A stretch of 64,000 nt of DNA from Streptomyces sp. KMM 9044 (GTDB lineage Bacteria > Actinomycetota > Actinomycetes > Streptomycetales > Streptomycetaceae). A program made the translations under genes and the position numbers. Positions 1-64,000 of this stretch are shown here, in pieces (position 1 is the stretch's first letter; each line of letters starts with the position of its first letter). The notes below the pieces were generated by a model. The model saw only the letters and a list, made by a program, of their open reading frames with translations, did not search any database and had not been told where the DNA came from. The stretch is from assembly GCF_024701375.2 (NCBI RefSeq), contig NZ_CP113910.1, positions 620,001 through 684,000 of the forward strand, read 5' to 3'.

Positions 1-31
1 TCGCGTCGTACACGTACGCTTCGGTGCTCAC
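1..31 (-). CDS. Thiolase (acetyl-CoA acyltransferase), N-terminal fragment cut by window edge
   Basis: Only the first ten codons lie in the window. They start at GTG (29-31, minus strand) and read M-S-T-E-A-Y-V-Y-D-A, which resembles the start of actinobacterial FadA-type thiolases (usually followed by I-R-T-P-R-G). The GTG overlaps the TGA of the upstream CoA-transferase (28-30) in a GTGA junction, so the two are probably translationally coupled in one acyl-CoA operon. The identification rests on a very short stretch plus context and is tentative. Confidence 0.5.
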   Translation of the reverse strand, partial: MSTEAYVYDA

Positions 32-1236
32 GAGGTGGCCTTTCGCTGAGGGTGTCGGAGCGCGGACAGCAGTCGGGGTGCGTCCCAGTCGCGGGCCACG
101 TCGTCGGTGTCGGTGCCCGGCCGGGCGGGCCCGGTGCGGACACTGGTGGGGGTGGCGGAGAACCGCGGGGCCGGTGCGGGCTGGGTGATACCGGCGTGCT
201 CGGTGAAAGTGCCACGGGCGACGAGGTGCGGGTCGTGCGGGGCCTCGCGCAACGACAGGACGGGGGCCACGCACGCGTCGGAGCCGTCGAAGACGGCGGT
301 CCACTCCTCGCGGGTGCGTTCCCTGAAGCGGGCGGCGACCCTCTCGCCCAGGGCGGGCCACCGGGTGACGTCGGTGCGGGCCCCCAAGAGCCCGGGCCCG
401 GCCTCGTCGTCGCCACCCTCGTCCTCGACGCCGAGCAGCCGAAGGAACTCGTCGTAGAACTGCGGTTCGAGCGCGCCCACCGCCATGTGTCCGCCGTCGG
501 CCGTCTCGTAGGTCCCGTAGTACGGACAGCCGCCGTCGAGGAGGTTGGCTCCGCGCCGGTCCTGCCAGGCTCCGGCGGCGAGCATGCCGTGGATCATGGC
601 GGACAGGTGGGCGGTGCCGTCCACGACGGCCGCGTCGACGACCTGTCCGGTGCCGCCCGCACGCGCGTGGTGCAGGGCGGCGAGGACGCCGACGACGAGG
701 TAGAGGGAGCCACCCGCGTAGTCGCCGAGCAGGTTGGCCGGGACGGCCGGTGGCCGACCGGGGCTGCCGATCATGCCGAGGGCGCCGGCACGGGCGATGT
801 ACGCGATGTCGTGCCCCGCCCGGTCCGCGAGGGGGCCCTGCTGGCCCCAGCCGGTCATCCGGCCGTAGACGAGGCACGGGTTGCGGGCGTGGCAGTCCCC
901 GGGACCGACGCCCAGACGCTCGGCGACACCGGGGCGGAAGCCCTCGACGAGGATGTCGGCGCGCTCGACCAGGTCGAGGACGAGGCCGGCGCCGTCGGGG
1001 GCCTTCAGATCGACGACGACGGAGCGCTTGTTGCGGTTGGTGACGTCGTACGCCGGGTCGACGCCGATTCCGGGGCCGCCGGGGCGGTCCACGCGGACGA
1101 CGTCGGCGCCCAGATCGGCCAGGAGCATCGCGGCGAACGGTCCGGGGCCGATCCCGGCCAGCTCGACCACCCGCACGCCGGTCAGCGGACCCTGCCCCGA
1201 CGACCGTGCTGGTGCAGGTACCTGTGCCTCCGTCAT
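28..1236 (-). CDS. CaiB/BaiF family (class III) CoA-transferase or alpha-methylacyl-CoA racemase
   Basis: The 402-residue protein has the usual length for class III CoA-transferases. The opening G-V-R-V-V-E-L-A-G-I-G-P-G-P-F-A-A-M-L-L-A-D-L-G-A segment, the N-K-R-S-V-V-V-D-L-K motif near residue 70 and the D-I-L-V-E-G-F-R-P-G-V segment with R-L-G-V-G motif are family landmarks. The Asp expected as catalytic residue lies in the N-L-L-G-D-Y region near residue 170. Such enzymes move CoA between acyl groups or racemise 2-methylacyl-CoA esters in the cytoplasm. It overlaps the start of a thiolase, pointing to fatty or branched acyl-CoA degradation. The family is certain; choosing racemase or transferase from sequence alone is not possible. 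The ATG start at 1236 is the first plausible one. Confidence 0.88.
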   Translation of the reverse strand: MTEAQVPAPARSSGQGPLTGVRVVELAGIGPGPFAAMLLADLGADVVRVDRPGGPGIGVDPAYDVTNRNKRSVVVDLKAPDGAGLVLDLVERADILVEGFRPGVAERLGVGPGDCHARNPCLVYGRMTGWGQQGPLADRAGHDIAYIARAGALGMIGSPGRPPAVPANLLGDYAGGSLYLVVGVLAALHHARAGGTGQVVDAAVVDGTAHLSAMIHGMLAAGAWQDRRGANLLDGGCPYYGTYETADGGHMAVGALEPQFYDEFLRLLGVEDEGGDDEAGPGLLGARTDVTRWPALGERVAARFRERTREEWTAVFDGSDACVAPVLSLREAPHDPHLVARGTFTEHAGITQPAPAPRFSATPTSVRTGPARPGTDTDDVARDWDAPRLLSALRHPQRKATS

Positions 1237-1280
1237 CGCACCCCCGGCTTTGACACAACCGATGTCACATCGATGATGCT

Positions 1281-1294
1281 AAGAACACGTTCCA
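1281..1294. promoter_or_regulatory. Palindromic operator-like site upstream of the CoA-transferase
   Basis: AAGAACACGTTCCA is a near-palindrome about 45 bases upstream of the CoA-transferase start. It fits 13 of 14 positions of the T-N2-AAC-N2-GTT-N2-A consensus I recall for KstR-type TetR repressors of lipid catabolism. The match and its position suggest an acyl-CoA-responsive TetR operator; the regulator is not in the window. Confidence 0.4.
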
Positions 1295-1516
1295 CTCGGC
1301 ACAAGAGCGGGCGAGCAAGCGCTTGGCCACTGTCCGTCCACTGTACGACGCGGTCCGTGTCCCCGCCCGGCTCAGGTGTCGGCCGGGCCTGTCCGGCGGA
1401 TCAGGTCGGAGGTGACCGGTGGCGCCGGGTTGAGACTTTTCGGCAGCGGGTCCGGACTGTTCGGCACAACCTTCCGCACAAGTGCCAAAGGGAAGTTCAA
1501 TGGAATACTTGAAGGC

Positions 1517-1750
1517 ATGCGTTTTCTTCTCGAAGTGGACATGGACGACGAGGCTTTGGCGAAGGACCCCGCGGGTGAGCTGGGGCGGATCCTGCGCTAC
1601 TGGGGCGGCAACCTGCGGCACTACCCGATGAAGGCCGGCGACGGGTCGGAGATCTACGACTCGGAGTACCGCGAGGTGGGCCGTTGGCGCATCGGGCAGG
1701 GGGAGGGGGACGAGCGGGACGGCCGGGGCCGGCGGAAGGGAGCCTCTTAA
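1517..1750 (+). CDS. Small conserved hypothetical protein (77 aa)
   Basis: The reading frame from ATG 1517 gives M-R-F-L-L-E-V-D-M-D-D-E and continues with an R-Y-W-G-G-N-L-R-H-Y motif and an S-E-Y-R-E-V-G-R-W-R-I segment. It looks like a small acidic soluble protein seen in many Streptomyces; I do not know its function. The frame stays open upstream to 1376, but that part is Gly/Ser/Arg-rich and does not look coding, so I chose the internal ATG. A GAAGG lies very close upstream (1511-1515). Its stop overlaps the stop of the convergent endonuclease V gene by four bases. Confidence 0.6.
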   Translation: MRFLLEVDMDDEALAKDPAGELGRILRYWGGNLRHYPMKAGDGSEIYDSEYREVGRWRIGQGEGDERDGRGRRKGAS

Positions 1751-2472
1751 ACCCTGCCGGGAGTTTCCCGTCTGCCGTGCGGCGTCCGGCACGGCACCTC
1801 CCGGAGGGCCCTGCGGCACAGGGCGTCCGCCCGGCGGGTGGTCTCCGGGAGGCGGTGGGCGGGAGTCAGCGCGAGGGTGTGGGCGCAGGCGTTGGCGAGG
1901 CCGGCGCGATGGCCGGCCGAGCCGCAGACCGGTTTGACGAAGTCCCGGGTGCGCAGGGCCCGGCCGACCTCCTTGATGCCCGCGAGCAGCGGGGCCGTAC
2001 TGCCGCGTGAGGTCGCCGGCGCCGTGAAGGCGAAGGGGTTCTTCGCGACGCCGATCGTCTGCAGGCCGGTGAGGACCCCCAGGTGGCCGGCGAGGCCGAA
2101 GCGGCGGGGACGGGCGAGCCCGTAGCCGTCGCAGACGACCAGGCCGGGCGGGCGCGGCGGGGCGTCGAGGGCGGCCGGCACGGTGGGGATCTCGCGGAAG
2201 GCCAGCAGACCGGGCACGTACGGGAAGGAGATCCGGCCGACGGCCGTGATCTCGGCGACGACCTCGAGGCTCGCCGCGGCCAGCACGACGGCCGTGGTCT
2301 CGTCGACGAGGTCCCGCTCGTCGTCGTACGCGACGTCGGCACCGGTGACCCGGCCCGTCCCGGGCGGCGGGCCGGGCTCGTCGAGCACCACCCGCCCGCG
2401 CAGTTCGTCCTGGACCGCACGGGCCGCTTCCTCGGCCGTGGGCCAGCCGTCGGGGATGGGTACGCTCGTCAT
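1747..2472 (-). CDS. nfi: Endonuclease V (deoxyinosine 3'-endonuclease)
   Basis: A 241-residue protein with the conserved endonuclease V blocks in order: G-A-D-V-A-Y-D near residue 45 (first catalytic Asp), P-Y-V-P-G-L-L-A-F-R-E-I-P near 85 (Tyr wedge and catalytic Glu), C-D-G-Y-G-L-A-R-P-R-R-F-G-L-A-G-H-L-G-V near 115 (second Asp), and K-P-V-C-G-S-A-G-H-R-A-G-L-A-N-A near the C-terminus. The enzyme nicks DNA at the second phosphodiester 3' of deaminated adenine (hypoxanthine) and so starts repair of deamination damage. Length is normal for the family. It is monocistronic and convergent with the small gene on its 3' side. Confidence 0.93.
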   Translation of the reverse strand: MTSVPIPDGWPTAEEAARAVQDELRGRVVLDEPGPPPGTGRVTGADVAYDDERDLVDETTAVVLAAASLEVVAEITAVGRISFPYVPGLLAFREIPTVPAALDAPPRPPGLVVCDGYGLARPRRFGLAGHLGVLTGLQTIGVAKNPFAFTAPATSRGSTAPLLAGIKEVGRALRTRDFVKPVCGSAGHRAGLANACAHTLALTPAHRLPETTRRADALCRRALREVPCRTPHGRRETPGRV

Positions 2473-2806
2473 GGTGGCGACGAGCGTACGGGGCGGGGGA
2501 CTTCGGTGTCGGGGCGGGGCCGGGCCCCGCCCCGCCGGACCTCACCTCACCTGTCGCCGGGCGCCCGCCGGACCGCAGGCAGCCCCGCCTGCCGGACGAG
2601 ATGTCCTCGACCGGGGTGCGACGCGACGTCCTGGACCCGTGTGGCGCGTCCGCTCCTTCCGCAGCCCGTGGACCGGTCCGGTGCGTGGAAGCGGTGACAG
2701 AGGTCACCCTGTCCCGGGGGGCACGGATTGGCCGATTCCGTCGTCTCTTTGAGTAACCCGCCCTATCCGCCCGGAAGCCGTCCAGCCGTCACGAGGGAGC
2801 AAGGCG
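2473..2806. other. Intergenic region between nfi and ssgD
   Basis: About 330 bases hold the divergent promoters of the endonuclease V and ssgD genes. No open frame resembles a protein. The first part is a run of G/C-rich short repeats with no strong hairpin after a stop codon. The one distinct element is a Crp-like palindrome at 2694-2707, annotated separately. Confidence 0.6.
2694..2707. promoter_or_regulatory. Crp-like palindrome upstream of ssgD
   Basis: GTGACAGAGGTCAC fits the GTG-N6-G-N-CAC pattern I recall for Streptomyces Crp, and is the core of a perfect 6-base inverted repeat (GGTGAC/GTCACC, 4-base spacer). It lies about 100 bases upstream of ssgD. Regulation by Crp is inferred from the motif only. 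Confidence 0.4.
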
Positions 2807-3223
2807 TTGTCCACCGTCATCGAGCAGCCCGTCGAGGCCCGTCTTGTCGCCGCCGCGCCGCGGATGGCGCGTATTCCCGCCACTCTGCACTACGACCGGA
2901 GCGATCCGTTCGCCGTCCGCATGACCTTTCCCGCTCCCGCCACCCTGGAGGGTGTCGAGGTCTGCTGGACCTTCGCCCGCGAGCTGCTCACGGCGGGGCT
3001 GCACGAGCCCGAGGGCCACGGTGACGTCCGCGTGCGGCCGTATGGCTACGACCGGACCGTGCTGGAGTTCCACGCTCCGGAGGGAACCGCCGTCGTGCAT
3101 GTCCGCTCGGGCGAGATACTCCGGTTCCTGGAGGCGACCGGCGAGCTCGTGCCGGCCGGCCTGGAGCATCTCCAGCTCGACCTGGACCGCGATCTCGCCG
3201 AGCTGATCCGCGACGCCTGCTGA
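2807..3223 (+). CDS. ssgD: SsgA-like sporulation and cell-wall protein, probably SsgD
   Basis: The 138-residue protein has the SsgA-like (SALP) layout: a beta-rich N-terminus with P-A-T-L-H-Y-D-R-S-D-P-F-A-V, the V-C-W-T-F-A-R-E-L-L segment, G-H-G-D-V-R-V-R-P and a C-terminal F-L-E-A-T...D-L-D-R-D-L-A-E-L-I helix. SALPs occur only in morphologically complex actinomycetes, where they guide septum placement and peptidoglycan remodelling in sporulation. The subtype SsgD is inferred from my memory of its sequence and from gene order, which matches the S. coelicolor ssgD region. The start is TTG at 2807 behind a GGAG-containing ribosome site. No partner genes are adjacent. Confidence 0.82.
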   Translation: MSTVIEQPVEARLVAAAPRMARIPATLHYDRSDPFAVRMTFPAPATLEGVEVCWTFARELLTAGLHEPEGHGDVRVRPYGYDRTVLEFHAPEGTAVVHVRSGEILRFLEATGELVPAGLEHLQLDLDRDLAELIRDAC

Positions 3224-3280
3224 ACCAGCGGCGCCCGACGAGTGTTTGCGGACCGCCGGCGCGCTTGACAGCCTGCGACC

Positions 3281-3754
3281 ATGGGTACCCCCCACGCCCC
3301 CACCGACGGCCCCTCCCCCACTCCCCCGGCGGAAGGCTGGATCACCACCCCGCTCACCGAGGACCTGCTGCGCGGCGCGCTCGAGCTGGAGCGGACCCCA
3401 CAGGGAGTACAGCCGCACCGGTTGCCCGCCCGGGCCCGTGCACAGGCCGACGACGGACAGCTGGCCCTGGCGGAGGCACAGCCGTCCGGCGTCCGGCTGG
3501 TGCTGCGCACCCGGGCCACAGCTGTCGAACTGGACGCGCTCCGTACCAAGGTGGCCTACGAGGGCGCTCCGCCCCGCCCGGACGGTGTCTACGACCTGGT
3601 GATCGACGGCGGACCGGCCGGGCGGGCCCGTCTCACCGACGGCAACGTCATGGTGATGAACATGGCCACGGGCTCCGAGGAGCTCCGGCCGGGTCCCGTG
3701 GACACGGTCCGGTTCACCGGGCTGCCGGGCCGTGACAAACGCGTCGAGATCTGA
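3281..3754 (+). pseudogene. SGNH/GDSL esterase, N-terminal part ending at an in-frame TGA
   Basis: This 157-residue frame carries the N-terminal beta-sandwich-like domain (W-I-T-T-P-L-T-E-D-L-L-R-G-A-L-E-L-E...G-V-Y-D-L-V-I-D-G) that precedes the SGNH hydrolase domain in related Streptomyces esterases of about 400 residues. It ends V-E-I-stop with TGA at 3752-3754. In the relatives I remember this position is Trp (V-E-I-W-L-P-H-N-E). The same frame continues immediately as L-P-H-N-E and then the rest of the enzyme, so the gene appears to be cut by one TGG-to-TGA change. Readthrough, reinitiation or a sequencing error are alternatives. Confidence 0.75.
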
Positions 3755-3769
3755 CTCCCGCACAACGAG

Positions 3770-4495
3770 ATGACCCAGCTGGTCGCCCTGCGCACCGACG
3801 CTCCCGTGACACCGGTGGCCCCCGGGGACCGCAGGGTGTGGCTGCACCACGGCAGTTCGATCAGCCACGGCTCCGAGGCCGCGAGCCCGACCACGACCTG
3901 GCCCGCGCTGGCCGCCTCGCTCGGCGGGGTGGACCTGGTGAACCTGGGGCTGAGCGGCAGCGCGCTGCTCGACCCGTTCACCGCGCGGGCGATGCGGGAC
4001 ACGCCCGCGGACCTGATCAGCGTCAAGATCGGCATCAACCTGGTCAACATGGACCTGCTGCGACTGCGTGCCTTCGCTCCGGCCGTGCACGGTTTCCTCG
4101 ACACGATCCGCGACGGCCATCCGACGACGCCACTGCTGGTCGTCTCGCCCATTCTGTGTCCCATCCACGAGGACACCCCGGGTCCGAGCCTGCCCGACTT
4201 CAGCACCATCGGCGAGAGCCGGTTCCAGTTCGTGGCCATGGGAGACCCCGAGGAGCGGACCGCCGGGAAGCTGACCCTCGAGGGCGTACGGGAGGAGCTG
4301 GCCCGCGTGGTGAGGCAGCGGGCGGCCGACGACCCGCATCTGCACTACCTGGACGGCCGCGAGCTCTACGGCGAGGCGGACCACGCCGAACTGCCGCTGC
4401 CCGACGCGCTGCACCCGGACGCCGCCACGCACCGTCGCATGGGCGAGCGCTTCGCGAAGCTGGCCTTCGGCACCGGCGGGGCGTTCACCGTCTGA
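3770..4495 (+). CDS. SGNH/GDSL esterase, catalytic part after the nonsense codon
   Basis: This 241-residue frame begins at an ATG fifteen bases after the TGA that ends the preceding fragment, in the same frame. It holds the SGNH catalytic core: H-H-G-S-S-I-S-H-G near residue 26 (nucleophile Ser), N-L-G-L-S-G-S-A (Gly block), K-I-G-I-N (Asn block) and L-P-D-A-L-H-P-D-A near residue 218 (Asp/His). The family hydrolyses ester bonds on carbohydrates or lipids; no signal peptide is present. Relatives have Thr at the new Met position as I recall, so an ACG-to-ATG change may provide a restart. It may be expressed as a separate polypeptide, but the N-terminal domain would then have to associate in trans. 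Confidence 0.7.
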   Translation: MTQLVALRTDAPVTPVAPGDRRVWLHHGSSISHGSEAASPTTTWPALAASLGGVDLVNLGLSGSALLDPFTARAMRDTPADLISVKIGINLVNMDLLRLRAFAPAVHGFLDTIRDGHPTTPLLVVSPILCPIHEDTPGPSLPDFSTIGESRFQFVAMGDPEERTAGKLTLEGVREELARVVRQRAADDPHLHYLDGRELYGEADHAELPLPDALHPDAATHRRMGERFAKLAFGTGGAFTV

Positions 4496-4542
4496 GCCGG
4501 GCGGCCCGGCGCCCTTCCGGTCTGCGGCCCCGCGAAAACGCG

Positions 4543-4572
4543 TTGACAGCCGTCCCCGGCCCTTCGTACGGT
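4543..4572 (+). promoter_or_regulatory. Sigma-70-type promoter with AT-rich WhiB7-like upstream element
   Basis: A perfect TTGACA -35 (4543-4548) and a TACGGT -10 (4567-4572) are spaced by 18 bases. GAAAA lies just upstream of the -35, the location where WhiB7/WblC targets carry an AT-rich element. ABC-F antibiotic-response genes are common WhiB7 targets, so WblC control is plausible but inferred. Confidence 0.6.
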
Positions 4573-4608
4573 GTGCGGGATTCTGTTGCCGTCGATGGGA
4601 GAGGGACG

Positions 4609-4620
4609 TTGCTCGTCTGA
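4609..4620 (+). promoter_or_regulatory. Three-codon leader peptide (M-L-V-stop) upstream of the ABC-F gene
   Basis: TTG-CTC-GTC-TGA follows a strong GGGAGAGGG ribosome site (4597-4605) at normal spacing. Such very short upstream frames act as ribosome-stalling sensors in attenuators of ABC-F genes. The role here is inferred from position and architecture. Confidence 0.5.
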
Positions 4621-4634
4621 GGTCCGGAGACACC

Positions 4635-4716
4635 GCGTCACACCCGTGTGGTGTGCACGCAGCGTGCGACCTCGGCGTACGAGCCGTCCTCGCGGAACAG
4701 GGCTTTTTTCATGCCC
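4635..4716 (+). promoter_or_regulatory. Putative transcription attenuator with competing hairpins
   Basis: GCGT-CACACC (4635-4644) pairs with GGTGTG-C-ACGC (4650-4660). The right arm GCACGC (4655-4660) can instead pair with GCGTGC (4662-4667), so the structures exclude each other. Downstream, AGC...CCT and AGG-GCT arms can form a hairpin directly before six T residues (4704-4709), a rare tract in this GC-rich DNA. GGGC (4700-4703) can also pair with GCCC (4712-4715). This fits an antibiotic-sensing terminator/antiterminator. Confidence 0.5.
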
Positions 4717-4807
4717 GCCTCTCCCCGCCCGGCTCCCGGTCGTCGTCTTCCCGCGGTGTCTCGACACGCGTTTGCCCCGACCGCACCACGCAACCGCAAA
4801 GGCCCGC

Positions 4808-6424
4808 ATGTCCACAGCCATCACCTGTACCGCCCTGTCCTTCACCTGGCCCGACGGAACCTCCGTCCTCGATGACCTCGACGTCGCTTTCGGCCCCGGC
4901 CGGACTGGCCTCATCGGCGTCAACGGGTCAGGGAAATCAACCCTGCTGAGGCTGATCGCCGGTGAACTCCGGCCGGCCGCCGGCACCGTCCGCGTCACCG
5001 GCGAGGTGGGATACCTGCCGCAGAACATCACTCTCGACACCTCGCTGAGGGTCGACGAGGCGCTCGGTATCGCCGCACAACGGGCCGCGCTGCACGCCAT
5101 CGAGGCCGGCGACGTGGCCGAGGCACACTTCGAGACGGTCGGCGACGACTGGGACGTGGAGGAGCACGCCCTGGCCACGCTCGGCGAACTCGGTCTGCAG
5201 GGACTCGGGTTGGACCGCACCATCGGCGAGGTCTCGGGCGGCGAGTCGGTGCTGCTGCGGCTGGCCGCGCTGCTGCTGGAACGGCCCGACGTACTGCTGC
5301 TCGACGAACCCACCAACAACCTCGACCTGTACGCCCGCAGACGGCTGTACACGGCCGTCGGGAACTGGCCGGGCGTCATGGTCGTGGTCAGCCACGACCG
5401 CGAACTGCTGGAACTGGTGGACCAGATCGCCGACCTGCGCTCCGGAGAGGTGACCTGGTACGGCGGCAACTACACGGCCTACGAGGAGGCGCTGGCGGTC
5501 GAACAGGATGCGGCCGAGCGCATGGTGCGGGTCGCCGAGGCGGACCTGCGTAAACAGAAGCGCGAACTCGCTGACGCTCACGTCAAATTGGCCCGTCGCA
5601 AGCGGTACGGGCAGAAGATGTGGGACCAGAAGCGCGAGCCGAAGGTCGTCATGGGGGCACGCAAGCGGGCGGCCCAGGAGTCCGCGGGTAAGCACCGCAT
5701 CGTGCACGAGGAGAGACTCGCCGGGGCGAAGGAGCGGCTCGACGAGGCGGTGGAGGCCGTACGGGACGACGACGAGATCCGCGTCGACCTGCCGTATACG
5801 GCCGTACCGTCGGGACGTACCGTCCTCACCCTCACGGATCTCGAACTCGCTTACGGCGCCCGGGTGGAGGGCGGCTTCGAGTTGCGGGGCCCGGAGCGGG
5901 TCGCGCTGATCGGACGCAACGGCGCGGGCAAGACGACGCTGCTGCGCACCGTCGCGGGCGAACTCCCGCCGGTGTCCGGACAGGCGGCGGCGCAGGTTCC
6001 GCTGCGGTTCCTGCCGCAGCGCCTCGACGTCCTCGACGACGGGCTGAGCGTCGCAGAGAACGTGGCACGGTTCGCGCCGGGTGCCACCAACAACCGGATC
6101 CGGGCGAGGCTGGCCCGCTTCCTGTTCCGGGGCGGACGCGCCGACCAGAAGGCGGTGACACTGTCCGGCGGCGAACGCTTCCGGGCGACGCTCGCCGCGC
6201 TGATGCTGGCCGAGCCGGCGCCGCAGCTGCTGATGCTGGACGAGCCGACCAACAACCTCGACATCGCCAGTGTCCGGCAGCTCACCACGGCGCTGGAGTC
6301 CTATGAGGGGGCGCTGATCGTGGCGAGCCACGACCTGCCGTTCCTGGAGTCGGTCGGGATCACGCGCTGGCTGCTGATGGAGGAGGGGGAACTGAAGGAG
6401 ATCGCACCGGAGGCCGTCGGGTGA
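4808..6424 (+). CDS. ABC-F family ATPase (ribosome-associated, antibiotic-resistance type)
   Basis: A 538-residue protein with two ABC ATPase domains and no membrane segments. Domain 1 has Walker A G-V-N-G-S-G-K-S (residues 37-44), signature V-S-G-G-E and Walker B L-L-L-L-D-E-P-T-N-N. Domain 2 has G-R-N-G-A-G-K-T near 350, signature L-S-G-G-E and L-M-L-D-E-P-T-N-N. The Lys/Arg-rich linker between them (K-Q-K-R-E-L...R-K-R-Y-G-Q-K) is the P-site-tRNA-interaction region of ABC-F proteins. These bind the ribosomal E site and relieve translation stalls, often those caused by antibiotics. The ATG at 4808 was chosen because M-S-T-A-I-T-C matches family N-termini, although the frame is open further upstream. 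Its leader suggests drug-inducible attenuation. Confidence 0.9.
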   Translation: MSTAITCTALSFTWPDGTSVLDDLDVAFGPGRTGLIGVNGSGKSTLLRLIAGELRPAAGTVRVTGEVGYLPQNITLDTSLRVDEALGIAAQRAALHAIEAGDVAEAHFETVGDDWDVEEHALATLGELGLQGLGLDRTIGEVSGGESVLLRLAALLLERPDVLLLDEPTNNLDLYARRRLYTAVGNWPGVMVVVSHDRELLELVDQIADLRSGEVTWYGGNYTAYEEALAVEQDAAERMVRVAEADLRKQKRELADAHVKLARRKRYGQKMWDQKREPKVVMGARKRAAQESAGKHRIVHEERLAGAKERLDEAVEAVRDDDEIRVDLPYTAVPSGRTVLTLTDLELAYGARVEGGFELRGPERVALIGRNGAGKTTLLRTVAGELPPVSGQAAAQVPLRFLPQRLDVLDDGLSVAENVARFAPGATNNRIRARLARFLFRGGRADQKAVTLSGGERFRATLAALMLAEPAPQLLMLDEPTNNLDIASVRQLTTALESYEGALIVASHDLPFLESVGITRWLLMEEGELKEIAPEAVG

Positions 6425-6604
6425 CCCGGGTACGATCTGCGCGGGCCGGTCACCGGTGGTGGATCACCACGTCGCCGGGGGGGGTGGCCCGGGCCGGGTT
6501 CGCCCTGCATGATGGCTGCGCCGGTACCCGGGGAAACCGGCCGGCCCACCGGCTACCCTCGGGACCGGTGGCAGCCCTGCCCCGTCCGATACGGAGTCCC
6601 GCAC

Positions 6605-7381
6605 GTGCCCAGCAAGAAGGCTCTCGTCCGCCGCCCCGGTTCCCGACTGGCCGAAGGACTGGTGACCCATGTCGAACGGGATGGCGTCGACGTCGGCCGC
6701 GCGGTGGAGCAGTGGGAGGCGTACTGCGAGGCGCTGCGCGAGCACGGCTGGGAGACGGTCGAGGTGGTCCCGGCCGAGGACTGCCCGGACTCCGTGTTCG
6801 TCGAGGACACGGTCGTCATGTACCGGAACGTGGCCCTGATCGCCCGGTCCGGCGCTGAGTCCCGGCGCGCGGAGACCGTCGGGGTCGAGGAGGCCGTGGC
6901 CGCGCTGGGCTGCTCGGTGAACTGGGTCTGGGAGCCGGGCACGCTGGACGGCGGGGACGTGCTCAAGATCGGCGACACCCTGTACGTCGGCCGGGGCGGG
7001 CGTACCGACGCGGCCGGCATCCAGCAGCTGCGGGCGACGTTCGAACCGCTGGGCGCCCGGGTGGTCGCGGTGCCCGTGAGCAAGGTGCTGCATCTGAAGT
7101 CGGCGGTGACGGCGCTGCCGGACGGGACGGTCGTCGGCCACATCCCGAACCTGGACGCGCCCTCGCTGTTCCCCCGCTTCCTGCCGGTGCCGGAGGAGTC
7201 CGGGGCGCATGTGGTGCTGCTCGGCGGGGACCGGCTGCTGATGGCGTCGAGCGCGCCGAAGACGGCTGAACTGTTCGCGGACCTCGGCTACGCACCGGTG
7301 CTGGTGGACATCGGGGAGTTCGAGAAGCTCGAGGGCTGCGTCACCTGCCTTTCGGTGCGGCTTCGGGACCTGTACGCCTGA
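6605..7381 (+). CDS. ddaH: Dimethylarginine dimethylaminohydrolase (DDAH)
   Basis: The 258-residue protein starts at GTG 6605 (V-P-S-K-K-A-L-V-R-R-P), matching the known S. coelicolor enzyme length; the frame is open further upstream but that part is not family-like. Guanidino-modifying-enzyme motifs are present: P-D-S-V-F-V-E-D near residue 60, W-E-P-G-T-L-D-G-G-D-V-L near 115, catalytic His in K-V-L-H-L-K-S-A-V near 160, and catalytic Cys in E-G-C-V-T-C-L-S-V-R near the end. It hydrolyses N-omega-methylated arginines to citrulline and methylamines in the cytoplasm. It appears monocistronic. Confidence 0.93.
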   Translation: MPSKKALVRRPGSRLAEGLVTHVERDGVDVGRAVEQWEAYCEALREHGWETVEVVPAEDCPDSVFVEDTVVMYRNVALIARSGAESRRAETVGVEEAVAALGCSVNWVWEPGTLDGGDVLKIGDTLYVGRGGRTDAAGIQQLRATFEPLGARVVAVPVSKVLHLKSAVTALPDGTVVGHIPNLDAPSLFPRFLPVPEESGAHVVLLGGDRLLMASSAPKTAELFADLGYAPVLVDIGEFEKLEGCVTCLSVRLRDLYA

Positions 7382-7425
7382 CGGGCGGCCCCGTCCTGGC
7401 AGCAGCCTTTACGACACACATAACC

Positions 7426-7473
7426 TACGGTTTCGTAACCTGCGGATTCGCAGCCTACGATTCCGTAGGCTGC
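7426..7473. promoter_or_regulatory. Three tandem 12-bp operator palindromes at 15-bp spacing before the desaturase
   Basis: TACG-gttt-CGTA (7426-7437), TGCG-gatt-CGCA (7441-7452) and TACG-attc-CGTA (7456-7467) repeat every 15 bases, each preceded by CC. The last is the centre of a perfect 10-base inverted repeat, GCAGCCTACG/CGTAGGCTGC, with a 4-base spacer. The array ends 52 bases before the desaturase start. A TetR-type fatty-acid regulator is the likely ligand; this is inference. Confidence 0.6.
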
Positions 7474-7524
7474 CGGCGCCGCTCGCCGATACCCCACATA
7501 TGTCCCCGTCCTCTGGAGTACCGT

Positions 7525-8499
7525 ATGTCGATCGCCTCTCCCCACCTCGGCAGCTCTTCCGCCTGGACCGATGCCCGGCTGCTGTACGCGCTGGAGGAAG
7601 TGGTCGAGACGGAACTCAACCGGCACCTGAAGGTCGCCAAGGACTGGATGCCGCACGAGTACGTGCCGTTCGGCGACGCCCGTAACTTCCCCGGGTTCTT
7701 CGAGGACGGCGAGGCCTGGGAGAAGGAGCAGTCCAAGGTCACCGAGGTCGGCCGGATCGCCCTGGTGGTGAACCTGCTGACCGAGGACAACCTGCCGAGC
7801 TACCACCACGAGATCGCCACGCTGTTCGGCCGCGAGGGTGCCTGGGGCACCTGGGTGCACCGCTGGACCGCGGAGGAGGGCCGGCACGGCATCGTGATGC
7901 GGGACTACCTGCTCGCCTCGCGGGCGGTGGACCCGGACAAGCTGGAGCAGTTCCGCATGGCCCACATGAGCGAGGGCTTCGAGTCGGACAACCGTCACTC
8001 GATGCTGCACTCGGTCGCCTACGTCGCGTTCCAGGAGCTGGCCACCCGTATCTCGCACCGCAACACCGGCCACCAGTCCGGTGACCCGGTCTGCGACCGG
8101 ATGCTGGCCCGCATCGCGACCGACGAGAACCTCCACATGATCTTCTACCGGAACCTGCTCAAGGCCGCCTTCGAGATCGCCCCCGACCTCACGATGCAGG
8201 CGGTGCGGGACGTCGTCGTGAACTTCCGGATGCCGGGCCACAGCATTCCCGGCTTCGAGCGGGCCGCGGCTCAGATGGCGATCGGCGAGGTCTACAACCT
8301 GCGCATCCACCACGACGACGTGCTCCAGCCGGTGATCCGTTTTCTGAAGATCATGGAGATCGACGGTCTCGGCCCCGAGGGCATCCAGGCCCAGGAGGAG
8401 CTCGGCCTGTTCCTCGGCGGTCTGGACTCCGAGGCGAGCAAGTTCGACGAGAAGCTCGCGGCGCGCAAGGCCCGGATGGCGACGCGGGCGGCAGGCTGA
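7525..8499 (+). CDS. Acyl-ACP desaturase (soluble di-iron fatty-acid desaturase)
   Basis: The 324-residue soluble protein has the ferritin-like di-iron ligands of FA_desaturase_2 enzymes: E-D-N-L-P-S-Y-H near residue 90, E-E-G-R-H-G near 120 and D-E-N-L-H-M-I-F-Y-R near 200. It introduces a cis double bond into acyl-ACP substrates using O2 and ferredoxin electrons. Length and motifs are typical; there are no membrane helices. A CTGGAG ribosome site precedes ATG 7525. The gene is alone between DDAH and a strong terminator, and the operator repeats upstream imply repression linked to membrane lipid state. Confidence 0.9.
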   Translation: MSIASPHLGSSSAWTDARLLYALEEVVETELNRHLKVAKDWMPHEYVPFGDARNFPGFFEDGEAWEKEQSKVTEVGRIALVVNLLTEDNLPSYHHEIATLFGREGAWGTWVHRWTAEEGRHGIVMRDYLLASRAVDPDKLEQFRMAHMSEGFESDNRHSMLHSVAYVAFQELATRISHRNTGHQSGDPVCDRMLARIATDENLHMIFYRNLLKAAFEIAPDLTMQAVRDVVVNFRMPGHSIPGFERAAAQMAIGEVYNLRIHHDDVLQPVIRFLKIMEIDGLGPEGIQAQEELGLFLGGLDSEASKFDEKLAARKARMATRAAG

Positions 8500-8512
8500 C
8501 CCCCGCTCTCCC

Positions 8513-8557
8513 GACGGCGGCGGGCCGCCCCGGCAGACGGGGCGGCCCGCCGCCGTC
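8513..8557. terminator. Strong hairpin between desaturase and Wbl genes
   Basis: A perfect 19-base GC stem (8513-8531 with 8539-8557) and 7-base loop begin 13 bases after the desaturase stop. It lies between convergent genes, so it may terminate both. No T tract follows, which is normal in Streptomyces. Confidence 0.8.
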
Positions 8558-8683
8558 TCCCTCTCGGCCGGCGTGGGCGGGATCCGGTACGTGCGGCCGC
8601 AGGGCGGAGGGCGTGCGTACCCCGCGTCTCCGGCGTGATCCGGCCGGACAGGTCCTGACGACCCGCGTGCCCCTCGCCACCCG

Positions 8684-8929
8684 TCACCGGGACGTACGGC
8701 GCAGATCCAGCCGCTCCTTCTCGGAGAGTCCGCCCCAGACGCCGAAGCGCATGTCGTTGGTCACGGCGTAGTCGAGGCAGGCGGCCCGGGTGGGGCACAG
8801 ACCGCAGATCCGCTTGGCGTCACGGACCGAGCTGCCGGGCTCGGGGAAGAAGAAGTCTCCCCCGGTCTGTGCGCACAGGGCCTCCTCCTGCCACGCGAGG
8901 TCGGGCGACGCGATGGTGTCGATGTGCAT
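8684..8929 (-). CDS. WhiB-like (Wbl) iron-sulfur transcription factor
   Basis: An 81-residue protein starting M-H-I-D-T-I at ATG 8929. It has the four Wbl cysteines: one in E-A-L-C-A-Q, then C-G-L-C and C-P-T-R-A-A-C, followed by the G-V-W-G-G turn and a basic tail (L-S-E-K-E-R-L-D-L-R-R). Wbl proteins bind a [4Fe-4S] cluster and the primary sigma factor to control development, redox or antibiotic responses. The longer upstream frame to 9124 is Arg/Pro-rich and not family-like. I cannot say which Wbl paralogue this is. Confidence 0.9.
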   Translation of the reverse strand: MHIDTIASPDLAWQEEALCAQTGGDFFFPEPGSSVRDAKRICGLCPTRAACLDYAVTNDMRFGVWGGLSEKERLDLRRTSR

Positions 8930-9322
8930 GCCCGGCAGCGTGCCGGACGGCGAAAAACGTTCGATCAACGCGGGATCAACGCGGCGCCCCCGCGCCGCGG
9001 CTCCTGGCCCGCGCCCGGACGCCCATGCCCGCACCGGCACCCGCGCCCGTTCCGACCGCACGAACGATGCCCGCCCCGGCGCCGGAACGCACGGCGGCGC
9101 GCGGAGCGTTTCACGCCGAGGCACGCGGGCACGCGCAGGCGACTCTGTTGCTCCATTGCGGAGAGTGACGCCGGCCTGCCGACGGGGCGCAGGGAACGGG
9201 TCTCGCGAGGAGGCGGTCGGGCCCCGGCCGGCCCCTTCCGGATGCGGTGCGTGCCCCTCCCCCGAATTGAGCAGCAGAGTCGCAGGCGCCGTCCAAGGCA
9301 GGGGCCCCGGGCTGTCCGGGCC
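8930..9322. other. Intergenic region between Wbl and LacI genes
   Basis: About 390 bases hold the Wbl promoter region followed by one complete copy of the dispersed 141-bp element (9141-9281). The rest (8930-9134) is repetitive CCCGC-rich DNA with no protein-like frame. Confidence 0.6.
9141..9281 (+). mobile_element. MITE-like element, copy 1 (complete, 141 bp)
   Basis: Begins GACTCTGTTGCTCCATT and ends AATTGAGCAGCAGAGTC, giving imperfect terminal inverted repeats of about 17 bases (15 match). It is flanked by an exact 6-bp direct repeat GCAGGC (9135-9140 and 9282-9287), the signature of transposition. No open frame of meaningful size lies inside, so it must be moved by a transposase elsewhere. 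Three related copies occur at 19838, 31070 and 59972. Confidence 0.88.
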
Positions 9323-10363
9323 TCACGCGGAGGCGCGGCGTACCAGGGTCGTCGGGAAGATCACGCTGGAGGGGGCGCCGCCCACTGTCTCGTACGCGGC
9401 GGTGGTGCGGTCGAGGCCGCGCAGCAGGAGCCGGGCCATGAGCCGGCCCATCTCCTCGATGTCCTGGCGGACGGTGGTCAGCGGGGGGTCGGTCTGCTCG
9501 GCGAACGGCAGCATGTCGTCGAAGCCGACCACCGCCACGTCGTCCGGCACCCGGCGCCCGTGCTCGCGCAGCACCCGCAGCGCTCCCACCGCGGTGAGGT
9601 CGTTGGCGGCGAACACGGCGTCCAGGCCGGGGCAGGTCTCCAGCAGCTCCCGCATCGCCCGCTCGCCACCGGCCAGGGTGAAGTCGCCCTCCGCGACGAG
9701 GCGCGGATCGGCGTCGGCCATGGCGTCCCGGTAGCCGTCGAGCCGGTCCACGGCCGAGGTCTGGTCCAGGGCGCCGGTGATGTGCGCGACCCAGCCGCGG
9801 CCGAGGCCGAGCAGGTGCCGCACGGCGTCGCGGGCGCCGCCGCGGTTGTCGCTGTCGACGTAGACGACACCGCTCCTGCCGCCGGACCAGCCGGGCCGGC
9901 CGCCGAACACGACCGGGACGCCCGCACGCTGGATCAGCTCGGGCAGCGGATCGTCGAGGTGCAGCGAGAAGACCAGCGCGCCGTCGACATGGCCGCCGGC
10001 CAGGTAGCGGGCGACGCGGGTGTGGTCGTGGCGGCCCTCGGTGAGCAGCAGCACGAGCTGGTTGTCGCGCGCGGTCAGCTCCCTGCTGATGCCGCGCAGC
10101 TGGCGGGCGAAGAAGGGGTCGGCGAAGACGCGGCTCTCGGGTTCGGCGACGACGACGGCGACGGCGTCGTGCCGGTTCGTCACGAGGGCGCGGGCGGCCT
10201 GGTTGGGCACGTAGCCGAGTTCCTCCACCGCCTGCCGGACGCGCTCGGCCAGGGGTTCGGTGACGCCGTCGGCGCCGTTGACCACACGGGAGACGGTGGC
10301 CCGTGAGACTCCGGCCCGCGCGGCCACGGCCTCCAGGGTGGGGCGCGGCGCTGTCTCGGTCAC
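9323..10363 (-). CDS. LacI-family transcriptional regulator
   Basis: A 346-residue protein with an N-terminal LacI helix-turn-helix (T-L-E-A-V-A-A-R-A-G-V-S-R-A-T-V-S-R-V-V-N-G) and hinge (Y-V-P-N-Q-A-A-R-A-L), then a periplasmic-binding-protein-like sugar domain with F-A-A-N-D-L-T-A-V-G-A and V-G-F-D-D motifs. It should bind a palindromic operator and respond to a carbohydrate. The complete length suggests it is functional. A copy of the mobile element sits 41 bases beyond its stop codon, close enough to affect its 3' end or transcript. Its target is not evident. Confidence 0.92.
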   Translation of the reverse strand: MTETAPRPTLEAVAARAGVSRATVSRVVNGADGVTEPLAERVRQAVEELGYVPNQAARALVTNRHDAVAVVVAEPESRVFADPFFARQLRGISRELTARDNQLVLLLTEGRHDHTRVARYLAGGHVDGALVFSLHLDDPLPELIQRAGVPVVFGGRPGWSGGRSGVVYVDSDNRGGARDAVRHLLGLGRGWVAHITGALDQTSAVDRLDGYRDAMADADPRLVAEGDFTLAGGERAMRELLETCPGLDAVFAANDLTAVGALRVLREHGRRVPDDVAVVGFDDMLPFAEQTDPPLTTVRQDIEEMGRLMARLLLRGLDRTTAAYETVGGAPSSVIFPTTLVRRASA

Positions 10364-10511
10364 GTCGGGAGCTCCTCACCAGCGGCTGCGGATCAGGATA
10401 GCCCCGGAGCGCCGGGAGGCGAGAGCACTCCCGCCGAGGGGGCGCCCCGCGGTACGCCCGTGCCCCACGTCCCGTGGCCGCGTGTCCTTGGTGTCCGCGC
10501 CCCGAACCCCG

Positions 10512-11531
<1,020 letters not shown>

Positions 11532-11801
11532 GCCGAACTCCCTCTACTGGTACGGAACGTGATGGCGCCGATGATTGAGAGGCGTGAGCACAACGACCGT
11601 CCGACGGCCACGAGCTGACTGTCATGAACCTGGAAAACCGTACCGGCCGCCCTTCCGTTCATCCACACTCAGGACAAAGTTCGTTTCACTGCGGCCGTAG
11701 GTATTGGCGTGTGACGCAAAGAGGTCTAGCTTCCTTGACGCTGTCGCTGCGACCGAGGAGGGGTGGGTGGCCACGTGCGGTTCACATCGCGTCAAGGACC
11801 C

Positions 11802-14309
11802 ATGCGCTTGAACGGGTTGAGCACGAGAAGCACGAGAAGCACGAGAGCGACCAGAACGAGGCGAAGGGCCTGGGCGGCGACCGTCGCCGGGGTCGTGGCC
11901 GCCGGACTGCTGTCGGGCCCCGCCGCCACCGCGCGCCCGGCTCCCGACCCGGCCCTGACAACGATGTCGATCAAGTCGCCTCCGGGCGGCGCGAACGTAC
12001 GGGTGCTGCTGTTCCACGGTTCCGCCGCGGTCGGCGGCGGGTCGCCGCTGGTGAACGCCGGGATCGAGGCGATCGAGAAGATCGGGCTGTCCGGTCCGCA
12101 GGGCCAGCAGTTCGCGGTCACGGCGACGGACAACGCCTCGGTGTTCACCAACGACACCAGGCTGAGCCGCTTCAACGCGGTCGTCTTCCTCACCGGCGGC
12201 GGGGATGTCCTCGACCCGGCCCAGGAGGCGGGCCTGGAGGCCTACATGGAGGCCGGCGGCGGGTTCGTCGGCATTCATGACGCGGCCCGCGCGGAACCGT
12301 ACTCGGACTGGTTCACCGGTCTCATCGGCGCCCGCCCTGCCACGTCCGGCCCCACGGACGTCCAGCGGGCGACCGTCGAGGTCGGCGACCGGCAGCACCC
12401 GGCGACCAAGAGCCTGCCGCAGGAGTGGAAGCGGCCCGACAGATGGCTGAACTGGGAGAGGAACCCGTCCGGCGAGGTGCACACCGTCGCCAGGGTCCGC
12501 GAGTCGAGCTACCGGCCGGGGGCGGGCGCGGGCGGCGCCGACCACCCCGTGAGCTGGTGCCACGACTACGACGGCGGCCGGTCCTTCTACACCGGCATGG
12601 GCGGCACGGTGTCGTCGTACGACGAGACCGACTTCCGCGACCATCTGCGCGGCGCCCTGCTGTGGACCAGCCGACTGGTCCAGGCCGACTGCAAGGCGAC
12701 GATCAACGGCAACTACGGGGCCGAGCGGCTGACCCAGCCCAACCAGCCGGGACGGAACGACCAGATCGGTGAACCGCACGGACTGGTCACCGCCCCCGAC
12801 GGCCGCGTCTTCTACATCGGCCGCGGCGGCTCCGACTCCTCGCAGCCCGTGGTCACCGACTGGAACGACCCGGACATCGGCAAGGGCACGGGCGAGATCC
12901 ACGTCTACGACCCGGGGACCGGGAAGGTCACGCTCGCCGGGGCGCTCACCGTCTTCGGCAACAAGGGCGGCGGCGGCGAACTGGTCAAGGCCGAGGAAGG
13001 ACTGCTCGGCATCGAGCTGGACCCGCGGTTCGAGCGGAACGGGTGGGTGTACCTGCACTACACGCCCCACTCGGAGATCGACCGCGACAGGCGCATGGCC
13101 GACCGGCGGGTCTCCCGCTTCACGTCCGACGAGTCCACCGGCAGGCTGGACCTGGCCAGCGAGAAGGTCCTGCTCGACTGGCCGGTGCAGATCCACAGTT
13201 GCTGCCACTCCGGCGGCGGGCTGGCCTGGGACTCCGAGGACAACCTGTACATCGCCACCGGTGACAACAACTCCAGTGGTTTCAGCGGTGGTTACTCGGG
13301 CAACAACCCCGAGCCGAACTACAAGGGCGTCTCCTTCGCGGACGCGCGCCGCACCGCGGGCAACACCAACAACCTCAACGGCAAGATCCTGCGCATCCAC
13401 CCGGAACCGGACGGCACGTACACCCTCCCCGAGGGCAACCTGTTCACCGGCGAGGAGAGCGCCGAGGGCGGCGGCAAGACACGCGGCGAGATCTACGTGA
13501 TGGGTGTGCGCAATCCGGCGCGCATCTCGGTCGACCCGGCGACCGACGTGCTCTACGCCGGCTGGGTCGGCCCGGACGCCGGTCAGCCGTCGACGACCTG
13601 GGGTCCGGCCAAGTACGACACCTTCGCCGCGATCACGAAGGCGTCCAACCGCGGCTGGCCGTACTGCATGGGCAACAACCAGCCCTACCGGGACCGGAAC
13701 CTTCCCGACCCGTCGCAGCCCCTTGGCTGGTACGACTGCGACAACCCGAAGAACGAGTCGCCGAACAACGACGGTCTGGTCAATCTGCCGCCGGTGACCG
13801 GCAACAACATCTGGTACTCGCCGCAGGGCGGCGCCCCGGACTTCCCCCGGGGCGAGAACGGCGTCCCGTCCTACAAGCAGGACGAGGCCACCTATCGGCT
13901 GCCCTGGCTCAAGGGCGGCGGCCAGGCCGCGATGAACGGGCCCGTCTACCGCTTCGACGAGGCGAGCGGCAGCGACACCAAGTGGCCGGCCTACTGGGAC
14001 GGCAAGTGGTTCGTCGGCGACTTCTACGACGCCGACCAGCCGCGCAACGCGGTGCTCATGAACCCGAAGACGCAGGGCGACGGCGGACTGCCGGTGCACT
14101 CGGAGTCGCTGAAGAAGATCGTGCCGGTCGGCAACGACGGCATCAAGAACCTGATGGACTGGAAGTTCGGTCCGGACGGCGCGCTGTACGTCCTCGACTA
14201 CGGCCGCGGTTTCTTCACCTCGGACTCCACGTCCGCTCTGTGGCGGGTCACCTACACGGGCGGCGGCCCGACCCCGGCCGCCGGTCAGCTGGCGAGGAAG
14301 GCCGAGTGA
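11802..14309 (+). CDS. Secreted ThuA-domain plus PQQ/sorbosone-type sugar dehydrogenase protein
   Basis: 835 residues starting at ATG 11802 behind an AAGGA site. A Ser-Thr-Arg triplet repeat and an Arg-rich stretch lead into a signal peptide (A-T-V-A-G-V-V-A-A-G-L-L). Residues about 55-300 form a ThuA-like (trehalose-utilisation, class I amidotransferase-like) domain with V-L-L-F-H-G and F-V-G-I-H-D-A. From about 320 to the end is a GSDH beta-propeller with G-L-L-G-I-E-L-D-P, S-G-G-G-L-A-W-D and G-E-I-Y-V-M-G-V-R-N-P-A-R motifs. It is probably an extracellular carbohydrate-modifying or oxidising enzyme. Its TGA overlaps the next gene's GTG, so the two proteins are made together. Confidence 0.85.
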   Translation: MRLNGLSTRSTRSTRATRTRRRAWAATVAGVVAAGLLSGPAATARPAPDPALTTMSIKSPPGGANVRVLLFHGSAAVGGGSPLVNAGIEAIEKIGLSGPQGQQFAVTATDNASVFTNDTRLSRFNAVVFLTGGGDVLDPAQEAGLEAYMEAGGGFVGIHDAARAEPYSDWFTGLIGARPATSGPTDVQRATVEVGDRQHPATKSLPQEWKRPDRWLNWERNPSGEVHTVARVRESSYRPGAGAGGADHPVSWCHDYDGGRSFYTGMGGTVSSYDETDFRDHLRGALLWTSRLVQADCKATINGNYGAERLTQPNQPGRNDQIGEPHGLVTAPDGRVFYIGRGGSDSSQPVVTDWNDPDIGKGTGEIHVYDPGTGKVTLAGALTVFGNKGGGGELVKAEEGLLGIELDPRFERNGWVYLHYTPHSEIDRDRRMADRRVSRFTSDESTGRLDLASEKVLLDWPVQIHSCCHSGGGLAWDSEDNLYIATGDNNSSGFSGGYSGNNPEPNYKGVSFADARRTAGNTNNLNGKILRIHPEPDGTYTLPEGNLFTGEESAEGGGKTRGEIYVMGVRNPARISVDPATDVLYAGWVGPDAGQPSTTWGPAKYDTFAAITKASNRGWPYCMGNNQPYRDRNLPDPSQPLGWYDCDNPKNESPNNDGLVNLPPVTGNNIWYSPQGGAPDFPRGENGVPSYKQDEATYRLPWLKGGGQAAMNGPVYRFDEASGSDTKWPAYWDGKWFVGDFYDADQPRNAVLMNPKTQGDGGLPVHSESLKKIVPVGNDGIKNLMDWKFGPDGALYVLDYGRGFFTSDSTSALWRVTYTGGGPTPAAGQLARKAE

Positions 14310-16534
14310 AACCAGTGACGCGTAGGCAACGAAGAGTCTGGGCGGCCCTGCTGGCCACCCTCCTCATGATGCTCGGCCTGCAGACCGTCTCCACGGCCGG
14401 TGAGCCGGAGGCCGGGCGGCCGGGGAAGGCCGGGGCCGCGGCGGACCAGGTGCTCACCTGGACCGCGGGCAACGACATCGACAAGTACCTCACCGCACCG
14501 GCGACCGCGGTGGCCGGGCCGGCGACGATCGTCTTCGAGAACAGCGTGGCCACCGGCAATACCACCGGTATGCCGCACACGTTGACGTTCGCCACGTCGG
14601 ACCCCGAGTTCAACAACGACGTCCAGCTGAACATCCTGGCCAACCCCGGTGACGCCCAGGGCGGCCGGCACACCGCCGAGGTCACGCTCACCCCGGGCCG
14701 CTACTTCTACCACTGCACGATCCCCGGCCACGGTGCGATGCAGGGCATCCTCGTCGTGACCGAGGGCAGCGGAGAGGACACCACGGCACCCGAGGCGACT
14801 GCCGAGGTGACCGGCACGCGGAACGCCGAGGGCGCGTACATCGGTTCGGCGAGTGTCGCCGTCGGGGCCACCGACGAGGGCTCGGGCGTCGACCGGATCG
14901 AGTACGCGCTCGGCGCCGACGGCGCCTGGCAGCCGTACACCGCGCCGGTGGTCGTCGACCAGGTCGGCCCGCACACGGTGCGCTACCGCGCGCTGGACAG
15001 GGCGGGCAACGTCTCGGCGGTCAAGAGCGTCGGATTCACCGTCGTCCCCCCGCCGACGGACGACACCACCGCACCGGAGACCTCGGCGACGGTGGACGGC
15101 GAGAAGAACGCCGACGGTGCCTACATCGACATGGCGACCGTCACCGTCAGCGCCTCCGACACGGGCTCCGGGGTGAACACCATCGAGTACGCGCTCGGCG
15201 CCGACGGTGCCTGGCAGGCGTACGGCGGCCCGGTGATGGTGCATCAGTCCGGCACCCACACCGTGCGGTACCGCGCCACCGACAAGGCGGGCAACGTCTC
15301 GGCGGTCAAGAGCGTCGGATTCACCGTCGTCACCGCGCCCCCGCAGGACACCGCCCCGCCGGTGACGGGCGTGAACGTCGAGGGCGCGAAGAATTCCGAC
15401 GGGGCGTACGTCGGCAGCGCGAAGGTGACCGTCAGCGCCACCGACGCCCACGGTTCCGGGGTCGCGTCCATCGAGTACTCGCTCGACTCCGGGCCCTACC
15501 TGGCGTACACGGAACCCGTCGTCGTCGACCGGGCGGGCAGGCACACCGTCGCGTACCGGGCGAGCGACAAGGCGGGCAACACCTCGGCGCCGCTCACGGT
15601 GAGCTTCACCGTCGTGACCGGCCAGGTCCCCGCGCCGCCTTGCCCGGAGCACGACGAGCGGCTGACGGTGGTCGTCGGCGAGGTCGACTCGGGCGTACCC
15701 AACCGTGTTACCAACAACCGTTGCAGAATCGGCGAGTTGATTGAGGACGAGAAGGAGTGGACGTCCAGCGCGCTGTTCCTGAAGCACGTGAGGAGTGTGC
15801 TGGACAAACTGAAGAAGGAAGGTGTCATCGACCAGCGTGAGCTCCGGGCCGTCAACCAGGCGGCCCGCCAGTCCGGGATCGGCGAGCCGGGCCAGACCGA
15901 CGGCTACCGCAAGATCCTCGACGGCAGTGCGGAGGCGTTCGCCAAGTGGCAGCAGGTGGGCGGTGGTTCGTTCGCGCTGAACCCGGACGGATCGATCACC
16001 TCCGGCACCACGAAGTCCGGGCTCGGCATGCTGTGGTTCCCCGAGCGCAAGTACGGCGACTTCTCGCTGAAGCTGCAGTGGCGTGACGACGCCCCGGGTA
16101 CCGGGAACGCCAACTCCGGTGTGTTCGTGCGGTTCCCCCAGGTCCACGACCACGCGGAGGAGCCGCGGCCGGAGTGGGCCGCCATCAAGTACGGGCACGA
16201 GATCCAGGTGTTCGACTCACCCACCGGCGACATGTACAAGACGGGTTCGGTCTACGGCTTCGACCGGGTGGGCCTGGCAGGCGCCGGTGTGACGCAGAAG
16301 GGCACCTGGAACGACTACGAGATCCGGGTGGAGGGCCAGCACTACTCGGTCCTCCGCAACGGCGCGCTGATCAACGAGTTCGGCAACACCGGCGGTCAGG
16401 ACTTCACCCCGCCGCGCTCGGACGACCCGGGCACGGACGGGCGGCGGTTCGCCTCCGGCTACATCGGACTCCAGGTCCACGGCACCACCGACGTGGTCTC
16501 GTACCGGGACGTCCGGATCAAGGAACTGCCGTGA
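14306..16534 (+). CDS. Secreted cupredoxin / OmpL47-repeat / 3-keto-disaccharide hydrolase (DUF1080) protein
   Basis: 742 residues from GTG 14306 in a GTGA overlap with the preceding gene. After a signal peptide (A-A-L-L-A-T-L-L-M-M-L-G-L) comes a cupredoxin domain with a G-M-P-H-T-L strand and the type-1 copper loop Y-H-C-T-I-P-G-H-G-A-M near residue 140. Three OmpL47-type repeats of about 90-100 residues follow, each with a D-G-S/A-Y-I-G, S-G-V-x-x-I-E-Y and H-T-V-x-Y-R-A core. The C-terminal 200 residues are a DUF1080/LamG-like fold with G-L-G-M-L-W-F, Y-G-D-F-S-L-K and S-G-V-F-V-R. It likely acts with its neighbour outside the cell on oxidised sugars, the cupredoxin carrying electrons; this is inference. 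Confidence 0.82.
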   Translation: MKPVTRRQRRVWAALLATLLMMLGLQTVSTAGEPEAGRPGKAGAAADQVLTWTAGNDIDKYLTAPATAVAGPATIVFENSVATGNTTGMPHTLTFATSDPEFNNDVQLNILANPGDAQGGRHTAEVTLTPGRYFYHCTIPGHGAMQGILVVTEGSGEDTTAPEATAEVTGTRNAEGAYIGSASVAVGATDEGSGVDRIEYALGADGAWQPYTAPVVVDQVGPHTVRYRALDRAGNVSAVKSVGFTVVPPPTDDTTAPETSATVDGEKNADGAYIDMATVTVSASDTGSGVNTIEYALGADGAWQAYGGPVMVHQSGTHTVRYRATDKAGNVSAVKSVGFTVVTAPPQDTAPPVTGVNVEGAKNSDGAYVGSAKVTVSATDAHGSGVASIEYSLDSGPYLAYTEPVVVDRAGRHTVAYRASDKAGNTSAPLTVSFTVVTGQVPAPPCPEHDERLTVVVGEVDSGVPNRVTNNRCRIGELIEDEKEWTSSALFLKHVRSVLDKLKKEGVIDQRELRAVNQAARQSGIGEPGQTDGYRKILDGSAEAFAKWQQVGGGSFALNPDGSITSGTTKSGLGMLWFPERKYGDFSLKLQWRDDAPGTGNANSGVFVRFPQVHDHAEEPRPEWAAIKYGHEIQVFDSPTGDMYKTGSVYGFDRVGLAGAGVTQKGTWNDYEIRVEGQHYSVLRNGALINEFGNTGGQDFTPPRSDDPGTDGRRFASGYIGLQVHGTTDVVSYRDVRIKELP

Positions 16535-16570
16535 CACAGCGCTGATGTGCTCGTGAGGGTGATCCGGCAC

Positions 16571-16611
16571 GCCGGGTCGGGATGCCGCGGGTCCGTGCTT
16601 CCCGACCCGGC
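16571..16611. terminator. Hairpin after the cupredoxin gene
   Basis: A perfect 12-base inverted repeat, GCCGGGTCGGGA (16571-16582) with TCCCGACCCGGC (16600-16611), lies 37 bases after the stop. It separates convergent genes. Confidence 0.75.
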
Positions 16612-16692
16612 CCGGCTGTGCCCGACGGGCCCGCCCGGCGTCTTCGAAGACCTGGGCGGGTGCGGCAGACCGCCGAGTCCGGCGAAGCGTGC

Positions 16693-16722
16693 GGCTACGG
16701 CTACGGCTACGGCTACGGCTAC
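16693..16722. repeat. Hexamer repeat (GGCTAC) x5 spanning the dehydrogenase stop codon
   Basis: Five perfect units. The last contains the TAG stop of the minus-strand alcohol dehydrogenase, so the repeat runs from its 3' untranslated region into the coding end. Confidence 0.8.
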
Positions 16723-17909
16723 GGCTGCATGAGGATCTTGACCGCGCCGTCCCGCTTGCGCTGGAACATGTCGTAGGCCCGGGGCGCCTCCGACAGCGGC
16801 AGGCGGTGGGTGGCGAAGTCATCGACGCCGAGGGGGTCGTCGTCCGTGAGGTGAGGGATGATCTCGTCGCTCCAGCGGCGCACGTTCGCCTGCCCCATGC
16901 GCATCTGGATCTGCTTGTCGAACATGGTGAGCAGGGGCATGGGGTCCGCCACGCCACCGTAGACGCCGGAGATTGAGACGGTGCCGCCGCGGCGCACCAG
17001 GTCGATCGCGGTGTACAGGGCGGCGAGCCGGTCGACGCTGAAGCGTTCGGCCAGGGGGCCGCCGATTTTCCGGGGCAGCAGCGCCGCGGCGTTCTGCACC
17101 ATGCCGGCCACCGCGCTGCCGTGTGCCTCGGTGCCGACGGCGTCGATCACGGCGTCGGGGCCGCGGCCGTCGGTCCGGTCACGGATCGCGGTGACGAGTT
17201 CCTTCTCGTCGTCGAAGGAGCGCAGGTCGAAGGTCTCCACGCCCCGTTCCTGCGCCCGGCGCAGTCGTTCCGGGACCAGGTCCACGCCGAAGACCCGGTC
17301 GGCGCCCTTGAGCCGGGCGATCCGGCAGGTCATGTCACCGATGGGGCCGAGGCCGAGCACGGCGATGCTGCCGCCCTTCGGGACGTCGGCGTAGGCCACC
17401 GCCTGCCAGGCGGTGGGCAGCACGTCGGAGAGGTAGACGAACCGGTCGTCGGACGGTCCCTCGGGGACCTTGATCGGGCCGTACTGCGCCTGGGGGACCC
17501 GCAGGTACTCGGCCTGGCCGCCCGGCACCGCGCCGTAGAGGCGGGTGTAGCCGAACAGGGCCGCGCCCATGCCCTCGGCGCTGACCTGGGTGGTCTCGCA
17601 CTGGGTGGGCAGACCTGTGAGGCACATCCAGCAGTTGCCGCAGGCGATCTGGAACGGCACGACGACGCGGTCACCGGCCTGGAGGTCCGGTACGCCGGCG
17701 CCGACCTCCTCGACGATGCCCATGGACTCGTGGCCGAGGATGTCGCCGGGGGTCATGAACGGGGTGAGCACCTCGTAGAGGTGCAGGTCGGAGCCGCACA
17801 GTCCGGTGGACGTGACACGGATGACGGCGTCCGTCGGTTCCTCGATCCGCGGGTCCGGCACCTCCTCCACCCGGACGTCCCTCTTTCCCTGCCAGGTCAC
17901 TGCCTTCAT
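16719..17909 (-). CDS. Zinc-dependent alcohol dehydrogenase (formaldehyde-dehydrogenase-like MDR)
   Basis: 396 residues from ATG 17909 (M-K-A-V-T-W-Q-G-K). Catalytic zinc ligands are C-G-S-D-L-H near residue 38 and G-H-E near 60. The structural zinc loop is C-G-N-C-W-M-C-L-T-G-L-P-T-Q-C near residue 90. The Rossmann motif G-L-G-P-I-G-D-M lies near 185. Length and the extra C-terminal region match the glutathione-independent formaldehyde dehydrogenase group. It oxidises small alcohols or aldehydes with NAD(P). The frame is open to 17954, but only the internal ATG gives a normal N-terminus. It is monocistronic. Confidence 0.9.
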   Translation of the reverse strand: MKAVTWQGKRDVRVEEVPDPRIEEPTDAVIRVTSTGLCGSDLHLYEVLTPFMTPGDILGHESMGIVEEVGAGVPDLQAGDRVVVPFQIACGNCWMCLTGLPTQCETTQVSAEGMGAALFGYTRLYGAVPGGQAEYLRVPQAQYGPIKVPEGPSDDRFVYLSDVLPTAWQAVAYADVPKGGSIAVLGLGPIGDMTCRIARLKGADRVFGVDLVPERLRRAQERGVETFDLRSFDDEKELVTAIRDRTDGRGPDAVIDAVGTEAHGSAVAGMVQNAAALLPRKIGGPLAERFSVDRLAALYTAIDLVRRGGTVSISGVYGGVADPMPLLTMFDKQIQMRMGQANVRRWSDEIIPHLTDDDPLGVDDFATHRLPLSEAPRAYDMFQRKRDGAVKILMQP

Positions 17910-18108
17910 CGCCGTCTGCTCCCTGCGTCGTCGTGGCCGGTGTGCCGTCCGCACGGCGGGCTCCGGGTACCCGTGCGCTCCATGCCGAACCGCGCGTCAC
18001 TGAGCCGATCGGCGGAAGCCGCCGCGCGGGAACACCACCGGTCAGGCATGTCCACCGACGATCAGAAAAGCGCACAATCAAGACAACCAATGACGTGGGA
18101 CAGGCAGG

Positions 18109-19137
18109 GTGGCGACGGTGGGCACGGGACGAAGAGCACGCACACGGCGCGTCGCGACAGGGAGAGCGCTGCTGGCGACGCTGCTGGCGGCGGGTCTGGC
18201 GGCGGGCTGCACCGCGTCGAACGGCCCGGGCGACGACGGACGCGGGGCGCCCCGCACCACGCGGCCGGGCGGGACGGAGGGGACCGAAACGGAGGGGGCT
18301 GACGGGGACGGCCGCCCGCCGGTCCTCGCGGTGAAGATCGACAATGCTGCCGCGGCCCGCCCCCAGAGGGGCCTGGAGTCGGCGGACGTGGTGTACGTGG
18401 AGCAGGTCGAGGGCGGTCTGAGCCGGCTGATGGCGGTCTACGCCACCCGGCTGCCCGAGTCCGTCGGACCGGTGCGCAGCGCCCGGGAGGCCGATCTGGA
18501 GCTGCTGCGCCAGTTCGACCGGCCGGTTCTGGCGTTCTCCGGGGCGCAGGGCAGGCTGCTGCCGCTGATCGACCGGGCTCCGCTGGAGCCCTTGACGCCT
18601 GGGACGTCCGACGCGGGGGCGGACGCCTATGTCCGGGACGCCACCCGGTCCGCCCCGCACAACCTCTATCTCCTGCCCCGGCGGTCCATGGACGGCCCGC
18701 CCGGCCGGGCCTCGCTGACCACCGGCTTCCGCGACGGCCCGCCGCCCGCGGGCGGCGAACCCGAGAGCACGCGTACGGTGCGCTATCCGGCGGCCCGCTT
18801 CACCTTCACCTGGTCCGACGCCCGGAACCGCTGGCTGGTCTCCATGGACAGCACCCCCACGGTCACCGCGCGGGGCGAGCCGGTGGCGCCCGCGACCGTG
18901 GTCGTGCAGTACGTGACCGTCCGCCCGTCCGGCTATCACGACTCCCGGGGCAACAACACGCCGTACACCGAGACGGTGGGCTCCGGAAGGGCCACCGTGC
19001 TGCGCGACGGGCGCGCCCACGACGTCCGCTGGAGCCGCCCGGACGCCTCGGACGGAACCGCGTTCACGACAGAGGACGGCGTTCCGGTGAACTTCGCACA
19101 GGGGCAGGTGTGGGTGGTCTACGCGGAGGCCGACTGA
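18109..19137 (+). CDS. DUF3048 (YerB-like) lipoprotein
   Basis: 342 residues. After an Arg-rich start the signal peptide ends in a lipobox L-A-A-G-C (Cys near residue 36), so the protein should be lipid-anchored on the outer face of the membrane. The mature part has DUF3048 features: V-L-A-V-K-I-D-N-A-A-A-A-R-P-Q near residue 70, V-Y-V-E-Q-V-E-G-G-L-S-R-L-M-A-V-Y and G-P-V-R-S-A-R. The biochemical role is unknown; a cell-envelope function is assumed. GTG 18109 precedes the basic N-region. The pca remnant follows directly on the same strand. Confidence 0.85.
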   Translation: MATVGTGRRARTRRVATGRALLATLLAAGLAAGCTASNGPGDDGRGAPRTTRPGGTEGTETEGADGDGRPPVLAVKIDNAAAARPQRGLESADVVYVEQVEGGLSRLMAVYATRLPESVGPVRSAREADLELLRQFDRPVLAFSGAQGRLLPLIDRAPLEPLTPGTSDAGADAYVRDATRSAPHNLYLLPRRSMDGPPGRASLTTGFRDGPPPAGGEPESTRTVRYPAARFTFTWSDARNRWLVSMDSTPTVTARGEPVAPATVVVQYVTVRPSGYHDSRGNNTPYTETVGSGRATVLRDGRAHDVRWSRPDASDGTAFTTEDGVPVNFAQGQVWVVYAEAD

Positions 19138-19214
19138 CCGGCACGGGGGCGACCGACGGGACCACCGGGCCACCGGGCCACCGGCCCGCCCGGGTGCCAG
19201 GTCACCGAGTCGTC

Positions 19215-19615
19215 GGCTCACCGAGACCGACAACGACCCCACCCGGCAGCACCCGGGCGAGCCCGTCGTCGAGCGGATCACCGTCTCCGGGCGGCTCCTC
19301 GACCGGGACGGGCGTCCCGTGCGTGGTCAGCTCGTGGAGGTCTGGCAGGCCGACTCGGCCGGGCGGTACGCCCATCAGCGGGAGCAGTACGACGCCCCGC
19401 TGGACCCGAACGTCACCGGCGCCGGCCGCACCCTCTGTTCCCCCCGGATCCACCTGCCGGGCGACGAGGCGGCACTCGCGGCGAACCCGCTGCCGTCCCG
19501 GCTCGACACGGAGCGCCGCGCCACACCGGTCGCGGTGGACGAGGGGCAGGGGACGTACCGTTTCGACGTCCGTCTTCAGGGCGAGGGTGAAACGGTCTTC
19601 TCGGAGTTCACGTGA
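19215..19615 (+). pseudogene. pcaH-pcaG: Protocatechuate 3,4-dioxygenase remnant: pcaH fragment fused to pcaG tail
   Basis: The frame reads T-E-T-D-N-D-P-T-R-Q-H-P-G-E-P then I-T-V-S-G-R-L-L-D-R-D-G-R-P-V-R-G-Q-L-V-E-V-W-Q-A-D and P-L-D-P-N-V-T-G-A-G-R-T-L, the N-half of the dioxygenase beta subunit. It then jumps to a segment ending T-Y-R-F-D-V-R-L-Q-G-E-G-E-T-V-F, the C-terminus of the alpha subunit. The iron ligands (two Tyr, two His of PcaH) are gone, as is the beginning of pcaH. An internal deletion of roughly one gene length fused the two. It cannot be active. Confidence 0.8.
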
Positions 19616-19837
19616 CATCGGCCGACGCCGGCACCGGTCTGCTCGCCCCCGGGTGGGCCGGTTCACCGGCCGCCGCCGAGGCCGGGGACGGCGCCGTCCT
19701 GCGGGCACTGCTCGACGCCGAGGCCGCACTGGCCCGGGCACAGGCGGCCGCCGGGGCCGCCCCCGCCGTGACCGCCGCGGCGGTCACGGAGGCTGCCGCC
19801 GACCCCGGGCGCTTCGACCTGGCGTCCCTCGCCGAGC
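19612..19837 (+). pseudogene. pcaB: 3-carboxy-cis,cis-muconate cycloisomerase (pcaB), N-terminal remnant
   Basis: A GTG at 19612 overlaps the TGA of the pcaG tail in the GTGA junction typical of intact pcaG-pcaB. The first 75 codons (T-S-A-D-A-G-T-G-L-L-A-P-G-W-A-G-S then L-R-A-L-L-D-A-E-A-A-L-A-R-A-Q-A-A) match the PcaB N-terminus. The gene is then broken by a copy of the mobile element starting at 19838, and the remaining 350 or so residues, as well as any pcaL/D beyond, are absent. Confidence 0.8.
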
Positions 19838-19966
19838 GACTCTGCCGCTCAATTCGGGGGAGGGTCACGCACCGCATCCGGGAGGGGCCGGCCGGGGCGC
19901 CGGACCGCCTCCCCGCGAGGCCCGTTCCCTGCGCCCCGTCGACAGGCCGGCGTCACTCTCCGCATA
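19838..19966 (-). mobile_element. MITE-like element, copy 2 (one end lost)
   Basis: Inverted relative to copy 1. The left end GACTCTGCCGCTCAATTCGG and about 125 bases of body are clear. At 19966 similarity to the other copies stops where the inverted repeat should continue, and no target duplication is seen. The lost end coincides with the missing part of pcaB, so a deletion from within the element outward is likely. Confidence 0.75.
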
Positions 19967-20142
19967 CGGGCGGAGACGGACGCGGGGACGGGGACGGGGA
20001 CGGAGGAGCCCGGTGGAGCGTCGTGCCCCTCCGCCGGACCGGGGCCCGGGCAGGTCGGCTCCCGGCGCTGGTCGCCCCGCCCGCGAGCGCGCGCCGTTCG
20101 GTGGCCGAGGAAGGCGGCACCCCTCGGCTGCGTGCCCGGGGG

Positions 20143-22881
20143 TCACCGGGGCCGGCGCCCCGGCTCTCCTCGCGGGGGCGCGGCCAGGCCCGCGGTCGCC
20201 GGCCGGCCGGTGGGTGCGGTCAGCTCGGCCTCGGCGCGGACAGCCAGGCCGTCCGCGCCGCAGGAGCGTGCGAGGGCCAGGCCCCGCTCCAGGTCGGTCC
20301 GCGAGCGGGCGAGAACGCCGTACTCGACGCGGGCCGCCGCGTGTTCGTACTGGCAGGGCGAGGATTCCAGGTAGGCGGCGGCCTGCGCGGCGAGCCGCAC
20401 CGCCCGCTGGCCGGTCTCCAGGGCGGCGGCGCAGCGCAGGGCCTCCCCCATGGCGGTGTCCGTGCCGAAGCGCTCGGCCCGGCCGCGGTGCTCGACGGCG
20501 AGCCGGGCGGCACGGGCCGGGTCCTGGGCGGCGAGGGCGCGTGCGAGGTCGGCGGCCCAGAAGACGTGGACGGGGTTGTGGTGGCCGCGGGAGGCCGCCG
20601 CCTTCTCTGCGGCCTCCAGTTCGTTGATGCCGTCCTTCGTACGGCCGACCGCGAGCAGCAGCCTGCCGCGCACCGAACGGGGGTCGGGCAGCACGATGGT
20701 GGACGGGTAGGGAGGCGTGAACCCGTGCCGTTCGGCGACCTCCCAGGCCTCGTCCACATGGCCGCGGACGAGCAGGGTGTCGACCAGGTTGCAGGTCGCC
20801 GTCCAGTACAGGGGCAGACCGCGGCCCACGCGTTCGGCCAGGCGCAGGGATTCGCGCAGCGACTTCTCCGCCGCCGCGAGGCGGCCCCGCCTGCGGTGTG
20901 CGAGACCGACGTAGGCGTGGGCGAGGACCAGGTGGCCGCCGCTCCAGCCGGCCGACTCGTAGGAGCGCAGGGCCTTGGTGTAGAGACTCTCGGCGCGGTC
21001 GAGACGGTCGGTGTAGGCGTACGTGCTGGCGAGCATCAGGAGCAGTTCGACGCCCCACTCGGTGTCGGTCCAGCCGAGGCCGGGCGCGAGACGGCCGTTG
21101 ACGAGGGCTCGGTCGCTGATCTCGGCGACCTCCTCGGCGTTCTCGCCGCGCATCATGGCGTCGAAGCCACGCAGAATGAGCAGCGCGCGCTCGGAGTTGT
21201 CCCGGCCGGCGCAGGTGGCGGCGAGGGCGGCGAGGCGTTCGGAACGGCCGGGGGTGGTGGTCTCGCCGGCGTGGACGCCCTCCCACATGAACTGCACGGC
21301 CTGCAGTCGCATCCGGGCGGGGCCGGGCTCCAGCCGCGCGGCCTCCGCCTCGACGGTGCGGACGGCCTCCTCCATCTGGTTGTTGTGCATCAGCGCCTGG
21401 GAGAGCCGGACCACGGCGTCCACCCGCGCGTCCTCGTCGAGGCCGGACATGCCGATCGCGGTCCGCAGATGGCCGATGGTCCGGGCGGGCGCGGTGAGGA
21501 AGGTGGCGCAGCCCAGCTCATAGAGCACGCGCGCGTGGACCTCGGGGCGGGGCGGTTCCTCCAGGGCACGCTCCAGGCAGCGGCGGGCGGCGTCCGGGGC
21601 GCCGACGGCGAGGTGTTCACCGGCGGCGTCCCGCAACTGCCGGACGAGTTCCTCGTCGGCGTCCGGGTGCACTTCGAGGAGGTGGCGGGAGGCGGCCGCG
21701 GCGCCGCGGCCGGAGTCGGTGACGATCCGGGCGGCTATGCCGTGCATGGCGCGGCGCAGCGCGTCGGGGATGGAGTTGTAGACGGCGGTGGCGATCAGCG
21801 GGTGGACGAACTCGAGGTCGACTGCACCGCTGCGGCCGGTTCCGGGGGCGGGTGCGGTGAGGATACGGGCAGTGCGCAGGCGTTCGGCGCAGCGGACGGC
21901 GTCGGCGTGGTCGAGGGTGGCCAGCCCGGCCACCAGGCCGACGGTGATGTCGCTGCCGAGGATGGCGGCGGCCCAGGCGAACCGGGTGGCGTCTATGCCG
22001 AGTTCTTCCAGCCGGGTGACGAGTCCGCCGCCGCGGGCGGAGCGGTTCAGTTCGCGCAGTGCACCGGCGTACGCCTCGACGGGTCCGAGTTCGCTGTCCC
22101 GGACCTTGGCGAGCAGTTCGACGGTGTCGTAGGGGTTGCCGCCGGTGACGGCCCACACCTCGCGGCAGAACGCGGCGTCCGCGTCCTCGCCGAGGGTGGC
22201 GCGGGTGAGGCCGGCCACGGCGGGCGGGGTCAGCGCGCTGAGGACGGTGACGGGGTGCGCGGCCGCCTCGGCGACGGTGTCCAGGTGGCGGGCGCTGACC
22301 CCGGAGATCTCGCCGGGCCGGCGGGCGACCACGACAAGAACGGGCAGGCCCGCCAGGCTTTTCGCGAAGACGGAGAGCCAGTACAGGGTCTCCTGGTCGA
22401 CCCAGTGGGCGTCGTCGATCGTCAGCACCAGCGGCCAGTCCCGGCGGGCCAGCCGGCGCACGGCGGCGACCAGGCCCTCGCAGACGCCCTGCGGGTCGGC
22501 GTGGCGGTCGCCGGGCTCGGCTATGCCGAGGGCGGGGCCGGCGATGTCGTACCAGTCACCGAGGTACTCGCGGGCCTCCTCCGGCACCATCGACACCAGC
22601 GCGGGCTGGAGGAGTTGGCGTACGACGTTGAACGGGACGGTGCGCAGGGTCTCGCCGCCTCGGGCCGACCACACGGTGCAGCCACGCTGTCCGGCGATGC
22701 GCCGGGTCTCGGCGAGCAGCGTGGTCTTGCCGAGACCCGCCTCGCCCCGCAGCACCAGCAGGCTGCCGGGCGCGGACCGGTCCGCGCACAGGGTGTCGAC
22801 CATCGCGGTGATGGTGGCGACCTCCTCCTCCCTCTCCCAGAGAGAGGCCGAGGCCGATCCCATGGGCCGTACCTCCGTCAT
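20143..22881 (-). CDS. Large LuxR-type ATPase regulator (LAL) lacking its C-terminal HTH
   Basis: 912 residues from ATG 22881 behind GGGGAGG. The N-terminal AAA-type module has Walker A G-E-A-G-L-G-K-T-T near residue 48 and Walker B L-V-L-T-I-D-D-A-H-W-V-D near 140. The rest is helical, tetratricopeptide-like. LAL regulators normally end in a LuxR helix-turn-helix of about 60 residues with a G-x-S/T-N-R-E-I-A core. Here the frame stops after E-L-T-A-P-T-G-R-P-A-T-A-G with a short Pro/Arg tail and no HTH in any frame downstream. Its 3' end faces the pcaB/element junction, so the same deletion probably removed the DNA-binding domain. The product may be inactive or act by protein contact. Confidence 0.85.
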   Translation of the reverse strand: MTEVRPMGSASASLWEREEEVATITAMVDTLCADRSAPGSLLVLRGEAGLGKTTLLAETRRIAGQRGCTVWSARGGETLRTVPFNVVRQLLQPALVSMVPEEAREYLGDWYDIAGPALGIAEPGDRHADPQGVCEGLVAAVRRLARRDWPLVLTIDDAHWVDQETLYWLSVFAKSLAGLPVLVVVARRPGEISGVSARHLDTVAEAAAHPVTVLSALTPPAVAGLTRATLGEDADAAFCREVWAVTGGNPYDTVELLAKVRDSELGPVEAYAGALRELNRSARGGGLVTRLEELGIDATRFAWAAAILGSDITVGLVAGLATLDHADAVRCAERLRTARILTAPAPGTGRSGAVDLEFVHPLIATAVYNSIPDALRRAMHGIAARIVTDSGRGAAAASRHLLEVHPDADEELVRQLRDAAGEHLAVGAPDAARRCLERALEEPPRPEVHARVLYELGCATFLTAPARTIGHLRTAIGMSGLDEDARVDAVVRLSQALMHNNQMEEAVRTVEAEAARLEPGPARMRLQAVQFMWEGVHAGETTTPGRSERLAALAATCAGRDNSERALLILRGFDAMMRGENAEEVAEISDRALVNGRLAPGLGWTDTEWGVELLLMLASTYAYTDRLDRAESLYTKALRSYESAGWSGGHLVLAHAYVGLAHRRRGRLAAAEKSLRESLRLAERVGRGLPLYWTATCNLVDTLLVRGHVDEAWEVAERHGFTPPYPSTIVLPDPRSVRGRLLLAVGRTKDGINELEAAEKAAASRGHHNPVHVFWAADLARALAAQDPARAARLAVEHRGRAERFGTDTAMGEALRCAAALETGQRAVRLAAQAAAYLESSPCQYEHAAARVEYGVLARSRTDLERGLALARSCGADGLAVRAEAELTAPTGRPATAGLAAPPRGEPGRRPR

Positions 22882-23297
22882 CCCGCTGCCTCCCCAAGTC
22901 GCCCGAACGGCGTACAGGCGTCGAGCGTAGTCCTCCGACGGCCCCGACGGAGCGGTACCGGCCGGGCTCTTGCCGTGACGGGTGACAGCGGGTACAGGGG
23001 GCAACGCGCCCTACCGCTCACCAGGGCACGACGGTCAACACCTTTCATGGGAAAGGGAGATGATGGAGCGTCGGGTCTTTTCGACAAGGGCGGGAGGCAG
23101 GGCGGGGGTGGGTCGGGGCCCCGGAGCGAGACTCCCGGGGCCGGGTTCCAGGGCGGGACATCCGGCCGCCCGCCCGCTCGGGCCCGCGCGCCCACGGACA
23201 CGTACGGGCGCGCACGCGTGGGCCCGCGGAACCCCGGAATCCCGGATATACGGACCTCTCTCATCCCTCTTTCACCGACGCCTCATACGGTGGGGGC
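22882..23297. other. Divergent intergenic region between LAL and DUF2510 genes
   Basis: About 415 bases with no protein-like frame. A GGATATACGG stretch near 23242 resembles a -10 region for the plus-strand gene, and the LAL ribosome site lies at the left end. I see no strong palindrome or repeat. Confidence 0.5.
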
Positions 23298-24311
23298 ATG
23301 ACGCAGGCGACTCCTCCCGGGTGGTATCCCGACCCCGGGCAGACGAATGGCGGACCGGCCACCGAGCGCTGGTGGGACGGCACTGCCTGGACGGACCAGG
23401 TCAGGCCGACGGGATCGGCGCCCGCCTGGGGCCCCCCGGCGCCGGGCACGGCGGCCGAACCGGCGTATCCGAACCAGCCGAACCAGCCGAACCAGCCGGT
23501 GTACCCGGCGCATCCCGGGTATCCCGGGGTCGTGCAGTCCGGCCCGGGCTCCGGCCGGGGGCGCGGGGTGCGCATCGGGATCGCCGTGGCGGCGGCCGTC
23601 GCGGTGCTGGCGAGCATCGGGGTCGGCGTGTACGCGCTGACAGACGACGGCGGGAGCGACAACTCCACCGCCTCGCAGGCACCGGACGGACGGGACGGCG
23701 GGGGCACGGAACGCGCCCCGGAGGGCGGTCCGGGCGAAAAGGGCCCCGGCCCGGACACCTCGGAGCCGCCGCGGGTCGAGAGCGGGTCGGTGACCGACGG
23801 ACTGAGCGGGATCAGCCTGCCCATCCCGGACGGCTGGTACGGCCAGGAGGGCCAGGTGGGCGCCCAGATCATGTCGGAGGACACGTACGACTGCCCCGGC
23901 GACACCTCCAGCACCTGCACCAAGGGCGGCGCGTACTCGGCACCGGCACTGGCTCTCGGCACCCGCGGCTCCACCGCGGAGGAGGTCGCCAAGGCGGACA
24001 TCTCCGCCAATGCCGAGGAGTCGTACGGCGGCGATTCCTACGGGAAGATCAGCTCGCACGAGGTCCTCGAGTCGAAGGCGGTGACCGTCGCCGGGCAGAA
24101 GGGCTACCTGGTGCGCTGGAAGGCGGTCACCAGCAAGGGCTCCGACGGGTACGTCCAGTCGCTGGCCTTCCCCTCCCCCGCGCAGCCGGAGCAGATCGTC
24201 GTGGTCCGCTTCGGCGTGGACACGGACCAGAAGCAGTCCGTCCTCGACGACATCGCCGAGGGCATAGAGAAGGCGGAGGGCAGCGGCGGCGGCAACGGCC
24301 AGGACGTCTGA
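23298..24311 (+). CDS. DUF2510 single-pass membrane protein
   Basis: 337 residues. The N-terminus T-P-P-G-W-Y-P-D-P then R-W-W-D-G-T-A-W-T is a clear DUF2510 domain. An Asn-Gln-Pro repeat and Pro-rich linker follow, then one transmembrane segment (I-G-I-A-V-A-A-A-V-A-V-L-A-S-I-G-V) near residue 100. The C-terminal 180 residues are a predicted extracellular domain with G-I-S-L-P-I-P-D-G-W-Y, two Cys (D-C-P-G-D-T-S-S-T-C) likely forming a disulfide, and a final acidic helix. Function unknown; such proteins are common Streptomyces membrane proteins. GGTGGGGG precedes the ATG. Confidence 0.8.
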   Translation: MTQATPPGWYPDPGQTNGGPATERWWDGTAWTDQVRPTGSAPAWGPPAPGTAAEPAYPNQPNQPNQPVYPAHPGYPGVVQSGPGSGRGRGVRIGIAVAAAVAVLASIGVGVYALTDDGGSDNSTASQAPDGRDGGGTERAPEGGPGEKGPGPDTSEPPRVESGSVTDGLSGISLPIPDGWYGQEGQVGAQIMSEDTYDCPGDTSSTCTKGGAYSAPALALGTRGSTAEEVAKADISANAEESYGGDSYGKISSHEVLESKAVTVAGQKGYLVRWKAVTSKGSDGYVQSLAFPSPAQPEQIVVVRFGVDTDQKQSVLDDIAEGIEKAEGSGGGNGQDV

Positions 24312-24340
24312 GCCCACCACCGTCCGCCCGCCGGAGCGAC

Positions 24341-24385
24341 GGCCGGGTGGGGGTCCCCTCCGCTCAGGGGGAGCCCCACCCGGCC
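24341..24385. terminator. Bidirectional hairpin between DUF2510 and TetR genes
   Basis: GGCCGGGTGGGG (24341-24352) pairs with CCCCACCCGGCC (24374-24385), with an inner TCCCC/GGGGA stem. It sits between convergent stops. Confidence 0.8.
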
Positions 24386-24465
24386 GGTGGTGCGCGCCGC
24401 CCCCGTCCCCACGGTGCGGCGCGGCCGGGTCGCCGCCCGGTCATCCCGAAACGGCGGCCCTGGTC

Positions 24466-25080
24466 TCATTCGAGGCCGAGGGCCGGCAGTACGGCGGCCT
24501 CCACGAACCGGAGCAGGTAGTCCGGGTCCCCGGCCCCCTCCTCCAGGAGGGGCCGCACCCGCAGCACGCCGAAGAACTGGGCCGGGATGTACGCCAGTGC
24601 CGGATTGTCCGCGGGGACCTCACCGCGTTCGACCCCGCGTCGCACGATCGCCTTCAGTGCGACGGTCTCCGGTTCCACCAGAGCTTCGCGCAGCGCCTGC
24701 GCGAGCTCCGGGTCCTGCGTGACCGCGTGCCCGAGTGCCTGTAACAGCGAGGTGTCCTTCGCCGACCACGCGCCCGCGCTCCGGGCGGCCTCGCGCAGGT
24801 CCCCGGCGAGGGTACCGGTGTCGATGCCGGCGAAGCGCGCCTGTCCGCTGGACCGCAGGGCCGCGGCGACGAACCGGGGCTTGGTCTGCCACTGCCGGTA
24901 CAGCGTGGACTTGCTGCACCGTGTCCGGACGGCGACCGCCTCCATGGTGACGGCGTCGTAGCCGCACTGGCGGATCTGCTCCAGGACAGCGTCGAAGAAC
25001 TCCCGCTCACGCTCGGGCGTGATCTTGGAGCGGCGCGAACTGCCGACCGGTTCCGGTCGGTCCGCGGCCTGCGACGTCAT
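24466..25080 (-). CDS. TetR-family transcriptional regulator
   Basis: 204 residues from ATG 25080. After a short basic tail the TetR HTH reads F-F-D-A-V-L-E-Q-I-R-Q-C-G-Y-D-A-V-T-M-E-A-V-A, then K-S-T-L-Y-R-Q-W in the recognition helix. The C-terminal domain (L-R-E-A-A-R...F-F-G-V-L-R-V-R-P-L-L) resembles TetR_C_16-like ligand/dimerisation domains. It is divergent from a PAP2-family gene, and the 256-base gap between them is packed with six 16-bp palindromes, so it probably controls both itself and its neighbour. Confidence 0.9.
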   Translation of the reverse strand: MTSQAADRPEPVGSSRRSKITPEREREFFDAVLEQIRQCGYDAVTMEAVAVRTRCSKSTLYRQWQTKPRFVAAALRSSGQARFAGIDTGTLAGDLREAARSAGAWSAKDTSLLQALGHAVTQDPELAQALREALVEPETVALKAIVRRGVERGEVPADNPALAYIPAQFFGVLRVRPLLEEGAGDPDYLLRFVEAAVLPALGLE

Positions 25081-25154
25081 CGGCTCGACTCCTTGTCCTG
25101 GGGGCGGGTCCCTCGGGGTGCCGACTCCCAGCGGGCCTGCATCCCTCACCCATC

Positions 25155-25250
25155 GATACGTGAGCGTACCGGAACGGTTCCGTATCGATACACTCGCGTA
25201 CCGGTACGGTCTCGTATCGGTACGATCGCGTGTCGGATCGAACTCGTACC
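25155..25250. promoter_or_regulatory. Array of six contiguous 16-bp operator palindromes
   Basis: Six units of exactly 16 bases abut without spacers: starts at 25155, 25171, 25187, 25203, 25219 and 25235. Each has the form GGTACG-N4-CGTAYC or a one- or two-base variant (for example GGTACGGTCTCGTATC at 25203). The array is centred between the divergent TetR and PAP2 starts (75 and 87 bases away). It is most simply a cooperative binding platform for the adjacent TetR protein. Confidence 0.75.
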
Positions 25251-25336
25251 GCTGAGGCTCGGCACCGCAGCACGGCCCGGCACCGCCGGTGCCGTCGGCA
25301 CCACCACGAAACCAGCGTCGGCGAAAGGGCCGGGGG

Positions 25337-26185
25337 ATGAATGCCCGCAGCGAGCCACCGAGCGAGCCGCCACCGGCGAGGCCCGGCCCACCGTCGGCGT
25401 CCGGCATGTCGGCGCGTCCGCCCCTCCTCCGTGAGCTCCTGCTCACGGTGGGGCTCTTCCTCGTCTACAAGTTCGGCCGACGGCTGGCGACGGGCCACTC
25501 CGAGGCCGCCCTTCGCAACGGGCACGACGTGTGGGAGCTGGAACGGGCACTCCACCTGCCCGGCGAGGGAGGGGTGCAGTCCCTGCTGCTGCACGGCGAC
25601 AGCCTGGTGCACCTCGCGAACACCTACTACGCGGTCGTCCACTTCCCGGCCACCGGCGCCTTTCTGATCTGGCTCTTCCTGCGCCGCCCGGTCCACTACG
25701 TGTGGGCGCGAGGGGTACTTGCCGCGGTCACCGCCGCCGCCCTGGTGCTGCATCTGGCGTTCCCCCTCGCGCCGCCCCGGATGCTCGCCGCCACCGGCCT
25801 GGTGGACACCGCGCGGGTGTATGGGCCCTCGGTCTACGGGCCTCCGCAGACCGACACGCTGTCGAACCAGTTCGCGGCGATGCCCTCGCTGCATTTCGGC
25901 TGGGCGCTGATGGTGGCGGTCGGTCTGGTCGTCGCCACGCGCTCACGGTGGCGGTGGTTGTGGCTGCTGCATCCGCTGCTGACCCTGCTGGTGATCGTCG
26001 GTACGGCGAACCACTTCTGGCTGGACGCGATCGTGGCGGCCGCCCTGCTCGGGGCCGCCCTCGCTGCCCTGCGCCTCCCCCACCAGGCCCGCCGACCGCC
26101 GGCGATGCCGACGCAAAGAGGCAAAAAGGGCACGGCGGACGGGGTGAGGGCCGTGGACGAGGAACTCACGGGGATGCCCCGGTGA
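25337..26185 (+). CDS. PAP2-family membrane phosphatase
   Basis: 282 residues from ATG 25337 behind a GGGGG run. Five or six hydrophobic helices are visible from residue 30 to 250. The PAP2 signature appears as M-P-S-L-H-F-G-W-A near residue 185 and N-H-F-W-L-D-A near 225, with the latter His and Asp closing the catalytic site. These match the PAP2_3/inositol-phosphorylceramide-synthase-like group that dephosphorylates or transfers phosphate on lipids. It is divergent from TetR behind the operator array, so probably TetR-controlled. The stop overlaps the start of a broken DMT transporter gene in GTGA. Confidence 0.85.
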   Translation: MNARSEPPSEPPPARPGPPSASGMSARPPLLRELLLTVGLFLVYKFGRRLATGHSEAALRNGHDVWELERALHLPGEGGVQSLLLHGDSLVHLANTYYAVVHFPATGAFLIWLFLRRPVHYVWARGVLAAVTAAALVLHLAFPLAPPRMLAATGLVDTARVYGPSVYGPPQTDTLSNQFAAMPSLHFGWALMVAVGLVVATRSRWRWLWLLHPLLTLLVIVGTANHFWLDAIVAAALLGAALAALRLPHQARRPPAMPTQRGKKGTADGVRAVDEELTGMPR

Positions 26186-26562
26186 ACGCGCTCCTCGTCG
26201 CCGTCGCCCTGTCCCTCGTCTCCGCCGTTCCTACGCGGCCGCCGCGATCGCGCAGGAACGGCTGGTGTCACGGTCCCCCGGCGCCGGGTGGTGGACGGTC
26301 GCGCTGAACGCCGCGGGCGCACTGCTGCACGTCGTGGCGCTCGCGTACGGCCCGCTGACCGTGGTCCAGCCGCTCGGCGCGCTCACGCCGGTCGTGGCCG
26401 TGCCCGCGGGGGCATGGACCACGGGTCGGCGGGTGGGGCGCACCGAGTGGCGGGGCACGGCGTTCGCCCTGGCCGGTCTCGCGGCGATCCTGGTCACCGC
26501 GTCGGAGCCGGCACCGGACGGCACGCTGTCCGTGTCCGAGGCACGGCTGTTCCCCGGCCCGG
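26182..26562 (+). pseudogene. DMT/EamA-type transporter, frameshifted and truncated
   Basis: GTG 26182 overlaps the PAP2 stop. The first codons read N-A-L-L-V-A-V-A-L-S-L-V-S-A-V, then a one-base loss near 26230 shifts frame; the other frame continues A-A-A-I-A-Q-E-R-L and A-L-N-A-A-G-A-L-L-H-V-V-A-L-A-Y-G-P-L with V-Q-P-L-G-A-L-T-P-V-V-A-V. This is the N-terminal third of a drug/metabolite transporter. The remaining helices are missing; the frame runs into the end of the convergent DoxX gene. Confidence 0.75.
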
Positions 26563-26988
26563 TCAGCGCCCGTCGCGCGTCAACCCGTCGACGACGAACC
26601 CGACTCCGATCCCGAGCATCCAGACGTCCTTGGCCAGTGCGAGGCCCTCCTGGGTGGGCCGCAGGCTGCCTTCCTCACGCATCCCCGGCGTCCGCAGGTA
26701 CATCCCCAGCAGCCCCGACGAGAACGCCGCCAGCCCGGCACCGGCCACGACCGTGGGGACGACGGGCAGCAGCAGGGCGGCGCCCAGCGTCATCTCCCCG
26801 ACGGAGAGCAGCCGGGAGAAGACGGCGGGCTGCACCTTCTCGAGGAACGGATAGGTATTCTTCGCCATCCCGTGCAACTGGGCTGCCGTCTCCTCGTCGG
26901 CGCCCCGCTTGGACAGGCCGGAGTTGAGGATGAACGCCCCCGCGGCCAGACGGGGTGCCACGTGCCTGGGTTCGATGGGCAGACGCAT
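26563..26988 (-). CDS. DoxX-family membrane protein
   Basis: 141 residues with four hydrophobic segments. R-L-A-A-G-A-F-I-L-N-S-G-L-S-K near the N-terminus and L-L-S-V-G-E-M-T-L-G-A-A-L-L-L-P-V-V-P near residue 65 are DoxX-like. The family includes quinone-linked and redox-stress membrane proteins; the exact role is unknown. A ribosome site GGGAGCTCTC lies just upstream. It is convergent with the broken DMT gene, whose 3' end it overlaps or replaces. Confidence 0.75.
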   Translation of the reverse strand: MRLPIEPRHVAPRLAAGAFILNSGLSKRGADEETAAQLHGMAKNTYPFLEKVQPAVFSRLLSVGEMTLGAALLLPVVPTVVAGAGLAAFSSGLLGMYLRTPGMREEGSLRPTQEGLALAKDVWMLGIGVGFVVDGLTRDGR

Positions 26989-27122
26989 GAGAGCTCCCGG
27001 TCGCTGTGTGGCGCAGTGCCGTCCACCCTAGAACGCCCCGGCTCTCCCGGCAGGTCGGCGGCCGGGAGAGCCGGGGCGTGCCGACTGCGTCTTCCCTCCG
27101 CTCTGCCGTCCGCGCACGCGGC

Positions 27123-27500
27123 TCACCCGGCCCGTCGCACAGCGCCGGACGGTTGCGGGCCCGGTGCCGGAGCGAAAGGGCGGCGCGGCGGGACGGCCGT
27201 GCCACTCCTCGGCCCGGCCCCGGCCCCGTGGGAGGCGGCTCGTGCCGGGCCGGTGATCCGCAGGTCCGCCTCGATCCGCGCGACGGTCGCCGGCAGGTGG
27301 GGCAGCAGGTCGCGGCGGGCCGAGGCCCCGGGGATGCGCCCGGCGTGCACGGCGGTGTTCACCGCGGCCACCACCGTGCCGTCCCGGTCCCGTACCGGGG
27401 CGGCGACCGACCGCGAGCCCTCCTCCAGTTCCCGGTCGACCGGTGCGTACCCCTGCCGGCGGGCCCGGAGCAGTTCGACGCGCGGCGCGCGGGGCAGTGA
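27123..27500 (-). pseudogene. IclR-family regulator, C-terminal remnant
   Basis: On the minus strand the frame reads V-E-L-L-R-A-R-R-Q-G-Y-A-P-V-D-R-E-L-E-E-G, then S-V-A-A-P-V-R-D-R-D-G-T-V-V-A-A-V-N-T-A-V-H-A-G, then R-D-L-L-P-H-L-P-A-T-V-A-R-I-E-A-D-L. This is the effector-binding C-terminal third of an IclR/PcaR-type regulator. The HTH and the first half of the ligand domain are absent; upstream DNA to 27640 codes an unrelated fragment (G-D-T-A-V-W-L-R-T-R-V-A-R-P-D-G-T-W). It is non-functional. Confidence 0.7.
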
Positions 27501-27654
27501 CGGTGGCCGAGGACACCCCGGTGGACTTCAGGAAGGAAGCGCCTCCGGTTCGCCAGGTCCCGTCGGGCCGGGCCACCCGTGTGCGGAGCCAGACGGCCGT
27601 GTCCCCCGGCAGCCGGTTCCCGGCGTCTAGGCCCGGACTTCGCGGGTCACCGTT

Positions 27655-28390
27655 TCAGGTCGGTGGCCAGCGGGTTTGTCCGATGTCGGTGTCGAGGAGG
27701 TCGACGGCCGCCTGGGCGAGTTTGTTCGGGTCTTCGGCGGCCTTGGCCAGGCGTTTGTCCCGGGCGGTCCGCTGGTCCGCGGCGTTCGCGGTGGAGTGGA
27801 TCAGGATCCGTCGCACGGTGAGCTCGGGTTCCCTCTTCCGTGGCCCCATCAGGGTGCGCGTGTCCTCCAGCACCCGGTACTTCTCGCGCCGCTCGGGCGG
27901 CTTGCCGGTGTCCCGGCCGGGCGTCCAGTCCACAGCGGTGGCCCGGTCGAGGTCGAGGGCGGCACAGACATGGTCCTTGACCTGCGCGGCCGGTGCCGGT
28001 GCGATGAAGTGAACCCCGGAGGCCAGCAGCGCGGTGAGGTCGGCGCAGGACACCAGTTTGGAGTCGGCGGCCATCAGGAAGCCGCGGGTACCGGCCATTG
28101 TGCGCAGGTCCTTCATCGCGCCGACGCCCTGGGAGACCTCGGCCGCCGGTCCGTCGAAGACCCGGGCGTGGAGCGGAATGCCGCCGTCGGCCGTCCCCGC
28201 GAGTCCGGCCTGGACTTGTTTCAGGTCCACCCGCCGGTCCTCGGGATGCCCGTGATTGATGACCGGGAAGTCCTCGTCCTGACCCTCGACGGGGTAGGCG
28301 CCGTGGACGGACATGCCGGTCATGTCCCAGTGCGGCCGGGACACGTCGATGCCGAACTCGCCGATCGCCCGCGCGCCGACCGTCCCGGCG
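27655..28390 (-). mobile_element. IS1634-like transposase, C-terminal remnant
   Basis: The second half of the chimeric frame. F-G-I-D-V-S-R-P-H-W-D-M-T, G-A-Y-P-V-E-G-Q-D-E, D-R-R-V-D-L-K-Q-V-Q-A-G-L and G-F-L-M-A-A-D-S-K-L-V-S match DDE transposases of the IS1634 group, including the D-S-K region. The N-terminal part and insertion-sequence ends are missing. It joins the LacI frame near 28390 without a stop. Confidence 0.75.
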
Positions 28391-28690
28391 ATGTGCTCGT
28401 CGGGCACCTCACCGGCGACCGCGCGGACGGCGGCCAGCTTCCGTGCCGACGGCACGTGGTCGGCGGGGCCGAGCACCAGACCGATTCGCTCGTGGCCGAG
28501 CGAGGCCAGATGCCGCCAGGCCTGTTCCACGGCCACCGCGTCGTCGCAGGAGACCCCCGGGAAGCCGAGGTGCTCTATGGCCGCGTTGACCAGGACGACC
28601 GGGATGTTGCGCTCGGCGAGCTGCCGGTAGTGGCCGTGGGGCACGTCGGCCCGGGCGTAGAGCCCGCCGGCGAAGACGACGCCGGACGCC

Positions 28691-28846
28691 TGTTGCTGGA
28701 GCAGCAGCGTCGCGTAGTCCGCCTCGGAGACGCCGCCGCGGGTCTGGGTGCACAGCACCGGCGTCAGTTGTTGCTGGAGCAGCAGCGTCGCGTAGTCCGC
28801 CTCGGAGACGCCGCCGCGGGTCTGGGTGCACAGCACCGGCGTCAGT
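28691..28846. repeat. Perfect 78-bp tandem duplication in the LacI part
   Basis: 28691-28768 and 28769-28846 are identical. The unit is 26 codons, so the frame is kept and the peptide beginning L-T-P-V-L-C-T-Q-T-R is doubled. Normal LacI homologues have it once. Confidence 0.9.
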
Positions 28847-29163
28847 CCGGGCTGGGCCAGCGCGCCGCCGATCACCCCGGCGAAGGCGGGGAAGATCGGG
28901 TTCTGCAGCTCGGACAGCACCAGGCCGACCAGACGGGCACGCTCGCCGCGCAGCTGGGTGGGCCGTTCGTAACCGAGCACGTCCAGGGCGGAGAGCACGG
29001 CCTGCCGGGTGGACTCGGAGACTCCGGGCTTGCCGTCGAGCACCCGGCTGACCGTGGCCTCGCTGACCCCGGCCTTCCTCGCCACCACAGCAAGTCGTCG
29101 CGTCGTGAACGCAAGAAACCGGCGCCACTGTGACGGCTCCGGCTCCGGCTCCGGCAGGACGGT

Positions 29164-29823
29164 TCAGTCCGTCGCCGGCACCACGCTGAGGTGGGAAGCG
29201 GCGCGCCGACGTCTTCGGTGACCGGCCGGAGTGCGGGGCGCCTCGCGCAGGACCAGCGTCAACCGGATGCAGTCCATGGCGTCGAGAGCCCTGGTCGTCT
29301 CCACGACGAGACGGCAGTCGGTGACCCCCCAGCGCGGATCAGGGTGCCGCAACGGCCTTACGGATCCGTCGTGTTCGGCGGCCTGCTCGCCGACGGCACG
29401 GAGCCAGTGCGGCAGCCCCTGCCGGTAGGCGGCCTCCATGATGGGGTCCTGGGCGATGTCCCGGCGGATGGCCTGCAGCCCGTGGTCGTGGTCGTGCCGC
29501 TCCACCGTCTTGGCGAAGTGCGCCAGCATCGGCAGGCACCAGCTCGACTCGTGTTCCCCCAGCACGGTGGCGGCGTCCGGGTGGAAGAGGACGAACCGGA
29601 GGAAGTTGCCGCCGGGCATGGCCGTCGGATGCTGTTCGACATCCCGGAAAAGTGTCCGGAAAGCGGTGTTGGCCAGCAGCACGTCCCAGCGCCGGTCGAC
29701 CACCAGGGAGGGGAAGGGCACCGCGTGGAGGAACGCGGCGTAGTCCTCCAGGTAGGCCCGCGCCTCGGGCGTCTCGGGGCCGGGCCGCGGCATCGGCCGC
29801 TGCCCTTCTGCCTGATGTGCCAT
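29164..29823 (-). CDS. MmyB-like ligand-binding-domain protein without an HTH
   Basis: 219 residues. The core resembles the MLTR/MmyB ligand-binding domain that normally follows an XRE HTH: A-F-L-H-A-V-P-F-P-S-L-V-V-D-R-R-W-D-V-L-L-A-N near residue 40, N-F-L-R-F-V-L-F-H-P-D-A near 75 and L-P-M-L-A-H-F-A-K. No HTH precedes it. It might sense a small hydrophobic ligand or partner another regulator. It is divergent from an XRE-type regulator at 30048, an arrangement that suggests joint function. ATG 29823 is preferred; GTG 29835 is an alternative start. The C-terminus is Arg-rich. Confidence 0.65.
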   Translation of the reverse strand: MAHQAEGQRPMPRPGPETPEARAYLEDYAAFLHAVPFPSLVVDRRWDVLLANTAFRTLFRDVEQHPTAMPGGNFLRFVLFHPDAATVLGEHESSWCLPMLAHFAKTVERHDHDHGLQAIRRDIAQDPIMEAAYRQGLPHWLRAVGEQAAEHDGSVRPLRHPDPRWGVTDCRLVVETTRALDAMDCIRLTLVLREAPRTPAGHRRRRRAASHLSVVPATD

Positions 29824-29988
29824 CGGGAGGCTCACCCCTCTTGCCTGTGCGGCCTTGACGCGGCGCCCCGATCCTGCGGCCCGAACCTCGGGCGTGTCAA
29901 CTATCGTGGCATTTTATGCCGGTTGACGGCTGAAATTGGCCACAGTTGTGGCGAGACCTGGATGTGAGCTCGAAGCACGGGCTAGTCT

Positions 29989-30003
29989 CCGTGAAGTTCA
30001 CGG
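29989..30003. promoter_or_regulatory. Palindrome at the XRE gene promoter
   Basis: CCGTGAA-G-TTCACGG is a perfect 7-base inverted repeat just after a TAGTCT -10-like hexamer (29983-29988), so it likely overlaps the transcription start. An autoregulatory operator is plausible. Confidence 0.5.
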
Positions 30004-30047
30004 CAATCCCGTGTGAGAAGCCTGTGAGAGATGTAGGAGATCTGTCG

Positions 30048-30710
30048 GTGACCGGTGGCTTCGTGGGTGAGGGGCAGGACGCCGCGCCGACGACCGCGCT
30101 GACGGCCGTCGTCGCCCGCGTCGCCGCACTCGCCGACCGGCTCGACGTACCGCACACCGAGGTCTTCGACGTCGGCCGGCTCTCCGCGGCCTCCGGAGTC
30201 CCGGAGCCTGTCGTCAAGGCCCTGCTGAGCGGCCGTCCGGCGGGCGAGCCCGAGGTGCAGACCCGGTTCGTGCAGCGCCTGGACCTGCTGCGCCGCACCC
30301 GGCTCAAGCCGAACGGCCGCAAGTACACACAGCAGGAGATCGCCGACGGCGCGGGCATGTCCCGGCAGCAGGCAGGCGCCCTGATCAACGGCGACCGGCG
30401 GCCCACCATGGAGCACTGCGACGCCATCCAGCGGTTCTTCCGGGTGCACGCCGGATTCCTCACCGCCGAGGACCCCGAAGCGCTCGCGAACGCGCTCCGG
30501 CACACCGAGCAGGACCTGCTGCAGAGCCTGGCGGACCGTGAGCGGCGGGCCGCCGTGGCGACCCGCGACCCGCTGGAGCGGCTGCTGCAGGACCACGGGG
30601 TACGCGGCATCGCGTGGCGGGCCGCCCAGCTTCCCACCGACCAGCACCGCGACAAGGTCGCGGAGTGGCTGGACATGCTCCTGGAGAACGTCCAGCCCCC
30701 CAAGGCCTGA
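30048..30710 (+). CDS. XRE-type helix-turn-helix regulator
   Basis: 220 residues from GTG 30048, placed 7 bases after AGGAGA. The HTH lies near residue 90: K-Y-T-Q-Q-E-I-A-D-G-A-G-M-S-R-Q-Q-A-G-A-L-I-N-G-D-R-R-P-T-M-E-H-C-D-A-I. The N-terminal 80 residues and a C-terminal helical domain (A-T-R-D-P-L-E-R-L-L-Q-D-H-G-V-R-G-I-A-W-R) resemble a family of Streptomyces regulators. It is followed after 138 bases by a small gene that in relatives often accompanies it. Target unknown. Confidence 0.8.
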   Translation: MTGGFVGEGQDAAPTTALTAVVARVAALADRLDVPHTEVFDVGRLSAASGVPEPVVKALLSGRPAGEPEVQTRFVQRLDLLRRTRLKPNGRKYTQQEIADGAGMSRQQAGALINGDRRPTMEHCDAIQRFFRVHAGFLTAEDPEALANALRHTEQDLLQSLADRERRAAVATRDPLERLLQDHGVRGIAWRAAQLPTDQHRDKVAEWLDMLLENVQPPKA

Positions 30711-30848
30711 GCGGGCGGGACGGTTCAGCCGGATGGGCAGACCGGTCCGCGGCACGGACCGGTTGTCAGTGGTGGGCGGCAAGCTGGGGGTGCGCCCGCA
30801 CCGCGCGGGACGCGCGATGCCGGATCACGACTTGGGGAGAGCCGAGCG

Positions 30849-31097
30849 ATGCCCACCGCCGTACCGACCGACCGCGAGCGCACCGCTGTCCAGGCCTATC
30901 TGCGACTGCTGCACACGGTGCGCGCCGCCTACGACATGGAGACCGGCCCTCCGGGCACCCGCAGGCCCCCGGCCGTGGCGCCCTCCGTCCTCGCGGAGGC
31001 GGAGACGGCCCTGGCCAGGGCCGGGCTGTCCGGCAACGAGGAGTCCTTCTTCCGGATGCTCCGCGACTGGACTCTGTTACTCAATTGCGGAAAGTGA
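30849..31097 (+). CDS. Small hypothetical protein with C-terminus altered by element insertion
   Basis: 82 codons as it stands, starting M-P-T-A-V-P-T-D-R-E-R-T-A-V-Q-A-Y-L-R-L-L-H-T-V. The mobile element enters at 31070, so the last residues T-L-L-L-N-C-G-K come from the element. Removing the element and one target repeat restores an ending R-D-W-H-P-K-P-stop at 31222. The ancestral protein was therefore about 78 residues. A helical soluble protein, function unknown; position after the XRE gene suggests a partner. The change affects only the extreme C-terminus, so function may survive. Confidence 0.6.
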   Translation: MPTAVPTDRERTAVQAYLRLLHTVRAAYDMETGPPGTRRPPAVAPSVLAEAETALARAGLSGNEESFFRMLRDWTLLLNCGK

Positions 31098-31200
31098 CGC
31101 CGGCCTGTCGACGGGGCGCGTGGAACGGGCCTCGCGAGGAGGCGGTCCGGCCCCTCTCGGATACGGTGCGTGACCATCCCCCGAATTGAGCAGCGGAGTC
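31070..31200 (+). mobile_element. MITE-like element, copy 3 (131 bp)
   Basis: Same orientation as copy 1; starts GACTCTGTTACTCAATT and ends AATTGAGCAGCGGAGTC. It is about 10 bases shorter internally. Exact 6-bp target duplication CGACTG flanks it (31064-31069 and 31201-31206). The empty site can be rebuilt and gives a continuous reading frame. Confidence 0.9.
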
Positions 31201-31226
31201 CGACTGGCACCCAAAGCCGTGACAGG

Positions 31227-31931
31227 TCAGCCGTGAGCTACGGCGACCGCGGTCCCGACCAGGCCGCCCTCGACGCCCCAGCGGCCGTCGAAGTGGTCGA
31301 GGCGGCGGTCGCCCACCCAGGGACCGGGGACCAGGAGCACCGCCCTGAACCCACCGCGCGCCGAAGCGCCGGAACCACCGGTGCCGGTGCCGTCGGCGGA
31401 TTCGGCGAACAACTCGATGTCGGCCTCCATGAAGTCGAGCCACCTCCCGGTGAGCGGGAACCACGCCTTGTAGACGGCCTCCTTGGCGCTGAACAGCAGC
31501 CGGTCCCAGTGCACCCCCGGCCGTTCCCGGGTCAGCCGGGCGACGCGCTCCGCCTCCCCGGGAAGGGCCACGGAGGACAACACCCCCTCGGGCAGCGGCC
31601 CGTGGACCTCCGCGTCGACGCCCACGGAGGCCAGGTCCCCCGTACGGACCAGGGCGGCGGCGCAGTAGCCCGCGCAGTGGGTCATGCTGCCGGCCAGCCC
31701 GTCGGGCCAGCCGGGCGCGCCGCGCTCACCGGGCAGCACGGGATGCGGGGGGACGCCGAGCTTCTTCATGGCCCGGCGGGCGCAGGAGCGTACCGCGGTG
31801 AACTCCCGCCGGCGCTTGTCGACGGCCCGCGCCACGACGGCCGCCTCCCCGGGGTAGAGCGGGGCGTCGGCGCCCTCGTCGCCGTAGGCCTCCACGACGA
31901 CGACCGTCCCGGGCAGCAGTTCCCCGATCAC
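31227..31931 (-). CDS. Sfp-type 4'-phosphopantetheinyl transferase
   Basis: 234 residues from GTG 31931. Sfp-family motifs: G-S-M-T-H-C-A-G-Y near residue 90, V-G-V-D-A-E near 112 (Mg-binding Asp) and W-D-R-L-L-F-S-A-K-E-A-V-Y-K-A-W near 155. The R-R-E-F-T-A-V-R-S-C-A-R-R-A segment is also typical. It transfers phosphopantetheine from CoA to carrier proteins of polyketide and nonribosomal peptide synthetases, as for the S. coelicolor SCO6673 type. Its start overlaps the stop of the metallophosphatase gene (GTGA), implying one transcript. Confidence 0.92.
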   Translation of the reverse strand: MIGELLPGTVVVVEAYGDEGADAPLYPGEAAVVARAVDKRRREFTAVRSCARRAMKKLGVPPHPVLPGERGAPGWPDGLAGSMTHCAGYCAAALVRTGDLASVGVDAEVHGPLPEGVLSSVALPGEAERVARLTRERPGVHWDRLLFSAKEAVYKAWFPLTGRWLDFMEADIELFAESADGTGTGGSGASARGGFRAVLLVPGPWVGDRRLDHFDGRWGVEGGLVGTAVAVAHG

Positions 31932-32836
31932 CGGTTCCCGCCCTCCCTCACCACGGCCCCGGTCGCGGACGCGGACGCCGTCGGCTGCGCCTCCCCCGGC
32001 ACGATCCGGCGCAGGCGCCCCGGTGGTGCCGGCCGTTTCCGCCATTCGCGGGGGTAGCCCACGGACACCTCCTCGAAACGGACGCCGTCCTGCCGGGTGC
32101 TGCGCGGGATGTGGAGGTGGCCGTAGACCATCGTGTGGACGTTGAACCTGCGGTGCCAGTCGTCGGTGAGGACGGTGCCGCACCACATGGCGAACTCGGG
32201 GTACCACAGGACGTCCGTGGGGTGCCGGTGCAGCGGGTAGTGGTTGACGAGGACGACGGGCAGGTCGTCGGGCAGGTCGGCGAGCCGCCGTTCGGTCTCC
32301 CCGACCCGGGCCCGGCACCAGGCCTCCCGGCTCGGGTACGGATCGGGGTGCAGCAGGTGTTCGTCGGTGCAGACGACGCCGGTGCCCTGCGCGTACTCCA
32401 GCCCCTCGTCCTTGGTGGCGCACCCGGCCGGCAGGAAGGAGTAGTCGTACAGGAGGAACAGCGGGGCCACGACCACGGGGCCGCCGGGGCCCTCCCAGAC
32501 GGGATAGGGGTCCTCGGGAGTGACCACGCCGAGGTCGCGGCACTGTGCGACGAGGTGGTCGTAGCGGGCGACGCCGCGCAGGGTGACGGAGTCCTTCGGG
32601 TGGGTCCACAGCTCGTGGTTGCCGGGCACCCAGACGACCTTCCGGAACCGGCCCGCGAGGGTCTCGAGCGCCCAGCGGATGTCGTCCACGGTCTCCGCGA
32701 CGTCTCCGGCCACGAGGAGCCAGTCGTCGTCCGACTCGGGACGTATCCGCTCCACCAGGGCACGGTTCTCGTCGTAGCCGATGTGAAGGTCGCTGACGGC
32801 CCACAGCTGTCCGCCGCCGCCCGCTGTCGACGTCAT
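31928..32836 (-). CDS. Calcineurin-like metallophosphoesterase
   Basis: 302 residues with the ordered metallophosphoesterase motifs D-L-H-I-G-Y (residue 16), G-D-V-A-E (near 44), G-N-H-E-L-W (near 72), V-N-H-Y-P (near 200) and Y-G-H-L-H (near 243). These bind two metals and hydrolyse phosphomono- or diesters. No signal peptide, so cytoplasmic. It is the first gene of a two-gene unit with the phosphopantetheinyl transferase, overlapping by four bases. A role in carrier-protein or CoA turnover would fit the pairing but is speculative. Confidence 0.88.
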   Translation of the reverse strand: MTSTAGGGGQLWAVSDLHIGYDENRALVERIRPESDDDWLLVAGDVAETVDDIRWALETLAGRFRKVVWVPGNHELWTHPKDSVTLRGVARYDHLVAQCRDLGVVTPEDPYPVWEGPGGPVVVAPLFLLYDYSFLPAGCATKDEGLEYAQGTGVVCTDEHLLHPDPYPSREAWCRARVGETERRLADLPDDLPVVLVNHYPLHRHPTDVLWYPEFAMWCGTVLTDDWHRRFNVHTMVYGHLHIPRSTRQDGVRFEEVSVGYPREWRKRPAPPGRLRRIVPGEAQPTASASATGAVVREGGNR

Positions 32837-33083
32837 CTGTCGCCCCTTGAACCTGAACGATCAACCCGTACACACACCATGCACGAAGAGTACGGTCACC
32901 GGCGGGCCGGATCACCGAATCCGTAACACTCCCGTGGTTCGGGAGCACGGATCGAAGCCGTATGATCGGCCGCAACACCGCCGCAGTGAAGCCCTTCCCC
33001 GGGGCCGTCCGGCGACCCTCCACACCCTCTCCCCGGGCACGGGCCGCCGAGGCCTGCCCGCACACCGTGAAAGGCGGCCCTGC

Positions 33084-34286
33084 ATGGCCTCTTGCGTACG
33101 CGTATGGCTCAACCGCACGTACGCGGAGAACGTGTTCTTCATGGATCAGCTGAGAAGGAATCCCAGCGACCGGGCCGTCGAGATCCACGCCACCCACGGC
33201 GACCCGGACTCCCCCGTACTGGCCGCCGCCGACACCGCCGAGCTCGAGCCCGAGGGCCTGTCCCCGGCGGCGTACGTCGAGTACGCCCTCGCCCAGTGCG
33301 CTCGGCGCGGCATCGACGTGTTCGTGCCGCGGCTGCACCAGGGCGCGATCGTCGCGCACCGCACGGAGTTCGAGGCGGCCGGTACGGCGCTGCTGGCGCC
33401 GCCGCCCGAGGCAGTGGCCGTCTTCCACGACAAGGTGATCGCCTACGAGGCCGTCCAGGCGATCGGGGTGCCGGTGCCGCCGTGGTGGCGGGTGCGGTCG
33501 GCGGACGAGCTGGTCCGCGCGGTCGACGAGCTGGAGGCGCTGGGGCACCGGGCGTGCTTCAAGCCCGCGTCCGGCGCGGGCGGTGTGGGCTACCGGGTGA
33601 TCACCCGTACCTCCTTCTCGCTCACTCAGCTGAACGGCTTCCCCAGCCCGCACGTGCCGCTGGAGCTGGTGCTGGAGGCGGTGCGGCAGGCCGAGGAGCC
33701 GGTGGACTGGCTGGTGATGCCGGTGCTGGGACAGCCGGAGGTGTCGGTGGACTGCCTCACCGGGCCGGACAACCGGGTCCGGCTGGCCGTCGGCCGCACC
33801 AAGAACGGCCGCCGCAGGGGGTTCACGCTGCACGAGCAGTGGCTGGAGCCGGCCCGGTGGATCGCCGAGGGGTTCGGGCTGCACCACCTGTCCAACATCC
33901 AGTTCCGGATGTTCGGCGAACGGCCCGTGCTGATGGACGTCAACACCCGGCCGGCCGGCGGTCTGCACCAGTTGTCGCTGTGCGGGGTGAACGTGCCGTG
34001 GGCCGCCGTGCGGCTGGCACTCGGTGACGATCCGGGTGAGATGGCCCCTCCGTTCCTGGGCCAGGACTACTCGGTGGTGTCGGGGCCGCGTCCGCTGCGA
34101 CCGGTGTCGGTGCCGCAGCAGCGTACGGGCCTGCCCGCGGACAGCCCCGTGGACGTGCCCACGCCCGCACTGAGCGGTGTACCGGCCCCGTCCGGGCCTC
34201 GGACGGCGGCCGGCTCCGATCAGGTGCGCACCGCCGCCGCGGACGCCGTTGCCGGCGGCCCCGCCTGGGGAACGCACCACCGATAG
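33084..34286 (+). CDS. ATP-grasp family protein
   Basis: 400 residues from ATG 33084 (M-A-S-C-V-R-V-W-L-N-R-T-Y). The N-domain is Rossmann-like; the central ATP-grasp region has F-K-P-A-S-G-A-G-G-V-G-Y-R near residue 160 (glycine loop and nucleotide Lys) and the Mg-binding Q-F-R-M-F-G...L-M-D-V-N-T-R-P-A-G-G near 285. The C-terminus is a Pro/Ala-rich tail. It should activate a carboxylate as acylphosphate and ligate an amine. Substrate unknown. It is divergent from the metallophosphatase and otherwise alone. The frame is open upstream but the inner ATG fits. Confidence 0.8.
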   Translation: MASCVRVWLNRTYAENVFFMDQLRRNPSDRAVEIHATHGDPDSPVLAAADTAELEPEGLSPAAYVEYALAQCARRGIDVFVPRLHQGAIVAHRTEFEAAGTALLAPPPEAVAVFHDKVIAYEAVQAIGVPVPPWWRVRSADELVRAVDELEALGHRACFKPASGAGGVGYRVITRTSFSLTQLNGFPSPHVPLELVLEAVRQAEEPVDWLVMPVLGQPEVSVDCLTGPDNRVRLAVGRTKNGRRRGFTLHEQWLEPARWIAEGFGLHHLSNIQFRMFGERPVLMDVNTRPAGGLHQLSLCGVNVPWAAVRLALGDDPGEMAPPFLGQDYSVVSGPRPLRPVSVPQQRTGLPADSPVDVPTPALSGVPAPSGPRTAAGSDQVRTAAADAVAGGPAWGTHHR

Positions 34287-34581
34287 AACCCGATTCTCCC
34301 GTGCGCCCACTCACCGTTCCCGCCCCCACCGGCCGGTCCCGGCGCGCTTCTCCCGTGCCGGGCCGAATTTTTCTCGGGAAATTCCTCCGGAGGGTGTATC
34401 AGGCGGCGGGGGTCGCGCTCTTAACGGTGAAGGGCGACGGGGGAAGCCCCTCCGGGGGACGGGGAAGCCTTCCGGAGGGGACGGGGAAAGCCCGGGGAAA
34501 GCACGGGGGAGGGGGCTCGGGTCGGTCGGCCGCTGTCACGGGGGGTGACCGGCCGACCCGATGCTCCCGTCGGTCCCGCCC

Positions 34582-37500
34582 TCAGTTCCGCCGCACCGTC
34601 AACCGCAGGGTCAGCACCTGGAAGGGGCGCAGGGCCACCGGCACGGTGTCCCTGCCGGTGGCCGCCGGTTCCAGCGGGCGCTCCAGGAGGTCGGTCACCG
34701 TGGCGCCGCCGAGCGGGAAACCGGTGCGCAGGGTGCCGGTGGCGCGCCCGCCCCGGGACTCGTAGAGGCGGACGACGACATCACCGGAGGCGTCGTCCGC
34801 GAACTTGACGGCCTCCACGGTCACTCCCTCGCCGTCCACGGAGACGACGGGAGCGGCGGCAGCCACGGAGACCTGTGGGTCCGGCGGGGCCGCCGACCGG
34901 GTCACGCGCAGCGGCAGGTTGAGGGCGTAGCCCTCCGCGACGGCGTCCTCGATGTCCGCGCCGGGCAGCAGCGCGTAGGTGAAACGGTGGATGCCCTGGT
35001 CGGCCCCGGGGTCCGGGACGCGGGGCGCGCGCACCAGGCTGAGGCCGACCGTGGTGGTCGTTCCGCCGTCGTCGCGGACCGTGCGGGTCACGTCGTGGCC
35101 GTACGTCGAGTCGTTGAGGACGGCGACACCGTAGCCGGGTTCGCCGAGGTGCACCCAGCGGTGGCCGGACACCTCGAACCGGGCCGCCTCCCAGCTGGTG
35201 TTGGTGTGGGTGGGGCGCTGGACGTGTCCGAACTGGATCTCGGCGGAGGAGTGCGGGGCCCGGATGTCCACCGGGAAGCCGGCCTTGAGGATCTTCTCGG
35301 CCTCGTGCCAGTCGATCTCGGTCTCGAAGTCGATCCGGGGGCTGCCGGCGCGCAGGGTGATCGTCTGGGTGATCCGTGAGCCGTTGCCGAAGGCGCGTTC
35401 CACGCGGACGGCGCCGAACAGCGGGTCCTCCGCGACGACGGTGACGGACTCGGTGCCGAGCAGGTCCGTGCGGCGGTTGCGGTAGTGCTTGTCGATGTCC
35501 CAGGCGTCCCAGTGGTTGGGGAGGTCCGTGTGCAGCCGCAGCAGGTTGCCGGGGCCTGCCAGCACCTCGCGGGCCGCCCGCAGGTCGTATACGGACGACA
35601 GTGTGCCGTCCTCCGCCACCCGCACCCGTACCCGCCCGTTGTCGAGCACCCGTGCCGTGGCCGTGACGGTGACGGTGACGGGCTGCGGGGGAACGGCCGG
35701 GGCCGCCTCCGCCTTCAGGGGTGCACTGCCGTTCGCGGGCACCGTCACGTAGACGGGCGGGCCGTCGGGGGTACGGACCACCTCGGCGCGGTCGTACGGG
35801 CTCGTGTTGAACACCCGGGCCCCGGCGTCAGGGCTGCCGGCGCCCAGGGCGTCGGTCGCCTCCCTCGTCAGCGTCTCCAGTTCCTCCGCGACCCTGGCGT
35901 ACTCGGCCTCGGCCTCCCGGTGCACCCAGGCGATGGAGGAGCCGGGCAGGATGTCGTGGAACTGGTGCAGCAGGACGGTCTTCCACAACCGGTCGAAGGC
36001 GCCGTACGGGTAGGAGTACTGGTCCGGCACGTGCAGGGCTGCCGTCGTGGCCCACAGTTCGGCCTCGCGCAGCCGGTGTTCACTGCGTCGGTTGCCCTGT
36101 TTGGTGCGGGCCTGGCTGGTGTAGGTGGCGCGGTGGAGTTCCAGGTAGAGCTCGCCGTTCCAGACCGGGGCGTTCGGGTACTCCTCCCGGGCCTTGGCGA
36201 AGAAGGCGTCGGGGTGTTCGACGACGACCTTCGCGGAGCCCTCCAGATCGGCCAGCCGGCGGGCCCGTTCCATGTGCTCGCGGGTGGGGCCGCCCCCGCC
36301 GTCGCCCCAGCCGAACGGCGCGAGCGAGCGCCTGCCGCCGCCCTTCTCGCGGTAGTTGCGCACGGCACGGGCCATCTCGTCGCCGGTGAGAGCCGCGTTG
36401 TAGGTGTCGACCGGCGGGAAGTGGGTGAAGATGCGGGTGCCGTCGATGCCCTCCCACCAGAAGGTGTGGTGCGGGAACCTGTTGGTCTGGTTCCAGGAGA
36501 TCTTCTGGGTGAGGAACCAGTCGTTGCCGGCGAGCTTGGCGAGTTGCGGGTAGGCGGCTGTGTAGCCGAAGGAGTCGGGCAGCCAGACGCCCTTGGTCTC
36601 GAAGCCGAAGTGTTCGAGGAAGAACCTTTTGCCGTGGACGAGTTGGCGGGCGAGGGCCTCGCCGCCGGGCAGGTTGCCGTCGGCCTCGACCCACATGCCT
36701 CCCACCGGCGCCCACTGACCCCTCCCGACCGCCTTTCTGATCCTCTCCCACACCTGGGGGTAGTGGTCGCGCACCCACGCGTACTGCTGGGCCTGCGAGC
36801 AGGCGAAGACGAACTCGTCGTACTCGTCGGCGAGCGCGGTGGCGTTGGAGAAGGTGCGGGACGTCTTGCGCCGTGTCTCGCGCAGCGGCCACAGCCAGGC
36901 GGAGTCGATGTGGGCGTGCCCGACGCCGGAGACGGTGTGCGCGCTGGCGTGCGCGGGCTGCGCGAGGACGGGGGCGAGGATCTCGCGGGCCGCGGGGGCA
37001 GTGCCGGAGATGTCGTCGAGGTCGAGGACGTCCATGGCCCGGTCGAGCGCGTGCGCGATCTCGTGCCGGCGGGGTTCGTGCTCGCCCAGTTCGGCCATGA
37101 GTTCGCGCAGCACCTGGAGGTCGAGGTCGAGGTGCCAGACCGGTTCGTCGAGGACGGCGAGGTCGGCGCCGCGGAACACGTACAGCGGTGTGTCACCCGC
37201 CGTGAGCCGGTCGCCGAGCGGGGTGGGGTGCGCGAAACCGTCGGCCAGGATGTCGGGGTTGGAGGCCGCCTCGACCAGGTAGTCGATCTCCTCGCCGCCC
37301 GCGGCCGGGCGTCCGACCGGGACGTACCGGTTGAACGGGTTGACGGCCTTCAGGGGGGTGCCGTCGGGCAGGTGCACGAGGCCTTCGGCCTGGAAGCCCG
37401 GTCCGGCGCCGGTGAAGCCGAGGTCGATGACCGCCTCGACGCGTTGTCCGGCCCATGCTTCGGGGACCTGTCCGCGCATCCGGAACCAGGTGGTGCCCCA

Positions 37501-37695
37501 GGGCGGACCCCACGGGGTGTTCGGGGCGAAGGGCGCGTAGGGGGCGGCCACGGCCTCGGCGAAGGGGACCGGTTCGCCCGGTGCGTGCCAGGCCTCGACG
37601 GTGAGCGGGACGGTGGCGGCGTAGACCGCGGGTCTGACGCGCTGGTGATGGAGCCGCTGGACGCGGTGCTCGATCCGGTGGCGTTCGTCGTGCAT
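34582..37695 (-). CDS. GH38 alpha-mannosidase
   Basis: 1037 residues, cytoplasmic (no signal). The GH38 catalytic domain shows G-V-G-H-A-H-I-D-S-A-W-L-W-P near residue 265 (zinc His and Asp), V-W-L-P-D-S-F-G-Y near 375 (nucleophile Asp) and L-H-Q-F-H-D-I-L-P-G-S-S near 575 (zinc His). The C-terminal half is the beta-rich mannosidase domain. It releases alpha-mannose from glycans or oligomannosides. AGGAGGAG precedes the ATG. It follows the GH4 gene after 36 bases in one operon, so the two probably act on the same imported oligosaccharide. Confidence 0.93.
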   Translation of the reverse strand: MHDERHRIEHRVQRLHHQRVRPAVYAATVPLTVEAWHAPGEPVPFAEAVAAPYAPFAPNTPWGPPWGTTWFRMRGQVPEAWAGQRVEAVIDLGFTGAGPGFQAEGLVHLPDGTPLKAVNPFNRYVPVGRPAAGGEEIDYLVEAASNPDILADGFAHPTPLGDRLTAGDTPLYVFRGADLAVLDEPVWHLDLDLQVLRELMAELGEHEPRRHEIAHALDRAMDVLDLDDISGTAPAAREILAPVLAQPAHASAHTVSGVGHAHIDSAWLWPLRETRRKTSRTFSNATALADEYDEFVFACSQAQQYAWVRDHYPQVWERIRKAVGRGQWAPVGGMWVEADGNLPGGEALARQLVHGKRFFLEHFGFETKGVWLPDSFGYTAAYPQLAKLAGNDWFLTQKISWNQTNRFPHHTFWWEGIDGTRIFTHFPPVDTYNAALTGDEMARAVRNYREKGGGRRSLAPFGWGDGGGGPTREHMERARRLADLEGSAKVVVEHPDAFFAKAREEYPNAPVWNGELYLELHRATYTSQARTKQGNRRSEHRLREAELWATTAALHVPDQYSYPYGAFDRLWKTVLLHQFHDILPGSSIAWVHREAEAEYARVAEELETLTREATDALGAGSPDAGARVFNTSPYDRAEVVRTPDGPPVYVTVPANGSAPLKAEAAPAVPPQPVTVTVTATARVLDNGRVRVRVAEDGTLSSVYDLRAAREVLAGPGNLLRLHTDLPNHWDAWDIDKHYRNRRTDLLGTESVTVVAEDPLFGAVRVERAFGNGSRITQTITLRAGSPRIDFETEIDWHEAEKILKAGFPVDIRAPHSSAEIQFGHVQRPTHTNTSWEAARFEVSGHRWVHLGEPGYGVAVLNDSTYGHDVTRTVRDDGGTTTTVGLSLVRAPRVPDPGADQGIHRFTYALLPGADIEDAVAEGYALNLPLRVTRSAAPPDPQVSVAAAAPVVSVDGEGVTVEAVKFADDASGDVVVRLYESRGGRATGTLRTGFPLGGATVTDLLERPLEPAATGRDTVPVALRPFQVLTLRLTVRRN

Positions 37696-37731
37696 GAGGT
37701 GCTCTCCTCCTGAGGTGCTCTTCCCGCGGGG

Positions 37732-39069
37732 CTACTTGAGGTGGGCCAGGCCGGGGTGGACGGCGGCGTAGCCGTCGACGAGGCGGCGGGCCACGTTCAC
37801 GGAGTCGACGAGCGGGTGCAGCGCGAACGCCTTGACCGCGTGGGTGCGGGAGCCGGACTCGGCGGCACGGAGCACCTCGCGCTCGACCGCCTTGACGGAG
37901 CAGACCAGGCCGGTGGCGTGAGCGGGCAGCGGATCGACGGAGACGGGGTGTGCTCCCTGGGCGTCGACCAGGCAGGGGACCTCGATGACCGCGTCCCCGT
38001 CCAGCTCCGAAAGGGTGCTGCGGTTGAGGACGTTGAGGATCAGGGTGGTGCGTTCGTCGCGGGCGACGGCCCGCATCAGGGCGAGTGCCACCTTCTCGTA
38101 GCCGCCGGACAGGTCGTCCTCGTCGCGGTCACCGGCTCCGGCGGTCTCGCGGTTCTCGGACATGTAGGTGGCCTCGCGTTCGGCGCGGGTGCGCTCCCAG
38201 GTGGCGAGGGCGGGGGTGCCGGGGTCACCCGCCTGCGTGTAGAAGCGGGCCTGTTGGTCGTGGAGGAAGGCGCCGCGGGTCTTCCGGGCCTGCTGGTAGG
38301 CGCGGACGGTCTCCCGGTTGAAGTAGTAGTAGTGCAGGTACTCGTTGGGGACGGCGCCGAGGGACTGGAGCCAGTCGGCGCCGAAGAGCCGGCCCTCCTC
38401 GAAGGAGTCGAGCAGCGGCAGGTCGGCGAGCAGGCGCGGGAGTTCGTCACGGCCCTTGACGTACAGGCCGCGCACCCAGCCGAGGTGGTTGAGGCCGACG
38501 TAGTCGATCCACGCCTCCCGCGGGTCCGTGCCGAGCACCCGGGCGACACGGCGGCCGAGGCCGACCGGTGAGTCGCAGATGCCGATGACCCGGTCGCCGA
38601 GGTGCCGGGACATGGCCTCGGTCACCAGGCCCGCCGGATTGGTGAAGTTGATGACCCAGGCGTCGGGGGCGAGCCGGGCCACCCGGCGCGCGATGTCGAC
38701 GGCGACGGGGACGGTCCGCAGCCCGTAGGCGATGCCGCCCGCGCCGACCGTCTCCTGCCCGAGGACGCCCTCGGCGAGCGCGACCCGTTCGTCGTTCGCG
38801 CGGCCCTCGAGTCCGCCGACCCGGATCGCGGAGAAGACGAAGTCGGCACCGCGCAGCGCTTCGTCCAGGTCGGTGGTGGTGCCCACCTCGGGGGCGTCGG
38901 GCACGCCGGCCGCCTGTTCGGCTAGTACACGGGCGACTGCGTACAGCCGACGGTCGTCGACATCGTGCAGAACGACCCGCGTCACCCGCCCCTCGGCGTG
39001 GTCCCCGAGGAGCGCACCGTACACCAGCGGGACCCGGAATCCTCCGCCGCCCAGAATCGTCAGTCTCAC
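37732..39069 (-). CDS. GH4 family NAD-dependent glycosidase (6-phospho-beta-glucosidase-like)
   Basis: 445 residues from GTG 39069 with GAAGG upstream. Rossmann start L-T-I-L-G-G-G-G-F-R-V-P-L; N-F-T-N-P-A-G-L-V-T-E-A near residue 155; metal-binding C in G-I-C-D-S-P near 180 and His in G-L-N-H-L-G-W near 208. GH4 enzymes use NAD and Mn in a redox-assisted cleavage of (phospho)glycosides. First gene of the GH4-GH38 operon. The substrate class is likely gluco- or manno-configured; sequence does not decide. Confidence 0.9.
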   Translation of the reverse strand: MRLTILGGGGFRVPLVYGALLGDHAEGRVTRVVLHDVDDRRLYAVARVLAEQAAGVPDAPEVGTTTDLDEALRGADFVFSAIRVGGLEGRANDERVALAEGVLGQETVGAGGIAYGLRTVPVAVDIARRVARLAPDAWVINFTNPAGLVTEAMSRHLGDRVIGICDSPVGLGRRVARVLGTDPREAWIDYVGLNHLGWVRGLYVKGRDELPRLLADLPLLDSFEEGRLFGADWLQSLGAVPNEYLHYYYFNRETVRAYQQARKTRGAFLHDQQARFYTQAGDPGTPALATWERTRAEREATYMSENRETAGAGDRDEDDLSGGYEKVALALMRAVARDERTTLILNVLNRSTLSELDGDAVIEVPCLVDAQGAHPVSVDPLPAHATGLVCSVKAVEREVLRAAESGSRTHAVKAFALHPLVDSVNVARRLVDGYAAVHPGLAHLK

Positions 39070-39348
39070 GTCCGCACCCTTCCCACCACGGCGGCTCCGA
39101 CGCCTGCCGGTCCGTTCGTCCACGATGTCACCGCCGCCGGTCCCGCCCTCGGCCATGACGCCTCCGGCGGGCACCGGGGCCTCCGGCCGGCATGCGCCCG
39201 GCAGGTGGTCGAACAGCCGACCGCGTACGGCGCCGGGTCACCGACCGGGCGCCGCTTCGCGCGGCGGGGCGTGGTGCCGTTGCACCCATTCGCGTCAATT
39301 CATGAGATGAACTCCCCTCACGCGCAAGGACTTTCTCGGTTACACCTC

Positions 39349-39377
39349 TTGACGGCCACGGGATCACGGAGCACATT
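39349..39377 (+). promoter_or_regulatory. Promoter of the GH16 gene
   Basis: TTGACG (39349-39354) and CACATT (39372-39377) are spaced 17 bases. The start of transcription would fall near the operator at 39387. Confidence 0.5.
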
Positions 39378-39386
39378 GGCGACACC

Positions 39387-39402
39387 CTGAGAGCGCTCTC
39401 AG
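39387..39402. promoter_or_regulatory. CebR/LacI-type operator
   Basis: CTGAGAGCGCTCTCAG is a perfect 16-base palindrome close to the TGGGAGCGCTCCCA box of the cellobiose regulator CebR and related LacI proteins. Its place just after the -10 would block transcription until an oligosaccharide inducer is present. Confidence 0.7.
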
Positions 39403-39490
39403 AACCGACGGGCAGGGCTCTTCGGGCACTCCCCGCACCCGGATCGGGAACGCATCCGCATCCGTACCCCTCTCCGAGAGGCATCCCCAC

Positions 39491-40909
39491 ATGAGTGACC
39501 CCTCCGGCCTCCCCCGCAGACCCCGCCTCTCCCGCGGACCCCGTTCGCTGCGGCGGACGCTGATGGCCGCCGTCGGCACGCTCGGGCTCGCGCTCGCGGC
39601 CTCCACCCTCGCCCTGCCGTCGGCGAGCGCCTCCGCCCCGGCTCCCCCGTCGGGCTGGAACCAGGTCTTCGTCGACGACTTCAACGGTGCCGCGGGCAGC
39701 GGCGTCAACACCTCCAACTGGCAGTACGCGACCGGCAAGGGCTACCCGGGCGGCCCCGCCAACTGGGGCACCGGCGAGATCGAGACGATGACGTCGAACC
39801 CGGAGAACGTCTCCCTCGACGGCAACGGCAACCTCCGTATCACCCCGCGCCGGGACGCCTCCGGGAACTGGACCTCCGGCCGCGTCGAGACCAACCGTTC
39901 CGACTTCGAGCCGCCCGCCGGTGGCGTCCTGCGCGTCGAGAGCCGTATCCAGGTGCCGAACGTGACCGGTGCCGCCGCCAAGGGCTACTGGCCGGCGTTC
40001 TGGATGCTGGGCGCGCCCTACCGGGGCGACCACTGGAACTGGCCTGCCGTCGGCGAGCTCGACATCATGGAGAACACGCAGGGCAACAACACCGTCTTCG
40101 CCACGATGCACTGCGGCACCGCGCCCGGCGGGCCGTGCAACGAGAACAGCGGCATCGGGGGTTCGACCACCTGCCAGGGCACGTCCTGTCAGGCCGGCTT
40201 CCACACCTACCGGCTGGAATGGGACCGCTCGGGGAGCGTGGAGGAGATCCGCTTCTACCTCGACGGCAACCACTTCCACACCGTGCGGGAGAACCAGGTC
40301 GACGCGACGACCTGGACGAACGCCACCGACCACGGCTTCTTCATCATTCTCAACGTGGCGATGGGCGGCGGCTTCCCCGACGCCTTCGGCGGCGGCCCGG
40401 ACGCCGGTACGCAGCCCGGGCACTCGATGCTCGTCGACTACGTGCAGGTGCTGGCCTCCGGCGGCGGGGGCGGCACCACGCCGCCCCCGTCCGGCAGCCG
40501 TGACGCCTACGGCACCATCCAGGCCGAGTCCTTCGACGGCCAGTCCGGCACGGTGACGGAGACCACTTCGGACTCCGGCGGCGGCCAGAACGTGGGCGCG
40601 CTGGCCAACGGCGACTGGCTGCAGTTCAAGGGCGTGAACTTCGGCTCGTCCGCGGCCACGCAGTTCTCGGCCCGGGTGGCGAGCGGTGCGCCCACCGGGG
40701 TCAGCGGTCTGGTCGAGGTACGTCTGGACAGCCGCGGCAACGCTCCCATCGGAAGTTTCTCGGTGGGCAACACGGGCGGCTGGCAGTCGTGGCGGACCGT
40801 CCCGGCGAACGTCGGGTCCGTGAGGGGCACGCACGACGTGTACCTGACTTTCACGAGCGGCCAGCCGCAGGACTTCGTGAACGTCAACTGGTTCACGTTC
40901 GGCCGCTGA
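39491..40909 (+). CDS. Secreted GH16 beta-glucanase with CBM6-type module
   Basis: 472 residues. Signal peptide R-R-T-L-M-A-A-V-G-T-L-G-L-A-L-A-A-S-T-L ending A-S-A-S-A. The GH16 domain (about 55-320) contains the catalytic E-L-D-I-M-E-N motif near residue 195 (nucleophile and acid/base Glu) with G-Y-W-P-A-F-W-M-L before it. After a Gly-rich/Pro linker, residues 340-472 form a family-6-like carbohydrate-binding module (I-Q-A-E-S-F-D...D-W-L-Q-F-K-G-V-N-F-G). It likely cleaves beta-1,3 or beta-1,3-1,4 glucans outside the cell. A CebR-like operator controls it, consistent with induction by glucan oligomers. Confidence 0.93.
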   Translation: MSDPSGLPRRPRLSRGPRSLRRTLMAAVGTLGLALAASTLALPSASASAPAPPSGWNQVFVDDFNGAAGSGVNTSNWQYATGKGYPGGPANWGTGEIETMTSNPENVSLDGNGNLRITPRRDASGNWTSGRVETNRSDFEPPAGGVLRVESRIQVPNVTGAAAKGYWPAFWMLGAPYRGDHWNWPAVGELDIMENTQGNNTVFATMHCGTAPGGPCNENSGIGGSTTCQGTSCQAGFHTYRLEWDRSGSVEEIRFYLDGNHFHTVRENQVDATTWTNATDHGFFIILNVAMGGGFPDAFGGGPDAGTQPGHSMLVDYVQVLASGGGGGTTPPPSGSRDAYGTIQAESFDGQSGTVTETTSDSGGGQNVGALANGDWLQFKGVNFGSSAATQFSARVASGAPTGVSGLVEVRLDSRGNAPIGSFSVGNTGGWQSWRTVPANVGSVRGTHDVYLTFTSGQPQDFVNVNWFTFGR

Positions 40910-40932
40910 CCCAACGGTTCCACTGCTCCGCC

Positions 40933-40962
40933 GAGGGGCTCCGCGTACGCGTGGGGCCCCTC
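40933..40962. terminator. Terminator hairpin of the GH16 gene
   Basis: GAGGGGC (40933-40939) pairs with GCCCCTC (40956-40962) around an inner CC/GG and self-complementary CGCGTACGCG loop, 24 bases after the stop. Confidence 0.7.
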
Positions 40963-41172
40963 TCCCCTGTCCGCGACCTGCGGCTCTCCTGGAGCGCCCG
41001 CATTCCCGGCCCCCTCCCCGCGAATACGTCATACTTTTATTCGTGAACGGGTTACGGAGGTGAGGGTTCGGGCGTACCGGGACACCCTGTAGGTGGAGGA
41101 GAGGACCGAGGGTGCCACGAGGTACGGCGAGGCAGGCCCTCGGCCACCTCGACGACAAGGAGCTGACGCGGG

Positions 41173-42741
41173 ATGACCGAGGAGACCGAGGAGACCGAAG
41201 TGCCGGCCCGGACCGGCACCGGTTGGCCCCATCCCCTGCGTGACCCGCGCGACCGCCGTCTCCCGCGCGTCGCCGGCCCCTCCGGGCTGGTCATCTTCGG
41301 AGTGACCGGCGACCTGTCGCGCAAGAAGCTGATGCCGGCGGTGTACGACCTCGCCCACCGGGGTCTGCTGCCGCCGGGCTTCTCGCTGGTCGGTTTCGCC
41401 CGCAGGGACTGGAAGGACCAGGACTTCGCGCAGGTGGTGCACGACGCGGTCGGGGAGCACGCCCGCACGCCATTCCGCGAGGAGGTCTGGCAGCAGCTCA
41501 CCGAGGGCATGCGGTTCGTGCCGGGTGACTTCGACGACGACACGGCGTTCGAACAACTGCGCTCGGCCGTCGACGAGTTGGATATTTCCCGGGGTACCAG
41601 CGGCAACTACGCCTTCTACCTCTCCGTACCACCGAAGTTCTTCCCGAAAGTGGTCCAGCAGCTGAAGAAGCACGGGCTGGCCGACCAGTCGAGCGGTTCC
41701 TGGCGGCGCGCGGTGATCGAGAAGCCGTTCGGCCACGACCTGAGGTCGGCCGAGGAGCTCAACGCGATCGTGCACGAGGTGTTCGCCCCGGACCAGGTCT
41801 TCCGGATCGACCACTACCTGGGCAAGGAGACCGTCCAGAACATCCTGGCCCTGCGCTTCGCGAACACGGTGTTCGAGCCGATCTGGAACCGGTCCTTCGT
41901 CGACCACGTGCAGATCACCATGGCCGAGGACATCGGCATCGGCGGCCGGGCCGGCTACTACGACGGCATCGGCGCCGCCCGCGACGTCATCCAGAACCAC
42001 CTGCTCCAGCTCATGGCGCTCACCGCCATGGAGGAGCCGGCCTCCTTCGACGCGGCGTCGTTGCTCACCGAGAAGCTGAAGGTGCTCCGGGCCGTGCGGC
42101 TGCCGAAGGACCTGGGCCCGCACACCGTGCGCGGGCAGTACGAGGGCGCATGGCAGGGCGGCAGGCGGGTGCCGGGCTACATGGAGGAGGACGGCATCGA
42201 CGCGGGTTCCACCACCGACACGTACGCGGCGATCAAGCTGGGCGTGGACAACCGCCGCTGGGCGGGCGTCCCCTTCTACCTGCGCACCGGCAAGCGGCTG
42301 GGCCGCCGGGTCACCGAGATCGCGGTCGTGTTCCGGCGGGCACCGCACTCCCCCTTCGGCTTCGTGGCGACCGCGGAGCTCGGGTCGAACGCCGTCGTCA
42401 TCCGGGTGCAGCCGGACGAGGGCATGACGGTGCGGTTCGGTTCCAAGGTGCCGGGCACCTCGATGGAGATCCGGGACGTGACGATGGACTTCGCGTACGG
42501 CGAGTCGTTCACCCAGGCCAGCCCGGAGGCCTACGAGCGGCTCGTCCTCGACGTCCTCCTCGGGGACGCCAACCTGTTCCCCCGGCATCAGGAAGTGGAA
42601 GAGTCCTGGAGGATCCTCGATCCGGTCGAGGAGTACTGGGCGTCCCACGGCAGACCGGCGCGGTACGCCTCGGGCAGCTGGGGACCCCCGGAAGCCGACG
42701 AGATGCTCGCACGAGACGGACGGAGCTGGCGCAGGCCATGA
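41173..42741 (+). CDS. zwf: Glucose-6-phosphate 1-dehydrogenase
   Basis: 522 residues. N-terminal Rossmann motif V-I-F-G-V-T-G-D-L-S-R-K-K near residue 42; active-site R-I-D-H-Y-L-G-K-E near 212 with the catalytic His; then N-R-R-W-A-G-V-P-F-Y-L-R-T-G-K near 360. It oxidises glucose-6-phosphate to 6-phosphogluconolactone with NADP. A Thr-Glu-Glu repeat at the very start comes from a short DNA repeat. First gene of zwf-opcA-gnd; its TGA overlaps the opcA ATG in ATGA, so OpcA is made in step with it. Confidence 0.97.
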   Translation: MTEETEETEVPARTGTGWPHPLRDPRDRRLPRVAGPSGLVIFGVTGDLSRKKLMPAVYDLAHRGLLPPGFSLVGFARRDWKDQDFAQVVHDAVGEHARTPFREEVWQQLTEGMRFVPGDFDDDTAFEQLRSAVDELDISRGTSGNYAFYLSVPPKFFPKVVQQLKKHGLADQSSGSWRRAVIEKPFGHDLRSAEELNAIVHEVFAPDQVFRIDHYLGKETVQNILALRFANTVFEPIWNRSFVDHVQITMAEDIGIGGRAGYYDGIGAARDVIQNHLLQLMALTAMEEPASFDAASLLTEKLKVLRAVRLPKDLGPHTVRGQYEGAWQGGRRVPGYMEEDGIDAGSTTDTYAAIKLGVDNRRWAGVPFYLRTGKRLGRRVTEIAVVFRRAPHSPFGFVATAELGSNAVVIRVQPDEGMTVRFGSKVPGTSMEIRDVTMDFAYGESFTQASPEAYERLVLDVLLGDANLFPRHQEVEESWRILDPVEEYWASHGRPARYASGSWGPPEADEMLARDGRSWRRP

Positions 42742-43673
42742 AGATCGATCTGACCGACACCACGGCAAGTGATGTCAACAAGGCGCTGGTGCGGGGCCGC
42801 CGCGCCATCGGCACCCCGGCGGTGGGCATGGTCCTGACGATGGTGGTCGTCACGGACGAGGAGAACGCCTACGACTCGATCAAGGCCGCCGAGGAGGCCT
42901 CGCACGAGCACCCCTCGCGCATGCTGGTCGTCATCAAGCGGCACGCCCGCACTCCGCGCGAGCGCACCCGTCCGCGGCTGGACGCGGAGGTGCGGGTCGG
43001 TTCGGAGGCCGGTACGGGCGAGACGGTCGTCCTGCGGACCTACGGCGAGGTGTCCGACCACGCCGACTCCGTGGTGCTGCCGCTGCTGCTCCCGGACGCC
43101 CCGGTGGTCGTGTGGTGGCCGGCGGACGCTCCCGAGCACCCCTCGAAGGACCCGCTCGGCGCGCTGGGCCAGCGCAGGATCACCGACCTGTACACGGTGG
43201 GGAACCCCCTGAAGGTCCTGTCGGCCCGGAGGCGCACCTACGCGCCCGGTGACACCGACCTGGCCTGGACCCGGCTGACGCCGTGGCGTTCGATGCTGGC
43301 CGCCGCCTTGGACCAGGCCCGGCTGACGGTGACGTCGGCGGCGGTGGAGAGCGAGGCCGACAACCCCAGCGCGGAGCTGCTGGCGCGCTGGCTGGAGGCC
43401 CGGTTGGAGGTGCCGGTCGAGCGCGTGGAGACGGCCGGCCCGGTGGTCACAGGGGTGCGGCTGGGCACGGCGGACGGCGAGATCGCCATCGACCGGCCGG
43501 AGGGCCCGATGGCCACGCTGTCGCTGCCGGGGCAGCCGTCGCGGCGGCTCGCGCTGAAGGTCCGGCCCCTGTCCGAACTGATCGCCGAGGAACTCCGGCG
43601 GCTCGACGCGGACGAGATGTACGCCGTCGCCCTGCGCGGCGAGAGCGCCGAGGAGGCCACCGCCCCTGCCTGA
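42738..43673 (+). CDS. opcA: Glucose-6-phosphate dehydrogenase assembly protein OpcA
   Basis: 311 residues starting M-K-I-D-L-T-D-T-T-A-S-D-V-N-K-A-L. OpcA landmarks are M-V-L-T-M-V-V-V-T-D-E, H-P-S-R-M-L-V-V-I, V-V-W-W-P-A-D-A-P near residue 125 and W-T-R-L-T-P-W-R near 180. OpcA binds and activates the zwf product in actinobacteria and cyanobacteria. ATG 42738 lies within the zwf stop. Length and order are standard for Streptomyces. Confidence 0.95.
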   Translation: MKIDLTDTTASDVNKALVRGRRAIGTPAVGMVLTMVVVTDEENAYDSIKAAEEASHEHPSRMLVVIKRHARTPRERTRPRLDAEVRVGSEAGTGETVVLRTYGEVSDHADSVVLPLLLPDAPVVVWWPADAPEHPSKDPLGALGQRRITDLYTVGNPLKVLSARRRTYAPGDTDLAWTRLTPWRSMLAAALDQARLTVTSAAVESEADNPSAELLARWLEARLEVPVERVETAGPVVTGVRLGTADGEIAIDRPEGPMATLSLPGQPSRRLALKVRPLSELIAEELRRLDADEMYAVALRGESAEEATAPA

Positions 43674-43778
43674 GAGGCCCTTCTCCCTTCATTCTCCATA
43701 CCTGCCACGGGTGACACGTCCGCACCGACCCGCCGCCCCGGTGGGCCGCCCCACCACGACATCGGGAAGTGAACTGAC

Positions 43779-44744
43779 ATGCAGATCGGTCTTGTTGGTC
43801 TCGGCAGGATGGGCGGCAACATGCGCGAGCGCATCCGCGCCGCCGGGCACACCGTCGTCGGCCACGACACCAATCCCGACCTCTCCGACGTCGCGCATCT
43901 GTCCGACCTCGTCGACCGGCTCGACGGGCCGCGCGCGGTCTGGGTGATGGTCCCGGCCGGTGTCGTCACCCAGCGGGTCATCGACCAGCTGGGGAGTTTG
44001 CTCAAGCCGGGTGACACCGTCGTCGACGGCGGCAACTCCCGCTGGACGGACGACGAGAAGCACGCCAGGGAGCTGGGCGCCCGGGGCATCGGCTTCGTCG
44101 ACGCGGGGGTCTCGGGCGGTGTGTGGGGGCTGGAGAACGGCTACGCGCTCATGGTCGGTGGCGACGAGGAGCACGTGGAGCGCCTGAAGCCGATCTTCGA
44201 CGCGCTCAAGCCGGAGGGCCCCTACGGCTACGTCCACGCGGGCCGGGTCGGTGCCGGGCACTTCGCGAAGATGGTCCACAACGGCATCGAGTACGCCATG
44301 ATGCAGGCGTATGCGGAGGGCTGGGAACTGCTCGAGAAGGTCGACTCGGTGGACAGCGTCCGCGAGGTGTTCCGCTCCTGGCAGGACGGCACGGTCATCC
44401 GTTCCTGGCTCCTCGACCTCGCCGTCGACGCCCTCGGCGAGGACGCCCACCTGGAGAAGCTGCGCGGCTGTGCCGAGGACTCGGGCGAGGGCCGCTGGAC
44501 CGTGGAGGCGGCCCTCGACAACGCGGTGCCGCTTCCCGCGATCACGGCCTCCCTGTTCGCCCGGTTCTCCTCCCGGCAGGAGGACTCGCCGCAGATGAAG
44601 ATGGTCGCGGCGCTGCGCAGGCAGTTCGGCGGGCACGCGGTCACGTCCGCGGACACGCCGGCGGACCGGCCCGACCAGGGAGGCCATGGAAGCCCGGAGG
44701 CCCGGGCAGGCCGGGCGGACCAGGGAAGCCCGGACGAGGTGTAG
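43779..44744 (+). CDS. gnd: 6-phosphogluconate dehydrogenase (short, decarboxylating)
   Basis: 321 residues of the compact Gnd type. NADP/NAD site G-L-V-G-L-G-R-M-G-G-N-M (residues 4-15); V-V-D-G-G-N-S-R-W; F-V-D-A-G-V-S-G-G-V-W-G near residue 110; catalytic Lys in H-F-A-K-M-V-H-N-G-I-E-Y near 165. It converts 6-phosphogluconate to ribulose-5-phosphate and CO2. The last 30 residues (Asp/Gly/Pro-rich) extend past the usual end. It follows opcA by 105 bases and completes the oxidative pentose phosphate branch. Confidence 0.95.
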   Translation: MQIGLVGLGRMGGNMRERIRAAGHTVVGHDTNPDLSDVAHLSDLVDRLDGPRAVWVMVPAGVVTQRVIDQLGSLLKPGDTVVDGGNSRWTDDEKHARELGARGIGFVDAGVSGGVWGLENGYALMVGGDEEHVERLKPIFDALKPEGPYGYVHAGRVGAGHFAKMVHNGIEYAMMQAYAEGWELLEKVDSVDSVREVFRSWQDGTVIRSWLLDLAVDALGEDAHLEKLRGCAEDSGEGRWTVEAALDNAVPLPAITASLFARFSSRQEDSPQMKMVAALRRQFGGHAVTSADTPADRPDQGGHGSPEARAGRADQGSPDEV

Positions 44745-44749
44745 CGGCC

Positions 44750-45334
44750 GTGGGTGATCTGCTGCTCGCCCGGCACGGTGAGACGGAGTGGAGCAGGTCG
44801 GGGCGGCACACCGGCCGCAGCGACCTGCCCCTGACGCGGGACGGCGAGGCACAGGCCAGGGCGCTGGCCCCACTGCTCGCGGGCCGCTCCTTCGCCCTCG
44901 TGCTCACCAGCCCGCTGGCCCGTGCCCGGCGCACCGCCGAACTGGCGGGTCTGGCGGACGCGTCGCCGGAGCCGGACCTGCGGGAGTGGGACTACGGCGG
45001 CTACGAGGGCGTCACCACCGCCGACATCCGGCGCACCCGGCCCGGCTGGGACCTGTGGACCGACGGGGTACCGCCCGGCCCGGAGTTCCCCGGCGAGTCC
45101 CCCGGGCAGGTCGGCGCACGGGCCGACCGGGTGCTGTCCAAGGTGGCCGGGGCACTCGACGCGGGCGATGTGATGCTCGTGGCGCACGGCCACCTGCTGC
45201 GCGTCCTGACGGCACGCCGGCTGGGTCTGCCGCCCGCGGACGGACGGCTGTTCCGGCTGGAGACGGGGGCGCTGAGCCGGCTGTCGCTGGAGCACGGCAG
45301 TCCGGTGATCGAGGAGTGGAACACCCGGACGTGA
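44750..45334 (+). CDS. Histidine phosphatase (phosphoglycerate-mutase-like)
   Basis: 194 residues from GTG 44750, five bases after gnd. Catalytic L-A-R-H-G-E-T-E-W near residue 6, the W-D-Y-G-G-Y-E-G acid region near 84 and L-V-A-H-G-H-L-L-R near 145 give the two-His phosphatase site. Such enzymes dephosphorylate sugar phosphates or nucleotides. Close placement suggests cotranscription with gnd and a role in sugar-phosphate metabolism. A strong terminator follows. Confidence 0.88.
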   Translation: MGDLLLARHGETEWSRSGRHTGRSDLPLTRDGEAQARALAPLLAGRSFALVLTSPLARARRTAELAGLADASPEPDLREWDYGGYEGVTTADIRRTRPGWDLWTDGVPPGPEFPGESPGQVGARADRVLSKVAGALDAGDVMLVAHGHLLRVLTARRLGLPPADGRLFRLETGALSRLSLEHGSPVIEEWNTRT

Positions 45335-45393
45335 CCGGAGCGGCGTCGGGGCCCGGCGGGGCGAAGGGGGCGCCGTCCGCCTGCGGGGCGGGC

Positions 45394-45434
45394 CCCCGTG
45401 GCACCGCGGGGCGGGCCCCCGCCGTGCCACGGGG
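45394..45434. terminator. Terminator of the zwf-opcA-gnd-phosphatase operon
   Basis: CCCCGTGGCAC (45394-45404) pairs exactly with GTGCCACGGGG (45424-45434), with a smaller GGGGC/GCCCC hairpin in the loop. It starts 59 bases after the stop. Confidence 0.8.
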
Positions 45435-45459
45435 CTTCCTGCTCGCGGAGCTCGAGGCA

Positions 45460-45694
45460 GCACGTGCCGGGCGAACAGCTCGGCGGGCACCGCCTCGATG
45501 TCCCGCATCGGCGGGTAGCGGTCGACGGTGAGGCCGAGGTCGGCGCACCGGGTGCGGATCTCCCCGGGGGTGAGCGGGCTGGCGAGCAGATCGTTCTCGA
45601 AGATCTCCACGCCGTCGAAGCCCGCGCGGGCGGCGGCCGTGAGCTTCTCGGTGAGGGGGCCGCTGAGGGAGGCGGCGGCGATGGACGTACGCAC
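45460..45694 (-). pseudogene. 3-dehydroshikimate dehydratase (QsuB-like), N-terminal remnant
   Basis: On the minus strand from GTG 45694: R-T-S-I-A-A-A-S-L-S-G-P-L-T-E-K-L then A-A-R-A-G-F-D-G-V-E-I-F-E-N-D-L and R-D-I-E-A-V-P-A-E-L-F-A-R. These are the first 75 residues of the TIM-barrel dehydratase that turns 3-dehydroshikimate into protocatechuate. The frame loses similarity near 45460; the remaining 500 or so residues are absent. Confidence 0.75.
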
Positions 45695-45739
45695 GTCGGT
45701 ACCTCTGCTTCCGTGACGTTCCGTGGAGTTCCGTGGAGT

Positions 45740-45964
45740 TCCGTCCCCTGAGGACTGCTGGGGAGCGGGGACCGGGCCGGTGAGGTGGGCGAGGTGGGCG
45801 AGCATCCGGGCCCGGTCGGGTTCCCGGCCGGTGAACAGGCGGAACGCGTCGGCGGCCTGGAAGGCGGCCATACCGCCGCCGTCGAGGGTGGCGCAGCCGG
45901 CGACGCGGGCGGCGCGCAGCAGATCGGTCTCCAGCGGCCGGTGGACGACTTCGGCGACCCACAC
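45740..45964 (-). pseudogene. Shikimate/quinate dehydrogenase (AroE-like), C-terminal remnant
   Basis: Minus-strand frame V-A-E-V-V-H-R-P-L-E-T-D-L-L-R-A-A, then T-L-D-G-G-G-M-A-A-F-Q-A-A-D-A-F-R-L-F-T-G-R-E-P-D. This is the C-terminal cap of shikimate dehydrogenases. The NADP domain and catalytic Lys/Asp region are missing. The frame runs without a stop into the QsuB-like fragment, so the original stop codon has also been lost. Confidence 0.75.
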
Positions 45965-46192
45965 GAGGAGCAGTTGTTCTCCGGGGGCTGGCGGATGCCG
46001 TTCTGGATGAGCGCCGCGGTCGCCGCGGTCGGGTACGTGCTCCGCCGCAAGCTCGACGAGACCCCGGCCTTCGAGCAGCAGAGCGCGATCGAGGGTGTCG
46101 TGAAACTGCCGCTGGTGGTGCTGCTGCTGCTGCGTGAGCACTGGGCGGACGTCCTGCGGGTGGTCGCGGGCGCGCTGGTCGCACGGAGCGCA
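45965..46192 (+). pseudogene. MHS-family (shikimate-type) transporter, internal remnant
   Basis: Plus-strand frame E-E-Q-L-F-S-G-G-W-R-M-P-F-W-M-S-A-A, then R-R-K-L-D-E-T-P-A-F-E-Q-Q and L-L-L-L-R-E-H-W-A-D-V-L-R. This is the central cytoplasmic-loop region of a metabolite:H+ symporter of the ShiA type. Both ends are missing. It abuts the AroE fragment on the opposite strand, so a deletion or rearrangement joined them. Downstream to 46309 I recognise nothing. Confidence 0.65.
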
Positions 46193-46309
46193 CCGGCTCG
46201 GGTGTTCCCCGGCCGGGTTCGCCGGCGTGTTCCCGTGCGCGACGAGGTCTGGCCCGGCCCGGGCGGGGTATCCCGAGAGTCGGCTCGTGAGGTTGATCGA
46301 AGGAGTGCC

Positions 46310-47563
46310 ATGGGACTGCTGCGGCAAGAGGCCGACCCGGAGGAGACCGGTCTGGACGCGAAGGCGCTGGACCGGATGGACCGGCACTTCGCGCGCGAGG
46401 TCGACGAGGGGCGGCTGCCCGGATTCCTGGTGTCCGTCGCCCGGGGAGGGCGGATCACCCACCTCACGGCGTACGGGCGGCGGGACGTCGCGTGCGGGCT
46501 GCCGGTGGAGAGCGACACGCTGTGGCGGATCTACTCGATGACCAAACCGGTGACGGCCTTGGCCGCTCTGGTCCTCGTCGAGGAGGGCCGGCTGTCCCTG
46601 GACGACCCGGTAGGCCGTCACCTGCCGGCGTTCGCCGAGCCCCGCGTGTACGAGAGCGGCTCCGGCGACGGGATACGGACGCGTCCTGCCGCGGGCCCCC
46701 TGCTCGTACGGCACCTGATGTCCCACACCGCCGGGCTGACGTTCGCCTTCTACCACGCCCATCCGGTGGACGCGCTGTACCGCGAGGCGGGGCTCGACTC
46801 GTCGGTGGCGCCGGAAACGGACCTGGCGGGAACGGTCGACGCGTACGCGCGACTGCCGCTGCAGTTCGACCCGGGGACACAGTGGAACTACTCGGTCGCC
46901 TCCAACGTGCTGGGGCGGATCATCGAGGTGGTGTCCGGGCGACCGCTCGACGTGTTCTTCGCCGAGCGGATCTTCGGCCCGCTGGGGATGACGGACGCCG
47001 GGTTCCAGGTCTCCGACGAACAGGCCACGCGGCTGGCGGAGTTGTACGGGGAGACGGACGGCACCGGTGACGACGACGGCGGCAGTTGCGTCATCGAACC
47101 CGTCGCCGGGCTGCCGTTGCACGGGCGGCCTCGGTTCCTGTCCGGCAGCGGGGGCATGGTGGCCTCGGCGCACGACATGCACCGGTTCACGGAACTCTTG
47201 CGGCGGCGGGGCGAGTTGGACGGGGTCCGGCTGCTCGCCCCGCAGACCGTGGACCTGATGACCCGCAACCACCTTCCCGGCGGCTCCGATCTGCGCGCCG
47301 TCGGCAGCCGTCCGGCCCACGACGATCCCGGCAACGAGGGGGTCGGTTTCGGCCTCGGCGTCTCCGTGGTCGTCGACCCGTCCCGTACACAGGATCCTTC
47401 CGGCCTCGGCACGTACGGCTGGACGGGGGTCGCCACCACGGCGTTCTGGGTCGACCCGGGCCGCGACCTGACCGTGCAGTTCTACACGCAGGTGCGGCCC
47501 AGGTCCTCCCACACGGCCTTCCGGGACCTCAGGCGGCTCGTGCACGAGGCCGTCACCGGCTGA
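46310..47563 (+). CDS. Beta-lactamase-family serine hydrolase (esterase)
   Basis: 417 residues from ATG 46310 with GAAGGAG upstream. Class C beta-lactamase/esterase motifs: S-M-T-K near residue 76 (nucleophile Ser and Lys), Y-S-V in Q-W-N-Y-S-V-A-S-N near 190 and a C-terminal Y-G-W-T-G-V-A in place of K-T-G. No signal peptide. It probably hydrolyses esters or amides rather than antibiotics. It is convergent with the ribA-like gene, 28 bases apart. The longer upstream frame belongs to the transporter remnant. Confidence 0.88.
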   Translation: MGLLRQEADPEETGLDAKALDRMDRHFAREVDEGRLPGFLVSVARGGRITHLTAYGRRDVACGLPVESDTLWRIYSMTKPVTALAALVLVEEGRLSLDDPVGRHLPAFAEPRVYESGSGDGIRTRPAAGPLLVRHLMSHTAGLTFAFYHAHPVDALYREAGLDSSVAPETDLAGTVDAYARLPLQFDPGTQWNYSVASNVLGRIIEVVSGRPLDVFFAERIFGPLGMTDAGFQVSDEQATRLAELYGETDGTGDDDGGSCVIEPVAGLPLHGRPRFLSGSGGMVASAHDMHRFTELLRRRGELDGVRLLAPQTVDLMTRNHLPGGSDLRAVGSRPAHDDPGNEGVGFGLGVSVVVDPSRTQDPSGLGTYGWTGVATTAFWVDPGRDLTVQFYTQVRPRSSHTAFRDLRRLVHEAVTG

Positions 47564-47591
47564 ACCCTCCGCTGTCCGGCCAGGGGCGCCG

Positions 47592-48251
47592 TCAGGACCA
47601 GTGCGCCACCGCGTCGAGGTGGGGCAGGTTGTGGTCGAGGCGTTCCCGCTTGGTGCGCAGGTAGGTGATGTTACTCTCGCACGGCGGGATCAACAGCGGT
47701 ACCTGTTCGGTGACCTGGATGCCGTGCTGCTGCAACGCGTCGCGCTTGCGGGGGTTGTTGGACATCAGCCGGACCGACTCCACGCCCAGGTCCTGGAGGA
47801 TACCCGCGGCGACGCCGTAGTCGCGGGCGTCCACCGGCAGGCCGAGGGCGAGGTTCGCCTCGACGGTGTCCAGGCCCTCCGCCTGCAGGGCCATCGCGCG
47901 CAGTTTCGCCAGCAGGCCGATGCCTCGGCCCTCGTGCCCTCTCAGGTAGACGACCACGCCCGCCCCTTCGTCGGCGACGGCGCGCAGCGCGGCGGCGAGC
48001 TGGTCGCCGCACTCGCAGTGCCGGGAGCCGAACGCGTCCCCGGTCAGGCATTCCGAGTGCAGCCGGGTGAGGACCCGGTCCGCGCCGATATCGCCGTGAA
48101 CCAGGGCGACTTGTTCGTCACCGCGGTCGTGGTCCAGGTAGCCGACCGCCTGGAACTTTCCGTACACGGTGGGCAACGGTGCATTCACGACGCGTTCCAC
48201 GCCGGTGCGCTGCGGGGGCTTCTTGCCGAGTACGCCTATGTTTTCTGTCAT
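47592..48251 (-). CDS. ribA: GTP cyclohydrolase II variant (Met120 type)
   Basis: 219 residues from ATG 48251. Zinc cysteines C-L-T-G-D-A-F-G-S-R-H-C-E-C-G (residues 68-82), catalytic R-G-H-E-G-R-G-I-G-L near 104 and S-N-N-P-R-K near 168 are present. The riboflavin-type enzymes have K-I-R-A-Y-S; here residue 120 is Met (K-L-R-A-M-A). From work on S. coelicolor paralogues as I recall it, Met at this position makes the enzyme release the formylated intermediate (FAPy) instead of the full product. There are no other riboflavin genes nearby. It is divergent, 41 bases apart, from a creatininase-family gene that could remove the formyl group. Confidence 0.9.
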   Translation of the reverse strand: MTENIGVLGKKPPQRTGVERVVNAPLPTVYGKFQAVGYLDHDRGDEQVALVHGDIGADRVLTRLHSECLTGDAFGSRHCECGDQLAAALRAVADEGAGVVVYLRGHEGRGIGLLAKLRAMALQAEGLDTVEANLALGLPVDARDYGVAAGILQDLGVESVRLMSNNPRKRDALQQHGIQVTEQVPLLIPPCESNITYLRTKRERLDHNLPHLDAVAHWS

Positions 48252-48292
48252 GATTCTCGAGTTCCTAAGCAGAGACGGAAGGCCGTGAGGAT

Positions 48293-49096
48293 ATGAGTGG
48301 TTCACCAAAGCGGTCGGCGGCATACGGCCCGGTCCACGGTCTGTTGCCGGCGGATACTACAGAAGATGTACGGAAGCGGGGCGCCGACGTCTCACGGCAG
48401 ATCGCGGTCCTTCCCGTCGGGAGTTTCGAGCAGCACGGCCCGTTCCTGCCGCTGGCTACCGACACGCTGGTGGCGTGTGCCGTCGCGCGGGAGATCGCCG
48501 ACGCGTATCCGGTGCATCTCCTGCCTCCGGTGACGATCGGCTGCTCGCACGAGCACGCGGCCTGGCCGGGAACCGTCTCCATCTCCTCCGTGACCCTTCA
48601 CGCGGTGGTACGGGACATCGCCGACTCGCTGCGCCGGTCAGGTGTGGACACCCTGGTGGTGGTCAACGGACACGGCGGAAACTACGTACTCGGCAACGTC
48701 GTTCAGGAATCATCCGCCCGCGGTGAGCGCATGGCGCTGTTCCCCGCCCCGGAGGACTGGGAGACCGCGTTGCGGCACGCCGGTGTGGAAACCTCACTGC
48801 TCACCGACATGCACGCGGGGGAAATCGAGACCTCCATCCTTCTGCGCACTCATCCCGAATTGCTCCGACCCGGTTATGAGACCTCCGATCACGTAGCCGA
48901 CGACCGGAGCCAGTTGCTCACGCTGGGAATGTCCGCCTATACCGATTCCGGTGTCATCGGCCGCCCTTCGCTGGGCTCGGCGGACAAGGGCAGGGAACTC
49001 CTGGTGAGCCTCGTGGACTCCTTCGGCACGTATTTCTCGATGCTCTCCCCCGCCTCCGCTCCGGCCTCGGCCCCCAGCGGTGTCAGCGGGGCGTAG
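48293..49096 (+). CDS. Creatininase-family amidohydrolase, candidate FAPy formamide hydrolase
   Basis: 267 residues. Metal-site residues of the creatininase fold are intact: G-S-F-E-Q-H-G near residue 42 (Glu, His), A-T-D-T-L near 56 (Asp), N-G-H-G-G-N near 122 (His) and M-H-A-G-E-I-E-T near 165 (Glu). The family includes ArfB, which deformylates the FAPy nucleotide in archaeal riboflavin/F420 synthesis, and MftE. Adjacent to a FAPy-type GTP cyclohydrolase, deformylation is the best guess. Its last 160 bases overlap the end of the convergent membrane protein gene. Confidence 0.85.
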   Translation: MSGSPKRSAAYGPVHGLLPADTTEDVRKRGADVSRQIAVLPVGSFEQHGPFLPLATDTLVACAVAREIADAYPVHLLPPVTIGCSHEHAAWPGTVSISSVTLHAVVRDIADSLRRSGVDTLVVVNGHGGNYVLGNVVQESSARGERMALFPAPEDWETALRHAGVETSLLTDMHAGEIETSILLRTHPELLRPGYETSDHVADDRSQLLTLGMSAYTDSGVIGRPSLGSADKGRELLVSLVDSFGTYFSMLSPASAPASAPSGVSGA

Positions 49097-50208
49097 TCCG
49101 GGATGTCCTGCGCGTCGGAGGCGGGTGCGGGTCCGGGCGTGGGGGCGGCGGCCGTCCGGCGGCCGGCGCGCAGGCCGGCGTACCAGCGGGCGACGAGCAC
49201 GAGCACACCGGGCAGGCTCGCCGCGAGGCTGAGCACTCCGTAGACCACGGCGACGGTCAGGCCGCGGCCCGCGCCCAGTCCCGCGGCGCCGAACGCCCAG
49301 GCGGCGACGCCCTCGCGGGGGCCCCAGCCGCCGACGTTCAGGGGCAGCGACATGGCGAGCAGCGCCAGGACGGCCAGGGGCAGCAGCTCGGTCACCGCCG
49401 CACCGACCCCGGCGACACGGGCGGCGAGGACGAACATCGCCAGGTATCCGGCCAGGACGACGGAGGAGGAGACGAGGACGCCCGGCCCGTTGCGCCGGGA
49501 CAGCAGCCCCTCACGTGCCTCGGCGAGCGCCGACCGCAGCGCCCGGCCCCGGCGGGAGGGTCCCGGCCGGTTCATCCGCAGGGCGAGGACGACAGCGCAG
49601 GCACCCAGTGCGGCGAGGCCCGCCATGGGTGCCGCCTGCCGCAGGTCGTCGCGGACCGGGGACGGCATGGTCAGCAGCATCACGGCGCCTGCGGCGAACA
49701 GCGCGAGCTGTCCGGCGGTCCGCTCCAGGACCACGGACCGCACCCCGCGGCCCAGGTCGCCGGTGCTCTGCCCGTGCCGTACCGCGCGGTGGACGTCGCC
49801 GAGGACGCCTCCGGGCAGGGCCGCGTTCAGGAACAGGGCGCGGTAGTAGTCGGCGACCGCCGGGGCGAGGGGCAGCCGGATGCGCAGGGCGCGGGCCACC
49901 AATGCCCAGCGCCAGGCGCTGAACACCGTGGTCACCAGCCCGATCCCGAGCGCCACCAGCAGGGACGGCCCGTCGATCCGGCGCAGCCCGTCGACGAAGA
50001 CGCCGGTGCCCAGGCGCCACAGCAGCACGGCGAGGATGGCGACGCCGGCGACGGTGCCGATGCGGGTGCGTACGGCGGGGGTGTTGAGCCGGGCGAAGAA
50101 GGCGCGGGGGCCGGTGGCGGTACCGGCACCGGGGCGTACGGGGTGCGACGGGGACGGCTCCGGAATGGGCAGGCCCAGTACCGGTGTCTCCACCGCCCTG
50201 GCGGTCAC
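48937..50208 (-). CDS. Lysylphosphatidylglycerol-synthase-TM/flippase-like membrane protein (UPF0104)
   Basis: 423 residues from GTG 50208, overlapping the methyltransferase stop (GTGA). Seven or eight hydrophobic helices between residues 50 and 345, with F-S-A-W-R-W-A-L-V-A-R-A-L, L-P-G-G-V-L-G-D-V-H-R-A and P-L-N-V-G-G-W-G-P-R-E-G-V typical of the AglD/UPF0104 group. These are thought to move or modify lipid-linked molecules. A Pro/Ala-rich C-tail of about 80 residues lies opposite the creatininase coding end. Last gene of the minus-strand cluster operon. Confidence 0.82.
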   Translation of the reverse strand: MTARAVETPVLGLPIPEPSPSHPVRPGAGTATGPRAFFARLNTPAVRTRIGTVAGVAILAVLLWRLGTGVFVDGLRRIDGPSLLVALGIGLVTTVFSAWRWALVARALRIRLPLAPAVADYYRALFLNAALPGGVLGDVHRAVRHGQSTGDLGRGVRSVVLERTAGQLALFAAGAVMLLTMPSPVRDDLRQAAPMAGLAALGACAVVLALRMNRPGPSRRGRALRSALAEAREGLLSRRNGPGVLVSSSVVLAGYLAMFVLAARVAGVGAAVTELLPLAVLALLAMSLPLNVGGWGPREGVAAWAFGAAGLGAGRGLTVAVVYGVLSLAASLPGVLVLVARWYAGLRAGRRTAAAPTPGPAPASDAQDIPDYAPLTPLGAEAGAEAGESIEKYVPKESTRLTRSSLPLSAEPSEGRPMTPESV

Positions 50209-51256
50209 GCGGTGCCGCCCGCCGGCCGGCACAGGGCGAGCAGGTCGGTGTGGTGGACGACGACCCGCAGGTCGCCCGCGGCGCAGGCCTCCAGACGCTC
50301 GGTGAGGTACCGGCTCGCGGGCTCGGCCAGTTCGGGGCGTTCCTCGACCGCCGCGCCGACCCAGCCCCGCAGCCACTGGGCGATCAGCCCCGCGTGCTCG
50401 GGGCCGAGCCGCCAGGGGCTCGGGTTGAGCCGTACGGTCGCCCCGTGCTCGGAGAAGGCTTCCGCGGCGGCGGTGGCCGCGTCCGGGCCGAGCAGTCCGC
50501 CTCGCTTCTGGTGGGCGTTGAACGCCTCGGCGATCTCCTGGTCCAGCGGGTGAGGCGCGGTCAGTTCGGCGCGTCCGGCCACCGACAGCGTGAGCAGCGC
50601 CGGGCAGCCGGCTCCGGCGCAGGCGGCGGCGAGGGCGTCGACGTCCTCGCGGGTGAGGACGTCGAGGAGTGCGGACGCCGTCACCAGGGAGGCGCCGGAC
50701 AGGGCGTCCGCGGTGAGCCGGGCGACGTCGCCGCGCCGGGTCTCCACACTGACGCGGCTGCCGTCGGCGGCGGACCGCGGGGAGGCAACGGCGGCGAAGT
50801 GCAGGAGGTAGGGGTCCCGGTCGTGCAGGACCCAGTGCTGGGCGCCGTCCAGGCGGGGCGCGAGCCAGCGGCCCATCGAGCCGGTGCCGCAGCCGATGTC
50901 GTGGATGACGAAACCGTCGGCCCGTTTCGGCAGGTTGGCGAGCTTGATGCGCAGCGGGTCGAGCAGGTCGTGGGCCCGTGCGAAGGCGTCGGCGGGTTCG
51001 CGCAGCTGGAGCCACTCGGGCGCGTACCGGGCGGGTTCGTCCGCCTCGGGGTCGGTGTCGCTGCCCGTCCCCCGCAGCCGGAGGGTGGCCCGCTCACCGG
51101 GATGCGGCGCGGGGCCGGCACCGGGGATGACGGACTGGGCGTCCCCGGACCGGGGGCCGGGCTGGGCCGGGATCGCGCCGGTGCCACCCGTGTCCGTGGT
51201 CATGGCCGTACTCGCGCCGGTTCCGCTGCCGGTCTGCTGTGTCGTCGCCTGCTTGG

Positions 51257-51260
<4 letters not shown>
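50205..51260 (-). CDS. SAM-dependent class I methyltransferase
   Basis: 351 residues from ATG 51260, in an ATGA overlap with the glycosyltransferase stop. A disordered N-terminal 60-90 residues (Thr/Gly-rich) precede the Rossmann fold with V-I-H-D-I-G-C-G-T-G-S-M-G-R-W near residue 118, then W-V-L-H-D-R-D near 142 and A-S-A-L-L-D-V-L-T near 190. Substrate unknown. An internal ATG (M-T-T-D-T-G) is an alternative start. Its tight position within the cluster suggests methylation of the pathway's product. Confidence 0.82.
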
Positions 51261-52986
<1,726 letters not shown>

Positions 52987-53040
52987 TTAGTACGGCCGGA
53001 CGCCTCCCGGCGTTCAGCGTCGGGCATGTCTTTTCTCAGG

Positions 53041-54024
53041 TCAGGCGGCGGCCTCGTCATAACGCACGAGATGGCACAGGGCCGGGGTGTCGCCGGAGGC
53101 GAGGCGGGGCATGAGTGCGGGCAGTTCCGCGAACCTGGACTCGCCGGTGATGAGCGCGTCCAGGGCCGGGTCGGCCAGCAGGTCGAGGGCGAGGGCGAGC
53201 CGGTCGGCGTAGCTGCGGCCGGGGCGGGCCGGGGAGACGGTGCCGACCTGGCTGCTGCGGATGACGAGCCGCCGTGAGTGGAAGGCCTCGCCCAACGGAA
53301 GGCTCACCTTCCGGTCGCCGTACCAGCTCAGTTCGATCACCGTGCCCTCGGCGGAGAGGAGTTCGAGGGAGCGGGTGAGCCCCTGTTCGGTGGCGCTGGC
53401 GTGCACGACCAGGTCGCAGCCGCCGAGGGCGTCGCCGGGCAGCGCGAACCCGACACCGAGGGCTTCGGCGGTCCTGGCGCGCGCGGGGTCGGCGTCGACG
53501 AGCTGGACCCGCACGCCCGGGAAGCGGGCCAGCAACGCGGCGACCGAGCTGCCGACCATGCCGCCTCCGACGACGGCGACCCGGTCGCCGATCAGCGGCG
53601 CCGCGTCCCACAGGGCGTTGACGGCGGTCTCCACGGTGCCGGCGAGCACGGCCCGCCGGGCGGGCACCGTGTCGGGTACGGGTGTCACCGCGCCCGCCGG
53701 GACGACGTAGCGGGTCTGGTGCGGGTAGAGGCAGAAGACCGTCCGCCCGACGAGCGCTTCCGGTCCTTCCTCCACCACGCCCACGTTGAGGTAGCCGTAC
53801 TTCACCGGCCCCGGGAAGTCGCCCTCCTGGAACGGCGCACGCATCGCGGCGTGCTGGCTCTCGGGCACCTGTCCGCGGAAGACGAGGGTCTCCGTGCCCC
53901 GGCTCACTCCGGAGTACAACGAGCGCACCAGGACCTCGCCCCCGCCCGGTCCGGACAGGGGGACTTCCCGGATTTCGCCTCGGCCGGGCGAGTCGAGCCA
54001 GAACGCATGAGCGGCGCGGTTCAT
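53041..54024 (-). CDS. MDR-superfamily (zinc-binding-dehydrogenase-like) oxidoreductase
   Basis: 327 residues from ATG 54024 behind AGGAGG. N-terminal GroES-like fold ([19 protein letters not shown]) and Rossmann motif [12 protein letters not shown] near residue 150. The zinc-ligand Cys of classical alcohol dehydrogenases is replaced (S-G-V-S-R-G-T-E), as in the BchC-like group. It likely oxidises an alcohol on the pathway intermediate with NAD(P). First gene of the minus-strand cluster; 114 bases separate it from the PTPS-like gene. Confidence 0.83.
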
Positions 54025-54132
54025 CGAATTCCTCCTGAACGTTCGTCACGTTGCACGCGTACCGAGTGGTGCACAGGCCGCGCACAAGGTAGCGGCGTTG
54101 ATCGACTCTGTCACACGGCCGGAGGGTGTTCG

Positions 54133-54894
54133 GTGGCCCTGAACAACAGTTACGACGCAAGGCTCGTACAGCAGGAAACCGCCGTGGGGGCGGGTGTACA
54201 GGTCCTGCTGCTGGTGCTGCTCGGTACGGCGATCGGCATGGGCCCTGCGGGCTGGCTGACCGGCCTCGCGTTCGCGATCGCCACGTGGGCGGTGCTCTCC
54301 CGGGCCCTGCACCGTTCCCGGCTGCGCTCGTTCGGCGCGGCCAACCGGGTCACACTCGGCCGGGCGATCCTGGTCGGCGGGGTGACCGCGCTGGTCGCCG
54401 ACTCCTTCCAGGACTCACCGCCCGTCACTCTCTTCGTCGGGCTGACCGCCGTGGCCCTCATCCTCGACGGGGTGGACGGCAAGGTGGCCCGCAGGACCGG
54501 CACGTCGACACCGCTGGGCGCCCGCTTCGACATGGAGGTGGACGCGTTCCTCATCCTGGTGCTCAGCGTGTACGTGTCCATGGCGATGGGCCCCTGGGTG
54601 CTGCTGATCGGCGGTATGCGGTACGCCTTCGTCGCCGCGGCCCGGGTGTGGCCGTGGCTGAACGCCGCGCTGCCGCCGAGCACGGCCCGCAAGGCGGTGG
54701 CCGCGCTCCAGGGAGTCCTCCTGCTGGTGGCGGGCGCGAACCTGCTGCCGCACCTGGTCAACGTCGGGGTGGCCGCGCTGGCGCTGGGGCTGCTGGTGTG
54801 GTCGTTCGGCCGGGACGTGCTGTGGCTGTGGCGGACCTCGCGGGTGTGGCCTGCCCCCGTCGAGCGGCCGGTGCGGGAACTCGTCGCGCGATGA
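54133..54894 (+). CDS. CDP-alcohol phosphatidyltransferase
   Basis: 253 residues from GTG 54133 with GGAGG upstream; divergent from the oxidoreductase. The CDP-OH-P motif D-G-V-D-G-K-V-A-R-R then G-A-R-F-D-M-E-V-D near residue 115 is complete. Six hydrophobic helices flank it. Such enzymes join a CDP-alcohol to a hydroxylated acceptor in the membrane. With the flippase-like protein and glycosyltransferase it suggests a lipid-linked product. Confidence 0.88.
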   Translation: MALNNSYDARLVQQETAVGAGVQVLLLVLLGTAIGMGPAGWLTGLAFAIATWAVLSRALHRSRLRSFGAANRVTLGRAILVGGVTALVADSFQDSPPVTLFVGLTAVALILDGVDGKVARRTGTSTPLGARFDMEVDAFLILVLSVYVSMAMGPWVLLIGGMRYAFVAAARVWPWLNAALPPSTARKAVAALQGVLLLVAGANLLPHLVNVGVAALALGLLVWSFGRDVLWLWRTSRVWPAPVERPVRELVAR

Positions 54895-54934
54895 CGTGCC
54901 GTGTCGTCCGGTCGGCCGCGGTGGCCGGCGTCCG

Positions 54935-55440
54935 GACGTCGGCCGCGGGAGCGGTCGTACCAGGTCGCCTCCAAGCCGGCCGAGCCACCGTGGCCCGGCC
55001 GCCAGTCGTGGACCAGGTAGCAGTCGGCTGTCGGGCCCGTCATGGAAGAGGGACGCGTCGAAGCCCCGCGCGTGCAACGGCACGGGATCGGACCAGGAGC
55101 CGTGGGTCGACGGGACCGTGGTGAGGCAACCGGGGCTGTCGGTGAAGCCCTCCCGCACAGGTGGAGACGTTGCTGTAGACCAGATGGAACAGGCCGTCCG
55201 CGTAGGTGAGGTTCGGCGCCCACACCCCGCCGGAGTCCGGGCAGCCGGTGAGATCGAGGAGGCGTGTGGCGTTCAGGGCACCGGCCAGCGGCTGCCAGTT
55301 CACGAGGTCACGGGAACGGCGCAGTCGGACTCCGGGGTGCCAGTCGAAGGTCGAAGTCGCCGGACAGAGGTCGTCGCCCACGCGCGGCACGGACGGGTCC
55401 GGGTGCGAACCCGGCAGGACCGGATTACGGGATGATCTGG
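54935..55440 (-). pseudogene. GH43-type beta-xylosidase, fragmentary
   Basis: Minus-strand pieces in different frames are collinear with a GH43 N-terminus: N-P-V-L-P-G-S-H-P-D-P-S-V-P-R-V-G-D-D, then T-S-T-F-D-W-H-P-G-V, D-S-G-G-V-W-A-P-N-L-T-Y-A-D-G-L-F-H-L-V-Y, then (shifted) S-W-S-D-P-V-P-L-H-A-R-G-F-D-A-S-L-F-H, then (shifted) L-V-H-D-W-R-P-G-H-G. At least two frameshifts and the loss of about 300 residues make it dead. Confidence 0.8.
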
Positions 55441-55944
55441 GTGGCTGACTGCCGCATGCGCCTCGTGCGCCTTTCAGGCTCCGGACGGCCGCGTCCGTGG
55501 AGGCCGTTGATCGCCGAGGACCGTGATGTCGAACGTGCTTGCGTGCGATGGGCTGTCGGATCGCCGCCCACATCCCCCTTCCAGGCGCCCCCTCCCCCAC
55601 AAGCGCCCGTCCGCGCCGGCACCCGGACGTGTCCGTGCTGCCGGCGTGTGCTGCTGCCTCGTGTCCGACGCGGACACCGGGCCGAGGGGCCTGACCTGCC
55701 CGGACACCCGGAGGAAGGACACGAAGCTCCGGGAACCGGGCGAGAAGAACCCGAAGATCTTCAGCTGCCCGGGCCTTCCCGCTGTGACGCCTCCCTCGAC
55801 CCGGTGTCTGGACGGCGCCGGTGTCCTGAGGACGAGCGCGCCGGACGTGTCCGTGAAACGGCTCACCCCTCTGAGCGCCCGTGGGCACGATCTTGCCCTG
55901 GATGTGCCCTCGGGCGGCGCGTCCGACCTCACCACCGGCCGACG

Positions 55945-56000
55945 CCCGGCACCCGGCACCCGGCACCCGGCACCCGGCACCCGGCACCCGGCACCCGGCA
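55945..56000. repeat. Minisatellite: eight perfect CCCGGCA units
   Basis: 56 bases of exact 7-bp repeats followed by a partial CCCG. The period is not a multiple of three and no gene spans it. Confidence 0.9.
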
Positions 56001-56050
56001 CCCGCGGAGTGTTCCTCGGTCTCCGGGAGCAATCCGGAATTGATGATTCC

Positions 56051-56064
56051 GTGACACCTGTCAC
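56051..56064. promoter_or_regulatory. Crp-like palindrome
   Basis: GTGACACCTGTCAC is a perfect palindrome with a 2-base centre and fits GTG-N6-G-N-CAC, like the site upstream of ssgD. It lies about 330 bases before the CAP-domain gene. Confidence 0.4.
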
Positions 56065-56389
56065 ACCGCGTCCGTGATCTACGCAGGTCACCTAGTAGAA
56101 CCCACTCTGATGACATAAGGGATTTGTCCGGCTTGCCATGGGCGTGAGGCCGGCCGGGGTGAGCGGTGATCCGGTGGGGAGAGGAGAGCCGCGGTTCTTT
56201 CGCCGGGCGGGAGCTTCTGACGAGGCGACAGGCCTTCCGAGAGGCCCGTCGCGAGCAGGTCGGCATGCTCTCCCGCCCGCCGCAAGACCCTCGCGGACCT
56301 ACGAAGCCCGGTAGTGCGACGGCCTTTGCGCCCTGCGCCGGGCCGTCCCAAGAATGACGACCTCCGGACAGCAGCAGGTGAGGTCACGC

Positions 56390-57277
56390 ATGGGAAAGCA
56401 TCGTCATCAGAAGCGGTACCGGCGGACGGTCGTCACGGCCGTCGCCATGAGCGCCATAGGCATACCCTCGGTCGCCATGGCCTGTGCCGACTGGCCCGGC
56501 AGCGGGCAACAGCGGCACCAGGACACCGCCGCCCCGGCCGCGGCCAAGGACGGGTGGGGCGACGCAGACCGGTACCGCCCGTGGAGCGGTCGGCAGCACG
56601 GCGGCCCCTCGACGGCACCGTCGAGCACACCGGCCGCCACCGCGAGCCCGTCGAAGAGTGACACGCCGAAGGACAGCAGCGCCAAGCCGTCGCACAAGCC
56701 GAAGAGGACGGCTCCCGAGACGTCCGCCTCCAGGCCCATCAGCACGGCCCCGAAGCCCGTCACCGAGCCCACCACCGCGGCCCCGAAGCCCACCACCGCG
56801 GTCCCTGAGCCCTCTACGACCGCGCCGAAGCCCACTACGGCCGCCCCCGAGCCCACCACCGGTGCTTCGAGCCCCGCGGCGGCGGGTGACGCCAACGCCT
56901 CCGGAGCCGTCGCCAGGGTCGTGGAACTCGTCAACGCCGAGCGCGGCAAGGTCGGTTGCTCCCCGGTGAAGGTGAACACCACCCTGACCGAGGCCGCCCA
57001 GAACCACAGCGAGGACATGGCGGCAAGCGGCAGCATGTCGCACGCCGGCTCGGACGGGTCCTCACCCGCCGACCGCATCACACGGGCCGGCTACAACTGG
57101 AGCACCTACGGCGAGAACGTCGCCTACGGCTACTCCACTCCCGAGCAGGTGATGGCCGGCTGGATGGCCAGCCCCGGCCACAAGGAGAACATCCTCAACT
57201 GCGCGTTCAAGGAGATCGGCGTCGGTCTCGCGCAGCCCGGTGACTACTGGACGCAGAACTTCGGCACGGCCCGGTAG
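56390..57277 (+). CDS. Secreted CAP-domain (SCP/PR1-like) protein
   Basis: 295 residues from ATG 56390 (M-G-K-H-R-H-Q-K), with GGTGAGG upstream. Signal peptide V-T-A-V-A-M-S-A-I-G-I-P-S-V-A-M-A. Residues 45-165 are a low-complexity Pro/Thr/Ser linker with Ala-Pro-Lys/Glu-Pro-Thr-Thr repeats. The CAP domain (170-295) shows V-V-E-L-V-N-A-E-R, A-A-Q-N-H-S-E-D-M-A-A near 210, H-A-G-S-D-G, Y-G-E-N-V-A-Y-G and M-A-S-P-G-H-K-E-N-I-L near 270. Extracellular; bacterial CAP proteins are often linked to wall or spore coats but function is unknown. ATG 56354 is a possible alternative start. Confidence 0.88.
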   Translation: MGKHRHQKRYRRTVVTAVAMSAIGIPSVAMACADWPGSGQQRHQDTAAPAAAKDGWGDADRYRPWSGRQHGGPSTAPSSTPAATASPSKSDTPKDSSAKPSHKPKRTAPETSASRPISTAPKPVTEPTTAAPKPTTAVPEPSTTAPKPTTAAPEPTTGASSPAAAGDANASGAVARVVELVNAERGKVGCSPVKVNTTLTEAAQNHSEDMAASGSMSHAGSDGSSPADRITRAGYNWSTYGENVAYGYSTPEQVMAGWMASPGHKENILNCAFKEIGVGLAQPGDYWTQNFGTAR

Positions 57278-57297
57278 CCGCCGTACGCTCACACCCC

Positions 57298-57331
57298 GCC
57301 GACGGCAGGCCGCCGGCGGCCTGCCGTCGGC
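57298..57331. terminator. Perfect hairpin after the CAP-domain gene
   Basis: A 17-base exact inverted repeat with no spacer (GCCGACGGCAGGCCGCC and its complement), 20 bases after the stop and between convergent genes. Confidence 0.8.
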
Positions 57332-57437
57332 ACGACGGACACGGCGCCTGAAGGCGCCCAGGTCGGTGCATCTGAAGACGTACGGCCTCCAGGAGGTACC
57401 GCCCGTCATGCGATGCCGGCACGGCGTCCGGTTGGTT

Positions 57438-58166
57438 CTACGCGGCAGGGGCCGCCGGGCGGAAGCCCGCCCCGATCGCTTCGAGATCCGGCTCGTAGGC
57501 GCCGTGCCGACGGGCGCACCGGGCCAGGTCCCGGTCGTGGCGGAACGCTCCGCCCCGTGTGACGTGCCGGTCGAAGGCCCAGTCCTCGGTGCCCGGCACC
57601 TCGGCGGGCGCGCCGGGGCAGGGGGCACAGAGGGTGGAGGTCCACTCGTCGGCGTTGCCCGCCATGTCCAGCACACCGAAGGGACTGGCCCCGTCGGGGA
57701 ACGAGCCGGCCGGCATCGTGGTGCCGATGCCGAGGTCCACCAGGTTGGCCAGGCCGGTGCGGTACTCCTGTCCCCACGGGAACTCCCGGACGTCGTCGCC
57801 CCGCGCGGCACGCTCCCACTCGTCCTCCGTGGGCAGCCGCGCGTCGAGGCCGAGCCGTTCCCCGAGCCACCGGCAGGAGGCCGTCGCCGCCTCCCAGGCC
57901 ACCCCGACGACCGGGTGGTCTGCCGGTGTCTGTGGGACCGGTCGGCCGGTGGACGCCGCGAAGAGTGCCCCCTGGCCGACCGTGACCGGGGTGCGGGCGA
58001 TCCGGAGCGCGGGGACGTGGGTCTCCGCGCGCGGGGCTTCTTTCCTGTACCACTCCACCGGCACTCCGGTGTCCGCACAGCGGCGGGCCGCTGCCGCCAC
58101 CTCGTCGACCGGCGTACCCCGGCGCAGCAACCCGGCCGGGATCTCGGCCCAGTTCACCTGCTCCAC
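57438..58166 (-). CDS. FGE/SUMF1-family (formylglycine-generating-enzyme-like) protein
   Basis: 242 residues from GTG 58166. SUMF1-fold motifs: H-P-V-V-G-V-A-W near residue 85, L-P-T-E-D-E-W-E-R-A-A-R near 110, F-P-W-G, F-G-V-L-D-M-A-G-N-A-D-E-W near 165 and R-G-G-A-F-R-H near 205. In genuine FGE the last motif carries two copper-binding Cys around C-H-x2-Y-C; here the first is Arg and only one Cys follows further on. Sulfatase-activating activity is therefore unlikely; it may be a ligand-binding or EgtB-like member. No sulfatase is nearby. Confidence 0.8.
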   Translation of the reverse strand: MEQVNWAEIPAGLLRRGTPVDEVAAAARRCADTGVPVEWYRKEAPRAETHVPALRIARTPVTVGQGALFAASTGRPVPQTPADHPVVGVAWEAATASCRWLGERLGLDARLPTEDEWERAARGDDVREFPWGQEYRTGLANLVDLGIGTTMPAGSFPDGASPFGVLDMAGNADEWTSTLCAPCPGAPAEVPGTEDWAFDRHVTRGGAFRHDRDLARCARRHGAYEPDLEAIGAGFRPAAPAA

Positions 58167-58646
58167 CCGCCCGGCTGCCTCCTCGGCCCGAGCGGACCAC
58201 TCTCATGATCGCCTCGGTGGCCGGGGCGGGCATCGGCCGATGGACCCGTCTCCGCGGCGCCCCTGGAACCAGGACGTCGGAACGGAATGACCGCGCTCGG
58301 GCCCGACGAGCGGCGCACCTCAGCGTGTACCGGTGGGACGGATCGGTTCGGTGAACGGCTCCCCGTCCTTCTCCGGTCACAACAAGCGGGCCTTAGCGTC
58401 GGGTTCCGGCCCGCTCGACTCCCGACGGCTCGTCACCGCGCATGTGCTGCCCGCAGTTCTTGCCGGACCCGTCCGGGCTTCGCTGCGCAGGAGGCGGGAA
58501 GAACACCCGCAGAACGTGCAACGCAGGACGCAGAGCAAGGACAGGTGCCGCCCCCGCCCGGCCCGCCGTACCTCCCGCCCCGTGCCCGCCTCCCGCCCCG
58601 TGCCCGCCTCCCGGCGCGCACCGCCTCGCAGAGGAGTCGCCACCCC
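58167..58646. other. Intergenic region with short tandem repeats
   Basis: About 480 bases between divergent genes with no recognisable protein. Near 58560-58610 a CCTCCCGCCCCGTGCCCG unit is tandemly repeated. The ribosome site GAGGAG for the next gene lies at the right end. Confidence 0.5.
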
Positions 58647-59336
58647 GTGTCCGACAACAGCACCCCCGAGAGACCGGAACCGGCACCGGAACCGGCACCG
58701 CACCCCTCGCCGGCATCCGTTCCCCCGCCCCCACCTCCTTCCGCCCCGCCTCCCGCCCCGTACCCGGCCGCCCAGACCTACCCGGTTCCTGAGACCGTCC
58801 AGGACCCTCATGGACATCAGGTTCCGGCGCCCCCGGCCGGCCCCCGACCCGGAACGGGAACGGGACGGCGCACTCTCGTACTCGCCGTCGTCGTCGCCTT
58901 CCTCGTCGCGTTCCTCGCCGGTGGCGGCATCGCCTGGTGGGTTCTGGGCGAGGACGGCGTCGACGTGACGGACCATGTCGAGGTCGCGGACGGCGAACTC
59001 GTCGCCGACCACAGCGACGACACGTACTGCGACGACGACGACGTCTACTCGTACAACGACTGCGACGCGGACCCCGACGAGACCTACGAGTTCACCTACC
59101 GGGTCACCAACAGGGGCGACGGGCCCGCCAACTACTCCGTCGTCATCAACGCCTTCGACGAGGAAGGCGACTTCGTCGGCCAGACCTACGTGGGCGCGAC
59201 CCACCTGGACGCCGGCGACACCGAGTCCGACGAGGGCGAGTTCAGCGAGTACAGCGACTTCGAGGACAACCGTGAAGTCTCCGACATAGCCTCCGTGGAG
59301 GTCGCCCACGCCGAACGCACCGCACTGGCCAACTGA
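58647..59336 (+). CDS. Membrane-anchored protein with FxLYD-like extracellular domain
   Basis: 229 residues from GTG 58647. The N-terminal 65 residues are Pro-rich; one transmembrane helix (L-V-L-A-V-V-V-A-F-L-V-A-F-L-A-G-G-G) lies near residue 75. The outside part starts with a very acidic segment including C-D-D-D-D-V-Y-S-Y-N-D-C-D, two Cys, then Y-E-F-T-Y-R-V-T-N-R-G-D-G-P-A-N-Y-S-V-V-I-N-A-F-D, an immunoglobulin-like FxLYD-type strand pattern. Function unknown. The frame is open upstream but only this start has a ribosome site. Confidence 0.7.
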   Translation: MSDNSTPERPEPAPEPAPHPSPASVPPPPPPSAPPPAPYPAAQTYPVPETVQDPHGHQVPAPPAGPRPGTGTGRRTLVLAVVVAFLVAFLAGGGIAWWVLGEDGVDVTDHVEVADGELVADHSDDTYCDDDDVYSYNDCDADPDETYEFTYRVTNRGDGPANYSVVINAFDEEGDFVGQTYVGATHLDAGDTESDEGEFSEYSDFEDNREVSDIASVEVAHAERTALAN

Positions 59337-59434
59337 GCCGCCACGGCGGGCACGACGGGCACGGCCGGGCTGTCGCTTCGGGATCGTCCCGTCATCCTGC
59401 CGAACTCGGGCTGCCCACCGCCTACCCTGGCGCC

Positions 59435-59929
<495 letters not shown>

Positions 59930-59971
59930 CGCAGCCGTCGGCCCGGCTCCGCCGAGGGCACGTGCGAGGAG

Positions 59972-60112
59972 GACTCTGTTGCTCTATTCGGGGGAGGGGC
60001 ACGCACCGCGTCCGAGAGGGGCCGGCCGGGGCCGGACCGCCTCCTCGCGAGACCCGTTCCCTGCGCCCCGCCGACAGGCCGGCGTCCCTCTCCGCAATGG
60101 AGCAACAGAGTC
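59972..60112 (-). mobile_element. MITE-like element, copy 4 (complete, 141 bp)
   Basis: Inverted relative to copy 1. Starts GACTCTGTTGCTCTATTCGG and ends AATGGAGCAACAGAGTC. Exact 6-bp target duplication GAGGAG flanks it (59966-59971, 60113-60118). Terminal repeats match over about 16 bases. Confidence 0.9.
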
Positions 60113-60182
60113 GAGGAGCGGTGCAAAGGCCCTGCTGAGGGAACCCAGTCGTCCGCCGCCGCTCCTCGACGCCGACACCGTA

Positions 60183-60219
<37 letters not shown>

Positions 60220-60362
60220 GGTGAACGTCACGCCGGCGTCGGCGCCGGACGGTCGACCGCTGAGCGCGCGCCCGGGGTTGCCGCGCTCGACGGACAGGCG
60301 GTTGTTCGCCGGGCCGGTCCGTTCCGGCCGGACGACGCCGGGCAGGGCGGCGGCGCCGACCT

Positions 60363-60398
60363 GTGATCCGGCCGCCCGGTAGCGGGCGGCCGGATCAC
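60363..60398. terminator. Terminator of betT
   Basis: A perfect 16-base inverted repeat with a GTAG loop, 25 bases beyond the betT stop on the minus strand. Confidence 0.85.
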
Positions 60399-60423
60399 GC
60401 AAGGACGCCGCCCGGGGACGGGT

Positions 60424-62547
60424 CTACTCCGGCAGGTGTGCCTCCGGCGCGTCCGGACGGTGGTCGGGGAAAGCCGACCCGGCCGCCGCCTCGTGGTGCA
60501 GCCGCAGGAACTCCAGGTACCGCTCGTACTGGTCGAGGCTGTCGGCGATGAGCTGTTCCTTGGTGTAGCCCATCACGTCGTACCCCTGGTTGCCCTCGGC
60601 GAGTTGGACCTCGAAGCGTACATAGGTGTCGTGGGTGCTGACCGACTTGGTGGCGAACGTGGGCGTCGGCAACTCCACGGGCCAGATCTGGTAGACGAAT
60701 TCGTCGCTCGGGCCGCTCGGCACCTTGAGGCCGACGTGCGTAAGGCCGTTGCCCTCGTCGACCCCTTCCAGGAGTTCCGCTTCCGCCCCTTGTTCCCGCA
60801 GTTCCTGGACGACCTCCTGGAAGGCGGGGCGGCCCACCTCGTCGACGAACCTGGTGGCCGCCCGCCGGCCGGGGAACGCCATCACCCGCGCCAGCCGGTG
60901 CCGCCAGTTGCGTGCCCCCGGCGGGCCCTGCAGCGTGGTACGCCCGGAGAGCGACGCCGGCAGCGTGGTGGTCAGCGCCTCCGCCCGCATCCGTTCGGTG
61001 CGCAGCGCCAGATAGAGGCCCGCCATGATCAGGAACATGACGAAGGAGAAGGGCAGCCCCATGATGATGGTGGCGTCGGTGAGCGCCTGCACACCGCCCA
61101 CGAGGAGCATGGCGAGGGTCAGCAGCCCTGTCGTCACCGCCCAGAAGATGCGCAGCCACGGGGCCGCGTCGGTCACCGGGGTGGGAAGATCCGCGCTGAG
61201 GTTGCCCATGACCAGGGCCCCGGAGTCGGCGGAGGTGACGTACAGCAGCAGCCCGACGAACGTGGCGAGTCCGGCGCTGAACAGGGCGCCCGGGTACTGG
61301 TCCAGCAGTCCGTAGAAGCCCTGCTCGGGGGCGTTCATGGCCGTTTCGCCGAACTCGGTGTTCCCGTCGCGCACCAGGAACAGGGCGCTGTTGCCGAAGA
61401 CAGCCAGGAAGAGGCCGGTGAAGAGGAACGGGATGATCAGCGTCGCCGCGACGAACTGGCGCAGGGTGCGGCCCCGGGAGATGCGGGCCAGGAACAGCCC
61501 GACGAACGGCGCCCAGGCGATCCACCAGGCCCAGAAGAAGAGCGTCCACGCGTCCAGCCACTCGGTGGGCTGGTCGTAGGCGAAGGTGTTCAGGGTCATC
61601 GAGGGGAAGCGGCTGACGTAGTCCCCGACGTTCTGGACGAGGGAGTTGAGCAGCCGGAACGGTTCGCCCACGACCAGGATGAAGAGCATCAGCAGGACGG
61701 CCAGCAGGACGTTGAGCTGCGACAGCCGGCGGATACCCTTGTCCACACCGGCCACCGCGGACACCGTGGCCATCACCACCGCCACGGCGATCAGGCCGAT
61801 CTGCGCGGGAAGCCCCTCCGGTACGTCGAAGAGGACCTTCAGTCCGTAGTTCAGCTGCACCACGCCGATGCCGAGCGACACGGAGATGCCGAACACGGTG
61901 CCGAGGATGGCAGCCAGGTCGACGGCGTCACCGATCCGTCCGTGGATCCGGCGGCCGATGATCGGATAGAGCGCGGAGCGGATCGCGAGCGGCAGCCGGT
62001 ACCGGAAGGCGAAGTAGCCGAGCGCCATACCCATCAGCGCGTACATGGCCCAGCCGGTGATGCCGTAGTGGAACAGGGTCCACACCACCGCCTGCCGGGC
62101 GGCCTCGACCGTCTCCGGATCGCCCTCCGGTGGCACGAGGTAGTGGCTGACGGGTCCGGCGACCGAGAAGAACATCAGGTCGATGCCGATGCCCGCCGCG
62201 AACAGCATCGCCGCCCATGCGAAGAGGCCGTAGTCGGGCTTGTAGTGCTTGGGCCCCAGCTTGGCCGTGCCGTACTTGGAGACGCCGATGAAGACGACGA
62301 ACGCCAGGTACAGGGTCGCGGCGAGGAAGTAGTACCAGCCGAACCACGAGGAGATCTTGTCGACCGCCACTCCGATGACCGATTCCGCACCGGAGGGCGT
62401 GATGATCGCCCAGATCGAGATCGCGAGGATCAGCACGGCCGATCCGTAGAAGACCACGGGTTTGAGCGTGCCCGTGCCCGTCGGCCCGGATTCCTCCGCA
62501 GGTTCCTCCGGTGCTGTTCCGATGCCCTTGTCTCCTGCAGTCGACAC
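60424..62547 (-). CDS. betT: BCCT-family choline/betaine transporter
   Basis: 707 residues from GTG 62547 behind AAGGAGG. Twelve transmembrane helices span residues about 28-530, with the BCCT signature region W-T-L-F-F-W-A-W-W-I-A-W-A-P-F-V-G-L-F-L-A-R-I-S-R-G near residue 330 and G-I-G-I-D-L-M-F-F-S near 118. A long cytoplasmic C-terminal domain (530-707) is as in BetT-type osmoregulated carriers. It imports choline with Na+ or H+. It lies downstream of the choline dehydrogenase gene on the same strand, fitting uptake then oxidation to glycine betaine. Confidence 0.93.
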   Translation of the reverse strand: MSTAGDKGIGTAPEEPAEESGPTGTGTLKPVVFYGSAVLILAISIWAIITPSGAESVIGVAVDKISSWFGWYYFLAATLYLAFVVFIGVSKYGTAKLGPKHYKPDYGLFAWAAMLFAAGIGIDLMFFSVAGPVSHYLVPPEGDPETVEAARQAVVWTLFHYGITGWAMYALMGMALGYFAFRYRLPLAIRSALYPIIGRRIHGRIGDAVDLAAILGTVFGISVSLGIGVVQLNYGLKVLFDVPEGLPAQIGLIAVAVVMATVSAVAGVDKGIRRLSQLNVLLAVLLMLFILVVGEPFRLLNSLVQNVGDYVSRFPSMTLNTFAYDQPTEWLDAWTLFFWAWWIAWAPFVGLFLARISRGRTLRQFVAATLIIPFLFTGLFLAVFGNSALFLVRDGNTEFGETAMNAPEQGFYGLLDQYPGALFSAGLATFVGLLLYVTSADSGALVMGNLSADLPTPVTDAAPWLRIFWAVTTGLLTLAMLLVGGVQALTDATIIMGLPFSFVMFLIMAGLYLALRTERMRAEALTTTLPASLSGRTTLQGPPGARNWRHRLARVMAFPGRRAATRFVDEVGRPAFQEVVQELREQGAEAELLEGVDEGNGLTHVGLKVPSGPSDEFVYQIWPVELPTPTFATKSVSTHDTYVRFEVQLAEGNQGYDVMGYTKEQLIADSLDQYERYLEFLRLHHEAAAGSAFPDHRPDAPEAHLPE

Positions 62548-62781
62548 GGCCGTTTTCCTCCTTGGTCGGGGGTCAGGACGTCGGCTCGCGGCGGCCGGCG
62601 GTTACTGCCACGGCGCGCTCGGAGCGCGGGAGACCTCTCGTCGGTGTCCGGACTCGCTGTGGTGTGGGTGGTGAGACAGTCTCCTGGTGATGTCCTGTCG
62701 CCGTCCGGCACCGGCGGGACGGGGGCGCCTCGATCGTCGGTTCCGGGGCGCGTTCCCGGGGTGCGGACGGCTGTGGACGGG

Positions 62782-64000
62782 TCACCGCCCCGCTCCCCCG
62801 GCGGGCCCGGAGCGGCCGGTGAGCAGGTCGGCGGCGCGTTCGGCGGCGAGCAGGACGGTCACCATCGGGTTGATGGTGGGCATCGTCGGAAACACCGACG
62901 CGTCGACGATGCGCACGCCCTCGACGCCGCGCAGCCTCAACTCGGGGTCGCAGACGGCCACCGGATCGTCCGCGGCACCCATGCGGCAGGTGCCCGCCGG
63001 GTGGTAGACGGTGTGCGCCGCGCGGCGCCCGTACTCCGACAGGCCGGCGTCGGAGGTGACGTCCGGGCCGGGCGCGACCTCGCGGACGAGCCAGCTGCTC
63101 AGGGGGTCGGTCGCCGCGATCTCGCGGGCGATCTTGAGCCCCTCCACGATGGTGCGTTCGTCGTGACCCTCGGGGTCGGTGAAGTACCGGAAGTCCAGGG
63201 CGGGATGTTCGGTCGGGTCGGCGCTGCGCAGCCACATCCGGCCGGTGGAGCGGGCACGTGGCACGTTCGGCGTCATGCACACCCCGTGTTCCGGAACGGG
63301 GTAGCCCAGCCGTTCGGTGTTGACGGTGAACGGCACCTGGTAGAAGTGGAACATCAGGTCCGGGCGCGGCTGGCCGGCCTCCCTGCGCAGGAACAGGCCG
63401 GCGTCGGAGTCCATCGCGGAGTTGGGCGGCAGCGGGCCGTCGGTCTCCCAGACGATCACGGACTCGGGGTGGTCCAGCAGGTTCTCCCCCACGCCGGGCA
63501 GGTCGGCCCGCACGTTGATGCCCAGGCGGCGCAGGTCGTCGGCCGGGCCGATGCCGGACAGCATCAGCAGCCGCGGGGTGTCGACGGCGCCGGCGCACAG
63601 CAGGAGTTCTCGTTCGGCGCGCACGGTGGCGGGCTCGCCGTCGGCGCCGCGGACGGCGACGCGGGTCGGCCTCCCCGACTCGTCGTCGAGCAGCCGGTGG
63701 GCCCAGGTCTCCAGGAGGAGGGTGAGGTTGGGACGGTCCAGGACGGGGTGGAGGTAGGCGACGGAGGCGGAGGAGCGCAGGTTGCCCTCCGGCTCGTAGG
63801 CCAGGGAGAAGAAGCCGGTGCCGTCGGCGAAGGGCTCGGCGTTGAAGTCGTCGACGACGGGGACTCCGGTGGCCCGGGAGGCGGCGGTGACGAAGTCCTT
63901 GGCGATGGGGTTGCGGTCGGCCTCGGCCACCGGGACGATCTTGGTGAGCAGCCGGTCGCGGTAGGGAAGGATCGTCGCCGGGTCCCAGCCGGTGCAGCCG
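62782..64000 (-). CDS. betA: GMC oxidoreductase, choline-dehydrogenase-like (5' end outside window)
   Basis: About 406 C-terminal residues are present; the frame continues past 64000 (G-C-T-G-W-D-P-A-T-I-L-P-Y). GMC motifs include L-L-L-C-A-G-A-V-D-T-P-R-L-L-M-L-S-G-I-G-P, N-L-L-D-H-P near the middle, and the C-terminal catalytic H-P-A-G-T-C-R-M-G with V-D-A-S-V-F-P-T-M-P-T-I-N-P-M. The FAD-binding N-terminus lies outside. It oxidises choline to betaine aldehyde; other alcohol oxidases of the family cannot be excluded, but the adjacent betT supports this. 234 bases without a gene separate the two. Confidence 0.88.
   Translation of the reverse strand, partial: GCTGWDPATILPYRDRLLTKIVPVAEADRNPIAKDFVTAASRATGVPVVDDFNAEPFADGTGFFSLAYEPEGNLRSSASVAYLHPVLDRPNLTLLLETWAHRLLDDESGRPTRVAVRGADGEPATVRAERELLLCAGAVDTPRLLMLSGIGPADDLRRLGINVRADLPGVGENLLDHPESVIVWETDGPLPPNSAMDSDAGLFLRREAGQPRPDLMFHFYQVPFTVNTERLGYPVPEHGVCMTPNVPRARSTGRMWLRSADPTEHPALDFRYFTDPEGHDERTIVEGLKIAREIAATDPLSSWLVREVAPGPDVTSDAGLSEYGRRAAHTVYHPAGTCRMGAADDPVAVCDPELRLRGVEGVRIVDASVFPTMPTINPMVTVLLAAERAADLLTGRSGPAGGAGR

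Follow-up and report, generated by a model that had tools for sequence, protein, structure and literature searches.

The window, a stretch of 64,000 nucleotides from Streptomyces sp. KMM 9044, contains a cluster of eight genes (Table 1) that probably encodes a conserved, uncharacterised route to a sugar-bearing, membrane-linked compound of the pterin or pyrimidine type. The cluster is real, intact and conserved as a unit, which confirms the observation of an earlier note on this DNA: all eight genes are located where that note placed them, the sequence motifs of all eight families are conserved, and seven of the eight proteins exceed the curated Pfam cut-off of the expected family. Among 80 Streptomyces loci, drawn by their PTPS-like protein, 75 carry all eight genes in the same order; of the other five, four are cut off by a contig edge and the fifth consists of a PTPS gene alone. 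With the core found again in families other than that of the window, the conservation of gene order is far beyond chance, and both the co-occurrence across actinomycetes that the earlier note proposed to check and its idea of jointly inherited genes for sugar, methyl and lipid enzymes are borne out. The core is larger than the eight genes. A reductase, a gene array of the Rubrobacter family and an LtaS-like partner domain were absent from the earlier note, the interpretation of which is partly supported overall. The cluster as a whole was not described in the open-licence PMC text searched.

Table 1. Features of the eight-gene cluster in the window
Feature	Position	Strand	Basis
GTP cyclohydrolase II, Met120 replacing the catalytic Tyr (predicted FAPy-forming)	47592..48251	-	PF00925 225.6 bits; residue-120 comparison
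Short divergent intergenic region, cyclohydrolase/creatininase	48252..48292		sequence
Creatininase-family hydrolase, predicted FAPy formamidase (deformylase)	48293..49096	+	PF02633 209 bits; motifs; co-occurrence
Flippase-like membrane protein (LPG_synthase_TM)	48937..50208	-	PF03706 102 bits
Class I SAM methyltransferase, unassigned subfamily	50205..51260	-	PF13649; invariant columns in 28 sequences
GT4 glycosyltransferase	51257..52531	-	PF00534 102 bits; solved relatives 7qsg, 3c48
PTPS-IV (TTG start), relative of SCO6650	52528..52926	-	PTPS family; without PTPS Cys, one zinc His and Asp-His pair
MDR-family dehydrogenase, BchC-like, usual zinc-ligand motif missing (by eye)	53041..54024	-	TIGR01202 45 bits, cut-off 291; conserved motifs
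Divergent intergenic region (probable promoter), dehydrogenase/CDP-alcohol transferase	54025..54132		sequence
CDP-alcohol phosphatidyltransferase (GTG start)	54133..54894	+	PF01066 51.8 bits; intact D-DG-AR-G-D-D motif

The operon with mostly 4-base overlaps described earlier holds for three junctions, namely PTPS/glycosyltransferase (52528-52531), glycosyltransferase/methyltransferase (51257-51260) and methyltransferase/flippase (50205-50208), but not for the oxidoreductase (dehydrogenase) gene, which is separated from the PTPS gene by 114 bases. The CDP-alcohol transferase gene lies, as claimed, across the probable promoter, divergent from the dehydrogenase gene. The cyclohydrolase and creatininase genes are also divergent. 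The creatininase and flippase frames converge with an overlap of 160 bases; conservation of the flippase ends near residue 340, and about 53 of its last ~80, non-conserved codons are antisense to the creatininase gene.

In GTP cyclohydrolase II (GCHII), a tyrosine is needed for deformylating turnover. In the window protein a methionine is found at this position (residue 120 if the start codon is at 48251, not 48323), while the zinc cysteine motifs of PF00925 (HSEC...CECG) are present and conserved. The only other GCHII found in the genome is of the RibBA type (L001) and has the tyrosine. A Met120 GCHII of S. coelicolor, SCO6655, reportedly studied by Spoonamore, Bandarian and co-workers in 2006-2008, is said to release FAPy, and SCO6650 of the same organism reportedly lacks the PTPS zinc site and triad. 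To our knowledge, the papers on SCO6655 and SCO6650 assigned neither pathway nor deformylase nor product.

The creatininase-family protein is the candidate deformylase. EQHG, TDT, HGGN and DMHAGE-ETS are conserved over 63 relatives, and the metal-ligand motifs (EQHG, D, HGGN, E), the residues of which we take to be metal-binding, are intact. Neither the ArfB model (NF033501; 36 versus a cut-off of 180 bits) nor that of the mycofactocin protein MftE (TIGR03964; 132 versus 172 bits) was reached. Among 92 loci with full context, the creatininase gene is present in all 64 with a non-Tyr GCHII, in none of the ten with a Tyr GCHII and in none of the 18 without a cluster cyclohydrolase. Streptomyces contributes 19 loci to this count, 12 from the 80 named ones plus L164-L170; for L173 the creatininase was entered as present by hand, the gene lying just beyond the end of the stretch and being visible in L241 from the same genome. 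Nine loci that lacked the full pair and in which fewer than 6 kb separate the PTPS gene from the end of the stretch or contig (L226, L230, L149, L156, L158, L175, L192, L196, L203) were dropped, as were L191, which has no glycosyltransferase match, and, by choice, L161-L163 and L241. L285-L289, with distant or absent PTPS matches and dehydrogenase and glycosyltransferase genes not adjoining, were not used; L285 and L288 encode a Tyr GCHII and a reductase match at 26-27%. Regions were fetched from 59 of 93 matching genomes, a 60th (G473) came from a separate sample, and some others had been fetched earlier.

On the core tree, GCHII type and creatininase presence each change nine times, and all five independent pairs on well-supported branches agree. 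Only two independent pairs are found among loci keeping a GCHII; in eight independent pairs differing in GCHII presence, the creatininase follows in about four and shows no difference in about four. The core and GCHII trees are quick trees without bootstrap, with a program warning of long branches (e.g. L157 with L159), and on the weakly resolved GCHII tree the loss of the tyrosine is one change and may be a single event. One genome (G776) harbors an orphan creatininase, 58% identical, alongside GCHIIs that are all of the Tyr type. Although the tyrosine may have been lost only once, the co-occurrence strongly supports the creatininase-family protein as the predicted deformylase for FAPy. The earlier suggestions of a FAPy-type cyclohydrolase and of a deformylase candidate with an intact metal site thus gain strength from the strict co-occurrence and the conserved metal motifs.

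An enzyme of this kind is described from Sinorhizobium and Brucella, where BrbF, annotated as a creatininase, deformylates FAPy ribotide, as predicted for the window protein; the cyclohydrolase working with BrbF still awaited discovery according to the BrbF paper. BrbF serves riboflavin synthesis, however, and its neighbors in that text are MarR and CobW genes instead of sugar or lipid genes. By analogy, the cyclohydrolase and creatininase of the window might feed extra precursor to ordinary riboflavin synthesis, their neighbors being unrelated. The product of the two enzymes would be a true riboflavin intermediate, and a reductase-deaminase protein is encoded in trans in the window genome. 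Yet both genes stay with those for PTPS-IV, glycosyltransferase, methyltransferase, flippase and CDP-alcohol transferase across families, the genome has its separate RibBA-type GCHII, and a deaminase was absent among the scanned cluster proteins (among the eight window genes, neither deaminase nor lumazine synthase of the riboflavin pathway was found), which makes this explanation improbable.

In the archaeal ArfA/ArfB route, FAPy is also an intermediate, deformylation is a separate step and reduction precedes deamination, although ArfA is not a GCHII. A reductase related to RibD_C adjoins the GCHII gene in all ten Tyr loci. Eight of these reductases share 59-100% identity with the L144 protein; those of L157 and L159 share 31-35% and form a single fused frame with GCHII. 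Among reaction-specific models, the L144 protein fits best that of the archaeal/fungal RIB7-type reductase acting before deamination (TIGR01508; 128 bits, cut-off 186). A further Tyr locus with reductase (L290, 3.8 kb) was too short for the count. The window cluster itself has no reductase gene. Three loci (L155, L156 and L158, the latter two edge-limited) encode dehydrogenase, PTPS and glycosyltransferase only, so the pathway substrate could come from elsewhere, e.g. from folate metabolism.

The earlier description of the PTPS-like protein as modified was accurate. Read by eye against PDB 1b66 and 2g64, the catalytic cysteine is replaced by alanine, the HGH zinc motif by HGA and the Asp-His pair by NY, and the QueD model gave 34 bits (cut-off 89); a queuosine (QueD) role is ruled out by the missing catalytic residues. 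By its FGPAQ signature, the protein belongs to the named, functionally open subfamily PTPS-IV, of which FGPA is found in at least 98% of 196 distinct sequences, and SCO6650 (PDB 3d7j) is a close relative. In the sample of the order, 154 of 293 genomes encode PTPS-IV, every one of them a Streptomyces; in that of the class, 25 of 137 genera have it. Replacement of FolE by the cluster is ruled out, all 24 genomes tested having FolE, and the neighbors of solitary PTPS-IV copies (L072, L161-L163) were uninformative about the product. As far as their accessible text goes, the papers on PTPS-IV, a subfamily of COG0720, give the FGPAQ signature and a PF00925 and PF01872 neighborhood (AGeNNT 2017) and do not mention glycosyltransferase, deformylase or lipid genes. 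The only function found for it in open-licence PMC text is a role of archaeal PTPS-IV in coenzyme F420 synthesis, stated there as unpublished (Zallot 2016, PMC5041015). Such a role for PTPS-IV and its neighbors is hardly credible here: CofH (FO synthase) scores above cut-off in all 12 examined Streptomyces genomes that lack PTPS-IV and stays below it in eight of 16 non-Streptomyces genomes that have PTPS-IV. Presence is uncoupled in both directions, which rules out the F420 role in actinobacteria. That no known pathway matches the cluster was too strong a claim, given the named subfamily, its published GCHII and RibD_C neighborhood, the solved SCO6650 structure and the creatininase-annotated FAPy formamidase of Rhizobiales.

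In the Rubrobacter family (f62; 12 fetched of 19 matching genomes), each of the 12 fetched loci groups the gene for FolB, the dihydroneopterin aldolase, with those for a reductase, a dehydrogenase, a glycosyltransferase and a PTPS-IV-like protein; a methyltransferase accompanies them in 11 loci and a PF01553 acyltransferase likewise in 11. These PTPS-IV-like proteins, grouped with PTPS-IV by gene order and FGPA only, have S, T, A or V after FGPA in all 12 instead of the FGPAQ glutamine, and retain the HGH zinc motif. This FolB is the only one in 11 of the 12 genomes and may simply serve folate synthesis. The missing catalytic residues of actinomycete PTPS-IV and the pyrimidine nature of the GCHII and reductase products would suit a glycosylated pyrimidine instead of a pterin, i.e. 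a ribityl-diaminopyrimidine or nucleotide directly glycosylated and lipidated, with PTPS-IV as a non-pterin binder or isomeriser. We regard this as possible, if doubtful, as the PTPS family and its conserved glutamate suit a pterin-like ligand, and FolB adjoins the core in the very family that keeps HGH.

The dehydrogenase is a divergent MDR enzyme, its sole match above cut-off being a generic NAD-binding domain; for the scanned Rubrobacter protein, the closest model is BchC (82 bits, cut-off 291), with those of polyol dehydrogenases behind it. Solved relatives of the glycosyltransferase include a D-inositol 3-phosphate glycosyltransferase. The methyltransferase is barely above the PF13649 cut-off (27.7 versus 27 bits), and a PDB sequence search at E 0.1 gave no relative. 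The motif of the CDP-alcohol transferase reads DGVDGKVARRTGTSTPLGARFDMEVD and is conserved in relatives, in some of which an LtaS/sulfatase-like membrane domain is fused to or beside it; in distant loci, frames of 724-844 residues include this part. Glycosylated pterins also occur in cyanobacteria and green sulfur bacteria, where pterin glycosyltransferase systems derive them from GCHI products and are not known to include a GCHII, a deformylase or phospholipid enzymes. If the product of the cluster were a glycosylated pterin in soluble form, with the membrane genes used for export or for an unrelated cell-wall lipid, this would agree with L155 (and the edge-limited L156 and L158), where none of the searched lipid genes accompanies dehydrogenase, PTPS and glycosyltransferase. 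Such a soluble product is rather unlikely in view of the CDP-alcohol transferase, flippase and LtaS-like genes recurring beside the core in distant loci and of the PF01553 acyltransferase paired with the core in the Rubrobacter family.

For a dedicated pathway from nucleotide to glycolipid, in which GTP would be converted via FAPy and a diaminopyrimidine to a pterin that is glycosylated, methylated and lipid-linked, we see about even chances. The Met120 cyclohydrolase would open GTP with the formyl group retained and release FAPy ribotide (step 1), from which the creatininase-family enzyme would strip the formyl group to give 2,5-diamino-6-ribosylamino-4(3H)-pyrimidinone 5'-phosphate (step 2). 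A diaminopyrimidine reductase, in-cluster in many relatives and for the window perhaps encoded elsewhere in the genome, would reduce ribose to ribityl with the 2-amino group kept (step 3). The MDR dehydrogenase may re-oxidise a side-chain alcohol; if this happened at C2', the result would be the amino-ketone known from the Amadori rearrangement of GTP cyclohydrolase I (step 4). PTPS-IV might bind this compound and help to close the ring or trim the side chain, giving a pterin (step 5) that the GT4 enzyme and the methyltransferase would decorate (step 6). The CDP-alcohol transferase would join the compound to a phospholipid and the flippase-like protein carry it across the membrane, with the LtaS-like domain possibly passing it on in relatives (step 7). 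Comparative evidence supports well the predicted coupling of steps 1 and 2, the link of step 3 to the cyclohydrolase and the co-inheritance of the rest; we infer the substrates of steps 3-7 and the identity of the product. More tentatively, and on balance improbably, the pathway might extend from Rubrobacter to Streptomyces as an actinobacterial way to a pterin that bypasses the chemistry of GTP cyclohydrolase I (GCHII, formamidase where the tyrosine is lost, ribityl reduction, C2' re-oxidation as redox substitute for the Amadori rearrangement, PTPS-IV-assisted closure), the glycosylated and methylated product being displayed as a membrane phospholipid headgroup and constituting a new lipid class.

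If the proposed pathway is true, the FAPy-releasing bacterial GCHII would gain its deformylase, and PTPS-IV, with the F420 role ruled out in actinobacteria, would gain a pathway. It would also point to a novel metabolite, probably of the glycolipid type, across the genomes bearing PTPS-IV.

The protein encoded by the PTPS-like gene of the cluster (see table) is closely related to SCO6650 (PDB 3d7j), and one of its database matches bears the name "PTPS-like type 4", from which the subfamily name PTPS-IV was found. The AGeNNT article (PMC5445326) gives FGPAQ as the PTPS-IV signature. Among 196 distinct PTPS-IV sequences, FGPA, LHGAT, His14, Asp51 and a late Glu are retained. Other residues stand where PTPS proteins canonically have the Cys, one zinc His and the Asp-His pair. 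An involvement of archaeal PTPS-IV in F420 is described by Zallot et al. (PMC5041015). For actinobacteria this role was rejected in both directions, PTPS-IV and CofH being uncoupled: CofH was over the cut-off in 12/12 Streptomyces genomes without PTPS-IV, and among the 16 genomes outside Streptomyces that have PTPS-IV, 8 gave no CofH match over it.

Genes of the cluster (window positions)
Gene	Position	Strand	State
Met120 GTP cyclohydrolase II (GCHII)	47592-48251	-	intact
Creatininase	48293-49096	+	intact
LPG_synthase_TM flippase	48937-50208	-	intact
SAM methyltransferase	50205-51260	-	intact
GT4 glycosyltransferase	51257-52531	-	intact
PTPS-like	52528-52926	-	intact
MDR dehydrogenase	53041-54024	-	intact
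CDP-alcohol transferase	54133-54894	+	intact

As described in the earlier note, the minus-strand genes are mostly joined by 4-base overlaps (three of the four junctions from dehydrogenase to flippase, the other being a 114-base gap) and the cyclohydrolase is of the Met120 type. The 7.43 Mb genome encodes one further GCHII, of the RibBA type with Tyr at the equivalent position. A second match to GTP cyclohydrolase I, besides the main one, is located at G000:C1:309685-310200 in this genome. Downstream of the CDP-alcohol transferase (55040-56266), the apparent remnant of a degraded glycosyl hydrolase gene, together with a short tandem repeat, was seen by eye in the ORF list.

Using the PTPS protein, 80 Streptomyces loci were gathered, excluding both loci of the window genome (L001, L002). 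They contain the dehydrogenase, glycosyltransferase and CDP-alcohol transferase (79 each), the methyltransferase (78), the flippase (76), and the creatininase and GCHII (75 each). The five loci without the latter two genes either stop at contig edges (four) or consist of a lone PTPS (L072:9941-10399). Solitary PTPS-IV copies with no surrounding cluster, found in some Streptomyces, also include L161-L163, which have some neighbours in common (a VOC-type protein and a flavin oxidoreductase, by eye). One genome (G301) harbors two PTPS-IV loci differing in sequence (L139 and L150, 76% and 63% identity to the window). A beta-lactamase-family gene (PF00144, 46208-47563) adjoining the cyclohydrolase is matched in 71/80 PTPS loci (one weakly, 31%) and therefore may travel with the cluster. 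PTPS-IV was found in 154/293 genomes of the order (one of nine genera) and in 57/394 genomes of the class sample (25/137 genera); the phylum sample gave PTPS matches in 34/296, distant PTPS hits other than PTPS-IV included.

The residue at GCHII position 120 was read across loci and set against the presence of the creatininase. In stretches of at least 11 kb, Tyr is replaced (by M, H, L, Q, K, N or I) in 128 loci, of which 126 have the creatininase. Both remaining cases are edge effects: in L173 the creatininase falls directly beyond the stretch and is visible in L241, and L230 ends 2.3 kb from the PTPS gene. The 10 Tyr loci all lack it. The match is complete in 92 full-context loci, with a creatininase in all 64 non-Tyr loci, in none of the 10 Tyr loci and in none of the 18 without GCHII. 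The proposal that the creatininase is a deformylase is thereby strongly supported. On the core tree, each trait needs nine changes. Independent pairs on well-supported branches agree in 5/5 cases (sign test, p = 0.0625, the minimum attainable with five). Among loci retaining GCHII, only two independent pairs are available. Where eight pairs differ in GCHII presence, the creatininase follows in about four and shows no difference in about four. A single change from Tyr to non-Tyr suffices on the weakly resolved GCHII tree. The strength of the coupling is repeated joint presence or absence, not repeated loss of Tyr. Whole-genome searches of the 18 genomes with a cluster lacking GCHII found 25 GCHIIs, all of the Tyr type, and creatininase matches (threshold E 1e-20) in two, G776 (58% identity) and G819 (35%). 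The former, an orphan gene (L269:9755-10477) in a genome whose GCHIIs are all of the Tyr type, is the sole real exception. SCO6655 of S. coelicolor reportedly (Biochemistry, 2006) releases FAPy owing to Met120. BrbF of Sinorhizobium and Brucella, an enzyme annotated as creatininase, has exactly the FAPy deformylase activity predicted here (PMC9478397).

A relative of the RibD_C reductase lies beside GCHII in 10/10 Tyr-type loci. Eight of these proteins are 59-100% identical to that of L144 (100% being the query itself), and those of L157 and L159 (31-35%) form a single reading frame with GCHII (L157:11114-12472, L159:12996-14930), next to the dehydrogenase-PTPS-glycosyltransferase core and on the strand opposite to it. 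Because of this adjacency and the two fusions, the reductase is tied to GCHII. Among reaction-specific models, the L144 protein scored best with the archaeal reductase acting before deamination (128 bits, below the cut-off of 186). Among its relatives of solved structure are 2,5-diamino-6-ribosylamino-pyrimidinone phosphate reductases. Reductase matches were also obtained in six loci without GCHII and, more weakly (27-38%), between flippase and creatininase in seven Streptomyces loci (L164-L170), in one of which (L166) the reductase frame and the creatininase end share a 4-base overlap. No reductase is encoded in the window cluster. Elsewhere, this genome encodes a related protein (55% identity across 220 residues) that carries a deaminase domain at its C terminus; at L273:9232-10566 of this genome the reductase comes first and the deaminase second, whereas bacterial RibD usually has them the other way round. 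In G776, Tyr-type GCHII is also paired with a Rib7-like reductase at stand-alone sites away from the PTPS-IV cluster (L270:9039-10411, L271:8762-10295), as it is in G666 (L272).

All 12 fetched loci of the Rubrobacter family (f62) show the order FolB (divergent), reductase, dehydrogenase, PTPS-IV-like protein and glycosyltransferase, with a methyltransferase following in 11/12, an acyltransferase beyond FolB in 11/12 and a Tyr GCHII inside the array in one (L292). Since this FolB is the sole copy in 11/12 genomes, it may also, or only, be a folate enzyme. The one Rubrobacter dehydrogenase scanned scored best with BchC, followed by polyol-type dehydrogenases, all below cut-off. The PTPS-IV-like protein retains the HGH zinc motif and has FGPA rather than FGPAQ in 12/12 loci.

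In the lipid part of the cluster, the motif of the CDP-alcohol transferase is conserved. Seven distant loci (L141, L146-L148, L150, L152, L153) have a frame of 724-844 residues with an LtaS/sulfatase-like match beside the CDP-alcohol transferase match. Pfam scans of two of these frames (L147, L152) gave the CDP-alcohol domain only, which leaves tblastn similarity as the basis for the fused part. In L144 and L154 the LtaS/sulfatase-like domain is a separate adjacent gene, which in L144 exceeds the Pfam Sulfatase cut-off (27.2 versus 25 bits). Some loci include an Acyl_transf_3 gene.

GTP opening and deformylation are proposed as the first steps because of the coupling of residue 120 and creatininase. 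Reduction at C1' and subsequent oxidation at C2' would then yield an amino-ketone able to cyclise to a dihydropterin, and the role of PTPS-IV would be to bind it and guide closure. GTP cyclohydrolase I arrives at the amino-ketone by Amadori rearrangement. The two GCHII-reductase fusions count in favour of this route, and the Q missing from FGPAQ in the Rubrobacter family counts against it. FolE is present in 24/24 genomes tested, and folate synthesis is therefore independent of the proposed route. The cluster represents a real, conserved, uncharacterised pathway, for which the product suggested in the earlier note, a glycosylated, perhaps membrane-anchored pterin or pyrimidine compound, is plausible.
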